This document shows, one piece after another, positions 1 through 52,611 of a stretch of DNA of 52,611 nucleotides (the first letter of the stretch is position 1; the number at the start of each line of letters is the position of its first letter). Source of the DNA: Pseudomonadota bacterium (GTDB lineage Bacteria > Pseudomonadota > Gammaproteobacteria > Burkholderiales > Burkholderiaceae_C); contig JAFEFZ010000316.1 in the NCBI GenBank assembly GCA_018240325.1, positions 1-52,611 on the forward strand, given 5' to 3'. A program made the translations under genes and the position numbers. The notes under the pieces were generated by a model. It worked only from the letters and a program-made list of their open reading frames with translations. It made no database searches and was not told the DNA's origin.

Positions 1-350
1 CCACCGCGTACCCGTCGGCCAGCAACGGCAACGCGCTGGCCTTCGTCGACCTGCGCGATGCGCGCATCGTCGGCGGCTCGCCCGCAGGCGGCGGCGCGAC
101 GATCACCGATGCCTATGCGTCGGTGCTGGCCGGCGTCGGCGTGCGCGTGCAGGGGGCCGGCACCACGGCCAGGACCTCGGCGGCGGCGGCGGCGCAGGCC
201 GAGCAGGCGCGCAGCGCCGTCAGCGGCGTCAACCTCGACGAAGAGGCGGCGCGGCTGATCCAGTTCCAGCAGAGCTACCAGGCGGCCGCGAAGATCCTGC
301 AGGTCGCGCAAAGCGTGTTCGACACGCTGCTCCAGTCCACCGGATCCTGA
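1..350 (+). CDS. flgK: Flagellar hook-associated protein 1 (C-terminal part)
   Basis: Only the last ~115 codons are inside the window; the reading frame enters at base 3. FlgK forms the first hook-filament junction ring outside the cell. The visible part reads as a typical FlgK tail: an NGNALAFVDLRDARIVGG-like segment, then ITDAYASVLAGVGVRVQ, and an amphipathic C-terminal helix (ARLIQFQQSYQAAAKILQVA) that packs into the D0 domain. The stop lies two bases before the flgL start, so the two genes are almost certainly co-transcribed at the end of a flagellar operon. The family assignment is clear; the N-terminal part cannot be judged. Confidence 0.93.
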   Translation, partial: TAYPSASNGNALAFVDLRDARIVGGSPAGGGATITDAYASVLAGVGVRVQGAGTTARTSAAAAAQAEQARSAVSGVNLDEEAARLIQFQQSYQAAAKILQVAQSVFDTLLQSTGS

Positions 351-352
351 CG

Positions 353-1279
353 ATGCGCATCAGCACCGCGAACGCCTACGCGACCACGATCGACACGCTG
401 CAGCAGCGCCAGCAGCAGCTCAGCCGCACGCAGGAGCAGCTGACCAGCGGCAAGCGCGTCGCGCGCGCCAGCGACGACCCGGTGGCGGCGGCGCGCATCG
501 AGCGCGCGTTGGCAACCGCCGCGCGCAGCGATGCCGACCAGCGCGCGCTCGAAGCCAGCCGCAGCGCGATGCAGCAGTCCGAGGCCGCGCTCGGCGACGC
601 GGGCGAGCTGCTGCAGCGCGTGCGCGAACTCGTGGTCGCCGCGGGCAACGGCAGCTACATCGACAGCGACCGCGCGAAGATCGCGCAGGAGATCGCCGGC
701 CTGCGCGCGCAGCTGCTGGCCGTCGCCAACCGCGGCGACGGCGCCGGCGGCTTCCTGTTCGGCGGCCAGGGCTCGGCCGAGCCGCCCTTCAGCGACGGCA
801 TCGGCGGCGTGCAATTCAACGGCACCGCAGGCCGCACCGAGGTGCAAGGCGGCGATCGGCTGCCGCTGACGATGGACGGCGCTGCCGCGTGGCTGGGCGC
901 CGGCAGCGCCGCCGACCCGTCGGCGCCGGCGCCGTCGGTGTTCGACGTGCTCGACCGCACCGTCGCCGAGCTGCGCAGCGCCAACCGCAGCAGCGCGCAG
1001 ATCACGCAGACGGTGCAGACGGGGCTGCGCGACATCGACGCCTCGCTTTCCAACCTGCAGCAGCAGCGCACGACGGCCGGCGAGAGCCTGAAGCACATCG
1101 ACAACGCCGAGAGCCGGCTGGCCGACACGAAGCTGCACGCGCAGACGCAGCGCTCGCTCGCCGAGGATCTGGACCTGGTGCAGGCGCTGTCGGACTTCCA
1201 GAACCGGCAGACCGGCTACGAGGCGGCGCTCAAGGCCTATTCGATGGTGCAGCGGCTGTCGCTGCTGCAGTACCTGTGA
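353..1279 (+). CDS. flgL: Flagellar hook-associated protein 3 (hook-filament junction)
   Basis: A 308-residue protein, the usual length for FlgL. It forms the second junction ring between hook and filament. The N-terminus (MRISTANAYATTIDTLQ, then LTSGKRVARASDDPVAAARI around residues 30-50) is the flagellin-like D0/D1 helix with the SGKRV..SDDP signature. The C-terminus (LSDFQNRQTGYEAALKAYS, ending LSLLQYL) is the complementary D0 helix. The ATG lies two bases after the flgK stop, so the two are translationally linked. The middle region is alanine- and glycine-rich and less conserved, as usual. No irregularity seen. Confidence 0.95.
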   Translation: MRISTANAYATTIDTLQQRQQQLSRTQEQLTSGKRVARASDDPVAAARIERALATAARSDADQRALEASRSAMQQSEAALGDAGELLQRVRELVVAAGNGSYIDSDRAKIAQEIAGLRAQLLAVANRGDGAGGFLFGGQGSAEPPFSDGIGGVQFNGTAGRTEVQGGDRLPLTMDGAAAWLGAGSAADPSAPAPSVFDVLDRTVAELRSANRSSAQITQTVQTGLRDIDASLSNLQQQRTTAGESLKHIDNAESRLADTKLHAQTQRSLAEDLDLVQALSDFQNRQTGYEAALKAYSMVQRLSLLQYL

Positions 1280-1298
1280 CGACCCCTTTGAACCTGCG

Positions 1299-2492
1299 AT
1301 GAACGAGCATCCGGCCCTGGGCCAGGTGGCGCTGGGCGTGGCGCCGATGATCGACCGCCAGCGCGCGGTGAGTGCGACCCGGCTGACGGTCTTCCCGCTG
1401 CGCCCCGACGCGCCGCCCGACGCGGCCGCGCTGATGGCCGCGCTCGCCGAGACCTGGCCGGCCGCCGCGCCGCAGCGCCTGCTGCTGAACCTCGCGAACG
1501 AGGCGCTGCTGCGCGGTGCGCTGGCGCTGGTGCCGCCGGCGCAGGTGATGCTCGAGGTGCCGGCCTTCCTGGCCGCCGATCCGCAGCTGGAGTGGGCGCT
1601 GCGGGCGCTGCACGCGCGCGGCTGCACGCTGCTGCTGTCGGGGCGCGCGGCGCAGCCGCTGTCGGCCACCGTGCTCGGCTGCTTCCGCCAGACGATCGTC
1701 GAGCTGGACGACGAGCGCCGCGGCCTGCACACGGCGGGGCAGCCGGGTGCGCGCAGCATGGGCTTCGTGCAGGCCGGCGTGACGCGCTTCTCCGAGGTCG
1801 AAGAGGCCTTCGGCCGCGGTGCGGCCGCGGTGCTGGGCTGGCCGCTGGAAGAGCCGCTGGGCCAGGGGCGCGGCAAGGCCGCGGCACCCGACCTGAAGGT
1901 GATCGTCGAGCTGATGAAGCGCGTCGACCGCATGGAGGCGATCGACCGGCTCGAGGCGGTGCTGAAGAACGACCCGACGCTGGCCTTCCGGCTGGTGCGC
2001 TACATCAATTCGGCCGCCTTCGGCCTGCGCGTGGAGATCGGCTCGTTCCGCCACGCGATCATGATGCTCGGCTACGAGAAGCTCAAGCGCTGGCTGGCGC
2101 TGCTGCTGGCGTCGGCCAGCTCCGACCCGAACCTCAAGCCGGTGCTGTTCGCCGCGGTGCTGCGCGGACTGTTCATGGAGGAGCTGGTGCGCGCCTCGGG
2201 CGACGAGCAGCGGCGCAGCGAGCTGTTCATCTGCGGCGTGTTCTCGCTGCTGGACTGCCTGCTCGCGCAACCGCTCGAGCAGCTGATGGCCAGCATCCCG
2301 GTGCCGCAGCACGTGGTCGACGCGCTGGTGCACGCCAGCGGCCCGTACCGGCCCTATCTCGAGATCGTGCAGGCGGTCGAGCAGGCGTCGGCCTTCGACC
2401 TGCGCGAGGCGGCCGAACGGATGATGCTGTCGATCGCCGAAGTCAACCGCGCGCTGCTGCGCGCGCTGGCCGCGGCGCAGCAGTTGGATTGA
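1299..2492 (+). CDS. HDOD-domain signalling protein (YuxH/EAL-HDOD-like)
   Basis: 397 residues. The C-terminal half, from about residue 195 (PDLKVIVELMKRVDRMEAID), is an HDOD domain: alternating helices with KNDPTLAFRLVRYINSAAF and a GYEKLKRWLALLL segment. The N-terminal ~190 residues resemble a degenerate EAL-type barrel (LLLNLANEALL, VMLEVPAF, LLLSGRAAQ) but have no EAL motif, so phosphodiesterase activity is not expected. HDOD proteins generally act as non-catalytic partners in c-di-GMP, two-component or motility control. It starts 19 bases after flgL and probably belongs to the same transcript, which hints at a role in motility or surface switching (inference). The partner is unknown. Confidence 0.8.
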   Translation: MNEHPALGQVALGVAPMIDRQRAVSATRLTVFPLRPDAPPDAAALMAALAETWPAAAPQRLLLNLANEALLRGALALVPPAQVMLEVPAFLAADPQLEWALRALHARGCTLLLSGRAAQPLSATVLGCFRQTIVELDDERRGLHTAGQPGARSMGFVQAGVTRFSEVEEAFGRGAAAVLGWPLEEPLGQGRGKAAAPDLKVIVELMKRVDRMEAIDRLEAVLKNDPTLAFRLVRYINSAAFGLRVEIGSFRHAIMMLGYEKLKRWLALLLASASSDPNLKPVLFAAVLRGLFMEELVRASGDEQRRSELFICGVFSLLDCLLAQPLEQLMASIPVPQHVVDALVHASGPYRPYLEIVQAVEQASAFDLREAAERMMLSIAEVNRALLRALAAAQQLD

Positions 2493-2526
2493 GCACCACG
2501 CGCGCCGCGGGCCGTGCCCGTAAGGC

Positions 2527-2637
2527 AACCTGCGGGCTGCGCCCTGCGGTGTTCGCCCTTGGGGCGGCCCGGCGGGATGATCGTGGAACCTGCGGGCTAG
2601 CGCCCTGCGGTGTTCGCCCTTGGGGCGGCCCGACGGG
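2527..2637. repeat. Two tandem ~50-bp intergenic repeat units
   Basis: Two nearly identical units, 2527-2576 and 2587-2637, differ by one inserted base and one substitution and are separated by 10 bases. Each contains GCCCTGCGGTGTTCGCCC and a GGGGCGGCCC block. They lie between the convergent ends of the HDOD gene and the transporter gene; the second ends next to the transporter stop codon. The units are GC-rich with internal complementarity, so they may act as a two-way terminator, or be a REP-like dispersed family. No T-tract is present. Confidence 0.7.
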
Positions 2638-2638
2638 C

Positions 2639-3718
2639 TCACAGGCTGAAGTCGCGGCGGTGGCGCAGCAGGTAGTGCGCGAGCCCGGCGAAGGCCAGCG
2701 CCCACGCGGCCAGCGCCGCATACACGAACAGGCGCGGCAGGAAGACCAGGAAGTCGAAGCCCATCGCCGCGATCATCTGGTGCGTGCAGGTCGCGTACAT
2801 GCCCAGCGGGAACACGGCGCCCCAGTACTGCGGGTCGTAGCGCAGCGGGAAGCGCCGCCAGCCGTGGCGCCACACGCCCAGGATCAGCAGCATCGGGATC
2901 CACCAGGTGCCGGTGGCCCAGTAGAACACGGTGAAGCCCTTGATGAAGGGCAGCAGCGACTGCAGGTAGGGCGCATCGGGCGAGTTCAGGATCAGCAGCG
3001 AGCCGGCCAGCGTCGAGATCGCCATCGCGCCCATGTTGATCCAGTACGGCGGCGACAGGTCGCCCGGCGAGAACGGGAAGAAGGCGTAGCGGTAGAAGAT
3101 CAGCGACATCATCCAGATGTAGAGCATGCCGCCCCACAGCCACATCGACAGTGCCAGGAAGTTCATCTCCAGCCGGATCGGCTGCCCTTCGCGCACCGCC
3201 AGCAGCGCCGCGAGCACCGCGATCGACTGCGTCGCCACCACCGCCAGCAGCCAGGCGCCGCTGATGCCCTGGTCCAGCGCCGGCTTGTGCTGCTTGACGG
3301 TGAAGCCGGTGAAGATGGTGTAGGTCAGCACCACCCACAGCGCCGCCCCCAGTCCCCACAGCAGCGTGGCGCTGCGGTAGTCGGCCGCCAGCAGCACGAA
3401 CTGGCTGCCGAGCACGCAGGTGCCGGCCACCAGCGTGAAGAAGCCGGGGCCGCGCAGGTGGTCGATCAGGTCGGCGCCGAAGCGGCGCGGGTGGCGCGCG
3501 ATGCGCAACCCGGTCAGCAGCCACAGCACGCCGTAGAAGACGCCGTTGAGCACGAACAGCGCCTGCGCGACCGCGGGCATCCCCAGCAGGTGCGCGGCGA
3601 TCGAGATGATGCCGGTCGCCATCACCATGCCGAAATAGGCCGGCGACATCCCGGCCAGCTCGGCGCGCGCCGGCCCGGGCCGGGCGGCGCCTGCGGGTCC
3701 ATCCGAAGGGTTGTGCAT
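2639..3718 (-). CDS. TDT/SLAC1-family membrane transporter (TehA-like)
   Basis: 359 residues with about ten hydrophobic segments and almost no soluble domain, as expected for the tellurite-resistance/dicarboxylate transporter (TDT) fold. Characteristic stretches are SPAYFGMVMATGIISIAA near residue 25, a GTCVLGSQFVLL segment and FWLxx/YRYAFFPFSP-type loops. Family members move small anions (tellurite-linked TehA, malate, sulfite, chloride/nitrate channels), so the substrate cannot be named from sequence. It is single and divergent from the kinase gene at 3905, with a 186-base gap shared by both starts. No linked tehB-type methyltransferase is visible, so a tellurite role is not supported by context. 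Confidence 0.8.
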   Translation of the reverse strand: MHNPSDGPAGAARPGPARAELAGMSPAYFGMVMATGIISIAAHLLGMPAVAQALFVLNGVFYGVLWLLTGLRIARHPRRFGADLIDHLRGPGFFTLVAGTCVLGSQFVLLAADYRSATLLWGLGAALWVVLTYTIFTGFTVKQHKPALDQGISGAWLLAVVATQSIAVLAALLAVREGQPIRLEMNFLALSMWLWGGMLYIWMMSLIFYRYAFFPFSPGDLSPPYWINMGAMAISTLAGSLLILNSPDAPYLQSLLPFIKGFTVFYWATGTWWIPMLLILGVWRHGWRRFPLRYDPQYWGAVFPLGMYATCTHQMIAAMGFDFLVFLPRLFVYAALAAWALAFAGLAHYLLRHRRDFSL

Positions 3719-3904
3719 CGCGACAGCAGCGCCGAAACGCCCGCGCCGGGGCCTGGGCGGCGGCCCGGGCGGGCGGCGCGCATCGTAGCCTGCCCGCGCC
3801 GCGCACGGCGGCCTGCGCGCGCTGCGCGCGCCGGGTGCGCCGGCCGGTCATAGCGCACGCGCCGCGCGGTCCGGCGGGCGCGGCCGCAGGCTATCCTGCG
3901 GCCG

Positions 3905-6796
3905 ATGGCCGCGCCCACCGCCGCTTCTTCGTCTGCCTTGCCGCCGCTGCCGTCGCGCGCCGGCATGGCGGCGCTGCTCGACGGTGTGGACGATGCGCTG
4001 CTGCTGATCGACGAGGTCGGCAACCTGGGCTTCTGCAATCGGGCGGCGATGCGGCTGCTCGGCGCCGAACCGGGGCAGGGGCTGGTGCGGCTCGAGGCGG
4101 CGCTCGGGCCGCAGGCCGGCGCCTGGCTGCGCGCGCGCCGGCAGGATCCGGAGCCGGCGCGCCGCGACCTCGACGCGCGCCTGGCCGATGGCCGCGGCGT
4201 GCGCCTGAGCGCGTGGCGCGAGGCCCGGCAGCTGGCGCTGCGCGTGCTGCTGCTGCCGGGTGCGGCGGCGGCCGGTGCCGGCGCCCGGGCCGAAGTGGCC
4301 GAGCTGCCGCTGGCGCCGGGGCCGACGCAGCAGGTGCTGGCGCTGCTGTGGGCCTCGCCGTTCCCGGCGACGCTGCAGGATGCGCAGCACCGGCTGGTCG
4401 CGGTGAACGACGCCTACCTCGACTTCACCGGCCGCACCCGTGAAGCGCTGCTGGGCACCGATCCGCTGCTGCTGATGCCGCCGGAAGATCGCGACGCCGA
4501 TCGGCCGCAACACCGGGAGCCGCCGCCGCGGCACGGCTTCGGCGGCCCGCTGCTGCACGAACAACGCCTGGTCGACGCCGCCGGGCGCGAGCGCTGGTGC
4601 CGCGCGGTGCGCTATGCGGTCAGCGGCGACGGCGGGGCGCGGCTGGTGCTGAGCGTGCTGCAGGACACCACCGCCGAGCACGTGGCGCGCGCGCAGGCCG
4701 ACCGCTCGCTCGACGAGCTGGCGCAGTGGTTCGACCTGAGCCCGACCGGCATGCTGGTGTTCGACGACACCGGTCTGATCCTGCGCTCGAACCGCGCCTT
4801 CGAGGCGCTGGCAGGCCAGCTGCCGGTGGCCCTGGGCGATGCGCCGGCCGAGCTGCAGGCGCTGCTCGGCTTCGACGCCGGCGCGCCGCGCGAGGCGCTG
4901 CGCAACGACGCTGCGCTGCCCGAGCAGCAGACGCTGCTGGCGCTGCCCGACGGCCGGCTGCAGCGCCTGAGCGCGCGCGTGCGCAGCCTGCCCGCCGGCG
5001 GCGGCCGTGCGCGCTTCATGGCGGTGGTCGAAGACCGCAGCGCGGAGGAGGAGCGCGACCTCGCGCAGCTCGAGATCGGCGCGCTGATGGATGCCGCCGG
5101 CGTCGGCGTGGCCACCTTCGACGGTGCGCGCGGCTGGCTGCGGCCGCGCCCCGAGCGCCGGCGTGCGGCGGCGCGCCAGCCGGGGCTGCAGGCGATCGCG
5201 CGCGAGATGGTCGAGCCCGAATCGCTGGCCGCGTACGAGCAGCTGCAGCAGGCGCTGCGGCGCGGCGAGCGCACCGAGGTGCGCTATGCGGTGCGCCACG
5301 GCGAGCTCGGCCGGCGCTGGCTGCTGACAAGGGTGGAACCCGACGATGCCGCCAGCGGCAGGCGCACCGTGGTCACGGTCGACGTGACCGAGCAGGAAGC
5401 GGCGCGCGCCGCGCTGCAGCAGCAGGCCGAGCGCACCCGCGCGATCCTCGATTCGGTGCTGGTGGGCATCGTCACCGTCGGCCCCGACGGCATCGAATGG
5501 ATGAACCGCTCGGCGCGGCGCATGTTCGGCGGCGACCTCGCGCACTTCCAGGGCCGGCCGCTGGCGGTCGTGGCCACCGCCGAGCCGGACCATCCGCTGC
5601 GCACGACCGCGTTCCCGTCGTCGCTGGTGGTGGGCCAGTCGCGCAGCTTCGAGTGCCGGCTCAAGGCGCGCGACGGCCGCGAGTTCTGGGTGGTCGGCAA
5701 CGCGGTGCTGACCGTCGGCGACGGCGGCACGCCGCAGATCACGGTGGCGCTGCTCGACATCGAACGCCGCCGCCAGGCCGAAGTCAGCATCGCGCAGGCG
5801 CAGGCGTCGCTGCAGCGGATCATCGAAACGGCGCCGCTGGCGATCGCGCTGTTCGACGCGGCGAGCCAGCGGCTGCTGCAGCTCAACCAGATGGCGGCAG
5901 CCTTCTTCGGACGGCCGCTGGCGGCGCTGGCCGGGCGCACGCTGCTCGAGGCGCTGGGCGACGACCCGGTGGTGCGGCTGGGGGCCGACCTGTCGGCTGC
6001 GCGCGCCGACGCCGAGGTGCTGCGCCGCGAGCTGCAGCGCCCGGGGCGCGGCGGCAGCGTGCGCTGGTGGGACATCCGGGTCGTGTCGCTGCCCGGCAGC
6101 GCCGCCGGCGGCGAACAGGTGCTGCTGGTGGCCAGCGACGTGACCGAGCAGCGCGCCGAAGCGGAACGGCGCTTCGAGGCCGCGATCGCGCAACGCGAGA
6201 TGCTGGTCAAGGAAGTGCACCACCGGATCAAGAACAACCTGCAGGGCGTGGCCGGCCTGCTGCAGCACCACGCCGCGCGCCGCCCCGAGGTGGCGGCGGT
6301 GCTGACCGAATCGGTCGGCCAGGTGCAGGCGATCGCGCAGATCCACGGGCTGCAGGTCGGCGCCGGCGGGCCGCTGCGCCTGGCCAGCGTGCTCGAGGCG
6401 ATCGCGCAGACGGTGCAGCGCACCTTCGGCCGGCCGGTGGCGGTGCAAATCGACGGCGACGCGCCGCGCGCCTTCGTGCTGCCCGAGGCCGAGTCGATCC
6501 CGATCGCGCTGACCGTCAACGAGCTGCTGACCAACGCCGTCAAGCACGGCGGCGAAGGCGAGGTGCGCTGCAGCCTGCAGGCCGAGGGCGACGCGGCACG
6601 GCTTTCGATCCTGAGCCCGGGCGCGCTGCCGCCCGGATTCGACCTGGCGCTGGTGCCCGGCGGCGTCAGCGGCCTGGGGCTGGTGCGCGCGCTGCTGCCG
6701 CGGCGCAGCGCGACGCTGACCCTGTGCACCCAAGGCGCACAGGTGCAGGCGCAGGTGCTGCTGCGCCCGCCGGGCGTGGCCCGCGCCGAAGGTTGA
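3905..6796 (+). CDS. Multi-PAS sensor kinase of the HisKA_2 type
   Basis: 963 residues, no membrane segments, so a cytosolic sensor. About six PAS-like modules can be followed: near residues 20-60, 140-255, 268-375, 390-490, 508-625 and 635-755, with typical DEVGNLGFCNRAA, DAQHRLVAVNDAYLDFTG and GPDGIEWMNRSARRMFG openings. The kinase core starts with EVHHRIKNNLQG, which places the phospho-accepting His at about 772 in a HisKA_2 dimerisation domain. The N-box is NELLTNAVKHG at 872-882 and the G-box GGVSGLGLV near 920. The next gene encodes an ANTAR response regulator, a pairing known from EutW/EutV. The start is the first ATG of the frame; no strong ribosome-binding site is seen, and an ATG at 3965 is an alternative. 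Confidence 0.87.
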   Translation: MAAPTAASSSALPPLPSRAGMAALLDGVDDALLLIDEVGNLGFCNRAAMRLLGAEPGQGLVRLEAALGPQAGAWLRARRQDPEPARRDLDARLADGRGVRLSAWREARQLALRVLLLPGAAAAGAGARAEVAELPLAPGPTQQVLALLWASPFPATLQDAQHRLVAVNDAYLDFTGRTREALLGTDPLLLMPPEDRDADRPQHREPPPRHGFGGPLLHEQRLVDAAGRERWCRAVRYAVSGDGGARLVLSVLQDTTAEHVARAQADRSLDELAQWFDLSPTGMLVFDDTGLILRSNRAFEALAGQLPVALGDAPAELQALLGFDAGAPREALRNDAALPEQQTLLALPDGRLQRLSARVRSLPAGGGRARFMAVVEDRSAEEERDLAQLEIGALMDAAGVGVATFDGARGWLRPRPERRRAAARQPGLQAIAREMVEPESLAAYEQLQQALRRGERTEVRYAVRHGELGRRWLLTRVEPDDAASGRRTVVTVDVTEQEAARAALQQQAERTRAILDSVLVGIVTVGPDGIEWMNRSARRMFGGDLAHFQGRPLAVVATAEPDHPLRTTAFPSSLVVGQSRSFECRLKARDGREFWVVGNAVLTVGDGGTPQITVALLDIERRRQAEVSIAQAQASLQRIIETAPLAIALFDAASQRLLQLNQMAAAFFGRPLAALAGRTLLEALGDDPVVRLGADLSAARADAEVLRRELQRPGRGGSVRWWDIRVVSLPGSAAGGEQVLLVASDVTEQRAEAERRFEAAIAQREMLVKEVHHRIKNNLQGVAGLLQHHAARRPEVAAVLTESVGQVQAIAQIHGLQVGAGGPLRLASVLEAIAQTVQRTFGRPVAVQIDGDAPRAFVLPEAESIPIALTVNELLTNAVKHGGEGEVRCSLQAEGDAARLSILSPGALPPGFDLALVPGGVSGLGLVRALLPRRSATLTLCTQGAQVQAQVLLRPPGVARAEG

Positions 6797-6872
6797 TCGC
6801 CCGCGCCGCGGGCTTTGGGCGAGAATGCGGGCATACCGAGAACGCGATCCGCGTCGCCCCGATCACCGCACC

Positions 6873-7466
6873 ATGGCCGCCAAAGGCAAGATCCTCGTCG
6901 TCGATGACGACCGGCTCGTGCTCGCCACCGTCACCCACGGCCTGAAGCAGGCGGGCTACGAGGTGGTGGACGCCGACAACGGCGACGACGCGATCCTGCT
7001 CGCGCACCAGCACCGGCCCGACCTGGCCTTGCTCGACATCCGGATGGAGGGCAAGAGCGGCTTCGACGTGGCCGCCTACCTGCGCGAGTCGCTGCGCGTG
7101 CCCTACATGTTCCTGTCGGCGTTCGCGGATCCGGCCACGGTGGCGAAGGTGGCCGAACTGGGCGCGGTGGCCTACCTGGTCAAGCCGCTGGACGTCAGCC
7201 AGATCGTGCCCACCGTCGATGCGCAGTTCGAGCGCATCCGCGCGCAGCGCGGTGCCGCGGCCACGCCGCCGGCCGTGCCGGCGGCGCACGGCGCCGACGT
7301 GGTCGCGCTCGCCGCGGGGGTGCTGATGCACCGCTATTCGCTGCAGCGCGGCGATGCGATGCAGCGGCTGCAGCGCATCGCCGATGCCGCCGGCGTCGGC
7401 CTGGCCGAGCAGGCCGAGCGGCTGGTGCGCGCCGTCGAGGAACTCGCCCGGCCCGGCGCAGCGTAG
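6873..7466 (+). CDS. ANTAR-domain response regulator (RNA-binding antiterminator type)
   Basis: 197 residues. Residues 1-120 are a receiver domain (KILVVDDDRL, phospho-acceptor Asp55 in LALLDIRM, conserved Lys in YLVKPLDV). Residues ~138-190 form an ANTAR domain (VVALAAGVLMHRYSL...AMQRLQRIADAAG) with the three-helix pattern that binds dual-hairpin RNA and prevents termination. The start at 6873 is chosen because MAAKGKILVVDD begins the receiver directly; an upstream in-frame ATG at 6825 would add 16 unrelated residues. It follows the HisKA_2 kinase by 76 bases, making a likely cognate pair acting on RNA rather than DNA. Target transcripts are unknown. Confidence 0.88.
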   Translation: MAAKGKILVVDDDRLVLATVTHGLKQAGYEVVDADNGDDAILLAHQHRPDLALLDIRMEGKSGFDVAAYLRESLRVPYMFLSAFADPATVAKVAELGAVAYLVKPLDVSQIVPTVDAQFERIRAQRGAAATPPAVPAAHGADVVALAAGVLMHRYSLQRGDAMQRLQRIADAAGVGLAEQAERLVRAVEELARPGAA

Positions 7467-7571
7467 CGCGGCCGCGCCCGGCTGCCGCGCTGCCGCGGCT
7501 GAAGCGCAGCGCCGGCGGCGCCGGGCGGTGTCGCCCGGGCGGGCGCGCGGCAGGGCGCGGCTGGCTGCCGG

Positions 7572-8780
7572 CTATCCCTGAAGCGTGAAGTGGAACCGGG
7601 CGCCGCGCCCGGGTTCGGCCTCGGCCCAGATGTCGCCGCCATGGCGGCGCACGATGCGCTTGACCGAAGCCAGCCCGACGCCGGTGCCGGGGAACTCGTT
7701 GGCGCTGTGCAGCCGCTGGAACACGCCGAACAGGCGTTCGGCGTTGCGCATGTCGAAGCCGGCGCCGTCGTCGGCGACGGTGTACACGCGCCGGCCGTCG
7801 CGCTGCGCGGCGCCGAAGCTGATCTGCGCGTGCGGCACCTGCGCGCTGTACTTCCACGCGTTGCCGAGCAGGTTCTCCAGCACCAGGCGCAGCAGCGTCG
7901 GGTCGCCGTCGACCACCAGCCCCGGCTCGATGCGCACCGTCGCCTGGCGCTGCGGCGCGGCGCGGCGCAGGTCGTCGACGACGAAGCCGGCCAGCTGCGA
8001 CAGGTTGACCGGCTGGCGCGCCAGCGGCTGCGCCGACAGGTTGGCCAGCGCGAGCAGCGCATCGATCATGCTGTTCATCCGCGCCGCGGCGGCGAGCACG
8101 CGGTCGAGGTGGTCGTTGCCGATCTTGTCGAGCGCGCGGCCGTAGTCCTCTTTCAGGATGCGCGCGAAGCCTTCGACCACGCGGATCGGCGCGCGCAGGT
8201 CGTGCGTGACGGTGTAGCTGAAGGCCGCCTGCTCGCTCAGCGCTTCCTCGGCGGCCGCGGCAGCGGGCACGGGCGGCAGGGGTTCGGCCGGCGGGCCGCC
8301 GGCGCGCGCGGTGCCGACGTAGCCCTCGAACCGGCCTTCGGCGTCGAAGCGCGGCACGCCGCGCAGCAGCCAGTGCGCGCCGCCCGCGCCGCCGGGGCTG
8401 CGCACCGCCACGTCGCGCAGCGGCGCCATCGATTCGAGCTGCGCGCGCAGGCCCGCGTGCGGGTCGCCGCTGGCGTCGAAGCGCTCCCACAGCGGCTGGC
8501 CGCCGCCCGCGGGTGCGGCCCAGGCGGCGGCGGGGGCATCGGAGGGCGGCTGCAAGCGCAGCAGGCGGTGGTTGCGGTCGGTCTGCCACTGCCATACGTC
8601 GAGCAGCTGGTCGAGCAGTTGCTGGCGCGCGCGCGTGGCCCGCAGCGTCTCGGTGTCGTCGCGCAGCTGTTGCAGCCGGCCCAGCCGGAAGGCCACGACG
8701 GCCATGGCGCCGAGCGCGACCATCGCGAACAGCCAGGGCCATCCATCCGCGGCAAGGCCGGCAACACTGGTGGCAGGCAT
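7572..8780 (-). CDS. Membrane-anchored sensor histidine kinase
   Basis: 402 residues. One N-terminal membrane segment (about residues 13-32) is followed by a short coiled linker, a weak PAS-like region (~55-160, DVWQWQTDRNHRLLRL) and a HisKA domain with YTVTHDLRAPIR, putting the phospho-acceptor at His193. The HATPase domain has an N-box ENLLGNAWKYS (302-312), a G1 box DDGAGFDM (337-344) and a G2 box GTGVGLA (365-371). The C-terminal half is close in style to bacteriophytochrome-type kinases, but no chromophore domain is present. It is convergent with the ANTAR regulator and has no adjacent response regulator on its own strand; the orphan Hpt gene at 8952 is divergent from it and may take part in its relay (inference). 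Confidence 0.88.
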   Translation of the reverse strand: MPATSVAGLAADGWPWLFAMVALGAMAVVAFRLGRLQQLRDDTETLRATRARQQLLDQLLDVWQWQTDRNHRLLRLQPPSDAPAAAWAAPAGGGQPLWERFDASGDPHAGLRAQLESMAPLRDVAVRSPGGAGGAHWLLRGVPRFDAEGRFEGYVGTARAGGPPAEPLPPVPAAAAAEEALSEQAAFSYTVTHDLRAPIRVVEGFARILKEDYGRALDKIGNDHLDRVLAAAARMNSMIDALLALANLSAQPLARQPVNLSQLAGFVVDDLRRAAPQRQATVRIEPGLVVDGDPTLLRLVLENLLGNAWKYSAQVPHAQISFGAAQRDGRRVYTVADDGAGFDMRNAERLFGVFQRLHSANEFPGTGVGLASVKRIVRRHGGDIWAEAEPGRGARFHFTLQG

Positions 8781-8951
8781 GCAGTCATTGTAGAAGTGCG
8801 CTTTGCGGCGCTGCGCTGCGGGCGCCGCGCGGCGCCGGGGGGCGGCACCGGCGATGCCACGGCTGCGCCGGCGGCCGAAGCGGCGCGTGCCGGCGCCGAT
8901 CGCGTGACTTATTCAGGCCCGCTGCAGCGGCCTGCTTCGTATCATCCGCGC

Positions 8952-9347
8952 GTGAATCCGCTTCAGCCCTCGGCACCGGACGCCGACGCATCGGCGCCGG
9001 CCGTGCTCGATGCGGCTGCGCTGCAACGGCTGCAGGCGCTCGATCCCAGCGGCGAGAACCGTGTCGTCGAGCGCGTGCTGCGCGCATTCGAAGGCTCGCT
9101 GGAGCGGATGCTCGGCCAGGCCAGCGCCGCCCAGGCCAGCGGCGACCACGCGACCGTGCGCCATGTGGCCCATACGCTGAAGTCGTCGTCGGCCAGCGTC
9201 GGCGCGCTGCGGCTGTCGCAGCACTGCAGCGAGATCGAGCATCGGCTGCGCCGCGACGAATCAGCGGGTGTCGAGGCGTCGCTGCACGGGCTGCAGTCGG
9301 AAGGCTGGCGGGTGCTGGCCGCAGTGCGCCGGATGCTGGCGCCGTGA
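8952..9347 (+). CDS. Stand-alone Hpt phosphotransfer protein
   Basis: 131 residues starting at GTG. The frame is a single Hpt four-helix module: LDPSGENRVVERVLRAFE, then HVAHTLKSSSASVGA with the phosphorylatable His74, and a final amphipathic helix. Hpt proteins shuttle phosphate between hybrid kinases and response regulators. The start is inferred from the beginning of homology-like sequence; the open frame extends far upstream without support, and a plausible -10-like element (GTATCAT) lies just before the GTG. The gene is followed 10 bases later by a receiver-GGDEF-EAL protein, which is the natural phosphate recipient and suggests a phosphorelay into c-di-GMP turnover (inference). Confidence 0.85.
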   Translation: MNPLQPSAPDADASAPAVLDAAALQRLQALDPSGENRVVERVLRAFEGSLERMLGQASAAQASGDHATVRHVAHTLKSSSASVGALRLSQHCSEIEHRLRRDESAGVEASLHGLQSEGWRVLAAVRRMLAP

Positions 9348-9357
9348 CGCTCGCGCG

Positions 9358-11607
9358 ATGAGCAGCAGCGATCCCTTGCGCGACGACCGCGGCATCCGCG
9401 CGACCGAGGTCCTGCTGGTCGACGACGACGAGGTCTACCTGCTGCTGACCGCGATCGCGCTGCGCGAGCGCGGCTTCGCGGTCACCGAGGCCGCCGGCGG
9501 CGAGCAGGCGCTGCGGCAGCTGGCCGAGCACACCCCCGACCTGGTCGTGCTCGACGCGATGATGCCGGCGCTGGACGGCTTCGACACCTGCCGCCGGCTG
9601 CGCGCGCTGCCCGGCGGCGAGAACGTGCCGGTGCTGATGCTGACCGGGCTGGACGACGACGCGTCGATCCAGCGCGCCTACCAGGCCGGCGCGACCGACT
9701 TCTTCGTCAAGTCCAACCAGTGGAGCCTGCTCGCCGGGCGGCTGCAGTACCTGATGCGCGCGTCGCGCACGCGGCTGGAGCTCGAGCGCAGCAAGGCCAC
9801 GCTGGCGCGCGCGCAGGACCTGGCGCGCATGGGCAGCTTCGACTGGCGGCGCCAGGGCGGCAGCACCGGCCGGCTGATCCTGTCGACGCAGGGCCAGCGG
9901 GTGCTCGGCTTTGCACCGGGCCGACGCGCCGGGTTGCGGCAAATGCTGCATCTGATCGCCGCCGACCGGCGCAAGGGCGTGCTGCGCATGCTGCGCGAGG
10001 CCGACCAGCACGCATCGGTGCTGGCCACCGACCTGCCGGTGCGCCTGCCCGACGGGCGCGAACGCATCATCCACGTCGAGGCCGAGCCCGAATTCGACGA
10101 GCAGGGCCGCGGCACCGGCTACACCGGCATCGTGCAGGACGTGACCGACCGGCGCCTGGCCGAGGACCGGATCCGCCACCTCGCCAACTTCGACTCGCTC
10201 ACCGGCCTGCCCAACCGGCGCCACCTGGTGTGGCGGATGGAGCGCGCGATCGAGCATGCGCGCCGGCTGGGGCACCAGTGCGCGTTCCTGCTGATCGACC
10301 TGGACCGCTTCAAGCTCGTCAACGACACGCTCGGCCACGCCGCCGGCGACGAACTGCTGATGGAAGTGGCCGCCCGGCTGCGCGACTGCGTGCGCCATTG
10401 CGACCAGGTGTTCGAGGGTGCGCTCGAGGCCGCCGGCTCGCGCGCGCACCGCTCGCTCGAGGCGGTCGGGCGCCTGGGCGGCGACGAGTTCATCGCGCTG
10501 CTGCCCGAGGTCGGCGACGAGGCCGACGCGCAGCGCGTGGCGCAGCGCGTGCTCGAGAAGATGCGCGCGCCGATCCTGGTGGGCACGCAGGAGTGCTTCG
10601 TGACCGCCAGCGTCGGCATCGCGCTGTACCCGCGCGACGGCCAGTCGGTGGCCGACCTGCTGCGCAACTCCGACGTGGCGATGTACGCGGCCAAGGCGCA
10701 GGGCAAGGACGCCGCCGCGCTGTACAGCCCGATGCTGGCCGGCAGCGGCCGCGACCGGCTCGAGCTCGAGAGCGCGCTGCACAAGGCGATCGAACGCGGC
10801 GAGCTGGTGCTGCACTACCAGCCGATCATCGACGTGCGCTCGGCGCGGATGATCGGCGCCGAGGCGCTGATGCGCTGGCAGCGCGGCCCGGTGCTGGTGC
10901 CGCCGGGCGAATTCATCCCGCTGGCCGAGGAGACCGGGCTGATCGTGCCGATGTCGATGTGGGCGCTGCGCGAGGCGGCGCGCCAGGCGCGCGCGTGGAA
11001 GGCCAGCTTCGGCTTCGACGAATCGATCGCCGTCAACCTGCCGAGCCGGCTGTTCGAGCGCAGCGACCTGGTCGACCACATCGACGAGTTCGCCACCGCG
11101 GCCGGCGTGCCGCACCGCTCGCTCAAGCTCGAGATCACCGAGAGCGGGCTGATGAAGGATCTGCAGGCGCTGACCCCGGGCCTGTACAAGCTCAAGGACC
11201 TGAACGTCGAGGTCGCGATCGACGACTTCGGCACCGGCTACTCGTCGCTGGCCTACCTGACGACGCTGCCGATCGCCGAGCTCAAGATCGACCGCTCCTT
11301 CGTGCAGAGCCTGGGCGTGTCGCCGCAGAGCGCGGCGGTGGTCACCGCGATCATCGCGCTGGCGCGCTCGCTCGGGCTGCGGGTGATCGGCGAGGGCGTC
11401 GAGAACCTGCGCCAGATGGAAGTGCTGCACCGGCTGGGCTGCGGCGCGATGCAGGGCTACCTGTTCAGCCGCGCGATTCCCGCCGACGAGATCGAGCGCT
11501 GGCTGCAGCAGACGGTGCTGCCGCGCAAGGCGCCGTGGATCGCGCGCGCGGCCGGCCAGGAGCCCGGCGGCGACGGCCTGCGCGCTGCCGGCGGCCGCCC
11601 GGCCTGA
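9358..11607 (+). CDS. Receiver-PAS-GGDEF-EAL c-di-GMP turnover protein
   Basis: 749 residues. Domains in order: receiver (1-135, phospho-acceptor Asp66 in VVLDAMMP, Lys in FFVKSN), a PAS-like module (~150-275), GGDEF (~285-440, intact GGDEF at 374-378) and EAL (~480-735, intact EAL at 502-504, with DDFGTGYSSL). Both catalytic signatures are intact, so the protein may make and break c-di-GMP, with output set by phosphorylation. An insertion of about 18-20 residues (FEGALEAAGSRAHRS...) lies just before the GGDEF motif and separates it from an RHCD sequence that would otherwise sit at the inhibitory-site position. The start at 9358 is preferred because MSSSDPL leads straight into the receiver. 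It follows the Hpt gene closely. Confidence 0.92.
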   Translation: MSSSDPLRDDRGIRATEVLLVDDDEVYLLLTAIALRERGFAVTEAAGGEQALRQLAEHTPDLVVLDAMMPALDGFDTCRRLRALPGGENVPVLMLTGLDDDASIQRAYQAGATDFFVKSNQWSLLAGRLQYLMRASRTRLELERSKATLARAQDLARMGSFDWRRQGGSTGRLILSTQGQRVLGFAPGRRAGLRQMLHLIAADRRKGVLRMLREADQHASVLATDLPVRLPDGRERIIHVEAEPEFDEQGRGTGYTGIVQDVTDRRLAEDRIRHLANFDSLTGLPNRRHLVWRMERAIEHARRLGHQCAFLLIDLDRFKLVNDTLGHAAGDELLMEVAARLRDCVRHCDQVFEGALEAAGSRAHRSLEAVGRLGGDEFIALLPEVGDEADAQRVAQRVLEKMRAPILVGTQECFVTASVGIALYPRDGQSVADLLRNSDVAMYAAKAQGKDAAALYSPMLAGSGRDRLELESALHKAIERGELVLHYQPIIDVRSARMIGAEALMRWQRGPVLVPPGEFIPLAEETGLIVPMSMWALREAARQARAWKASFGFDESIAVNLPSRLFERSDLVDHIDEFATAAGVPHRSLKLEITESGLMKDLQALTPGLYKLKDLNVEVAIDDFGTGYSSLAYLTTLPIAELKIDRSFVQSLGVSPQSAAVVTAIIALARSLGLRVIGEGVENLRQMEVLHRLGCGAMQGYLFSRAIPADEIERWLQQTVLPRKAPWIARAAGQEPGGDGLRAAGGRPA

Positions 11608-11627
11608 TCGCCGAAAGGACCCCTCGG

Positions 11628-13427
11628 ATGGACATGGCCCAGGGCACGGCGCAGCTGGCGGCCGCGGCGTCGCCGGTGCAGCTGGCCAAGGCCGCGCTGC
11701 GCCGCATGGCGCTGGACAAGGTCGAGCCCACGCCCGAGAACTATGCGCGCGCCTATGCGGCCGAAGGCGGGCCGGCCGCTGCCGCCGCGCCGCCGCCGGC
11801 GCCGCGCGCGCTGCTGCAGCGCATCGCCGCGCAGCTCGACGACAGCGGCGGCGACGCATTGGCGCAGGCACTGACCGGTGCGCGCTGGGACACCGCCGCC
11901 GCGGCGCTGGACCGGCTGGCGGCCGACTCGGCGGCGCAGGCGCAGGACTGGGCGCTGCTGATCGAGCGGCTGGCGCATGGCCTGGATCGCGGCAGCCGCA
12001 GCTGGACCCCGGCGCGCAAGCGCGACAGCCTGCTGCGCGTGCTGGGCGGCAGCCGCGGCGACGAGCGCCGGCTGCGGCTGCGCATCGATCACCTGCTGCA
12101 CGCCTGGGCAGGCGAGGGCGCGGATGCGCCGGTCGAAACCGCCGGCCCGGCGCCGCAGGCGCTGGCGAAGCCGGGCGATGCGCCGCCGGCCGCGGCGGAT
12201 GCCGCCGTGCAGCCGGCCGCTGCCGGGGCCGTTGACTGGCTCGCACTGGTGGCCCATCTCGAAGGCGCGCTGCGTGCGGCGCTGCCGGGCGGCGAGCCGC
12301 GCGCGCAGGAGCTGGCCGGGGCGCTCGAGAGGCTGGCGGGCGAGGTCGCCGCTGCCGGTGCGACGCCGGCGCTGGTGGGCGAGGCCGACGCGTTGTGCCT
12401 GCGCGCGCGCCGGCTGCTGGCGCACCGCCAGCACCTGCTCGACGAGCTCGGCAAGCTGTGCATCGAGCTGACCCGCGGCCTGACCGAGCTGGCCGAGGAC
12501 GACAGCTGGGCGCGCGGCCAGTGCGAGGCCGTGCAGGCGCGGCTGACCGAGGGCCTGAACGTGCGCAGCGTGCGCGCCGCCGCCGACCTGCTGGCCAACG
12601 CGCGCAAGCGCCAGGCGGCGCTGCGCGGCGAGCGCAACCAGGCGCGCGACGCGCTCAAGGAACTGATCCAGGGCATGCTCGGCGAGATCGGCAGCTTCGC
12701 CGAGCACACCGGGCGCTTCCACGACAACGTCGGCCGCCACGCCGAGGCGATCGCCAAGGCCGATTCGCTCGACAGCCTGGCCGGCGTGGTGCACCAGATG
12801 CTGCACGACAGCAGCGAGGTGCAGGTGCTGGTGCAGCAGACGCAGGGGCGGCTGCGCGCCGAGCAGGAGCGCGCCGGCGCGGCGCAGCTGCGGGTGCGCG
12901 AGCTCGAGGGCGAGTTGCGCCGCCTGTCCGACGAGGCCTGCACCGACGCGCTGACCCAGGTCGCCAACCGGCGCGGGCTGGCGCAGGCCTTCGGTGCCGA
13001 GCGCGCGCGCATGCAGCGTGCCGGCGCCGGGGCGGGGCTGGCGGTCGGGCTGATCGACATCGACAACTTCAAGAAGCTCAACGATTCGCTCGGCCACGCC
13101 GCCGGCGACGTGGCGCTGCAGCGCCTGGCGGCCGAAGTGCGCGCGCGGCTGCGGCCGCAGGACACGGTGGCGCGCTTCGGCGGCGAGGAATTCGTGCTGC
13201 TGCTGCCCGACACCGCCGCGGCCGATGCGCAGCGCGTGCTGACGCGGCTGCAGCGCGAGCTGACCGCGAGCCTGTTCATGCACGATCGGCAGGAGGTGTT
13301 CGTGACCTTCTCGGCCGGCGTGACCGCCCTGCGCGGCGACGAGCCGCTCGAGGCCGCGCTCGAGCGCGCCGACGAGGCGCTGTACGAGGCCAAGCGCAAC
13401 GGCAAGAACCGCACCTGCGCCGTCTGA
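11628..13427 (+). CDS. Diguanylate cyclase with long helical N-terminal region
   Basis: 599 residues. The N-terminus (KAALRRMALDKVEPTPENYARAY style) begins an Ala-rich helical region of unknown fold found in betaproteobacterial cyclases; residues ~250-430 are largely coiled-coil. The GGDEF domain occupies ~430-595: TDALTQVANRRGL, LIDIDNFKKLNDSLGHAAGD, then FGGEEF with GGEEF at 518-522. An RPQD inhibitory site sits at 509-512, five residues before the motif, so active synthesis with product inhibition is expected. No membrane segment or sensor domain is recognised. A GAAAGGA ribosome-binding site precedes the ATG, 20 bases after the GGDEF-EAL gene, so the two probably form one operon. Confidence 0.9.
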   Translation: MDMAQGTAQLAAAASPVQLAKAALRRMALDKVEPTPENYARAYAAEGGPAAAAAPPPAPRALLQRIAAQLDDSGGDALAQALTGARWDTAAAALDRLAADSAAQAQDWALLIERLAHGLDRGSRSWTPARKRDSLLRVLGGSRGDERRLRLRIDHLLHAWAGEGADAPVETAGPAPQALAKPGDAPPAAADAAVQPAAAGAVDWLALVAHLEGALRAALPGGEPRAQELAGALERLAGEVAAAGATPALVGEADALCLRARRLLAHRQHLLDELGKLCIELTRGLTELAEDDSWARGQCEAVQARLTEGLNVRSVRAAADLLANARKRQAALRGERNQARDALKELIQGMLGEIGSFAEHTGRFHDNVGRHAEAIAKADSLDSLAGVVHQMLHDSSEVQVLVQQTQGRLRAEQERAGAAQLRVRELEGELRRLSDEACTDALTQVANRRGLAQAFGAERARMQRAGAGAGLAVGLIDIDNFKKLNDSLGHAAGDVALQRLAAEVRARLRPQDTVARFGGEEFVLLLPDTAAADAQRVLTRLQRELTASLFMHDRQEVFVTFSAGVTALRGDEPLEAALERADEALYEAKRNGKNRTCAV

Positions 13428-13491
13428 TCCGATCCGGTACGCCGCGCGCGCCGTTCCTCGCTATGCTCCCGTGTCCGACGGGAGAGCCGCG

Positions 13492-16277
<2,786 letters not shown>

Positions 16278-16281
<4 letters not shown>

Positions 16282-16853
16282 CCCACCCGACCGACCCTGC
16301 CGCCTGGACCCGCCGCACCACGTTGAAGGACGGCACGCCGGTGCTGATCCGGCCGGTGCGCGCCGACGACCGCGAGCGCCTGATCCGCGCCTTCCGCGAG
16401 CTCGAGCCCGAAACCGTCTACACCCGCTTCTTCTCGGCCAAGCGCGAGCTCAGCGAGCACGACTTCGCGCGCATCGCCGGCAGCGATTTCGTGCATGCGC
16501 TGGCGCTGGTGGCCACGGTGCCGCGCGACGGCGACGAGCAGATCATCGGCGGCGGCGCCTACACGATGCTCGATCGGGCGGGCGAGCCGCCCACCGCCGA
16601 GGTGTCGTTCACGATCGAGGAGGACTACCACGGCCAGGGGCTGGCGTCGCGCTTCATGGCGCTGCTGATCGAGGCCGGCCGTGTGCGCGGGATCGCCCGC
16701 TTCGAGGCCGATGTCATGGCCGGCAACCTGGGCATGCTGACGGTGTTCGAGCGCAGCGGCCTGCCGCAGACGCGCCGCCTCGAGGGCGGCGCCGTCCACG
16801 TCGTGATGGAGCTGGCGCCGCCGGCCGAGCCGCCGGCCGCGGCCGGCGCGTAG
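16278..16853 (+). CDS. GNAT-family N-acetyltransferase
   Basis: 191 residues forming one GNAT domain. The opening [20 protein letters not shown] is the usual first strand-helix, [20 protein letters not shown] contains the acetyl-CoA pyrophosphate-binding loop (Gln-Gly-Leu-Ala), and [16 protein letters not shown] is the C-terminal helix. It resembles the acetyltransferase part of protein-acetylating enzymes, but no CoA-synthetase-like regulatory domain is attached. The ATG overlaps the glucosidase stop by ATGA, so translation is coupled; it could acetylate that enzyme or a sugar product, but the substrate is not shown by the sequence. Confidence 0.85.
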
Positions 16854-16894
16854 CATCGCGCTGCCGCACTCCCGCCGGCCCTTTGCACGCATCG

Positions 16895-18280
16895 ATGGAC
16901 AGTTACCGCAACCGCACTTTCGACGAGATCGCCGTCGGCGAATCGATCACCCGTTCGCACCGCCTCACCAAGCCCGACGTGGAGGCGCTGGCCTTCGTGT
17001 CGGGCGACGTGGATCCGTTCCACACCGACCAGGCCAACACCCGCGCCGACCCGATGTCGGCCGAGGCCGTGGCCGCCGAGGCGCTGGTCTCGGCACTGCT
17101 GCAGCGCCGCCTGCCCGGCCCGGGTACCGAGATCATCGCGCAGGACCTGCGCTTTTGCGGCGCGATGGCGGTGGGCGACCAGATCGCCGGCACGCTGACG
17201 GTGAAGGAGAAGATCGCGCAGGGCCACCGCATCGTGTTCGACGTGCGCGTGACCAATGGCGACATCGCGCTGATCACCGGCACCGTGACCGTGATCGCAC
17301 CCACCGAGCGCATCGCCTTCACCGACATGGCCACGCCGCAGTTCGTGCTGAGGCGCAACGACGCCTTCGCGCGCCTGCTCGAGCGCTGCAAGGGCATCCC
17401 GGCCGTGCGCTGCGCGGTCGTGCACCCCTGCGACCGCGATTCGCTGCTCGGCCCGCTGGAGGCGGCCAAGCGCGGGCTGATCGAGCCGGTGCTGGTGGGG
17501 CCCGAGGCGAAGATCCGCGCGACCGCCGAGGAGCACCGCGTCGACCTGGGCGGGCTGCGCATCGTGTCCACCGAGCACAGCCACGCCGCCGCCGATGCGG
17601 CGGTCGCGCTGGCGCGCTGCGGCGAGGTGCACGCGCTGATGAAGGGCAGCCTGCACACCGACGAACTGATGGGCGCGGTCGTCGCCGCCACCGGGTTGCG
17701 CACCGCGCGGCGCGTGAGCCACGTGTTCGTGCTCGACGTGCCGGCCTACCCGCGCATGCTGCTGGTCACCGACGCGGCGATCAACGTCGCGCCCGACGCG
17801 CGCGCCAAGGCCGACATCGCGCAGAACGCGATCGAGCTGGCGCTGGTGCTGGGCATCGAGCAGCCGCGCGTGGCGATCCTGGCGGCGGTCGAGAACGTGA
17901 ACCCGGACATGCCGAGCACCGTCGACGCCGCCGTGTTGTGCAAGATGGCCGATCGCGGCCAGATCACCGGCGGGCTGCTCGACGGGCCGCTGGCCTTCGA
18001 CAACGCGGTCAGCGAGGAGGCGGCGCGCACCAAGCGCATCGTGTCGCCGGTGGCCGGCCGCGCCGACATCCTGCTGGCGCCCGACCTGGAAGCCGGCAAC
18101 ATGATGGCCAAGCAGCTGCAGTACCTGGCCGGCGCCGATTCGGCCGGCATCGTGCTCGGAGCGCGCGTGCCGATCGTGTTGACCAGCCGGGCCGATTCGG
18201 TGCGCTCGCGGCTCGCGTCCACCGTCGTCATGGTGCTGCTGGCCGATGCCCAGCGCCGCCAGCGCGAAGGCGGGGCTTGA
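16895..18280 (+). CDS. Fused MaoC hydratase - phosphate acetyl/butyryltransferase
   Basis: 461 residues. Residues 1-145 are a MaoC hot-dog hydratase domain that keeps the catalytic Asp and His (FVSGDVDPFHTD). Residues ~155-455 are a phosphotransacetylase/phosphotransbutyrylase domain (AVVHPCDRDSLLG, MKGSLHTDELMGAV, GPLAFDNAVSEEAA). Such bifunctional proteins combine enoyl-CoA hydration with acyl-CoA to acyl-phosphate exchange. In many proteobacteria the fusion is followed by acetate kinase and an enoyl-ACP reductase; here the next gene is a convergent LysR regulator, so any kinase partner must be elsewhere. The ATG at 16895 lies 41 bases after the GNAT gene without a strong ribosome-binding site. 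Confidence 0.88.
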   Translation: MDSYRNRTFDEIAVGESITRSHRLTKPDVEALAFVSGDVDPFHTDQANTRADPMSAEAVAAEALVSALLQRRLPGPGTEIIAQDLRFCGAMAVGDQIAGTLTVKEKIAQGHRIVFDVRVTNGDIALITGTVTVIAPTERIAFTDMATPQFVLRRNDAFARLLERCKGIPAVRCAVVHPCDRDSLLGPLEAAKRGLIEPVLVGPEAKIRATAEEHRVDLGGLRIVSTEHSHAAADAAVALARCGEVHALMKGSLHTDELMGAVVAATGLRTARRVSHVFVLDVPAYPRMLLVTDAAINVAPDARAKADIAQNAIELALVLGIEQPRVAILAAVENVNPDMPSTVDAAVLCKMADRGQITGGLLDGPLAFDNAVSEEAARTKRIVSPVAGRADILLAPDLEAGNMMAKQLQYLAGADSAGIVLGARVPIVLTSRADSVRSRLASTVVMVLLADAQRRQREGGA

Positions 18281-18324
18281 GCATCGCCCGGGCCGCATCT
18301 CGACCGAGCGGGCACAGCCCCGAT

Positions 18325-19209
18325 TCAGCCTCGCTTGGCCGCGCGCCACAGCTCGACGAAGGCCTGGCGCGCGGGCGAGCGGCGGCGCGGGTTCCACACG
18401 CACCACGAAGTGGACTGGATCCGGCTGGGCCTTAGCGTCGCGAAGCGCACGCCGTGCATCCCCGATGCACCGATCGCCGCCGGCACCACCGCCACGCCCA
18501 TGCCCTCGGCCACCAGCGCGACCACCGACAACCAGTGGCGCGCCTCGAACTGCACCTGCGGCCGAAAGCCGGCGGCAATGCACAGCGCGATCACCTGTTC
18601 GTAGTACAGCGGCGAAGCCGAGCGGGCGAAGAGCACGAAGGGGTCGGCTGCCAGCTCGCGCAAATCCAGCCGGCTGCTGCGCGCCAGCGCGTGGCCTTCG
18701 GGCAGGCAGGCGACGAAGGGCTCGTCGGCGACCAGCAGCCCGTCCAGGCCGTCGGGGACCTGCGGCACGTGCACGAAGCCGGCCTCCAGGCGGTCGTGCG
18801 CGAGCGCGTCGATCTGCTCGGCCGAATTCAGCTCGACCAGCGTCAGCACCACCCCGGGCCAGGCGCTGCGGTACGCGGCCACCGCTTCGGGCAGGCCGCG
18901 GTAGAGCATCGAGCCCGAGAAGCCCACGCGCAGACGCCCGGTGCTGCCGCCGGCCACGCGGCGCGCGTGCTCGGCCGCTTCGCCCGACTGCGCGAGCAGG
19001 TGGCGCACGTCGTCGAGGAAGGCCTCGCCTGCGGGCGTCAGCGCGACGCGCTTGCTGTCGCGCTCGAACAGCTTCGCGCCCAGTTCGTCCTCGAGCTGGC
19101 GGATCGCCAGCGACAGCGGCGGCTGCGAGATCGCGAGCCGGCCGGCGGCACGGCCGAAGTGCAGCTCGTCGGCGACCGCGGCGAAATAGCGCAGGTGGCG
19201 CAGCTCCAT
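18325..19209 (-). CDS. LysR-family transcriptional regulator
   Basis: 294 residues. The N-terminal winged helix-turn-helix (MELRHLRYFAAVADELHFG, then LAISQPPLSLAIRQLEDELG) is the LysR signature, followed by a linker helix and a periplasmic-binding-like effector domain from about residue 90 (TGRLRVGFSGSMLYRGLPEA). It is divergent from the acyl-CoA dehydrogenase gene across a 117-base gap, the classic arrangement in which LysR proteins control both themselves and the neighbouring operon. The likely targets are the dehydrogenase, the Bug protein and the CoA-transferase; the effector is probably an acid or CoA ester handled by them (inference). Confidence 0.93.
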   Translation of the reverse strand: MELRHLRYFAAVADELHFGRAAGRLAISQPPLSLAIRQLEDELGAKLFERDSKRVALTPAGEAFLDDVRHLLAQSGEAAEHARRVAGGSTGRLRVGFSGSMLYRGLPEAVAAYRSAWPGVVLTLVELNSAEQIDALAHDRLEAGFVHVPQVPDGLDGLLVADEPFVACLPEGHALARSSRLDLRELAADPFVLFARSASPLYYEQVIALCIAAGFRPQVQFEARHWLSVVALVAEGMGVAVVPAAIGASGMHGVRFATLRPSRIQSTSWCVWNPRRRSPARQAFVELWRAAKRG

Positions 19210-19223
19210 CGGCGCAGCGTACG

Positions 19224-19238
19224 ATACTCACACGATAT
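19224..19238. promoter_or_regulatory. Candidate LysR binding site (T-N11-A dyad)
   Basis: ATACTCACACGATAT fits the loose LysR consensus T-N11-A with partial dyad symmetry, in the AT-richer part of the gap between the LysR gene and the acyl-CoA dehydrogenase gene. It lies 15 bases upstream of the LysR start, so it would suit autorepression. The consensus is weak and the site is unproven. Confidence 0.3.
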
Positions 19239-19326
19239 CGATCAAGAGAGAAATAGGATTGGACGGTATCGGCTGCACTCCGGATACTGGGCGCCTGCCC
19301 CCTGCAATCCAGACCGGAGACAAGCG

Positions 19327-21054
19327 ATGAAACTCGAGGCCCCCGCAGCGCCCGCGATGTACGTGCCCGACAGCTACGGCCGCAACCTGTACCGGGTCGA
19401 CCCGCAGTACGAGCGGCTGCTGCAGGCCTACCTGCCGGCCGACCTGTACGCCCACCTGCTTCCGCATCTGGACCGGCTCGGCGGCCTGGCCGGCGGCCGA
19501 CTCGACGACCTGGCCGCCACCGCCGATCGCAACCCGCCGGTGCTGCACCAGCGCACCCGCAACGGCGGCGACGCGCAGCGCATCGAGAAGCACCCGGCCT
19601 ACGAGGAGCTCGAGCGCTGGGCCTATTCCGAGTTCGGCCTGGCGGCGATGTCGCACCGCGGCGGCGTGCTCGGCTGGAGCCAGCCGATGCCGCCGGCAGC
19701 CAAGTACGCCTTGACCTTCCTGTTCGTGCAGGCCGAGTTCGGCCTGTGCTGCCCGGTGAGCATGACCGATTCGCTCACGCGCACGCTGCGCAAGTTCGGC
19801 GACCCGGCGCTGGTCGCGCGCTTCCTGCCCGAGCTGACCAGCGTCGACATGGACGAACTGGCGCAGGGCGCGATGTTCATCACCGAGCATGGCGCCGGCT
19901 CCGACGTGGGGGCATCGCTGACCACCGCGCGCCCGGCGGGCGACGGCAGCTGGCTGCTCGACGGCGACAAGTGGTTCTGCTCCAACCCCGACGCCGGCTT
20001 CGCGATGGTGCTGGCACGGCCCGAGGGCGCGGTCGCCGGCACCAAGGGCCTGGCGCTGTTCCTGCTGCCGCGCACGCTGGCCGACGGCTCGCCCAACCAC
20101 TACCGCATCCTGCGCCTGAAGGACAAGCTGGGCACCCGCTCGATGGCCAGCGGCGAGATCCGGCTCGAAGGCGCGGTGGCCTACCTGGTGGGTGACATCG
20201 ACCGCGGCTTCGTGCAGATGACCGACATGATCAACAGCTCGCGGCTGTCCAACGGCGTGCGTGCCGCCGGCCTGATGCGCCGCGGCCTGAACGAGGCGCT
20301 GTTCGTCGCGCGCGAACGCATGGCCTTCGGCAAGCGGCTGATCGACCTGCCGCTGATGCAGCGCCAGCTCGTCAAGATGATGGTGCGCACCGAGCAGGCG
20401 CGCACGATGATGTTCCAGACGGCGGCGGCGCTGCAGCTGGCCGACTCGGGCGATCCGGCCGGGCGCGGCCTGGTCCGCATCATGACGCCGCTGATCAAGT
20501 TCCGCGCCTGCCGCGACGCGCGCACGGTGGCCGGCGACGCGATGGAGGTGCGCGGCGGCTGCGGCTACATCGAGGAATGGGCCGAAGCGCGCGTGGTGCG
20601 CGATGCGATGCTGGGTTCGATCTGGGAAGGCACCAGCAACATCGTTGCGCTGGACGTGCTGCGCTCGATCCGCAAGTCCGACACCGCCAACCAGCTCGCC
20701 GCGCACTGGAGCCGCCAGCTCGCCGGGGCCGACCTGCCGGCCGCGCTGCGCGCCCGGTTCGACGCGACGCTGGGCCGCGTGACCGAGCTCGCCAACTGGG
20801 CGGCGGCGTCGCAGCGCGAGGAACTGGCGCGCCAGGCGGCGACGGCGCTGTACGACGCCACCACCGCCGTCGGCATGGCCTGGGAGGCGCAGCAGACCGG
20901 CGATGCGCGGCGCCTGGTGCTCGCCGACCTGGTGCTGCGCCACCGCCTCGCGGCGCGCGACCCGCTCGGGCGCGAAGCCGATCCGGCGGCGCTGTACGCG
21001 CGGCTGCTGTCGGAGGAGCCGATGAGCCGGGCTGAAGCCGGCGCGCTCGCCTGA
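19327..21054 (+). CDS. AidB-like acyl-CoA dehydrogenase
   Basis: 575 residues, in the long AidB/FadE-like subgroup rather than the ~380-residue type. The N-terminal region (RNPPVLHQRT, HPAYEELERWAYS) matches the AidB-type extension. The FAD and substrate core includes MFITEHGAGSDVG, WLLDGDKWFCSNPDAG, RLKDKLGTRSMASGEI and GGCGYIEEWAEARVVRD. The IWEGTSNI motif holds the Glu at the usual catalytic base position. It oxidises an acyl-CoA, with electrons passing to ETF; the substrate is not evident. It starts the operon downstream of the divergent LysR promoter, and 23 bases separate it from the Bug gene. Confidence 0.87.
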   Translation: MKLEAPAAPAMYVPDSYGRNLYRVDPQYERLLQAYLPADLYAHLLPHLDRLGGLAGGRLDDLAATADRNPPVLHQRTRNGGDAQRIEKHPAYEELERWAYSEFGLAAMSHRGGVLGWSQPMPPAAKYALTFLFVQAEFGLCCPVSMTDSLTRTLRKFGDPALVARFLPELTSVDMDELAQGAMFITEHGAGSDVGASLTTARPAGDGSWLLDGDKWFCSNPDAGFAMVLARPEGAVAGTKGLALFLLPRTLADGSPNHYRILRLKDKLGTRSMASGEIRLEGAVAYLVGDIDRGFVQMTDMINSSRLSNGVRAAGLMRRGLNEALFVARERMAFGKRLIDLPLMQRQLVKMMVRTEQARTMMFQTAAALQLADSGDPAGRGLVRIMTPLIKFRACRDARTVAGDAMEVRGGCGYIEEWAEARVVRDAMLGSIWEGTSNIVALDVLRSIRKSDTANQLAAHWSRQLAGADLPAALRARFDATLGRVTELANWAAASQREELARQAATALYDATTAVGMAWEAQQTGDARRLVLADLVLRHRLAARDPLGREADPAALYARLLSEEPMSRAEAGALA

Positions 21055-21077
21055 AGCGCGCAACGGGAGGCCACGCG

Positions 21078-22061
21078 ATGAGCATTCCACGGCGCGCGCT
21101 GCTGGCGATCGCCGCTGCCGCGTGGCTGCACGCGGCCGGGCCGGCGGTGGCGCAGCCCGACTACCCGAGCCGCGTCGTCACGCTGGTGGTGCCCTATGCC
21201 GCCGGCGGGCCGACCGACGCGATGGCGCGGCTGCTGGCGGCGAACATCAAGCCGGCGCTCGGCCAGACGATGATCGTCGAGAACAAGGCCGGCGCCGGCG
21301 CCAACATCGGCGCGGAGTTCGTCGCGCGCGCCGCACCCGACGGCTACACGCTGCTGTTCGGCACCTCCGCGCCGCTGGGCATCAACCTGTACCTGTACCC
21401 GAAGATCGGCTACGACCCGTTCAAGAGCTTCGCGCCGGTGATCCAGATCGGCTACCTGCCCAACGTGCTGGTCGTGCACCCGAGCGTGCCGGCGAAGAAC
21501 GTGCAGGAGCTGGTCGCCTACGCCAAGGCCCACAAGGGCACGCTGAGCTTCGCGTCGTCGGGCAACGGCGCCTCGTCGCACCTGGCCGGCGAGATGTTCA
21601 ACCTGCAGGCCGGCACCGACATCGTGCACGTGCCCTACAAGGGCACCGGCCCGGCGCTGAACGACCTGGTGGGCGGCCAGGTCAGCATGTCCTTCACCGA
21701 CGTGCTCACGGCGCTGCCGTTCATCCAGAGCGGCAAGCTGCGCGTGCTCGGCGTGACCACGCTGAAGCGCTCGCGGGCGCTGCCCGACGTGCCGACGCTG
21801 GCCGAGCAGGGCTTGAAGGATTTCGACGCCAGCGTGTACTTCGGCATCGTCGCGCCGGCGGGCACGCCGCAGCCCGTTGTCGACAAGCTGAACGCCGCGT
21901 TCGCCAAGGTCCTGGACGACCCGGGCGTGAAGGAGCGGCTCGAGAAGCAGGGGCTCGAGCCGCCGCGGGACCACACGCCGGCCGCGCTCGCCGCCTACAT
22001 GAAGAGCGAAGCCGAGAAGTGGCGGCAGGTGATCAAGGTGTCCGGCGCGCGCGCCGACTGA
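21078..22061 (+). CDS. Bug-family periplasmic substrate-binding protein (TctC-like)
   Basis: 327 residues with a Sec signal peptide (RRALLAIAAAAWL..., predicted cleavage after AVA before QPDYPSR). The mature part shows Bug hallmarks: VVTLVVPYAAGGPTDAMARL, IVENKAGAGANIGAEFVARA and LLFGTSAPLGIN. These proteins bind carboxylates with two water-bridged carbonyl loops and feed tripartite tricarboxylate transporters; many are orphans, and no TctA/TctB genes are adjacent here. A GGGAGG ribosome-binding site precedes the ATG. Placement between an acyl-CoA dehydrogenase and a CoA-transferase suggests it delivers the acid that is then activated and oxidised. Confidence 0.92.
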   Translation: MSIPRRALLAIAAAAWLHAAGPAVAQPDYPSRVVTLVVPYAAGGPTDAMARLLAANIKPALGQTMIVENKAGAGANIGAEFVARAAPDGYTLLFGTSAPLGINLYLYPKIGYDPFKSFAPVIQIGYLPNVLVVHPSVPAKNVQELVAYAKAHKGTLSFASSGNGASSHLAGEMFNLQAGTDIVHVPYKGTGPALNDLVGGQVSMSFTDVLTALPFIQSGKLRVLGVTTLKRSRALPDVPTLAEQGLKDFDASVYFGIVAPAGTPQPVVDKLNAAFAKVLDDPGVKERLEKQGLEPPRDHTPAALAAYMKSEAEKWRQVIKVSGARAD

Positions 22062-22077
22062 AGGAGGCCGCTGCACC

Positions 22078-23193
22078 ATGAGCGAAGCTGCAAACACCGG
22101 CGCGCTGGCCGGCATCCGCGTGATCGACCTGTCGCGCATCCTGGGCGGCCCGTACTGCGGCCAGATCCTGGGCGACCACGGCGCCGACGTGCTCAAGATC
22201 GAGCCGCCGCAGGGCGACGACACCCGCACCTGGGGGCCGCCGTTCCACGACGGCGTGGCGTCGTACTACTACGGCCTGAACCGCAACAAGCGCGGCACCC
22301 GGCTCGACCTGGCGAGCGCGCCCGGGCGCGAGGCGCTGCTGACGCTGCTCGAAGGCGCCGACGTGCTGATCGAGAACTTCAAGACCGGCACGATGGAGAA
22401 GTGGGGGCTGGGCTGGGAGCAGCTGTCGGCCCGCTTCCCGCGGCTGATCCACTGCCGCGTCAGCGGCTTCGGTGCCGACGGGCCGCTGGGCGGGCTGGCC
22501 GGCTACGACGCGGCGGTGCAGGCGATGGCCGGCATCATGAGCGTCAACGGCGAGGTCGGCGGCGAGCCGCTGCGCGTCGGGCTGCCGGTGGTCGACATCA
22601 CCACCGGCATCTACGCCGCGCTGGGCGTGCTGCTGGCGCTGCACGAGCGCAGCCGCAGCGGCCGCGGCCAGTTCGTCGAGTCGAGCCTGTACGACTGCGG
22701 GCTGTCGCTGCTGCACCCGCACGCGGCCAACTGGTTCGAGGACGGCCGCGAGCCCCGGTTGACCGGCAACGCACATCCGAACATCTACCCGTACGACGCC
22801 TTCCCGACGCGCACCGCGCCGATCTTCCTGGCGGTCGGCAACGACCGCCAGTTCGGCCTGCTGTGCGGCCACCTCGGCGTCCCCGAACTCGCCGCCGACG
22901 CGGCCTACGCGAGCGCCGGTGCGCGCTCGGTCAACCGCGTCGCGCTGCGCGAGCGGCTGGTCGCGCTGCTGGCCGGCCAGGACGGCCCGGCGCTGGCGCA
23001 GACCCTGATGGACCTGGGCGTGCCCTGCGCGCCGGTGCTGTCGGTCAGCGCGGCGCTGACGCATCCGCACACCGCGCACCGCGGCATGGTCGTCGCGATC
23101 GGCGAGCATTACCGCGGCCTGGCGTCGCCGGTGAAGCTCAGCCGCACGCCGGCGCGCTATCGCCTGGAGCCGCCGGTCGATTCAGGCGATTGA
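22078..23193 (+). CDS. Class III CoA-transferase (CaiB/BaiF family)
   Basis: 371 residues, somewhat shorter than the ~400 of typical family members. Features are the opening GIRVIDLSRILGGPYCGQIL, GADVLKIEPPQGDDTR, NRNKRGTRLDLASAPGRE, and the LAGYDAAVQAMAGIMSVNG segment that holds the Asp expected to form the acyl-anhydride intermediate. It moves CoA from one acyl-CoA to a free acid, probably the ligand of the upstream Bug protein. The gene is 16 bases after that gene and probably ends the operon, since tRNA-Ser on the opposite strand follows. Confidence 0.91.
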   Translation: MSEAANTGALAGIRVIDLSRILGGPYCGQILGDHGADVLKIEPPQGDDTRTWGPPFHDGVASYYYGLNRNKRGTRLDLASAPGREALLTLLEGADVLIENFKTGTMEKWGLGWEQLSARFPRLIHCRVSGFGADGPLGGLAGYDAAVQAMAGIMSVNGEVGGEPLRVGLPVVDITTGIYAALGVLLALHERSRSGRGQFVESSLYDCGLSLLHPHAANWFEDGREPRLTGNAHPNIYPYDAFPTRTAPIFLAVGNDRQFGLLCGHLGVPELAADAAYASAGARSVNRVALRERLVALLAGQDGPALAQTLMDLGVPCAPVLSVSAALTHPHTAHRGMVVAIGEHYRGLASPVKLSRTPARYRLEPPVDSGD

Positions 23194-23246
23194 CGGTGGA
23201 GGCGGGCGCGCGGCGCCCGGCTCGCCCTGCGTCGATATCACTCATC

Positions 23247-23334
23247 TGGCGGAAGCGGTGAGATTCGAACTCACGAGCCCTTGCGGGCTGCCGGTTTTCA
23301 AGACCGGTGCAATCGGCCACTCTGCCACGCTTCC
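23247..23334 (-). tRNA. tRNA-Ser(UGA)
   Basis: Read on the minus strand, the 88-nt sequence begins GGAAGCGTGGCAGAGTGG and ends GCTTCCGCCA, with a full acceptor stem, a long class II variable arm (CAGCCCGCAAGGGCTCG region), a T arm containing GTTCGAATC and an encoded CCA. The anticodon loop CTTGAAA gives UGA, which decodes UCA/UCG-type serine codons. The long variable arm confirms serine identity. It is convergent with the CoA-transferase gene. A broken 5' half-copy lies 71 bases upstream of it. Confidence 0.96.
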
Positions 23335-23357
23335 ATGTTGCCGGTTGAGCCTTCACT

Positions 23358-23378
23358 CACATCGCTGCGCGATATGAG
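23358..23378. repeat. 21-bp dispersed repeat, copy 1
   Basis: This 21-base word, beginning CACATCGCTGCGCG and ending ATATGAG, occurs again without mismatch at 49196-49216. Both copies are intergenic, both lie beside a GAGCCTTCAC word, and both sit among inverted repeats. It has partial internal symmetry. Two exact copies in non-coding DNA suggest a multicopy repeat family in this genome. Confidence 0.75.
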
Positions 23379-23386
23379 TTCCGGCG

Positions 23387-23403
23387 CAACGCCATTGGCG
23401 TTG
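23387..23403. repeat. Perfect 7-bp inverted repeat (CAACGCC/GGCGTTG)
   Basis: Arms of 7 bases separated by 3 form a short hairpin immediately next to the point where the half-copy of tRNA-Ser loses homology. There is no T-tract, so it is probably not a terminator on its own. It may be a folding element of the inserted DNA. Confidence 0.6.
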
Positions 23404-23405
23404 AA

Positions 23406-23441
23406 CAAGACCGGTGCAATCGACCACTCTGCCACGCTTCC
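23406..23441 (-). pseudogene. Truncated 5' half-copy of tRNA-Ser
   Basis: On the minus strand these 36 bases repeat the first 36 bases of the intact tRNA-Ser with a single G-to-A change (plus-strand sense), running from the acceptor stem through the D arm and the 5' side of the anticodon stem. Homology stops inside the anticodon loop, after CTTG. The remaining half is absent, so it cannot be a working tRNA. It lies upstream of the intact gene in the same orientation, separated by 71 bases holding a dispersed repeat and a palindrome. Confidence 0.85.
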
Positions 23442-23469
23442 GGCGCCGCGATTCTAGGCAGTCGGCCCT

Positions 23470-24291
23470 TCACCCGGGCACCTGCGCCTGTTCGCAGCGC
23501 ACCTGCACCACCTCGCGCCGACCGCCGTCGACGCGCACCGCGGTGAGCGCGCCGCCCCACACGCAACCGGTGTCGATCGCCAGCAAGTCGGCCCGGTTGA
23601 CCAGGCCGAGCATCGACCAGTGGCCGAAGGCGATCGGCACGCCCTGGGTGCGCCGCCCCGGCACTTCGAACCACGGCAACATGCCGGGCGGTGCACGCTC
23701 CAGCCCCTCCTTGGTCTGCAGGTCCAGCCGGCCGTCGGCGCTGCACAGGCGGATGCGGGTCAGCGCATTGACCACGAAGCGCCAGCGCGCCGGGCCTTCG
23801 AGCGCCGCCTCCCAGCGCGCCGGCTCGTCGCCGTACATCGTGCGCAGCAGCGTGCCCGGGTCGGGGCCCCGCAACTGCGCCTCGACTTCGGCGGCCAGCG
23901 CCAGCACCTGCGCGGCGTCCCACTGCGGCGCGACGCCGGCGTGCACCACCAGCCAGTCGCCAAAGCGCAGTGCCAGCGGCTGGTGGCGAAGCCAGTCCAG
24001 CCACTGGTCGCGCCGATCCGACGCCAGGATGTCGGCGATCGTGTCGCGGCGGCCGGGCCGGCGCGCGCCGTGGGCCACGGCGAGCAGGTTCAGGTCGTGG
24101 TTGCCGAGCACGCAGCGCGCGGCCGCACCGAGCGCGCCGATGCGCTCGAGCGTGGCCAATGACTGCGGGCCGCGGTTGACCAGGTCGCCGACCAGCATCA
24201 GCCGGTCGCGCGACGGCGAGAATCCCAGTTCGGTGAGCAGCCGTTCGAAGGCGCCGCAACAGCCCTGCACGTCGCCCACCAGATAGTCCAT
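23470..24291 (-). CDS. apaH: Symmetrical diadenosine tetraphosphatase
   Basis: 273 residues, the usual ApaH length. It hydrolyses Ap4A to two ADP, and also removes Np4 caps from RNA in enterobacteria. All metallophosphatase motifs are present: GDVQGC at residues 6-11, GDLVNRGP near 36, GNHDLNLL near 63, and later His residues in VVHAGVAP and IAFGHWS. It is a single gene, divergent from the CNNM/CorC gene across 66 bases, with no ksgA/apaG neighbours as in E. coli. The ATG at 24291 starts directly with MDYLVGDVQG, as expected. Confidence 0.95.
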   Translation of the reverse strand: MDYLVGDVQGCCGAFERLLTELGFSPSRDRLMLVGDLVNRGPQSLATLERIGALGAAARCVLGNHDLNLLAVAHGARRPGRRDTIADILASDRRDQWLDWLRHQPLALRFGDWLVVHAGVAPQWDAAQVLALAAEVEAQLRGPDPGTLLRTMYGDEPARWEAALEGPARWRFVVNALTRIRLCSADGRLDLQTKEGLERAPPGMLPWFEVPGRRTQGVPIAFGHWSMLGLVNRADLLAIDTGCVWGGALTAVRVDGGRREVVQVRCEQAQVPG

Positions 24292-24357
24292 GCGGCGATT
24301 CTGCTACGCTGCGCACCCCTTGCCTCGAGCCTTGCCGCGCGGTACGCGCGGCTGTCC

Positions 24358-25665
24358 ATGGAACTGGCGCTGCTGGTCTTTCTGATTCTGTTGAACGGCG
24401 CCTTCGCCATGTCGGAGATGGCGCTGACCGCAAGCCGCAGGGCACGCCTGCAGGTGATGGTCGAAGCCGGCGCGCCCGGCGCGCAGGCGGCGATCGAGCT
24501 CAACGAGCACCCGACGCGGTGGCTGTCGACGGTGCAGGTCGGCATCACGTCGATCGGCGTCCTCAACGGCATCGTCGGCGAGGCGGCCTTTGCCGAGCCG
24601 CTCGGCGCCTGGCTGCAGCAGGTGCTGCCGCTGCGGCCGAAGGCCGCCGGCCTGACGGCCACCGCGCTGGTGGTGGCGATCATCACCTTCCTGACGATCA
24701 TCTTCGGCGAGCTGGTGCCCAAGCGCATCGGCCAGATGTACCCGGAAAGCGTCGCGCGCATCGTCGCCGCGCCGATGAACGCGCTGTCGCTGGTGGCGCG
24801 GCCCTTCGTCTGGGCGCTGTCGGCCAGCACCGAGGGCGTGCTGCGGCTGCTCGGCATCCGCGCCGCGCCGCCGCGCAGCGTGACCGAGGCCGAGATCGCC
24901 GCCAGCCTGGAAGAGGGGCTGGACGCCGGCGTGATCGAGGCGCAGGAGCACCAGATGGTGCGCAACGTGTTCCGCCTGGACGACCGCCAGATCGGCTCGA
25001 TGATGATCCCGCGCGCCGAGATCGTGTGGCTGGACGCCGGCGCGCCCTTCGCGCAGATGCTCGAGCGCATGCAGGAGGCCGGGCGTTCGCGCTATCCGGT
25101 GTGCCGGGGCGGGCTGGACGACGTGATCGGTGTGGTCTCCGCGCACACGCTGCTGCCGCCGCTGGCGCGCGGCGAGCAGCCGGATCTGGCGGCGCACACC
25201 AGCGCGCCGGTGTTCGTGCCCGAGACCTTGTCGGGTATGGAACTGCTCGAGCACTTCAAGCGCAGCAGCGCGTCGATGGTGTTCGTGGTCGACGAATACG
25301 GCGCGGTGCAGGGCATGATCACGGAGCGCGACCTGCTCGAGGCGATCACCGGCGAATTCGGCGTCAGCGCCGGCGAAGAGGCCTGGGCCACGCAGCGCGC
25401 CGACGGCAGCTGGCTGATCGACGGGCTGATGCCGATCCCCGAGCTGAAGGACCGGCTCGGGCTGAAGGCCGTGCCCGAGGAGGACCGCGGCCGCTACAAC
25501 ACGCTGGCCGGGATGGTGATGCTGCTGCTGGGCCGGCTGCCGGCCACCGCCGATGCGGTGGACTGGGAAGGCTGGCGCTTCGAGGTGGTGGACCTGGACG
25601 GCAAGCGGGTGGACAAGTTGCTCGTGCAGCGCATCGGCGACGACGACGGCAGCGGCCGGCCGTGA
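24358..25665 (+). CDS. CNNM/CorC-family membrane protein (hemolysin-like)
   Basis: 435 residues. Domains in order: an N-terminal DUF21/CNNM membrane domain (1-~200, with helices at about 1-22, 60-85, 98-122 and 130-150, and the FGELVPKRIG motif), a CBS pair (~215-335, MIPRAEIVWLDAG and MVFVVDEYGAVQGMIT), and a C-terminal CorC_HlyC domain (~345-428, WLIDGLMPIPELKDRLG). Family members are linked to magnesium/cobalt efflux or homeostasis; the old name hemolysin is not a functional statement. It stands alone between the divergent apaH and the convergent porin gene. Confidence 0.92.
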   Translation: MELALLVFLILLNGAFAMSEMALTASRRARLQVMVEAGAPGAQAAIELNEHPTRWLSTVQVGITSIGVLNGIVGEAAFAEPLGAWLQQVLPLRPKAAGLTATALVVAIITFLTIIFGELVPKRIGQMYPESVARIVAAPMNALSLVARPFVWALSASTEGVLRLLGIRAAPPRSVTEAEIAASLEEGLDAGVIEAQEHQMVRNVFRLDDRQIGSMMIPRAEIVWLDAGAPFAQMLERMQEAGRSRYPVCRGGLDDVIGVVSAHTLLPPLARGEQPDLAAHTSAPVFVPETLSGMELLEHFKRSSASMVFVVDEYGAVQGMITERDLLEAITGEFGVSAGEEAWATQRADGSWLIDGLMPIPELKDRLGLKAVPEEDRGRYNTLAGMVMLLLGRLPATADAVDWEGWRFEVVDLDGKRVDKLLVQRIGDDDGSGRP

Positions 25666-25690
25666 GCGGCCCGCCCCGGGCTGCTGCCTG

Positions 25691-26776
25691 TCAGAAGATG
25701 TGGCGCACGCCGACCTGCACGCCCTGCGAGTTGTGGCCCGGCGTCAGTGGGGAGCTGGCGTTGGTGACCCGGTAGCCGGCATTGCCGCTGTTGTTGATCG
25801 TCGAGTAGATCGCGTACAGCGCGGTGCGCACCGACAGTTCGTAGTTCGCCGAAATCGCGAACTGCGTCGCGTTGTTGCCGGAGATGGTGCCGCCGCCCCT
25901 GGCGTCGCCCCAGCTGATGTTGAAGCGCCACAGGTCCAGGGGTGCCGTCGCGCCGATGAACCAGTTGTCCTGCTGCGAGCCGGGGAAGCCGCCGCCGGAA
26001 ATGTCGATCTGGTTGTAGATGCCCGACACCCGCACGACGCCGAAATCCCACCAGCCGCCGATGTTCCACACCTTGGCCTTGACCGAGTTGTCGGCCGTCA
26101 GCCAGGTTTCGGCGTAGGCGGCGGCCACGTTGTAGGGGCCGGCCGAATAGCCGATCCGCCCGCCCGCGTACTTGTTGCCGGGGGCGTCCTCGCCGGCAGC
26201 CACCGACAACTGGCCGACCAGGCCGCTGCCGGCGGTGCCGCCCGGCAGCACGTAGGACGCCATGTTGTTGGCGCGCACCAGCGTGCCGTAGACGCCGCCG
26301 GTGCCCTGCGTCAGCTGGCGATCGATCGCGATGTTCTGCGCGTTGCCGACGCCGGTGGTGCCGAAGGGATCGAACACGGCCCAGTTCCAGTGGGTCGGCG
26401 TGTTGTCGCGGCCCAGCCGAATTTCGCCCCAGGGATTGAACAGGCTGACCGTCGAGCGCCGCCGGAAATTGAAGCCGCCGATGGCCCCATCGCCGTTGCC
26501 GTAGCTGGCGGTGGAGGTGCCGGTATCGGGGTTGATCTCGCCCTCGAGCCAGAAGCCGGCGCGCAGGCCGCCGCCCAGGTCTTCGATGCCGCGGAAACCG
26601 AGGCGGCCGGTCGCCATCCCGTTGGTGCCGAGCTGCCAGGAGCTCTCGTCGTTCTTGATCCAGCCGACGTTGACGTCGACCACGCCGAAGAGGGTGACCG
26701 ACGACTGCGCGAAAGCCGGCGCGCAGGCGGCGCCGGCGAGCAGCGCGGCGGCGGCGGTGAGTGGGGATCGGGTCAT
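25691..26776 (-). CDS. Outer membrane general porin (Burkholderiales type)
   Basis: 361 residues. A signal peptide (AAAALLAGAACAPAFA) is followed by the mature start QSSVTLFGVVDVNVGW, the standard opening of betaproteobacterial 16-strand trimeric porins. The body alternates short beta strands, includes GFRGIEDLGGGLRAGFWLE and NPWGEIRLGRD, and ends with a C-terminal aromatic (VQVGVRHIF), the recognition signal for BAM assembly. It allows diffusion of small solutes through the outer membrane. An AAAGGAG ribosome-binding site precedes the ATG. It is a single gene with its own upstream region of about 340 bases. Confidence 0.95.
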   Translation of the reverse strand: MTRSPLTAAAALLAGAACAPAFAQSSVTLFGVVDVNVGWIKNDESSWQLGTNGMATGRLGFRGIEDLGGGLRAGFWLEGEINPDTGTSTASYGNGDGAIGGFNFRRRSTVSLFNPWGEIRLGRDNTPTHWNWAVFDPFGTTGVGNAQNIAIDRQLTQGTGGVYGTLVRANNMASYVLPGGTAGSGLVGQLSVAAGEDAPGNKYAGGRIGYSAGPYNVAAAYAETWLTADNSVKAKVWNIGGWWDFGVVRVSGIYNQIDISGGGFPGSQQDNWFIGATAPLDLWRFNISWGDARGGGTISGNNATQFAISANYELSVRTALYAIYSTINNSGNAGYRVTNASSPLTPGHNSQGVQVGVRHIF

Positions 26777-27116
26777 GGCGACTGCGGCTCCTTTGTTGAT
26801 GCGGCGAGCGGGTCCAGGCCCAGGGCCCCTGTCGCGGCAAGCCAGTAACGGGATGCGGCCGAGTCTACGCACGGCCGCGGGCGGCGCACACTCGGGTTTC
26901 ATCCCATTCGCGGATTCACAACAGCGGCCGGCCGGCCGGGGCGGGCGGCGCCGCGGCCGGGGCGGGCGCGGTGGCGGGTGCGGCGCCCTTCGTGGCGACA
27001 ATGGCACGATGCAGGGCCGCGCGGACGCGGACGGCATGGCGGCCGGCAGCCCCGGCCGCAGGCAGGCACGGCGCGCGCATCGCGCACATGAACGCTTCGA
27101 ACCCGGGAGATCCGAG
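26777..27116. other. Intergenic region between the porin and enoyl-CoA hydratase genes
   Basis: About 340 bases between two divergent genes. It contains the porin 5' leader and promoter (AT-richer patches near 26900-26925, such as GTTTCATCCC and GGATTCACAAC) and a very GC-rich block at 26930-27000. No ORF here has convincing protein-like sequence, and no RNA gene was recognised. Confidence 0.6.
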
Positions 27117-27911
27117 ATGAGCGAACCCCTGATCCTCAGCGCCACGCAGGGCGCGGTGCGGACGATCACGCTGAACCGTCCGGCGGCGCTGAACAGCTTC
27201 ACCGGCGCGATGCACGAGCAGCTGCTGGCGGCGCTCGACGCGGCCGCCGGCGACGCCGCGGTGCGTGCGGTGGTCGTCACCGGCGCCGGCCGCGGCTTCT
27301 GCGCCGGGCAGGATCTGAACGACGCGGACATGCGCGCGCCCGACGGCGGCGCACCCGACATCGGCGCGGTGATCGAGCGGCGCTACCTGCCGCTGGCGCT
27401 GCGCGTGCGCTCGATGCCGGTGCCGGTGATCGCCGCGGTCAACGGCGTGGCCGCCGGCGCGGGCGCGAACTTCGCGCTGGGCTGCGACTTCGTGATTGCG
27501 GCGCGCAGCGCGGGCTTCATCCAGGCCTTCTCGAAGATCGGGCTCGTCCCCGACTGCGGCGGCACCTGGCTGCTGCCGCGGCTGGTGGGCCGCGCGCGTG
27601 CGATCGGGCTGGCGATGACCGGCGACAAGCTGCCGGCCGAAGAGGCGCAGCGCATCGGCCTGATCTGGCAGTGCGTCGACGACGCCGCGCTGATGGAGCA
27701 GGCGCTCGCGCTGGCCGGGCGCCTGGCGGCGCTGCCGAGCCGCGCGCTCGCCGACACGCGGCGCGCACTCGACGACGCGGCGATGCTCGACTACGGCGCG
27801 GCGCTGCAGCTCGAGGCCCGCCTGCAGCGCGAACTGGGCCGCGCACACGACTACGCCGAGGGCGTGGCGGCGTTTCTGGCCAAGCGCGCCCCCGTCTTCA
27901 CCGACCGGTGA
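27117..27911 (+). CDS. paaG: Enoyl-CoA hydratase/isomerase, PaaG-like
   Basis: 264 residues, a crotonase-fold enzyme. RGFCAGQDLNDADM around residues 60-75 matches the PaaG subgroup, whose members isomerise ring-1,2-epoxyphenylacetyl-CoA to the oxepin. NGVAAGAGANFALGCDFVIAA gives the oxyanion-hole region and FSKIGLVPDCGGTWLLPRLVG the conserved catalytic-loop Asp position. No other paa genes are nearby, so it may serve another beta-oxidation-like route; the symbol is assigned by resemblance only. A GGGAGA ribosome-binding site precedes the ATG. Its stop overlaps the next start (TGATG). Confidence 0.8.
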   Translation: MSEPLILSATQGAVRTITLNRPAALNSFTGAMHEQLLAALDAAAGDAAVRAVVVTGAGRGFCAGQDLNDADMRAPDGGAPDIGAVIERRYLPLALRVRSMPVPVIAAVNGVAAGAGANFALGCDFVIAARSAGFIQAFSKIGLVPDCGGTWLLPRLVGRARAIGLAMTGDKLPAEEAQRIGLIWQCVDDAALMEQALALAGRLAALPSRALADTRRALDDAAMLDYGAALQLEARLQRELGRAHDYAEGVAAFLAKRAPVFTDR

Positions 27912-29536
27912 TGGCGTCGATGGACGCGGCGCACGACCGGCGGCCGCCTGGGCCGCGCGCCGCCTTGCGGCCGGCGGCCCTGAACGGCGCCCGCGCCTGG
28001 CGCAGCGCCGCTGCCGCGCTGCTGCTCGGCCTGGCGGCCGCGGTGCACGCGGCCGAGGCGCTGCGCTGGCTCGACGGCGGGCGGCCGGGCGCCGCCGCGC
28101 TGCAGGCGGCCGATCTGCTCGACGCGGCCGGCGCCGAAGGGCTCGACCCGCGCGACTACGCGGCTGCCGCGCTGCGCCAGGCGCTCGACCGCGCGCAGCA
28201 GGGGGCGCCGCCCGACGCAGCCGCGGCCGCGCAGATCGAGCAGGGGTTGAGCGCGGCGATGGAGCGCTACCTGAACGACCTGCACTTCGGCCGCGTCGAT
28301 CCGCGCTCGGTGCGCAGCGACTTCCATGTGCAGAAGCGCTCGTTCGACGCGGCTGCCGTGCTGCGCGGCGCCGTGCAGGACGGCAGCCTCGCCGAAGCGG
28401 CGCAGCTGGCGGCGCCGCGGCTGCCGGTGTACGCCGAGCTGCGCCGGATGCTGGCCGAGTATCGCGGTCTGGAAGACGACCCGGCCTGGAGCCGGCCGCT
28501 GCCAGCGCTGCCGGGCGGTGCCCGCGGCAAGGTGGAGCCCGGGCAGGCATGGGCGGGGCTGCCGCTGCTCGCGCGCCGTCTGGCCGTGCTCGGCGACCTG
28601 GCGCCGCCGGCCGGTACGCCGGCGCGCTTGGACGCGGCGCTGGCCGATGCGGTGCGCGCGTTCCAGGCGCGCCACGGCCTCGCGCCCGACGGCGTGATCG
28701 GCCGCGCGACCGTCGCGCAGCTCGAAGTGCCGCCGGCGGCGCGCGCACGCCAGATCGCGCTGACGATGGAGCGGCTGCGCTGGACGCCGCTGGAGCTGGG
28801 CGCGCGCATGATCGTGGTCAACATCCCGGAGTTCGTGCTGCGCGCCTACGAGTGGCGCGACGGCCGGATCACGGTGCAGCGCACGATGAAGGTCATCGTC
28901 GGGCGCGCGTTCGACACGCGCACGCCGGTGTTCGACGAGCCGATGCGCTCGATCGAGTTCAGCCCGTACTGGAACATTCCGCCGTCGATCGCGCGCGCCG
29001 AGACCGTGCCCAGGCTGCGGCGCGATCCCGGCTACTGGGAGCGCGAAGGCTTCGAGTTCGTCGCCGGCGACGGCCGCGTCGAGACCGCGCTTTCGCCGCA
29101 AGGGCTGGACGCGGTGCTCGCCGGGCAGTGGCGCATCCGCCAGCGGCCCGGGCCGCGCAACGCGCTCGGCGACATCAAGTTCGTGCTCCCGAACCGCGAC
29201 AACATCTACCTGCACCACACGCCGTCGGTGGGGCTGTTCGAGCGCGCGCGCCGCGACTTCAGCCACGGCTGCATCCGCGTCGAGCAGCCGCAGGCGCTCG
29301 CCACCTTCGTGCTGGCCGACATGCCTGAGTGGACCGAAGCGCGCATCCGCGAGGCGATGGAGCGCGGCAAGTCGTCGACGCTGCGGCTGCGCGAGCCGGT
29401 GCCGGTACTGCTGGCCTACGCCACCGCGCTCGTCAAGGGCGGCCGGCCGGTGTTTTTCGACGACATTTACGGCCTGGACCGCGTGCTCGACGCGGCGCTG
29501 CGGGCACGCGCACCGCTGCAATGGACAATGCCGTGA
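27911..29536 (+). CDS. L,D-transpeptidase (LdtD/YcbB-like)
   Basis: 541 residues with an N-terminal extension and signal/anchor helix (about residues 31-48, SAAAALLLGLAAAVHA). A helical region (~80-200) is followed by a peptidoglycan-binding module (~240-270, AVRAFQARHGLAPDGVIGRA) and a YkuD catalytic domain (~295-470) with HGCIRVEQP, containing the nucleophilic Cys. Such enzymes make 3-3 peptidoglycan crosslinks and resist many beta-lactams. The start overlaps the previous stop by one base; an ATG nine bases later is also possible. Next comes a MepK-like endopeptidase, the same pairing as ycbB-ycbK in E. coli. Confidence 0.9.
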   Translation: MASMDAAHDRRPPGPRAALRPAALNGARAWRSAAAALLLGLAAAVHAAEALRWLDGGRPGAAALQAADLLDAAGAEGLDPRDYAAAALRQALDRAQQGAPPDAAAAAQIEQGLSAAMERYLNDLHFGRVDPRSVRSDFHVQKRSFDAAAVLRGAVQDGSLAEAAQLAAPRLPVYAELRRMLAEYRGLEDDPAWSRPLPALPGGARGKVEPGQAWAGLPLLARRLAVLGDLAPPAGTPARLDAALADAVRAFQARHGLAPDGVIGRATVAQLEVPPAARARQIALTMERLRWTPLELGARMIVVNIPEFVLRAYEWRDGRITVQRTMKVIVGRAFDTRTPVFDEPMRSIEFSPYWNIPPSIARAETVPRLRRDPGYWEREGFEFVAGDGRVETALSPQGLDAVLAGQWRIRQRPGPRNALGDIKFVLPNRDNIYLHHTPSVGLFERARRDFSHGCIRVEQPQALATFVLADMPEWTEARIREAMERGKSSTLRLREPVPVLLAYATALVKGGRPVFFDDIYGLDRVLDAALRARAPLQWTMP

Positions 29537-29570
29537 CCCTGCCGGGCGGCGGCGACGAGGAGAGCTGGCG

Positions 29571-30128
29571 ATGACCCTGGACCGACACCACACCCGCCGC
29601 CGCTTTCTCGGCCACGGCGCGCGCCTGGCCGCCGCCGGCAGCTGGCCGTGGCTGGGCCGTTCGGCCCGCGCCGCCCCCACCGGTGAGCGCAGCCTGGGTT
29701 TCGACCACACCCACACCGGCGAGCGGATCGACCTGGTCTACGCGGTCGGCGACCGCTATCTGCCGGAGTCGCTGGCGCGGCTCGATCGCTTCCTGCGCGA
29801 CCACTACAGAGGTGATGTCGGCCGCATGGACCCGCTGCTGTTCGACCAGTTGCACGGGCTGCAACGCACGCTCGGCGCCTCGGGCCGCTTCCAGGTGATC
29901 TCGGGCTACCGCTGCCCGGCCACGAACGCGACGCTGCGGCGCACGCGCGGCGGCGGCGTGGCCACGACCAGCCTGCACATGCAGGGCCGCGCGATGGACG
30001 TGCGCCTGCCCGGCGTGCCGCTGGCCGAGTTGCGCGACGCGGCGCTCGACTTGCGCGCCGGCGGCGTGGGCTACTACCCCGACAGCCAGTTCGTGCACGT
30101 CGATACCGGGCGCGTGCGCCGCTGGTGA
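29571..30128 (+). CDS. MepK-like murein endopeptidase (DUF882, peptidase M15-like)
   Basis: 185 residues. The N-terminus carries a twin-arginine signal (HTRRRFLGHGARLAAAGSW), so export is by the Tat pathway. The catalytic part has VISGYRCPATNATL and the zinc-site motifs SLHMQGRAMDVR and FVHVDTG (His, Asp, His). E. coli MepK cleaves D,D- and L,D-crosslinks, including the 3-3 bonds made by L,D-transpeptidases. Being 34 bases after an L,D-transpeptidase gene, it would remove or remodel bonds made by its neighbour. Confidence 0.9.
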   Translation: MTLDRHHTRRRFLGHGARLAAAGSWPWLGRSARAAPTGERSLGFDHTHTGERIDLVYAVGDRYLPESLARLDRFLRDHYRGDVGRMDPLLFDQLHGLQRTLGASGRFQVISGYRCPATNATLRRTRGGGVATTSLHMQGRAMDVRLPGVPLAELRDAALDLRAGGVGYYPDSQFVHVDTGRVRRW

Positions 30129-30241
30129 CCGCGGCGCCGGCGCTGCCGCAGCGGGCGGGCCGACGCAGCCCCGCGCGCGCCGCGCACGACCGCGGTTGAA
30201 CGCGGTGCGCGCATGCTGCCGGAGCGCCGGCAGCGGACGCT

Positions 30242-31144
30242 TCAACGGGCCGCCCGGTCCTTCGCGTTCTGTGCCTCGATGCGCTCGCGCGCGCTGCGCC
30301 AGTCGTCGTCGCTCCAGCTGCGCAGCTCGTAGAAGTTGCCGCCGGTGGCCAGCGCGCTGCCGCCGTCCATCATGATGCTCTCGCCGGTCAGCCAGTCGCA
30401 CCGGCCCGGCGCCATCAGGAAGGCGGCCAGGTTCTGCAGCTCGCTCATCTGGCCGGGGCGGGCCATCGGGTTGCGCTCGATGCTGCGCCGGCCCGGCTGC
30501 TCGCCCGGGTTCAGGCGCTTGCTCATGCCTTCGGTCGGGATCTCGCCCGGCCCGACCGCGTTCAGCCGGATGCCGTAGGGGGCCCACTCGACCGCGAGCG
30601 ACTTGGTCATCACGTGGATGCCGGCCTTGCTCATCGCCGACGGCACCACGTAGGGGCTGCCGTTGAACACCCAGGTGGTGATGATGCTCATCACGCTGCG
30701 GTACGGCATGCCGCGCTGCCAGGCGCCGCTCCTGGCCTGCTCGATCCAGCGCCGGCCGACCGCCTGCGTCACGTAGAAGCTGCCGTGGAACACGATGCCC
30801 GCAACCGCGTCGAAGCCGCGCGGGCTCAAGGCCTCGGTCGGCGAGATGAAGTTGCCGGCGGCGTTGTTGACCAGCCCGGTCAGGCCGCCGTCGGCGAACA
30901 GCGCCTCGACCATGTCGTCCACCGCCTGTGCGACCCGGATGTCGGTGCCGAAGGTGTCGATGCGTCGGCCGGGGAACTGCGCGCGCCAGGCGTCGGCGGT
31001 GGCGTCGCACACCGCCTTGCGCCGGCCGCAGATCGCGATGTCGGCGCCCAGCGCCAGGAACTTCTCGGCCATCGCCCGGCCCAGGCCGGTGCCGCCGCCG
31101 GTGACGAGGATGCGCTGGCCTTGCATCAGATCGGGCTGGAACAT
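30242..31144 (-). CDS. SDR oxidoreductase, 2,4-dienoyl-CoA-reductase-like
   Basis: 300 residues. The Rossmann glycine motif is TGGGTGLGRAMAEKF, followed by NNAAGNF. The segment YVVPSAMSKAGIHVMTKSL matches the 2,4-dienoyl-CoA reductase branch (compare VPSASAKAGVEAM in mammalian DECR1): the classical YxxxK Tyr is Ser here, while the Lys is kept. The C-terminal DGGSALATGGNFYELR is subgroup-like. It would reduce dienoyl-CoA intermediates with NADPH in unsaturated fatty acid oxidation. It stands alone and convergent with mepK. Confidence 0.85.
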   Translation of the reverse strand: MFQPDLMQGQRILVTGGGTGLGRAMAEKFLALGADIAICGRRKAVCDATADAWRAQFPGRRIDTFGTDIRVAQAVDDMVEALFADGGLTGLVNNAAGNFISPTEALSPRGFDAVAGIVFHGSFYVTQAVGRRWIEQARSGAWQRGMPYRSVMSIITTWVFNGSPYVVPSAMSKAGIHVMTKSLAVEWAPYGIRLNAVGPGEIPTEGMSKRLNPGEQPGRRSIERNPMARPGQMSELQNLAAFLMAPGRCDWLTGESIMMDGGSALATGGNFYELRSWSDDDWRSARERIEAQNAKDRAAR

Positions 31145-31264
31145 CGCGGCTGCCTCCTTCCGACAGGTGCGGGATCGGGTTTGACCGGCCGACTGTAGCC
31201 GACCCGATCACGCTGCCCTACGATGCGCGCATCGATGCTCGGCCGGGCGTCGTGGGGGGCGCAG

Positions 31265-32068
31265 ATGAACAAGCCGACGACGAGCCTGTCCGCGATCGTG
31301 CGCACCCTGGCGGCGGTGCTGTGGCTGCTGCTGGCCGGCGCGTGCGCGGCGGCAGCCGCCGACGACGGCCCGCATCCGCCCTGCGCCGGCGCGGCGCTGC
31401 CCGCGTTCGCCGAGCCGGGTGCGCCGCCGAACGTGCGCGCATGGCGGGGCAGGGCGGCCGAAACCTGGGTGCCGCCGGCCTGCACCGGCTGGTCGCCCGC
31501 CGAGGCCGACATCCTGGTGGCGCTGGCCGGCAGCTTCCGCTACGACGGCGACATGGAAGGCCTGCGCGCGCGCGTCGGCGCCATCTCCGCGAAGAAGGGG
31601 ATGCGCTATTGGTCCACCACCGAGAAGAACTGGCAGCCGCTGCTCACCGATGCCTATGCATTGACCGGCCCCGACGCGGCGGCGCGGCGCGCGGACTTCA
31701 AGCCGGCCGAACTGGCCGAGGGCCGCAGCCTCGACTACGCGCAAAGCGACAACCGCAGCGCCGGCATCAACGTGTACCGCGAGCACGTGCTTCGCGCCGA
31801 CCACGACCGGCTGTGGTGGAGCAGCGAGAACGTGACGCCGGTGAAGAAGCTGTTGGTCACGCTGTTCGAGCCGGGCGGCCTGCAGAACTTCTACGTGATC
31901 GAGCGCCGCGGGCCGGGCCAGTGGAACTTCTACAGCCTGACGCGCGCGCACAAGGCTTCGAGCATGCTGCCCTTGGGCGGCGAAGCGCCGTACATCAACC
32001 GGTCGGCAGCCTTCTTCCGCTACCTGGCCGCGATCCCGTCCGACCAGGAGCCGCCGGCCGCACGCTGA
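31265..32068 (+). CDS. Exported protein of unknown function
   Basis: 267 residues. A signal peptide is clear ([23 protein letters not shown]), followed by an acidic, Pro-rich start and a mature domain with [53 protein letters not shown] and [23 protein letters not shown]. It reads like a conserved soluble periplasmic domain with many aromatics, but I do not recognise the family. The signal sequence contains LAGAC, yet its position makes a lipobox uncertain. The ATG at 31265 follows a G-rich ribosome-binding region; an ATG at 31223 would lengthen it by 14 residues. It may be co-transcribed with bfr. Confidence 0.72.
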
Positions 32069-32126
32069 CGCGGCGCGCGCCTGCACAGTCCACAATCGGA
32101 GCACCGACAACTCGAAGGAGAGGACG

Positions 32127-32603
32127 ATGAAAGGCGATGCCAAGGTCCTGAGCCATCTGAACCAGCAGCTGAAGCTCGAGCTCACCGCGATCAACCAGTA
32201 CTTCCTGCACGGCCGCATGCTGCAGAACTGGGGCTACGGGCGCATGGCCAAGCACGAGCGCGACGAGTCGATCGAGGAGATGAAGCATGCCGACCGGCTG
32301 ATCGAGCGCATCCTGATGCTCGACGGCCTGCCCAACCTGCAAGACCTGGGCAAGCTGCTGATCGGCGAGACGCCGGTCGAGACGCTGCAGTGCGACCTGA
32401 AGGTCGAGCAGGCGTCGCAGGCGCACCTGAAGGAGGCGATCGCCCATTGCGAATCGGTGCGCGACTTCGTGTCGCGCGCGCTGCTGGTCGAGATCCTCGA
32501 CGACACCGAAGAGCACATCGACCACCTCGAGACCCAGATCGCGCTGGTCGCGCAGGTGGGCGAGCCCAACTGGCTGCAGTCGCAGATGGGCGAGGGCGGG
32601 TGA
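32127..32603 (+). CDS. bfr: Bacterioferritin
   Basis: 158 residues, standard length for the 24-subunit iron store. Ferroxidase ligands by E. coli numbering are Glu18, Glu51, His54, Glu94 and His130, and the heme-ligating Met52 is present ([14 protein letters not shown]). The fifth Glu, position 127, reads Thr (DDTEEHID), although Glu128 and Glu129 follow; the local alignment may shift. A GAAGGAGAGG ribosome-binding site precedes the ATG. The bacterioferritin-associated ferredoxin gene follows after ~100 bases with a Fur-like site between, which fits iron-controlled storage and release. Confidence 0.95.
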
Positions 32604-32641
32604 AGTCCGGCACATTCCCCTGATGACGGATCAACAATATT

Positions 32642-32660
32642 ATTGAGAAGCATTCCTATT
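32642..32660. promoter_or_regulatory. Fur-box-like site upstream of bfd
   Basis: ATTGAGAAGCATTCCTATT is a 19-base AT-rich stretch in otherwise very GC-rich DNA and closely resembles betaproteobacterial Fur boxes of the type TTGAGAATnATTCTCA. It lies 46 bases before the bfd start, a position that would overlap a promoter. Fur repression would raise Bfd under iron limitation, so that iron is released from bacterioferritin. Confidence 0.65.
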
Positions 32661-32705
32661 CGATGTACAGTGCGGACACGCCGAACATGAACGTTGCCCC
32701 GCACC

Positions 32706-32912
32706 ATGATCGTCTGCCTGTGCCATCGCATCTCCGACCGTGACATCCAAGTCGAAGTGGCGTCGGGAACGCGCAACTTCGAGGTGCTGCAGGACGACAC
32801 GCGCGTCGCGTCGTCGTGCGGCTGCTGCCACGACTGCGCGCGCGAGGTCTTCGACGGCGCCTGCGCCGCATTGCCGCTGAAGACAGCGGCGGTTTCGCTG
32901 GCGGCGGCCTGA
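32706..32912 (+). CDS. bfd: Bacterioferritin-associated ferredoxin
   Basis: 68 residues carrying a BFD-like [2Fe-2S] domain: MIVCLCHRIS (CxC at positions 4 and 6) and SSCGCCHDCAREV with the later cysteines. Bfd docks on bacterioferritin and delivers electrons through the heme to release stored Fe(II). It lies beside bfr, with a Fur-like box in front. The ATG at 32706 is chosen because it begins directly at the family N-terminus; a TTG 12 bases earlier is possible. The gap to the convergent amidohydrolase is short and contains a GC-rich hairpin (CGGCCGGC...GCCGGCCG at 32914-32949). Confidence 0.92.
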   Translation: MIVCLCHRISDRDIQVEVASGTRNFEVLQDDTRVASSCGCCHDCAREVFDGACAALPLKTAAVSLAAA

Positions 32913-32931
32913 TCGGCCGGCCGCGCCGCGG

Positions 32932-33963
32932 TCAGCCGGCTGCCGGCCGGTAGACCCGTGCGGCGGTATCGTGGAACAGCGCCGCCTTGTCGGCTGCGCT
33001 GAAGCCCTGCGCCAGGCGCTTGAAGCTGTTCCACAGCACCAGGTACGGGCACGACACCTTGTCGACCGGGAAGTTGCTCTCGAACATGCAGCGCGCCGGG
33101 CCGAAGCGGTCGATCGTGTGCAGGTAGTAGCGGGCGGTCGCGTCGGCCAGTTGCTGGGAACCGGGCTGCCGCCCGCCCTTGTGCCAGCCGAAGCCGTTGA
33201 TCGGCATGTTCAGCCCGCCCAGCTTGGCGACCACGTTCGGGCATTGCGCGAGCGCGTCCAGATCGCGCCGCCACTGCGCATACACCGCGTCGGCCTGGCC
33301 GGCGTAGGGGCCGATGCCCAACGGCCCGCCGAAATGGTCGAGCACGATCGTCGTGTCGGGAAAGGCCCGCGCCAGGTCGGTGAGTTCGGGAAGCTGCGGG
33401 TGGAACAGCCAGGCGTCGAAACTCAGGCCCAGCGGCGCGAGCTGCGCGAAGCCTTCACGAAAGGCACGGTCGAGCAGCAGGCCCGGCGGCGGCTTGGAAT
33501 GCGAGCGCCGGATGCGCGGGTCGGCGTGCCAGGCCGCCGCGTGGCGAATGCCGCGAAAGCGCCCGCGCGCGGCGTCGATGTGCGCCTCGAGCACGTCGCG
33601 CACCGCAGCGCCCCGGCGCAGGTCGGCGAACGCGACGATGCCGGCTGCGACGCGCGTCGGGCCATACAGGCCGCTGGCACTCATCGCCGCGATGCCGTTG
33701 ACGAATTCGGTCTCGCCCACCGGCCGCAGCGCCTCGGGGCCGCCGGCGCGGTGCATCGCCGCGCATTCGACGAAGACGGTCGCGCGGATGTCGTGGCGCT
33801 CGCCCTGCGCATCGGTGCTGCCGGTGTCGGCGAGCAGTTCGGGCAACAGGTAGCGGCTGCCCGGCAGGTCCCACAGGTGGTGGTGCGGGTCGATGATCGG
33901 CAGCAGCGGCTCGAGCACGGCCTCGGCCGGCGGGGCTGCCGCAGCGGCAGGGTCGGGCATCAC
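32932..33963 (-). CDS. Amidohydrolase-2-family metal hydrolase (TIM barrel)
   Basis: 343 residues. IIDPHHHLWDLPGSRYLLPE at residues ~23-42 carries the first-strand metal-binding His motif, VLDHFGGPLG a later metal or substrate His, and MFESNFPVDK the C-terminal Asp. These features place it with lactone and pyrone hydrolases or decarboxylases (LigI- and fucono-lactonase-like) of the amidohydrolase_2 family. The substrate is unclear, with no pathway neighbours. Transcription runs away from tRNA-Thr, and the gene is convergent with bfd. Confidence 0.88.
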   Translation of the reverse strand: MMPDPAAAAAPPAEAVLEPLLPIIDPHHHLWDLPGSRYLLPELLADTGSTDAQGERHDIRATVFVECAAMHRAGGPEALRPVGETEFVNGIAAMSASGLYGPTRVAAGIVAFADLRRGAAVRDVLEAHIDAARGRFRGIRHAAAWHADPRIRRSHSKPPPGLLLDRAFREGFAQLAPLGLSFDAWLFHPQLPELTDLARAFPDTTIVLDHFGGPLGIGPYAGQADAVYAQWRRDLDALAQCPNVVAKLGGLNMPINGFGWHKGGRQPGSQQLADATARYYLHTIDRFGPARCMFESNFPVDKVSCPYLVLWNSFKRLAQGFSAADKAALFHDTAARVYRPAAG

Positions 33964-34093
33964 GGGCTCCTTCGCTGGCGCCGCAGCACCCGCAGCGCGC
34001 CGCCCGGGTTGGCGCGCGCCAAGGGGGCGATCGCGGCGGCTGGCCGCTGCACGACCGGAGGACCGGGGCGGTGCGCGCGTGCGCGGGAAGAGG

Positions 34094-34168
34094 TGGTGCC
34101 GGTGGAGGGATTTGAACCCCCGACCAACTGCTTACGAAGCAGCTGCGCTACCACTGCGCTACACCGGC
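34094..34168 (-). tRNA. tRNA-Thr(CGU)
   Basis: Read on the minus strand: GCCGGTGTAGCGCAGTGG..., ending CCACCGGCACCA, 75 nt with encoded CCA. The acceptor stem GCCGGTG/CACCGGC pairs fully. The anticodon stem GCTGC/GCAGT encloses the loop TTCGTAA, giving anticodon CGU, which reads ACG threonine codons. The T arm has GGTTCAAATCC. It lies between the divergent amidohydrolase and phosphofructokinase genes. Confidence 0.95.
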
Positions 34169-34261
34169 ATCAGGCAAGCCCGCGATTGTAGCGGCAGCCC
34201 TTCGGCAGCCCGCGCCCGGCAGCGGCACAATTCACCGTCCCGGGCCGCAGGAGCACCATCG

Positions 34262-35488
34262 ATGGCAGGCAGCAGGATCGTTGTCGCGCAGGGCGGCGGC
34301 CCGACCGCGGTGATCAACCAGTCGCTGGTCGGGGTGGTGCTCGAGGCGCGCCGCTTCGGCAACGTCGAGCGCATCTACGGCGCGCACCACGGCGTGCGCG
34401 GCATCATCCAGGAAGACTTCGTCGACCTGACGCGCGAGACCAGCCACAACCTGGAGCTGGTCGCCGCCACGCCCGGCTCGGCGCTGGGCTCCACGCGCGA
34501 CAAGCCCGACCTGAAGTACTGCCGGCAGATCTTCGAGGTGCTGCGCGCGCACGACGTCGGCCACTTCTTCTACATCGGCGGCAACGATTCGTCGGACACG
34601 GTGCGCATCGTCAGCGAAGAGGCGCACAAGGCCGCCTACCCGCTGCGCTGCATCCACATCCCGAAGACGATCGACAACGACCTGGTCGCCAACGACCACA
34701 CGCCCGGCTTCCCGTCGGCGGCGCGCTTCGTCGCCCAGGCCTTCGCCGGCGCCAACCTCGACAACGCGGCGCTGCCCGGCGTGTACGTGGCGGTGGTGAT
34801 GGGCCGCAACGCCGGCTTCCTGACGGCGGCGTCGGCACTGGGCAAGAAGTTCCCCGACGACGGCCCGCACCTGATCTACCTGCCCGAGCGCGACTTCTCG
34901 CTCGACGCCTTCCTCGCCGACGTGAAGGCCGCCTGCGACCGCCACGGCCGCTGCGTGGTGGCCGTGTCGGAGGGCATCCACGACGCCTCCGGCCGGCCGG
35001 TGCTGGCGCAGCTGAGCCAGCGGCTCGAGCACGACGCGCACGGCAACCTGCAGCTGTCGGGCACCGGCGCGCTCGCCGACCTGCTGTGCGAGCACATCAA
35101 GGCGGCGCTCGGCATCAAGCGGGTGCGCGGCGACACCTTCGGCTACCTGCAGCGCAGCTTCATCGGCTGCGTGTCCGACGTCGATGCGCGCGAGGCGCGC
35201 GAAGTCGGCGAGAAGGCGGTGCAGTTCGCGATGTGGGGCTGGCAGGGCGAGGTGGCCGACGGCTCGGTGGCGATCAAGCGCACCGGCTTCTATTCGGCCG
35301 ACTACGAACTGCTGCCGCTGGCGGCGGTGGCCGGCAAGACGCGGGCGATGGACGATGAATTCATCGCGCCCAGCGGCACCGACGTGACCGATGCCTTCCG
35401 CATGTACCTGCGGCCGCTGCTGGGCTCGGGCATGCCCGACGCCTACCGGCTGCGGCCGGCGCCGGTGCCGCGCGTGCTGCGGCCCTGA
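34262..35488 (+). CDS. 6-phosphofructokinase, pyrophosphate-dependent type
   Basis: 408 residues. The N-terminal GGGPTAVINQSL, GGNDSSDTVRIVSE, IPKTIDNDL and VVMGRNAGFL are the PFK nucleotide/phosphate and sugar-binding motifs. The Gly-Gly-Asn-Asp sequence and the later PKTIDND are typical of the PPi-using group, in which an Asp blocks ATP alpha-phosphate binding. It reversibly phosphorylates fructose 6-phosphate with pyrophosphate. Because class I fructose-1,6-bisphosphatase is encoded ~1 kb away, the cell keeps both a reversible and an irreversible step. The start at 34262 gives MAGSRIVVAQGGG directly. Confidence 0.9.
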   Translation: MAGSRIVVAQGGGPTAVINQSLVGVVLEARRFGNVERIYGAHHGVRGIIQEDFVDLTRETSHNLELVAATPGSALGSTRDKPDLKYCRQIFEVLRAHDVGHFFYIGGNDSSDTVRIVSEEAHKAAYPLRCIHIPKTIDNDLVANDHTPGFPSAARFVAQAFAGANLDNAALPGVYVAVVMGRNAGFLTAASALGKKFPDDGPHLIYLPERDFSLDAFLADVKAACDRHGRCVVAVSEGIHDASGRPVLAQLSQRLEHDAHGNLQLSGTGALADLLCEHIKAALGIKRVRGDTFGYLQRSFIGCVSDVDAREAREVGEKAVQFAMWGWQGEVADGSVAIKRTGFYSADYELLPLAAVAGKTRAMDDEFIAPSGTDVTDAFRMYLRPLLGSGMPDAYRLRPAPVPRVLRP

Positions 35489-35849
35489 TCCGGCGCGCTG
35501 CGCCCGCGCCGGCATGGCCGGCGTCGCTGCGGCCAAGTCCGCTGCGGCCGATGCGGCGGAGTGCGCCAGGTCCTCGAGATGCCGCAGGCGCAGGCCCGTC
35601 AGCGCTTGCGCATGCCCATGCCGGCGACTTCGCCGCCGCCGGCGTCGAGCTTCAACCGGCAGGTCTTCCGGGGCTGGTCGGTGGGCCGGCCGATGAGTCA
35701 GGGCGCGCCCGCCGGGAAGTCGGGCTTGCCGTCGGGCTCGATCCGGATGGACCTCCAGCCATCCGGGGTGTCGCCGGGCAGCTTGCCGTAGGTCATCACC
35801 GGTTCCGGCGGCTTGCCGGGCCGGGCCTGCGCACGCAGCGCGCGGCCGC
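35489..35849. other. Intergenic region with no confirmed gene
   Basis: This 361-base stretch between the convergent phosphofructokinase and esterase genes contains the small interrupted minus-strand frame described separately. Outside that frame I see only GC-rich sequence without promoter or RNA signatures. The first part (35489-35560) has repeated GCGGCC/GGCCGGC words. Confidence 0.5.
35599..35796 (-). pseudogene. Small ORF with in-frame TGA (possible decayed gene)
   Basis: The minus-strand frame starts MTYGKLPGDTPDGWRSIR, continues IEPDGKPDFPAGAP, meets TGA at 35698-35700, then continues without another stop as LIGRPTDQPRKTCRLKLDAGG...MGMRKR to a TGA at 35599-35601. Third codon positions are almost all G or C on both sides of the first stop, which is what coding DNA looks like here. 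This suggests a 65-codon gene broken by a nonsense change, or two unrelated frames. GC-rich genomes make such frames by chance, so confidence is low. No ribosome-binding site was recognised. Confidence 0.35.
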
Positions 35850-36530
35850 TCAGGGCGCCGGCGCCTGCAGCACGCGCTGCAGGAAGCGCTCGACGGCGCG
35901 GATCTCCTCCAGGCACACCGCGTGCTCCATCGGGTACTCGTGCCACTCGACCGGGTTGCCGAGCGCGGCCACCGCGTCGCGGCCGGCGCGCCCGCGCGCG
36001 ATGTCGACCACCGGATCGTGGGTGCCGTGCGCCAGCAGCACCGGCGTGGCCGCGTTGGCCGGGTGGCGCTCGGCCGGGGTCGCCTGCGCCAGCGCCAGAT
36101 AGCCGGACAGGCCGACGATCCCGGCCAGCCGCTGCGGGCAGCGCAATCCGGCGCCGAGTGCGATCGCGCAGCCTTGCGAGAAGCCGGCCAGCACGATGCG
36201 TGCCGCCGGCACGCCGCGCTCGACCTCGCGCGCGATCACCGCCTGCGCGAGCGCGAAGCCTTCGCGCAGCCCGGCCTCGTCCTCGCGCATGCCGCGCTCG
36301 AAGCCGGCGTACACGTCGTACCAGGCGCGCATGTGCTGGCCGCCGTTGATCGTGACCGCGCGCTGCGGCGCACGCGGAAACACCCAGCGCACCGGCCCGG
36401 CCGCCGCCGGATCGATCTCGTCGGCCAGCGGCAGGAAATCGGTGCCGTCGGCGCCCAGGCCGTGCAGCACGACGACGCTGGCGCGCACCGCGCCGGCGGG
36501 GTGCAGCTCGATCGTCTGCGGCAGCGTCAT
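35850..36530 (-). CDS. Phospholipase/carboxylesterase-family alpha/beta hydrolase
   Basis: 226 residues, the size of the small YpfH/LPG-type carboxylesterases. The catalytic Ser is Ser118 in AGFSQG; the acid is in GTHDPVVD and the His in [20 protein letters not shown] near the N-terminus holds the oxyanion His-Gly. It hydrolyses short carboxyl esters or acyl-thioesters, with the physiological substrate unknown. The ATG overlaps the fbp stop (ATGA), so it is translated after fbp in the pepN-fbp-esterase unit. Confidence 0.9.
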
Positions 36531-37546
36531 GCCGGCTTGCCGTCGGCCTCGACGTGGTAGGCGGTCACGCGGGCGACCTCGTTCTTCGAGCCGAGCACCA
36601 CCGCCACGCGCTCGTGCAGCTTGGACGGCATCAGGTCGAGGATGCGCTGGCGGCCGTTGGTGGCCGCGCCGCCGGCCTGCTCGATCAGGAAGGCCATCGG
36701 GTTGGCCTCGTACATCAGCCGCAGCTTGCCGGGCTTGTCGGGGTCGCGCGCGTCCCACGGGTACAGGAACACGCCGCCGCGGCACAGGATGCGGTGCACG
36801 TCGGCGACCATGCTCGCGACCCAGCGCATGTTGAAGTCCTTGCCGCGTGGGCCGGTGGTGCCGGCCAGGCATTCGTCGATGTAGCGCCGCACCGGCGCCG
36901 CCCAATGCCGGGCGTTGCTCATGTTGATCGCGAATTCCTTGGTGTCCTCGGGGATCTGCACGTTCTGCTCGGTCAGCACCCACGATCCCAGCTCGCGGTC
37001 GAGCGTGAACACCGACACGCCGTCGCCCACGGTCAGCACGATCTGCGTCTGCGGGCCGTACACGCAGTAGCCGGCGGCCGCCTGGAAGCGGCCGGGCTGC
37101 AGGAAATCCTGCTCGCTGACGCCGTGGTGGTGGCCCACCTTGCGCAGCACCGAGAAGATCGTGCCGATGCTGACGTTGACGTCGATGTTGGACGAGCCGT
37201 CGAGCGGGTCGTACAGCAGCAGGTATTCGCCCTGCGGGTAGCGGTTGGGCACCAGGTGGATCGAGTCCATCTCTTCGCTGGCCAGCGCCGCCAGGTGGCC
37301 GCCCCATTCGTTGGCCTGGATCAGCACCTCGTTGGAGATGACGTCGAGCTTCTTCTGCACCTCGCCCTGCACGTTCTCGGTGTGCGCGGTGCCGATCACG
37401 TCGTCGAGCGGGCCCTTGTTGATCGAGATCGCGATGCGCTTGCAGGCGCGCGCGACCACCTCGATCAGCAGCCGCAGCTGCCCGGGGATACGGCCGTGCT
37501 CGCGCTGCTGCTCGACCAGGTACTGGGTCAGGGTGATGCGGTTCAT
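36527..37546 (-). CDS. fbp: Fructose-1,6-bisphosphatase, class I
   Basis: 339 residues, a normal class I length. The Mg-binding and catalytic core [18 protein letters not shown] is complete, and the C-terminal [21 protein letters not shown] is the sugar-phosphate site. It removes the C1 phosphate from fructose 1,6-bisphosphate in gluconeogenesis or the Calvin cycle. Its start overlaps the pepN stop and its stop overlaps the esterase start, both by ATGA, so three genes are tightly coupled. The close pepN-fbp order is common in Burkholderiales. Confidence 0.96.
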
Positions 37547-40218
37547 GCGGCCTCCAGCGCGCGGGTCAGGATCTCGCGCACGTCGGCGCTGAGGTCGGGG
37601 CGCGCGGCGGCGCGCGCGATCGCCTCGCGTGCGCCGCTGCGCATCGGTTCGGCCAGGTGCGCCCAGCGGTCCATCGCGCGCGCCAGGCGGCCGGCGATGC
37701 TCGGGTTGACCGGGTCGAGCGCGGCCAGCATCTCGGCCCAGAACACGTAGCCGGCGGCGTCGGGCCGGTGGAAGGCGGCCGGGTTGCGGCGGCAGAACGC
37801 CACCACCAGCGCGCGCACGCGGTTGGGCTGGCGCAGCGAGAAGTCCGGATGCGCCGCCAGCGCCTTGACGCGCGCCAGCACGCGGCCGCCGTCGGCGCCG
37901 GCCGCGGCCAGCGCCTGCGCCTCGAACCATTTGTCGAGCACCAGCGCGTCGCCTTGCGCCGCCGCGTGGAACTGCTCGAGCGCGCGCGCCGCCAGCTCGG
38001 CGCGGGCATCGAGCAGCGCCGTCAGCGCCGCCAGCCGGTCGCTCAGGTTGGCGGCGTCCTTCAGCTGCTGGTACGCGCGCCCCTGCCACACCGGATTGCC
38101 GTGGCGCACCGCGTGCCGGCACAGCATCGCCAGCGCCTGGTTGGCCAGCGTGCGTCGGCCGGCCTGCGCGCGGTCGGGGCTGTAGGCGGCGCGCACCGCA
38201 TGCTGCTCGTGCGCCCAGGCCCAGTCGGCGTGCAGCCGCTCGGCCAGCTGGTCGAGCAGGCTCTCGCGCAGCGCGTGGATGCGCTGCGGGTCGGCGCTGT
38301 CGAGCTGCTCGGCCAGGTAGATCTCGGACGGCGGCGTCAGCACCAGCGCCTTGAACGCCGGGTCGAGCTGCGGATGGCGCAGCACGCCGCGCATCGCCTG
38401 CTCGAAGGCGTCGTCGAAGCCGACCTGCGCGCTGCCTGCGTGCAGCGCCGCCAGCAGCCGGTTCAGCGCCAGGCGCTGGCCGGCTTCCCAGCGGTTGAAG
38501 GGGTCGGTGTCGTGCGCCAGCAGCGTCAGCAGCGCGGCGTCGCCCAGGCCGTCGTCGAGCAGCACCGGCGCCGAGAAGCCGCGCAGCAGCGACGGCACCG
38601 GCTCGGTCGCGACGCCGTGGAACACGAACGCCTGCTCGGCCCGTTCGAGCAGCAGCAGCGCCTCGGTGCCGCGCGGCGCGGCTTCGCCGGCCAGCTGCAG
38701 CGGCAGCGGCCGGCCGCCGGCGTCGAGCAGCGCGGCCAGCACCGGCACCAGCAGCGGCTCGGAGCCCGGCGGGCCCGAGCGCTGGGTCAGCGTCAGCGTG
38801 TAGGTGGCGCTCGCCGGGTCGTGCACGCCGCGGGCGCTGACGCGCGGCGTGCCGGCGCGGCCGTACCAGCGCATGAAGGCGTCGAAGCGGCCGGCCAGCG
38901 GCGAATCGGGGTTGGCGTCGGCCACCGCGCGCACGAAGTCGTCGCAGGTCACGGCCTGGCCGTCGTGGCGCTCGAAGTAGCGCGTGATGCCGCGCGCGAA
39001 GCCGTCGCGGCCCACCAGCGTGTGCAGCATGCGCACCACTTCGGCGCCCTTCTCGTAGACGGTGGGCGTGTAGAAGTTGTTGATCGCCGCGTAGGCGTCG
39101 GGGCGCACCGGATGCGCCATGCTGCCGGCGTCCTCGGGGAACTGCAGCGTGCGCAGCTGGCGCACGTCCTCGATGCGCTTGACGGCGCGCGCCGACGCGC
39201 TGCCCGCCATGTCCATGCTGAATTCCTGGTCGCGGAAGACGGTCAGGCCTTCCTTCAGCGACAGCTGGAACCAGTCGCGGCAGGTGATGCGGTTGCCGGT
39301 CCAGTTGTGGAAGTACTCGTGCGCGACCACGCTTTCCACCGCCAGGAAGTCGGCATCGGTGGCGCTGGCGGGCGAAGCCAGCACGCAGCGCGTGTTGAAC
39401 AGGTTCAGGCCCTTGTTCTCCATCGCGCCGAAGTTGAAGTCGTCGACCGCCACGACCATGTAGCGCTCCAGGTCCAGCGCCAGGCCGAAGCGCGCCTCGT
39501 CCCACACCAGCGCCGCGATCAGCGAGGCCATCGCGTGCTCGGTGCGGCCCAGGTCGCCGCGCTTCACGTAGATCTGCAGCAGGTGCTCGCGCCCGGCGCG
39601 GGTGCGGATGCGCTGCTCGCGCCACACCAGGTCGGCCGCGACCAGCGCGAACAGGTAGCTGGGCTTGGGGTGCGGGTCGTGCCACGTGGCGTAGTGGCGC
39701 CCGCCGTCGAGCGCGCCCTGCTCGACAAGGTTGCCGTTGGCCAGCAGCACCGGGTACTGCGTGCGGTCGGCGCGCAGCGTGACGGTGTAGGCGGCCATCA
39801 CGTCGGGCCGGTCGATGAAGTAGGTGATGCGCCGGAAGCCCTCGGCCTCGCACTGCGTGTAGAAGCCGCCGCTGCTGGTGTACAGGCCCGACAGCTCGGT
39901 GTTCTTGTCGGGCGCGACCGTGTTGCGGATCTCGAGCACGAAGCGCTCGGCCCCCGGCGGCGGCTCGATCACCAGGCGGCCCGGCTCTTCGTGGAAGGAC
40001 ACGCTGTCGCCGTCGGCGAGCACGCGCAGCAGCGTCAGGCCTTCGCCGTCGAGCACCAGCGGCTGCTCGGCGCTGCCCGGCGCACGCTCGATCTCGAGGC
40101 GGCTGGCGACCAGCGTCTTGGCCGGGTCCAGGTCGAAGGTGAGCGCCGCCGAGCGGATGCGGTACGGCGGCGGCGCGTAGTCGAGGCGGCGGATGGTGGG
40201 GGCGGTGCCTTCGCGCAT
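37543..40218 (-). CDS. pepN: Aminopeptidase N
   Basis: 891 residues, close to the 870 of E. coli PepN. The substrate-binding GAMENKG loop and the zinc motif HEYFHNW at His300-Glu301-His304 are intact, with the third ligand Glu about 19 residues later ([14 protein letters not shown]). The C-terminal ~400 residues are the helical domain of the M1 family. It is a broad-specificity cytosolic aminopeptidase. It begins 80 bases after prfB and ends in an ATGA overlap with fbp. Confidence 0.95.
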
Positions 40219-40298
40219 GGGGTCTGGTCAGTCGGGTTTCGGTCGGTCGGGTCGCGGCGGGGCCGAGGCCGGCGGTGCGCCGGGCCGGCGCGCCGCGG

Positions 40299-41403
40299 CT
40301 ACAGCCCCTGCTTCAGGCTGGCTTCGATGAACATGTCGAGGTCGCCGTCGAGCACCTTCTGGGTGTTGGCGGTCTCGACGCTGGTGCGCAGGTCCTTGAT
40401 GCGGCTCGAGTCGAGCACGTAGCTGCGGATCTGGTGGCCCCAGCCGACGTCGGTCTTGCTGTCCTCGAGCTGTTGCTGCGCTTCGCGCTGCTTGCGCATC
40501 TCGTGCTCGTACAGGCGGCTGCGCAGCATCGCCCAGGCCTCGTCGCGGTTGCGGTGCTGGCTGCGGTCGTTCTGGCACTGCACGACGATGCCGGTGGGCA
40601 CGTGCGTCAGCCGCACCGCCGAGTCGGTCTTGTTGATGTGCTGGCCGCCGGCGCCGCTGGCGCGGTAGGTGTCGGTGCGCACGTCGGCCGGGTTGATCTC
40701 GATCTCGATCGACTCGTCGACCTCCGGGTACACGAACAGGCTGGCGAAACTGGTCTCGCGGCTGCCGGCGGCGTTGAACGGGCTCTTGCGCACCAGCCGG
40801 TGCACGCCGGTCTCGGTGCGCAGGTGGCCGTACGCGTACTCGCCCTCGACCTTGATCGTCGCGCTGCGGATGCCGGCGACGTCGCCTTCGGTTTCTTCCA
40901 GCACCTCGGCCTTGAAGCCCTTGCGCTCGCAGTAGCGCAGGTACTGGCGCAGCAGCATCTGCGCCCAGTCCATCGCCTCGGTGCCGCCGGCGCCGGCCTG
41001 GATGTCGACGAAGCACGACAGGTGGTCCGCCGGGTTGCTGAACATCCGGCGGAACTCCATCTCCTCGACCGTCGCGCGCAGCGCCTGCGCGGCCGCGTCG
41101 ATGTGCGCGAGCGCGTCGAAGTCCGCGTCGGCCTTCGACAGCTCGTACAGCTCGGTGTGGTCGGCCAGCTCGCGGCTCAGGTGGTCGATGGTGCCGACCA
41201 CGGTCTCGAGCGACTTCTTCTCGCGGCCCAGTTCCTGCGCGCGCTTGGGTTCGTTCCAGACGGCCGGGTTCTCGAGCGCGGCGTTGACTTCGTTCAGCCG
41301 CAGCGACTTGCGCTCGTAGTCAAAGATACCCCCGGAGCTGCTCGGTGCGGTCCTGCAGGTCGGCGAGCAGCGAGCCGATCTGGTTGATGCGTTCGATGTC
41401 CAT
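40299..41403 (-). CDS. prfB: Peptide chain release factor 2 (programmed +1 frameshift)
   Basis: Expressed as one 367-residue protein through a frameshift: codons 1-27 run from 41403 to 41323 ([17 protein letters not shown]...GYL), then TGA is met at 41322-41320. Skipping one base gives GAC and continues as [13 protein letters not shown]... from 41321 to the stop at 40299. RF2 ends translation at UGA and UAA. The peptidyl-tRNA hydrolysis motif GAGGQHINK and the stop-codon-reading SPF tripeptide (KSPFNAAG) are present. The gene follows the alpha/beta hydrolase gene and precedes pepN. Confidence 0.96.
41319..41335 (-). promoter_or_regulatory. prfB autoregulatory frameshift site
   Basis: On the minus strand the sequence CCGGGGGTATCTTTGAC contains an internal Shine-Dalgarno-like GGGGG, a short spacer, the slippery CTT, and the in-frame TGA followed by C. 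It matches the E. coli prfB element. Low RF2 slows decoding of the TGA and favours slippage to the +1 frame, so RF2 controls its own level. Confidence 0.95.
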
Positions 41404-41468
41404 GGCGGCGATTCTGGCATGGCGCCTGCGCGCGCCCGCGGCCCGGGCCGGCGGTGCGCGCGGGCGCC

Positions 41469-42389
41469 TCAGGCCGCGGGCCGATCGCCGTCCAGGAACG
41501 CCTCCAGCGCCCGCGCCAGCGCCTCGGGCTGGTCGTGGTGGAGCATGTGCCCCGAGGGCTGCAGCCGCAGCCGCTGCACCTGCGGCACGGCGGCCAGGCG
41601 CTGCTCGAACTGCGCGCGCGTGTAGCGGCCGCCGTACCAGCCCTCGAAGTCCTTGCCGTCGCCTTCGACCCACAGCAGCGGCGCGGCGATCGCGCCCCAG
41701 GTGGCGAGCACGTCCTCGGTGCGCGTCAGCACCGGGTTGACGATCTTGTGGGCGGCGTCGCCGAGGATGTGGCGGCGGCCGTCGTCGCCCACGCGCGACC
41801 AGCGCGCCGCCAGCCACTCGGCCCTTGCCGGGTCGAGCCGCGGGTTGGTCTTGACGAGCTGGCGGGCGACGCCGGCCAGGCTGTCGTAGCTGCGCAGCCG
41901 CGGCGGCTGCTTCAGCTCGTCGAGCCACTGCGCCAGCCGCTTCGGTGCCTGTGCGGCGCGCGCATCGGGCACGCCGTAGCCTTCCATGTTCACGAGCCGG
42001 CGCACCCGGTGCGGGCGCACGCCGGCGTAGCTCATCACGATGTTGCCGCCCATGCTGTGGCCGGCCAGGTCCACCGGCGCATCGGGACTCAGGTGGTCGA
42101 TCAGCGCATCGAGGTCGCCCAGGTAGTCGGCGAACCAGTAGCAGTCGCTGGGCGTCGGGTCGCTCAGGCCGAAGCCGCGCCAGTCGGCGGCGACGACCAG
42201 CCGGTCGTCGCGCATCGCGTCCACGGTGAACTGGAACGAAGCGCCCACGTCCATCCAGCCATGCATCAGCAGCAGCGGCGGGCGGCCGGGACGCACGAGC
42301 GATGCGTCGCCCCAGCAGACCATGTGCATCTTCAGCCGGCGCAGCGTGACGAACTCGCTGCGGCCGGGACGGCGGGGTGTGTAGCGCAT
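41469..42389 (-). CDS. Alpha/beta-fold hydrolase
   Basis: 306 residues. LLLMHGWMDVGASFQF is the oxyanion HGW motif, VDLAGHSMGGNIVMSY holds the nucleophile Ser in GHSMG, WVEGDGKDFEG has the acid region, and SGHMLHHDQPE the catalytic His. Close relatives are broad esterases and soluble epoxide-hydrolase-like enzymes; the substrate is unknown. The start at 42389 is chosen because MRYTPRRPGRSEF leads into the fold; the frame is open upstream but reads as low-complexity Ala. It is the first gene of the leftward prfB-pepN-fbp run, 65 bases before prfB. Confidence 0.87.
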   Translation of the reverse strand: MRYTPRRPGRSEFVTLRRLKMHMVCWGDASLVRPGRPPLLLMHGWMDVGASFQFTVDAMRDDRLVVAADWRGFGLSDPTPSDCYWFADYLGDLDALIDHLSPDAPVDLAGHSMGGNIVMSYAGVRPHRVRRLVNMEGYGVPDARAAQAPKRLAQWLDELKQPPRLRSYDSLAGVARQLVKTNPRLDPARAEWLAARWSRVGDDGRRHILGDAAHKIVNPVLTRTEDVLATWGAIAAPLLWVEGDGKDFEGWYGGRYTRAQFEQRLAAVPQVQRLRLQPSGHMLHHDQPEALARALEAFLDGDRPAA

Positions 42390-42553
42390 GTGCCGCACTA
42401 TAGGCGGCGCCGCGGCGGCCGCCGCGGCGCCGACCATCCGCGCCCGCTGCAGCCTGTCCGCACCGCCGTTCGCTTCGTCGCAGCGCGGTTGGCGGGCACG
42501 GGCCTGCGGCCGATCATGCCGGCCATCGCTGATCGACACCGCAGGAGCCCAAG

Positions 42554-42772
42554 ATGAACCGCGCCCCTTCCCGAGCCGTCGCCCTGGTGCTGGCCATGCT
42601 GGTGACCGTGTCGCTGCTCGCCGGCGTGAACCGCCTGGCCATCACCCAGGCCACGAACGAAGCACGCCCGCTGTCGGCGGCGCCGGCGGCCGCGGCGTTG
42701 CGCGGCTCAGCTGAGTTTCGCGCCGGCGGCGATCGCGCCGGACCGGCGGCGCCGCTCAAGGCTTGCGGCTGA
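42554..42772 (+). CDS. Small putative exported or membrane protein
   Basis: 72 residues. The N-terminus has two basic residues, then a hydrophobic stretch (AVALVLAMLVTVSLLAGV), so it is either a signal peptide or one membrane anchor, followed by a polar, Ala/Gly-rich tail. CAGGAG precedes the ATG at good spacing. No family is recognised. The gene converges with the lipoprotein at 42756 and overlaps its end by 17 bases. Confidence 0.5.
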   Translation: MNRAPSRAVALVLAMLVTVSLLAGVNRLAITQATNEARPLSAAPAAAALRGSAEFRAGGDRAGPAAPLKACG

Positions 42773-42989
42773 GCAGGATCGCGCGCACCTTGTCGTAGTC
42801 GCGTTGGCTGATGGCGCCTTCGTCCAGTGCGCGCTTCAGATCCAGCAGTTCCTGCCCGACGGAAACGGTCGTCGAGCCCTTGACGGTCACGCTCGCCTTC
42901 GACGAACTGCCGCAGCCGGACAGGCTCGCCAAGAGGACCAGCGCGATCGCGGGCAGGACGCAGCGGCGGCGGCGGCGGGTCATGGCCAT
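42756..42989 (-). CDS. Small SHOCT-domain lipoprotein, copy 1
   Basis: 77 residues. Basic N-terminus, hydrophobic core and lipobox LSGC (LPAIALVLLASLSGCGSS), then a short linker and a C-terminal SHOCT-like helix pair (VGQELLDLKRALDEGAISQRDYDKVRAILLS). Lipidated, it should sit in the inner or outer membrane; SHOCT domains are short and often mediate oligomerisation. ATG at 42989 or 42983. It is clearly paralogous to the protein at 43160; a palindromic element separates the two genes. Confidence 0.78.
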   Translation of the reverse strand: MAMTRRRRRCVLPAIALVLLASLSGCGSSSKASVTVKGSTTVSVGQELLDLKRALDEGAISQRDYDKVRAILLSRKP

Positions 42990-42996
42990 CACGCCT

Positions 42997-43163
42997 CTAG
43001 TGCAGTGTTCCACTCCGTGCAGCACATAAAACCGCGCCTGTGCCGCCCTGGCGTCGTTGCCAATCCTCGCGATGCCACTGGGCATCGCTGCGGTTTGCGC
43101 CTAGCCAGGACGACAAATCCATCGGTTTTCTCGAGTGCTGCACAGAGTGGAACACTGCACTAG
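42997..43163. mobile_element. 167-bp palindromic MITE-like element
   Basis: The ends are 29-bp terminal inverted repeats, 42997-43025 and 43135-43163, with one mismatch (outer sequence CTAGTGCAGTGTTCCACTC). CTAG stands at both outer ends and may be a target duplication or part of the repeat. The interior has no ORF but carries an 8-bp hairpin (GCGATGCC...GGCATCGC, near 43067-43086) and a further imperfect inverted pair, so the whole element folds on itself. Size, inverted ends and non-coding interior are those of a non-autonomous miniature transposon. Its right end supplies the TAG stop of the neighbouring lipoprotein gene. Confidence 0.8.
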
Positions 43164-43369
43164 CGGGCCGAATCGATCACGCGCCGGACCTGCACCTGAT
43201 ACTCGTGCTCGGACAGCGCGCCCGCGTCGCGGGCCTGCTTCAGGTCGATCAGCTGCTGGCCGATCGACACGCTGACGGTCGGCGGCAGCACCTCGGTCGT
43301 GGCCGAGGAGCAACCGCCGAGCAGCGCACCGGCCACGGCGACGGCGGCGCAGAACGCGGTCGTGTTCAT
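43160..43369 (-). CDS. Small SHOCT-domain lipoprotein, copy 2
   Basis: 69 residues. Signal and lipobox AVAVAGALLGGCSSATTE, linker, then the SHOCT-like helix pair (SIGQQLIDLKQARDAGALSEHEYQ). It resembles the 42756 protein over its length. The stop codon TAG is formed by the CTAG end of the adjacent palindromic element, so the original C-terminus may have been altered. It lies 22 bases after the M20 amidohydrolase and may be co-transcribed with it. Confidence 0.8.
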   Translation of the reverse strand: MNTTAFCAAVAVAGALLGGCSSATTEVLPPTVSVSIGQQLIDLKQARDAGALSEHEYQVQVRRVIDSAR

Positions 43370-43391
43370 CGCGGCATCTTCCACGCGTGCA

Positions 43392-44576
43392 TCAGCGCAG
43401 CCAGGCCTCGGCCAGCTTGACCCAGTAGCTGGCGCCGGTGGACAGCACGCGGTCGTTGAAGTCGTAGCCGGCGTTGTGCACCATGCAGCCGCCTTCCGTG
43501 CCCTCGCCGTTGCCGATGAACACGTAGCAGCCGGGCACCTTCTCCAGGAAGAACGCGAAGTCCTCGCTGCCGCCCACCGGCTCGGCATCGGCGACCAGCG
43601 CCTCGCCGCCCAGCCAGTCGCGGATCACCTGCTTGCAGAACTCGGTCGGCTCCGGGTGGTTGTTCAAGACGGGATAGCGGCGGATGTAGTCGACCTCGGC
43701 GGTGGCGCCGTACACCGCGGCCTGCGTGCGCGCGATCTCGCCGATGCGCTGTTCCAGCAGGTCGCGCACCTCGGGGCGGAAGGCGCGCACCGTCAGCCGC
43801 AGCTCGGCCTCCTGCGGCAGCACGTTGGGCGCCTCGCCCGAGTGGAACGCGCCGACCGACACGATCGCCGTGTGCAGCGGGTCGACGTTGCGCGACACGA
43901 TCGTCTGCAGCGCCATCACGATGCTCGACGCCGCGACGATCGCGTCGACCGCCTTGTGCGGGATCGCGCCGTGGCCGCCCACGCCGCGCACCTTGACGAT
44001 GCAGGTATCGGCGCTGGCCATCGCGTAGCCGGGCACCGCGACGAACTTGCCGGCCGGCTTGCCCGGCATGTTGTGCATGCCGAACATCGCGTCGCAGGGG
44101 AACAACTCGAGGAAGCCGTCCTCGAGCATCTGGCGCGCGCCGCCCAGGCCTTCCTCGGCCGGCTGGAACACCAGGTGCAGGATGCCGTCGAAGTTGCGCG
44201 TGGCCGCGAAGTGGCGCGCCGCCGACAGCAGCATCGCGGTGTGGCCGTCGTGGCCGCAGGCGTGCATCTTGCCGAAGACCTTGCTCGCCCAGGGCTTGCC
44301 GCTGGTTTCGGCGATCGGCAGCGCGTCCATGTCGGCGCGCAGGCCGATGCGCCTGTCGGAGCTGCCGGCGCGCAGCGTGCCGACGACGCCGGTCTTGCCC
44401 AGGCCGCGGTGCACCTCGAAGCCCCAGCGCTGCAGCCGCTCGGCCACCAGGTCGGCGGTGGCGTGCTCCTCGAAGGCCAGTTCCGGGTTGCCGTGGATCT
44501 GGCGGCGCAGCGCCACCATCTCGTCTTCGTGGGCGCGGATCGCGTCGAGCGCGGGCAACGGCAGCGGGGCGTTCAT
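43392..44576 (-). CDS. M20-family amidohydrolase (hippurate-hydrolase-like)
   Basis: 394 residues. Metal-binding motifs are HACGHDGHTAM and VFQPAEEGLGG, and the dimerisation domain carries GVGGHGAIPHKAVDAI. The C-terminal GGSEDFAFFLEKVPG holds the last metal-ligand region. The family hydrolyses N-acyl or N-aromatic amino acids, and the motifs match the HipO/AbgB-like M20D branch. The ATG at 44576 gives MNAPLPLPALDAI; a CAGGAG site precedes it. It leads the two SHOCT lipoproteins in the same direction. Confidence 0.93.
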   Translation of the reverse strand: MNAPLPLPALDAIRAHEDEMVALRRQIHGNPELAFEEHATADLVAERLQRWGFEVHRGLGKTGVVGTLRAGSSDRRIGLRADMDALPIAETSGKPWASKVFGKMHACGHDGHTAMLLSAARHFAATRNFDGILHLVFQPAEEGLGGARQMLEDGFLELFPCDAMFGMHNMPGKPAGKFVAVPGYAMASADTCIVKVRGVGGHGAIPHKAVDAIVAASSIVMALQTIVSRNVDPLHTAIVSVGAFHSGEAPNVLPQEAELRLTVRAFRPEVRDLLEQRIGEIARTQAAVYGATAEVDYIRRYPVLNNHPEPTEFCKQVIRDWLGGEALVADAEPVGGSEDFAFFLEKVPGCYVFIGNGEGTEGGCMVHNAGYDFNDRVLSTGASYWVKLAEAWLR

Positions 44577-44684
44577 GCGGCGGGGCTCCTGGCGGGCGGA
44601 TGCCGGCATTGTCGCCGTGGCTGCCGGCGAGGGCGCGCGCGACCGCCCCGCATCGGCGGGGCCGCCGGTGCAGGGCGGCGGGGT

Positions 44685-45809
44685 TCAGGCCAGCGCCAGC
44701 GACACCAGCTTCTCCGGCGGCACGCGCAGCGGCGCCGCGTGCTCGCCGATCACGCCGACGATCGCATGGTCGCGCTGCGCGGTGTCGCGCGGCTGCGGCT
44801 CGGCCAGCGGCAGGCCGCCGGCGGTGGTGAGCACGGCCACGCGCGGCGTGATCACGCTGGCGCCGCGCCGCACCACGATCGCGGTCTCGCCCGACGCCAG
44901 CTTCACGCAGCAGCCCGGCGGATAGACGCCGAACTCCTTGACCAGCGCCGCCGTCATCGAGTTGCCCGGGTCGTGCATGAACATCGCGCGGCCGGCGCGG
45001 TCGGCGGCCATCGCCGCGCGCGTGCTGCGCGGGCTGAGCTTGGCGGTGTAGATGTCGGCACGGCGCACCAGCGCCGCGTGGTCGTTGACCTCGGCCACGC
45101 CGGCCGGGTAGCCGCTGCCGTCGGGCGCGACATGGTGATGCCGCACGCCTTGCAGCCAGGCCTCGTCGCGCACCCCGGCCAGTTGCAGCATCGCGACGCT
45201 GCGCTCGGGGTGGCTCAGGATCGCCTGGCGCTGCTCGGGCGTGACCGGCGTGGTCTGCTCGGCGAGTTGGCCCTGCAGCTCGAGCATCGACAGGTTCATC
45301 GTCAGCGCGACCTTGAACACCCGCTGCAGGTCGGGCGCGTCCCAGCCCAGCCGCTGCGCGACCAGGAAGCTGGTGATGGCCGTGTGGATCGAGTGGCGCA
45401 CGCCGTAGCGGGTGCAGTCGCGGTCGTCCTGGCGCAGCACCTGGAAGATCGCCAGGTCGGGGTCGCGCTCGATCAGCGCCTGCACCGGGCCGCTGACCTC
45501 GTCGAGCGCGTCGGCGAAGCCCTCGTCTTCGCAGTGCAGCAGCGTGTGGCCGACGCGGTCCAGGCATCGGCTCCACAGCGCCGGCAACTGCTCGGCCGGC
45601 GCGTGGCGGACCGCGTCCTGCGGCGAGCGCAGTTCGGCCAGGTCGACCAGGCAGCCGCGGGTGAACAGCGCCTGGAGCTGGTCGTGGCTGTCGATCACCT
45701 GCCCGCGCGCGAGCAGCAGCGTGCGGTCGGCATCGCGCACGTTGAACGGCAGCGGCCGGCCGACGGCAAGACGGTGGCGGACCGATTCCAGCGACGAGAA
45801 CTGCATCAT
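44685..45809 (-). CDS. Degenerate HD-GYP-domain protein
   Basis: 374 residues. Residues ~15-60 are an uncharacterised N-terminal module (VGRPLPFNVRDADRTLLLARG). Residues ~135-300 follow the HD-GYP pattern: RYGVRHSIHTAITSFLVAQRLGW, KVALTMNLSMLELQGQLA and RHHHVAPDGSGYPAG. The GSGYP signature remains, but the central HD of the metal site reads MN and the HHE Glu is replaced, so c-di-GMP hydrolysis is unlikely. The C-terminal ~70 residues (VKLASGETAIVVRRG) resemble the tail of PilZ/HD-GYP proteins. It probably acts as a binding or regulatory protein. Confidence 0.8.
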   Translation of the reverse strand: MMQFSSLESVRHRLAVGRPLPFNVRDADRTLLLARGQVIDSHDQLQALFTRGCLVDLAELRSPQDAVRHAPAEQLPALWSRCLDRVGHTLLHCEDEGFADALDEVSGPVQALIERDPDLAIFQVLRQDDRDCTRYGVRHSIHTAITSFLVAQRLGWDAPDLQRVFKVALTMNLSMLELQGQLAEQTTPVTPEQRQAILSHPERSVAMLQLAGVRDEAWLQGVRHHHVAPDGSGYPAGVAEVNDHAALVRRADIYTAKLSPRSTRAAMAADRAGRAMFMHDPGNSMTAALVKEFGVYPPGCCVKLASGETAIVVRRGASVITPRVAVLTTAGGLPLAEPQPRDTAQRDHAIVGVIGEHAAPLRVPPEKLVSLALA

Positions 45810-45912
45810 GCGTCGGGCTCCTGCAACGCGACGGGCCGGCCCCCGGATCGGGGACCCCTGCGCCGTTTTCGGCCGCGGCGGCGGCGCCTTGAGCCTGCGC
45901 CCGCGGCGCCGT

Positions 45913-46344
45913 TCAGCCGCGCGCGCGCCGGCGCACGCAGTCGAGGTAGGCCTCGCCGTCGGGCGGCAGGCCGCTGCGCTGCGATCGCCAGATCATCTCG
46001 CCCAGGCACTCCATCACGTCGTGGTGTGCCGCGTGCAGCGATGCATGGCGCGCAGCCAGCGCCTGCAGCGCGGCGCGGATGCCGGCGGGCTGGTCGATCG
46101 CCGCCTGCTCGTCGATCGACAGGTGCATCGCCAGGTGCAGGAAGGGGTTCTCGCGGCCGTCCTCGACGGCGTAGGCGGCGGCGAGCGCGCGTTCTTCATC
46201 GGCCAGGTCGGCGTCGTACTCGGGGTGCTCGCCGACCCAGCGCGCCGCCTGTGCCTCGACCGGCAGCAGCGGGCTGCCGTCGCGCAGCTTGCGCCGCACC
46301 GCGCAGAAGAAGCGGCGCACGTCGTGCTGCGAGGGCTGGAACAT
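45913..46344 (-). CDS. DUF1841-family protein
   Basis: 143 residues. MFQPSQHDVRRFFCAVRRKL at the start and HPEYDADLADEERALAAAY, NPFLHLAMHLSIDEQ and HDVMECLGEMIWRSQR in sequence are typical of the conserved DUF1841 family, frequent in beta- and gammaproteobacteria; its function is not known. The start at 46344 matches the family N-terminus; an ATG nine bases upstream is possible. It is divergent from the MEMO1-like gene across a 116-base gap. Confidence 0.87.
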   Translation of the reverse strand: MFQPSQHDVRRFFCAVRRKLRDGSPLLPVEAQAARWVGEHPEYDADLADEERALAAAYAVEDGRENPFLHLAMHLSIDEQAAIDQPAGIRAALQALAARHASLHAAHHDVMECLGEMIWRSQRSGLPPDGEAYLDCVRRRARG

Positions 46345-46460
46345 GGCCGGCATTGTGCGCGGCGGTACGGCAGCAGCGCCGCGTCGCGGCCAAAGTCCGC
46401 GCCGACGCCCTTGACGCGGGCGGCGTCGCACCCCACATTGGCCTGTATCCGGAGGACGTG

Positions 46461-47306
46461 ATGACGCAACCGCATCGCCCGAGCGCAGTGGCCGGCCGCT
46501 TCTACCCAGCCGGCGCTGCGGCGCTGCGCGCCGAAGTGCAGCGCCTGCTCGATGCCGTCGATGCCGGCAGCGATGCCGCCGCGCCGGCGCCCAAGATGCT
46601 GGTGGTGCCGCATGCCGGCTACGTCTATTCGGGCGCGGTGGCGGCGCACGCCTATGCGCGCCTGGCGCGCCGGCGCAGGCAGTATCGCCGGGTGGTGCTG
46701 CTCGGCCCGGCCCACCATGCCGCGCTGCGCGGGCTGGCGCTGCCTGAGGCGGCGGCCTTCGACACGCCGCTCGGCGCGGTGCCGGTCGATGCCGAGGCCT
46801 GTGCGCGCGCGGCTGCGCTGCCCCAGGTGGTGCGCAGCGACGCGGTGCATGCGCACGAGCACGCGCTCGAGGTGCAGCTGCCCTTCCTGCAGACGGTGCT
46901 CGACCGCTTCACGCTGGTGCCGCTGGCGGTGGGGCAGGCGCCGGCCGAGGCGGTGGCCGAAGTGCTCGAGCGGCTGTGGGGCGGCGGCGAGACCCTGATC
47001 GTGATCAGCACCGACCTGTCGCACTATCTCGGCTACGGGCCGGCGCGGGTGGCCGACGCGCAGACGGTGCGGCAGATCCTGCAGCCGGGCCCGGCGATCA
47101 CCCACGAGCAGGCCTGCGGCGCCACGCCGCTGAACGGCGCCCTGCTCGCCGCACGGCGGCGCGGGCTGCAGCCGCGGCTGCTGGACCTGCGCAATTCGGG
47201 CGACACCGCCGGCGACCGCAGCCGCGTGGTCGGCTATGCGGCGCTGGTGTTCGCGCCGGGACAGGCCGCGATGCCGGCCGAGGCCGACGTCGATGCCGTG
47301 TGCTGA
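46461..47306 (+). CDS. amrB: AmmeMemoRadiSam system protein B (MEMO1-like)
   Basis: 281 residues. Residue motifs of the MEMO1 family are seen in order: SAVAGRFYPAG at the N-terminus, VVPHAGYVYSGAVAAHAYA, LGPAHHAALRG, HAHEHALEVQLPFLQ, and ISTDLSHYLGY. These His residues line the pocket related to extradiol dioxygenases and, in human MEMO1, bind metal. Activity is not settled. A GGAGGA ribosome-binding site stands before the ATG. It is the first of three tightly packed genes that make up the AmmeMemoRadiSam unit. Confidence 0.95.
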   Translation: MTQPHRPSAVAGRFYPAGAAALRAEVQRLLDAVDAGSDAAAPAPKMLVVPHAGYVYSGAVAAHAYARLARRRRQYRRVVLLGPAHHAALRGLALPEAAAFDTPLGAVPVDAEACARAAALPQVVRSDAVHAHEHALEVQLPFLQTVLDRFTLVPLAVGQAPAEAVAEVLERLWGGGETLIVISTDLSHYLGYGPARVADAQTVRQILQPGPAITHEQACGATPLNGALLAARRRGLQPRLLDLRNSGDTAGDRSRVVGYAALVFAPGQAAMPAEADVDAVC

Positions 47307-47844
47307 CACCCTCGGCCCGGCGCTGCTGAGCCGCGCGCGCAACGCGATCGCCGAGCGCTTCGACCGGGCGCGCGTGCCCGAGCCGGCGCACCCGGCACTG
47401 CGGCTGCCGGGTGCGACCTTCGTGACGCTGCACCGCGACGGCCGGCTGCGCGGCTGCATCGGCCGGCTGCGCGCCGAGTGCGCGCTCGACGACGACGTGC
47501 GCGCCAATGCCCGCGGCGCCGCCTTCGAGGATCCGCGCTTCGCGCCGTTGCTCGCGGCCGAATGGCGCGGCCTGAGCGTCGAGGTCTCGCTGCTCGAGCC
47601 GCCGCAGCCGCTGCCGGTGCGCGACGAGGCCGATGCGCGCGGGCAGCTGGAGCCCGGCGTCGATGGCGTGCTGCTCGAGTGGCGCGGCGCGCGCGCGACC
47701 TTCCTGCCGCAGGTGTGGGCGCAGCTGCCCGAGCCGGCGGATTTCCTGCGCGAGCTCAAGCGCAAGGCCGGCCTGGACGCCGGTTTCTGGCACGCCGAGT
47801 TGCGCCTGGCGCGCTACCGCGTGCGCCGGTTCACCGAGGGCTGA
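47293..47844 (+). CDS. amrA: AmmeMemoRadiSam system protein A (AMMECR1-like)
   Basis: 183 residues, a single AMMECR1 domain. The family signature LRGCIGRLRAE is at residues ~55-65, preceded by FVTLHRDGR and followed by DVRANARGAAFEDPRFAPL and LSVEVSLLEPP; FLPQVWAQLPEPADFLREL closes the fold. The biochemical role is unknown. The ATG at 47293 overlaps the end of the MEMO1-like gene by 14 bases. The radical SAM gene starts two bases after its stop, so all three should be translated together. Confidence 0.92.
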   Translation: MPCADTLGPALLSRARNAIAERFDRARVPEPAHPALRLPGATFVTLHRDGRLRGCIGRLRAECALDDDVRANARGAAFEDPRFAPLLAAEWRGLSVEVSLLEPPQPLPVRDEADARGQLEPGVDGVLLEWRGARATFLPQVWAQLPEPADFLRELKRKAGLDAGFWHAELRLARYRVRRFTEG

Positions 47845-47846
47845 GC

Positions 47847-48944
47847 GTGGGCGGGCGCGACCGTTTCGACGACGCGCGGCACCCGGCGCAGTGGTGGCAT
47901 GCGCTGCCCGACGGGCGGCTGCAGTGCGACCTGTGCCCGCGCGACTGCCGGCTGCACGACGGCCAGCGCGGCCTGTGCTTCGTGCGCGCGCGCGCCGGCG
48001 ACGAGATGGTGCTCACCACCTACGGGCGCAGCTCGGGCTTTTGCGTCGATCCGATCGAGAAGAAGCCGCTGAACCACTTCCTGCCCGGCAGCGCGGTGCT
48101 GAGCTTCGGCACCGCCGGCTGCAACCTGGCCTGCAAGTTCTGCCAGAACTGGGACATCAGCAAGAGCCGCGAGATGGACCGGCTGATGGACCGGGCGAGC
48201 CCGGCGCGCATCGCCGAGGCCGCGCGCGCGGCCGGCTGCGCGAGCGTGGCCTTCACCTACAACGACCCGGTGATCTTCGCCGAGTACGCGCTCGATGCGG
48301 CCGACGCCTGCCGCGCGCTGGGCGTGCAGACGGTCGCGGTGACGGCCGGCTACATCCACCCGGAGCCGCGGCGCGCCTTCTTCGCGAAGATGGACGCCGC
48401 CAACATCGACCTGAAGGCCTTCAGCGACGATTTCTATTTCCGCCAGACCGGCGCGCACCTGGCGCCGGTGCTCGACACCTTGCAGTACGTCCGGCACGAC
48501 ACCGGCTGCTGGCTCGAGATCACCACGCTGCTGATCCCGGGGCTGAACGACAGCGATGCCGAGCTGGACGCGATGACGCGCTGGCTGGCGGACCACCTGG
48601 GGCCCGAGGTGCCGCTGCACTTCAGCGCCTTCCACCCCGACTACAAGCTCACCGAGGTGGCGCGCACGCCCGCGGCGACGCTGCAGCGCGCGCGCCGGAT
48701 CGCGCGCGCCAACGGGCTGCGGCACGTGTACACCGGCAACGTGCACGACCTGGAAGGTGGCACCACCTGCTGCACCGGCTGCGGCGCGGCGCTGATCGAG
48801 CGCGACTGGCACCGGATCCGGCGCTACGAATTGCGCGCCGACGGCTGCTGCCCGCACTGCGGCAGCGCGCTGGCCGGGCGCTTCGGCGCTGCGCCGGGCG
48901 GCTTCGACGGGCGGCGCGTGCCGGTGCGGCTGCGGATGGATTGA
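47847..48944 (+). CDS. amrS: AmmeMemoRadiSam system radical SAM enzyme
   Basis: 365 residues with a GTG start (MGGRDRFDDARHPAQWW), chosen because it follows the previous stop by two bases. The [4Fe-4S]/SAM motif is CNLACKFCQNW (C92, C96, C99). An N-terminal CDLCPRDCRLHDGQRGLC cluster and a C-terminal pair (CCTGCGAAL and CCPHCGSAL) give extra cysteines, which may bind auxiliary clusters or zinc. It resembles PFL-activating-enzyme-type radical SAM proteins. The substrate is unknown; the operon suggests that the AMMECR1- and MEMO1-like proteins support or use its product. Confidence 0.94.
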   Translation: MGGRDRFDDARHPAQWWHALPDGRLQCDLCPRDCRLHDGQRGLCFVRARAGDEMVLTTYGRSSGFCVDPIEKKPLNHFLPGSAVLSFGTAGCNLACKFCQNWDISKSREMDRLMDRASPARIAEAARAAGCASVAFTYNDPVIFAEYALDAADACRALGVQTVAVTAGYIHPEPRRAFFAKMDAANIDLKAFSDDFYFRQTGAHLAPVLDTLQYVRHDTGCWLEITTLLIPGLNDSDAELDAMTRWLADHLGPEVPLHFSAFHPDYKLTEVARTPAATLQRARRIARANGLRHVYTGNVHDLEGGTTCCTGCGAALIERDWHRIRRYELRADGCCPHCGSALAGRFGAAPGGFDGRRVPVRLRMD

Positions 48945-49081
48945 GCACTGCTGCGACGGCCGGGCCGGATCCGGCTGCCGGCCGTCGGTCGTCGGTCGTC
49001 GGGAGGCGAGGGGTTGGCAGTAGTGGGCATGCTTTCCTGAGAAGAAGCGCTCCTCTTTCGGTCGGCTTTTCGGTCCCTTGC

Positions 49082-49110
49082 GGCCGTTCGCTGTTGCAGC
49101 GAAAGCGGCC
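49082..49110. repeat. Hairpin (GGCCG-TTCGCTG/CAGCGAA-CGGCC)
   Basis: A 7-bp perfect stem (TTCGCTG/CAGCGAA) with a 3-base loop is extended by complementary GGCCG and CGGCC after a small bulge. No T-run follows. It could be part of a repeat family or a small RNA. Confidence 0.55.
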
Positions 49111-49149
49111 ATCCTTCGGCAGCGAAAACGTGCTGCACGGGGCCGCCGA

Positions 49150-49260
49150 CGGGGTGGCCAACTCCGTTCAGCCAAATTCTTATTGGCTCCGGCATCACAT
49201 CGCTGCGCGATATGAGCCTTCACCGAAGCGCTGCGCGCTTTCACTCCGTTGGCCACCCCG
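49150..49260. repeat. Inverted repeat pair enclosing the 21-bp repeat
   Basis: The arms CGGGGTGGCCAAC (49150-49162) and GTTGGCCACCCCG (49248-49260) are perfectly complementary over 13 bases and extend outward with imperfect pairing (GGGGCCGCCGA / CGGGCCGACGG). The loop of ~85 bases contains the dispersed word at 49196-49216, so the whole unit looks like a stand-alone repeat element. Confidence 0.65.
49196..49216. repeat. 21-bp dispersed repeat, copy 2
   Basis: Identical to 23358-23378, lying between the arms of the 49150/49248 inverted repeat and followed by GAGCCTTCAC, the word that precedes copy 1. Confidence 0.75.
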
Positions 49261-49576
49261 CCGTCGGCCCGGGCGGTGGTACACCGAGACCGCTGTTCGC
49301 GCGCTGCTCGACGCAGTGGGGGTTTGCTGAAGAAGCGCGCTGGCGGTGCCGGCTTTGCCTCAGCGGCCCCGAAACGCAGCGACGAACAGCGGACCCTGCG
49401 AAAGTCAGCACCCGCCCAACAGCGGCCGTCGGAATCTGGCGTTTCTGGCGCTTCATGTGTTGCGGGTGTCGCGTCGGCACCCTGCACAACTGAAGTGCAC
49501 GCGCAAGGGGACGAGGAAACCGGCAGCGACCCGTCGTTCCTCGAGCGCGCGCCGCGGCGGCCCGACAATCCGGCCG

Positions 49577-50347
49577 ATGCCCGACATGCTGGCCGGCTGG
49601 CCGCTGATCACCGCGCCTGCGTTCTACGCGCTGGCCGTGCCGGCCGTGCTGCTGATGGGGCTGGGCAAGAGCGGCTTCCTGTCGGGCTTCGGTGCGCTGG
49701 CCACGCCGCTGCTGGCGCTGGTGGTGCCGGTACCGCAGGCGGCGGCGATCATGCTGCCGCTGCTGCTGCTCATGGACGCCACCGGGCTGCAGCAGCTGTG
49801 GCGCGAGCGCGATCCGGCGCTGCTGCGCCGGCTGCTGCCGCCGGGGCTCGTGGGCATCGGCGTGGGCACGTTGCTGTTCGGCGCGTTGTCGGCCCAGGCG
49901 ACGGCCGGCGTCGTCGGCGCGCTGACGCTGGCCTTCCTCGCGCAGCGGCTGCTGTTCGCGCCGCGTGCCGGCTCGCCGCCGCTGCCGGGCTGGGCGGCGC
50001 AGGGCCTGGCCGTCGCGTCGGGCTTCACCAGCTTCGTCGCGCACGCCGGCAGCCCGCCGCTGAACGCCTACCTGCTGCCGTTGAGGCTGCCGCCGATGCG
50101 CTTCGCCGGCACCAGCGCCGTGTTCTTCGCCGCGATCAACCTCGCCAAGTGGGGGCCCTACGCGGCGCTGGGGCTGCTCGACCGCGCCAACCTGGCGACT
50201 TCGCTGCTGCTCGCGCCGCTGGCGCCGATGGGCGTGTGGCTCGGCGTGTTCCTGGCGCGCCGGATCCACGCGACCTGGTACTACCGCGTCGCCTACGCCG
50301 GCATGTTCTTCACCGGCTGCAAGCTGTTGGCCGACGGGCTGCGCTGA
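49577..50347 (+). CDS. TauE/SafE-family sulfite or organosulfonate exporter
   Basis: 256 residues with about eight membrane helices. LLMGLGKSGFLSGFGALATPLLA near residue 25 and the later GFTSFVAHAGSPPLNAYLLP are the two repeated halves of the TauE/SafE (DUF81) fold. Family members export sulfite, sulfoacetate or related anions; the substrate is not determined here. The start at 49577 (MPDMLAGWPL) begins at the first helix; an ATG at 49586 is an alternative. Confidence 0.87.
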   Translation: MPDMLAGWPLITAPAFYALAVPAVLLMGLGKSGFLSGFGALATPLLALVVPVPQAAAIMLPLLLLMDATGLQQLWRERDPALLRRLLPPGLVGIGVGTLLFGALSAQATAGVVGALTLAFLAQRLLFAPRAGSPPLPGWAAQGLAVASGFTSFVAHAGSPPLNAYLLPLRLPPMRFAGTSAVFFAAINLAKWGPYAALGLLDRANLATSLLLAPLAPMGVWLGVFLARRIHATWYYRVAYAGMFFTGCKLLADGLR

Positions 50348-50473
50348 AGCGCCCACGGGGTCGGGTCGAGGCCGGGCCGTGGCCGGGCCCGGCGGCAGCG
50401 CGCGGCTTGGGTTTGCCCGGGCGTTCCGGGCGCCGGCGGCCGGCTACCATCGACCGATGCCGTGGAGGAACCG

Positions 50474-51094
50474 ATGCCTGTGATCGTGGTCGCCAACCCC
50501 AAGGGCGGGGTCGGCAAGAGCACGCTCGCGACCCAGATCGCCGGGCTGCTGGCGCGCCAGGGCCGCGCGGTGATGCTGGGCGATGCCGACCGCCAGCAGT
50601 CGGCACGCCGGTGGCTGGCGCTGCGGCCGGCGGCCGCACCGCTGATCCGCGGCTGGGAGGAAACCAGCCACCGCGACATCGTGCGTCCGCCCAAGGGCAC
50701 CACCGACATCGTGCTCGACACGCCGGCCGGGCTGCACGGCAAGAAGCTCGACGCGGTGCTGCGCATCGCCGAGCGGCTGCTGGTGCCGCTGCAGCCCAGC
50801 CTGTTCGACATCGAGGCGACGCACGCCTTCCTGACGGTGCTGCGCGAGCACCCGCGCGCCAAGTCGATCGAGCTCGGCCTGGTGGGCATGCGCGTGCGCG
50901 AGCACACGCTGTCCAACGAGCAGCTGCACCAGTACCTGGCGACGCTCGACGTACCGGTGGTCGCCTGGCTGCGCGACACCCAGAACTACGTGCAGCTCGC
51001 TGCACGCGGGCTGACGATCTGGGACGTCGCGCCCAGCCGCGTCGAGCGCGACCTCGAACAATGGCAACCGCTGAAGGAGTGGATCCTGCGATGA
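50474..51094 (+). CDS. ParA-family ATPase (orphan)
   Basis: 206 residues. The deviant Walker A motif NPKGGVGKSTLA is at residues ~8-19, followed by GDADRQQSARRWL and a Walker B-like IVLDTPAG. This is the small cytosolic ParA/MinD-type architecture; no ParB gene or centromere-like array is seen nearby, so chromosome or plasmid segregation is not supported. Orphan ParAs can position protein clusters or storage granules. A GGAGGA ribosome-binding site precedes the ATG. Its stop overlaps the next start by ATGA. Confidence 0.88.
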   Translation: MPVIVVANPKGGVGKSTLATQIAGLLARQGRAVMLGDADRQQSARRWLALRPAAAPLIRGWEETSHRDIVRPPKGTTDIVLDTPAGLHGKKLDAVLRIAERLLVPLQPSLFDIEATHAFLTVLREHPRAKSIELGLVGMRVREHTLSNEQLHQYLATLDVPVVAWLRDTQNYVQLAARGLTIWDVAPSRVERDLEQWQPLKEWILR

Positions 51095-51543
51095 GAGTCT
51101 TTGCACATCTGCACGAGCTGCAGGCGCTGGTGGGCCAGGAAGTCGGCGTCAGCGGCTGGATCACGGTGGACCAGGCGCGGATCGACCAGTTCGCCGCCGC
51201 CACCGGCGACCACCAGTGGATCCACGTCGACCCGGTGCGCGCCAAGAGCGGGCCTTTCGGCACGACGGTGGCGCACGGCTTCCTGACGCTCAGCCTGATC
51301 CCCGAGCTGTTCGAGACCGCGTTCGCGATCGCCGACGTGCGCATGGGCGTGAACTACGGGCTCAACAAGGTGCGCTTCACCGCGCCGGTGCCGGCGGGCG
51401 CGCGCGTGCGCGGGCGCTTCGCGCTGCTGGGCTACGAGCCGATCGAGCAGGGCGCGCAGCTCACGGTGCTGGCCACGGTGGAGCTGGAAGGCTCGGCCAA
51501 GCCGGCCTGCGTGGCCGAGACGGTGTCGCGCCGCTTCGTCTGA
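51091..51543 (+). CDS. MaoC-family (R)-enoyl-CoA hydratase-like protein
   Basis: 150 residues, a single hot-dog domain. The catalytic motif AATGDHQWIHVDPVRAK has the Asp and His of MaoC hydratases, and AHGFLTLSLIPELF follows. Members hydrate enoyl-CoA to (R)-3-hydroxyacyl-CoA, feeding PHA or lipid synthesis. The ATG overlaps the ParA stop (ATGA), so the two are coupled. No PHA synthase or phasin gene is visible in the window. Confidence 0.9.
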   Translation: MRVFAHLHELQALVGQEVGVSGWITVDQARIDQFAAATGDHQWIHVDPVRAKSGPFGTTVAHGFLTLSLIPELFETAFAIADVRMGVNYGLNKVRFTAPVPAGARVRGRFALLGYEPIEQGAQLTVLATVELEGSAKPACVAETVSRRFV

Positions 51544-51583
51544 TGCCGGCCGGCCGCAGCGGCGAGCACGCATAGGGGTGTCG

Positions 51584-52315
51584 ATGAAGGTGCTGCTGGT
51601 CGATGACCATCCGCTGATCCTGGCGGCATTGCAGACGGTGATCCTCGGGCTGGGGGACGACGTCACGGTGGTCGGCGCGGCCAGCGCCGCCGAGGCGCGC
51701 GCGGCGCTGCGCTGCGACGCCGATTACGACCTGGTGCTGCTCGACCTGGCGCTCGGCGACGCCGACGGCTTCGAGGTGCTGACCGAGCTGCGCGCCGCCT
51801 ACCCGGCGCTGCCGATCGTGGTGGTCTCGGCCAGCGACCGCACCAGCGACGTGATCCGCGCGATCGACCTGGGCGCGATGGGCTTCGTGCCCAAGCGCTC
51901 GTCCAACGACACGCTGACCCAGGCGCTGCGCATGGTGATGTCGGGCGGGCTGTACGTGCCGCCGATGATGCTCGGCCTGGATCCGGTCGAGACGGCCGAG
52001 GCCGACACCGTGCCCGACGTGATGCGCCCGGCCGGCAGCGCGCCGAACCCGGCCGCGCACCAGAAGGCGCCGGCCTCGCTCGAGGCGGTAGGGCTGACGC
52101 CGCGCCAGGGCGACGTGCTCGCGCTGCTGCTGCAGGGCAAGCCCAACAAGCTGATCGCGCGCGACCTGAACCTGTCGGTCGAAACCGTCAAGGATCACGT
52201 GGCCGCGGTGCTGCGCGCGCTCGGCGTCAGCACGCGCACCCAGGCGGTGCTGGCGGTCAGCCAGATGCAGCAGCAGGCGGCGCAGGCCACCCGGCGCCCT
52301 GCAGAAGGCTCGTGA
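51584..52315 (+). CDS. NarL/LuxR-type response regulator
   Basis: 243 residues. Receiver domain at 1-~120 (MKVLLVDDHPLIL, Asp in LVLLDLALGD, Lys in FVPKRSS) and a LuxR helix-turn-helix at ~168-230 (LTPRQGDVLALLLQGKPNKLIARDLN, TVKDHVAAVLRALG), joined by an Ala/Pro-rich linker. The ATG at 51584 is preferred over a GTG at 51578 because AGGGGTG then serves as ribosome-binding site. Its stop overlaps the next GTG start, so it is probably paired with the downstream membrane kinase. Confidence 0.92.
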   Translation: MKVLLVDDHPLILAALQTVILGLGDDVTVVGAASAAEARAALRCDADYDLVLLDLALGDADGFEVLTELRAAYPALPIVVVSASDRTSDVIRAIDLGAMGFVPKRSSNDTLTQALRMVMSGGLYVPPMMLGLDPVETAEADTVPDVMRPAGSAPNPAAHQKAPASLEAVGLTPRQGDVLALLLQGKPNKLIARDLNLSVETVKDHVAAVLRALGVSTRTQAVLAVSQMQQQAAQATRRPAEGS

Positions 52316-52611
52316 GCCCGCCGTCGGGCGACGCGGCCGCCGCCGGCAACCAGGCCTTGCCGGCTGCCGTGCCGGCACCGGCGGCCGCATTGGCGGCCGC
52401 ACCGGCTGCTGCCGCCGCCCGTCTCGTCGCACCCGCGGCGGCTGCCGGCGGCTTCGACCCGGCCTCCGGTGCCGGCGGCTTCGACCCGGCCGCCGGTGCC
52501 GGCGGCTTCGACCCGGCCGCCGGTGCCGGCGGCTTCGACCCGGCCGCCGGTACCGGCGGCTTCGACCACCTGCGCGCGCTGTTCGTGCAGACGCCGGCCT
52601 CGCTGGTCGGC
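52312..52611 (+). CDS. Putative membrane sensor kinase (N-terminal part, runs off the window)
   Basis: 100 codons from GTG 52312, overlapping the response regulator stop, are visible. The first ~80 residues are Ala/Pro/Gly-rich low-complexity sequence ending in tandem GGFDPAAGA repeats. From ~82 the sequence changes to FDHLRALFVQTPASLVG, similar in style to the entry into the first membrane helix of betaproteobacterial hybrid kinases. Kinase domains lie beyond the window, so this rests on position and partner. Confidence 0.5.
   Translation, partial: MSPPSGDAAAAGNQALPAAVPAPAAALAAAPAAAAARLVAPAAAAGGFDPASGAGGFDPAAGAGGFDPAAGAGGFDPAAGTGGFDHLRALFVQTPASLVG
52447..52566 (+). repeat. 27-bp tandem repeat encoding GGFDPA(A/S)GA, ~4.4 copies
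   Basis: Units at 52447-52473, 52474-52500, 52501-52527 and 52528-52554 are nearly identical, followed by a 12-base start of a fifth. Unit length 27 keeps the frame of the coding sequence at 52312. Such in-frame repeats change copy number easily by slippage. Confidence 0.9.

What the first reader, a model, noticed from the sequence alone, without database searches (positions are those of the whole stretch)
46461..48944. Complete AmmeMemoRadiSam operon, an under-characterised three-protein system
Seen: a MEMO1-like gene, an AMMECR1-like gene overlapping it by 14 bases, and a radical SAM gene two bases later, all with intact family motifs. Known: the trio is conserved from archaea to bacteria, yet the reaction is not established. 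Inference: the AMMECR1- and MEMO1-like proteins bind the substrate or product of the radical SAM enzyme, perhaps in RNA or small-molecule modification. The extra Cys clusters at both ends of the SAM enzyme suggest auxiliary metal sites.
Basis: partly seen in the sequence, partly recalled or inferred. Interest (0 to 1): 0.72.

Follow-up and report, generated by a model that had tools for sequence, protein, structure and literature searches.

The report
Ordinary AmmeMemoRadiSam (amrB-amrA-amrS) operon
Three adjacent genes here are a normal copy of a widespread but still unexplained system (relatives of human MEMO1 and AMMECR1 beside a radical enzyme), and comparing relatives suggests the first two proteins form one iron-binding unit that works with, but not always in the same compartment as, the radical enzyme.

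Summary
AmrB (MEMO1-like, 46461-47306), AmrA (AMMECR1-like, 47293-47844) and AmrS (radical SAM, 47847-48944) pass the curated NCBIfam cut-offs of the AmmeMemoRadiSam families (260 vs 26, 185 vs 99, 626 vs 220 bits). The 14-base overlap and 2-base gap are exact. It is a new member of a known, named but biochemically unexplained system. Of 219 sampled genomes of the phylum, 92 have any of the three and 79 have all three. The MEMO1-type iron ligands (H51, H85, C219), the AmrA LRGC cysteine (C55) and the N-terminal AmrS cysteines are nearly invariant. AmrB-AmrA fusions occur in 18 of 80 related loci; one modelled fusion is rigid (pLDDT 96.5, pTM 0.89). The C-terminal AmrS cysteines look like a zinc ribbon. 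New lead: 13 of 141 AmrB N-termini, all fused, carry Sec-like leaders; 0 of 128 AmrS do, so the partners can sit in different compartments. AmrS may act first, making a substrate or maturing AmrBA before export. The substrate is unknown; nothing here supports RNA modification. Interest is moderate, for the leads rather than this copy.

The parts
46451..46455 (+). GGAGG Shine-Dalgarno-like sequence before amrB
   Evidence: sequence printed; 5 bases before ATG 46461
46461..47306 (+). amrB, MEMO1-like protein, 281 aa
   Evidence: TIGR04336 260.3 bits, Pfam Memo 161.8 bits
46611..46613 (+). codon of AmrB H51, equivalent of MEMO1 iron ligand H49
   Evidence: alignment to 7kq8; ligands from PMC11081632; H in 143 of 147
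46713..46715 (+). codon of AmrB H85, equivalent of MEMO1 iron ligand H81
   Evidence: H in 144 of 147
47115..47117 (+). codon of AmrB C219, equivalent of MEMO1 iron ligand C244
   Evidence: C in 143 of 147, S in 4
47293..47844 (+). amrA, AMMECR1-like protein, 183 aa, overlaps amrB by 14 bases
   Evidence: TIGR04335 184.6 bits, Pfam AMMECR1 142.8 bits
47446..47463 (+). LRGCIG motif of AmrA (residues 52-57) with the nearly invariant cysteine C55
   Evidence: C55 in 18 of 18 in A5 and in 143 of 148
47847..48944 (+). amrS, radical SAM enzyme, 365 aa, GTG start
   Evidence: TIGR04337 626.3 bits; model pLDDT 87.6, pTM 0.90
47925..47978 (+). N-terminal four-cysteine motif CX2CX3CX9C of AmrS (C27, C30, C34, C44)
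   Evidence: 129, 126, 129, 129 of 129
48120..48143 (+). CX3CX2C motif for the SAM-binding [4Fe-4S] cluster (C92, C96, C99)
   Evidence: 129 of 129 each
48771..48860 (+). C-terminal CX2C-X22-CX2C, zinc-ribbon-like (C309, C312, C335, C338)
   Evidence: 127, 116, 127, 127 of 129; Asp at 312 in 11; missing from Segatella P0004 and from the interrupted L093 frame

Best explanation
This is an intact AmmeMemoRadiSam operon (amrB-amrA-amrS). Shown: family membership, gene order, conserved motifs. Predicted: AmrA and AmrB dock as one rigid unit, with a MEMO1-type 2-His-1-Cys iron site in AmrB and an invariant thiol in the AmrA LRGC strand. Inferred: AmrS, a radical SAM enzyme whose nearest fold is pyruvate formate-lyase activating enzyme and which probably carries a second, N-terminal Fe-S cluster, acts first in the cytosol on a small organic molecule, and the iron-thiol AmrBA unit then processes that product by oxygen-independent chemistry. 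The substrate is not identified.
For: Families and order. Co-occurrence in 219 genomes: AmrB with AmrA in 86, AmrS with both in 79; Fisher p 9.8e-45 for AmrS with AmrB, not corrected for relatedness. AmrB-AmrA fusions in 18 of 80 loci; no frame joins AmrS to either partner. Fusion model pLDDT 96.5, pTM 0.89, matching MEMO1 and AMMECR1 structures. Iron ligands conserved. The four fusions that lost AmrB C219 also lost AmrA C55 (L189-L192), which ties the two sites together. AmrB is present in strict anaerobes among the controls (physiology recalled), so O2-dependent ring cleavage cannot be the general reaction. AmrS: the three best Foldseek hits, 3cb8, 8fo0 and 3c8f, are PFL-activating enzyme.
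Against: No substrate and no universal pathway neighbour: a cluster of hydrolase-like genes follows amrS in 23 of 80 loci, but only 16 of those 23 have a GxSxG motif and a member without it matched no Pfam family; here the next gene is a TauE/SafE-type one. Intact AmrS without AmrA or AmrB in two genomes at least 99% complete, G200 and G022, and AmrB without AmrA in G174. In one clade AmrBA is probably exported while AmrS is not, which is awkward for a handed-over cytosolic intermediate. The four concerted losses are one clade (support 1.0), so perhaps one event, and L045 lost C55 alone.
Confidence: 0.4

Rival explanations
1. AmrS is a maturase. It modifies AmrB-AmrA itself in the cytosol (for example at AmrA C55 in the LRGC strand or at the AmrB metal cysteine), as PFL-activating enzyme acts on its protein and anaerobic sulfatase maturase acts on sulfatases before export (the sulfatase comparison is recalled).
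For: Nearest fold and nearest other families are protein-modifying activases. A clade of fused AmrBA has Sec-like leaders (13 of 141 AmrB N-termini, all 13 fused, 0 of 74 separate), while the same rule flags 0 of 128 AmrS; 8 of the 13 have a group-2 AmrS in the same locus. A Segatella plasmid operon shows the same split. AmrB plus AmrA without AmrS was seen only in 7 genomes, six at most 78% complete and one 96% complete with 6% contamination.
Against: Intact AmrS without any AmrB or AmrA in G200 and G022. AmrA without AmrS in the Haloferax control, and AMMECR1 and MEMO1 without AmrS in humans (recalled). Five of the 13 leader-bearing AmrBA (L045, L184, L185, L186, L188) have no AmrS in the held stretch. 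LRGCIG lies in a predicted strand, not in a free tail.
Confidence: 0.22
2. The trio modifies a nucleobase, nucleotide or isoprenoid, as proposed from gene neighbourhoods by Burroughs et al. 2019.
For: Phosphoribosyltransferase-type genes within the held flanks of 10 of 80 loci and IspD- or IspF-type genes in 13 of 80 (one or two representatives of each checked with Pfam). The proposal itself is recalled from that abstract; the paper is not held but is cited in PMC7694686.
Against: These neighbours are found in a minority of loci of a proteobacteria-heavy set and may be simple synteny. The genes checked beside the window operon (six between 43392 and 52315) include none of them, and none of seven window flank genes has a convincing counterpart in the related loci.
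Confidence: 0.2
3. AmrB is an O2-dependent extradiol dioxygenase and AmrS feeds it a catechol-like substrate.
For: Same fold family: Foldseek hits DOPA, aminophenol and gallate dioxygenases at E 3.5e-7 to 1.4e-5.
Against: Third ligand is Cys, not Glu; no dioxygenase activity was found for human MEMO1 on the substrates tried (PMC11081632, passages); family present in anaerobes (physiology recalled).
Confidence: 0.07
4. AmrB is an Fe(II) hydrolase of the peptide-deformylase kind (2-His-1-Cys iron), acting on an amide made by AmrS.
For: Ligand set 2 His + 1 Cys; the deformylase comparison is recalled; an origin of the superfamily in a nucleoside phosphorylase/hydrolase-peptide/amidohydrolase fold is stated in PMC7694686 (passage).
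Against: The deformylase fold is different (recalled); ligand set alone is weak; no substrate.
Confidence: 0.1

Closest known systems
AmmeMemoRadiSam system (amrS, amrB, amrA; TIGR04337, TIGR04336, TIGR04335)
   Same: All three families well over cut-off; gene order as in 65 of 80 related loci; nearest relative found, Quisquiliibacterium transsilvanicum, 83% identity in AmrS
   Different: Nothing that sets this copy apart; AmrB and AmrA are separate here but fused in that nearest relative
Human MEMO1 (PDB 7kq8, 3bcz)
   Same: Fold and iron ligands H49, H81, C244
   Different: No AmrS partner in humans (recalled); signalling roles not testable here
AMMECR1 family structures PH0010 (1vaj), MM0484 (1zq7), ST0229 (1wsc)
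   Same: Fold and sequence
   Different: Archaeal; function also unknown (arCOG01336 listed as a top-priority uncharacterized protein in PMC6393860, passage)
Pyruvate formate-lyase activating enzyme (3cb8, 8fo0, 3c8f)
   Same: Radical SAM core, best Foldseek hit, E 3.5e-12, TM by target 0.78
   Different: 18% identity, extra N-terminal four-Cys motif and C-terminal ribbon, far below the TIGR02493 cut-off (53 vs 232 bits)
Extradiol dioxygenases of the LigB/PCAD superfamily (DesB, APD, DOPA dioxygenase)
   Same: Shared fold with AmrB
   Different: Cys instead of Glu as third iron ligand

Membership tests
AmmeMemoRadiSam system | protein B over TIGR04336 cut-off | tested here: met
   260.3 vs 26 bits
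AmmeMemoRadiSam system | protein A over TIGR04335 cut-off | tested here: met
   184.6 vs 99 bits
AmmeMemoRadiSam system | radical SAM enzyme over TIGR04337 cut-off | tested here: met
   626.3 vs 220 bits
AmmeMemoRadiSam system | three genes adjacent and co-directional | tested here: met
   46461-48944 + strand; the same in 65 of 80 loci counting fusions
AmmeMemoRadiSam system | shared biochemical reaction | not testable with these tools
   no reaction found in the open library listings and passages seen
MEMO1 family | iron ligands H49, H81, C244 | tested here: met
   H51, H85, C219
Radical SAM superfamily | CX3CX2C | tested here: met
   C92-X3-C96-X2-C99
Glycyl-radical-enzyme activases (TIGR02493) | score over curated cut-off | tested here: not met
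   53.3 vs 231.75 bits
Extradiol dioxygenases (LigB type) | 2-His-1-Glu iron site | tested here: not met
   Cys at the third position
SPASM/twitch radical SAM enzymes | C-terminal auxiliary Fe-S domain | tested here: inconclusive
   C-terminal CX2C..CX2C looks like a zinc ribbon; metal not determined; no SPASM family among the NCBIfam or Pfam hits
AmrS with auxiliary N-terminal Fe-S cluster | cluster present in purified protein | not testable with these tools
   motif only

The most novel reading that the evidence does not exclude
AmrS is a maturase for AmrBA: it installs a radical-derived modification on the invariant AmrA LRGC cysteine strand or the AmrB metal cysteine in the cytosol, after which some lineages export the matured, fused AmrBA iron enzyme. 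MEMO1 and AMMECR1 would then be two halves of one enzyme whose activity has been missed because the unmatured form was assayed.
Probability: 0.15. Interest if true: 0.85.

Novelty: new member of a known kind. Interest (0 to 1): 0.38.

Why it matters
Human MEMO1 and AMMECR1 have no agreed primary biochemical activity (for MEMO1 stated in the abstract of PMC11081632; for AMMECR1 recalled). The bacterial system keeps both with a radical SAM partner. Concrete tests follow: does AmrA bind AmrB, do C55 and C219 meet at one site, and does AmrBA carry an AmrS-dependent mass change? An answer would bear on two human protein families and on an uncharacterized protein present in most archaea (429 of 524 genomes, PMC6393860).

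Tried and rejected
Selenocysteine: ten group-2 AmrS hits were flagged with one in-frame TGA. Reading it as U showed it is the ordinary stop codon just after the conserved GVW end. Rejected.

Reaching archaea through L061, a MAG titled Halobacteria: its phylum sample held many matches at the same contig positions as the window's own phylum sample (for example C3:149137-150180 and C9:10263-11306), so the MAG title is doubtful; one search is not used for counts. No archaeal locus was read; the archaeal claim rests on the control genomes.

Linking the reaction to a neighbour: a single-linkage cluster of hydrolase-like genes follows amrS on the same strand in 23 of 80 loci (24 with L110, where it lies elsewhere); 17 of the 24 have GxSxG, the representative L076 passes Pfam DLH (30.2 vs 21 bits), but L095, without the motif, matches no Pfam family, so the cluster is mixed. 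PRTase-type genes in 10 loci, IspD/IspF-type in 13, and a solute-binding protein, a permease and a YdjM-like gene beside unlinked AmrBA fusions. Cluster names rest on one or two Pfam-checked representatives. None is universal or seen beside the window operon; not used as proof.

Viral contigs: one short match (35 residues, 57%, L033); a scan with the fusion alignment was impossible. Structure comparison by VIA-align was not available.

Rows dropped before counts: L001, L002, L003 and L194 as own-genome or duplicate copies (n = 129 AmrS, 147 AmrB, 148 AmrA, incomplete ones included, window not counted); L134-L163 as repeats of earlier genomes (onward). The regex counts were replaced by the alignment counts, because five long reading frames had been misjudged. 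The leader test covers 141 AmrB whose N-terminus was held; L041 was not assessable, and L039 falls below the threshold although a leader-like stretch is visible. It is a simple hydropathy rule, not a trained predictor.
Full report
What is there. NCBIfam names them AmmeMemoRadiSam system protein B, protein A and radical SAM enzyme, each well over its curated cut-off. Gene names in use are amrB, amrA and amrS (PMC9062700, one figure legend seen; plasmid annotation of amrB and amrS). GGAGG precedes amrB by 5 bases. No promoter or terminator consensus was found, which says little at 73% GC.

The genome. The window is one whole contig (C240) of a 4.18 Mb genome with one AmrS (the second, weak match is another radical SAM protein). 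The best match in genome contigs is Quisquiliibacterium transsilvanicum, 83% identity; in the AmrS tree the window pairs with it at support 0.885. Within the window's family amrS is patchy: 22 of 150 genomes pass the cut-off, and the one same-genus genome among the rows shown, G311, has none (106 negative genomes are not listed). None of seven flanking window genes has a convincing counterpart in the other loci; only weak HD and response-regulator matches (26-32% identity) appeared. So the operon behaves like a portable three-gene cassette whose present neighbours say little about its work. Base composition is ordinary.

One system. In 219 genomes of the phylum, amrS passes its cut-off in 85, amrB in 87, amrA in 87; 79 have all three and 92 have any. 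Exceptions: amrS alone in G022, G130, G200 and G217 (in G217 the frame is interrupted and in pieces; the G130 gene is of a divergent type); amrS and amrB without amrA in G174; amrS and amrA in G184, where amrA is cut by the contig end; amrB and amrA without amrS in seven genomes, six at most 78% complete and G145 at 96% with 6% contamination. Fisher p-values ignore relatedness. No fusion with AmrS was seen.

AmrB and AmrA as a unit. H51, H85 and C219 align with the iron ligands H49, H81 and C244 of human MEMO1 (ligands from PMC11081632, passages). They are kept in 143, 144 and 143 of 147 sequences, and D185 in all 147. The AmrA cysteine C55 of LRGCIG is kept in 143 of 148. The four fusions L189-L192 have lost AmrB C219 and all four have lost AmrA C55; one other, L045, lost C55 alone. 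The four form one clade (support 1.0), so this may be one event. AlphaFold2 of a natural fusion with a very short linker (L078, 445 aa) gave mean pLDDT 96.5 and pTM 0.89. Foldseek finds MEMO1, then AMMECR1 structures, then TK2203, extradiol dioxygenases and JW3007.

AmrS. The model is good (pLDDT 87.6, pTM 0.90) and closest to pyruvate formate-lyase activating enzyme. No solved structure covers the whole protein by sequence. Cysteines 27, 30, 34 and 44 are kept in 129, 126, 129 and 129 of 129; the three exceptions (Ser at 30; L048-L050) form a divergent clade (support 1.0). Two of its genomes, G022 and G130, have no AmrA or AmrB match; the third, G069, has both. This pattern suits an auxiliary [4Fe-4S] cluster; that is inference. 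The C-terminal four cysteines look like a zinc ribbon: group-2 enzymes have Asp at one position (11 of 129) and the Segatella enzyme (295 aa) ends before it.

Compartments. Of 141 AmrB N-termini held, 13 begin with a Sec-like hydrophobic leader by a simple hydropathy rule; all 13 are AmrBA fusions, none of 74 separate AmrB has one. The same rule flags 0 of 128 AmrS N-termini, and all 11 group-2 AmrS have a possible start codon 5 residues before the first cysteine, though some also have earlier ones. All 13 lie in one clade of 21 (support 1.0) that also holds members without a leader, such as L189-L192. Eight of the 13 share a locus with a group-2 AmrS (L034, L035, L036, L037, L038, L040, L042, L043; in L037 about 9 kb away); five (L045, L184, L185, L186, L188) have no AmrS in the held stretch. 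L039 shows a leader below the threshold and L041 could not be judged. A Segatella plasmid operon shows the same split by the same rule: its AmrBA passes, its AmrS does not; its AmrB lies outside the clade of 21. I saw no mention of this in the papers listed or read in passages; the most relevant paper, Burroughs et al. 2019, was not held, so it may be described there.

How it most likely works. The family occurs in strict anaerobes among the controls (physiology recalled), so an oxygen-dependent ring cleavage by AmrB is unlikely as the general reaction. I favour AmrS acting first by radical chemistry on a small molecule, with AmrBA, an iron-thiol unit, acting second (0.4). The chief rival is that AmrS matures AmrBA itself; the leader pattern favours it, the intact AmrS without partners in G200 and G022 and the five leader-bearing AmrBA without a nearby AmrS speak against it. 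Nucleobase or isoprenoid modification (recalled from the abstract of Burroughs et al. 2019) is not excluded; PRTase-type genes in 10 and IspD/IspF-type genes in 13 of 80 loci are a minority.

Literature. Five open papers contain AmmeMemoRadiSam, one occurrence each; by title none is a study of the system. PMC7159879 (passages) says a radical SAM domain related to that of the Memo-Ammecr1 systems serves peptide-processing conflict systems. PMC6393860 (passage) lists archaeal AMMECR1 as a priority unknown. PMC12710340 (passage) notes Memo-like domains fused to RiPP recognition elements. The library holds only open-licence papers.

Verdict. Real, correctly described, and an ordinary member of a known system whose reaction is still open in what could be searched.

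Noticed in passing
L034-L038, L040, L042, L043, L045, L184-L186, L188; also L204: AmrB-AmrA fusions with Sec-like leaders or membrane anchors; 8 of the 13 (and L204) lie in a locus with a leaderless AmrS.
   Followed up: partly
L189-L192: AmrBA fusions with both the MEMO iron-site Cys and the AMMECR1 LRGC Cys lost; one degenerate paralogue clade without leaders.
   Followed up: partly
L048, L049, L050: Divergent AmrS relatives with Ser for the second N-terminal Cys, beside Cys/Met-metabolism PLP enzyme genes (L048, L050), an aminotransferase (L048) or AMP-binding enzyme genes (L049, L050): possible small-molecule pathways.
   Followed up: partly
24 loci between L063 and L122: Cluster of hydrolase-like genes, directly downstream of amrS on the same strand in 23, elsewhere in L110; 17 have GxSxG, one representative passes Pfam DLH, one without the motif matches no Pfam family.
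   Followed up: partly
L035, L036, L044: Large protein beside group-2 AmrS; the L044 copy matches spermidine-synthase-like, FMN_bind and Fer4_5 domains, a possible electron-transfer partner.
   Followed up: no
loci among L164-L203: AmrBA fusions unlinked to amrS, often beside genes for an extracellular solute-binding protein, a permease and a YdjM-like protein.
   Followed up: no
L061: MAG titled Halobacteria archaeon carries a betaproteobacterial-like operon (71% identity to the window AmrS), and its phylum sample overlaps the window's: title doubtful.
   Followed up: partly
window 49346-50347 and L205 7103-7957: A Pfam TauE gene next to amrS both here and on an Ideonella plasmid, but in different orientation and with no meaningful blastp similarity (best E 9.9), so probably coincidence.
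   Followed up: yes
window 48945-49345: Intergenic stretch after amrS with GC 0.668 against 0.727 for the window.
   Followed up: no
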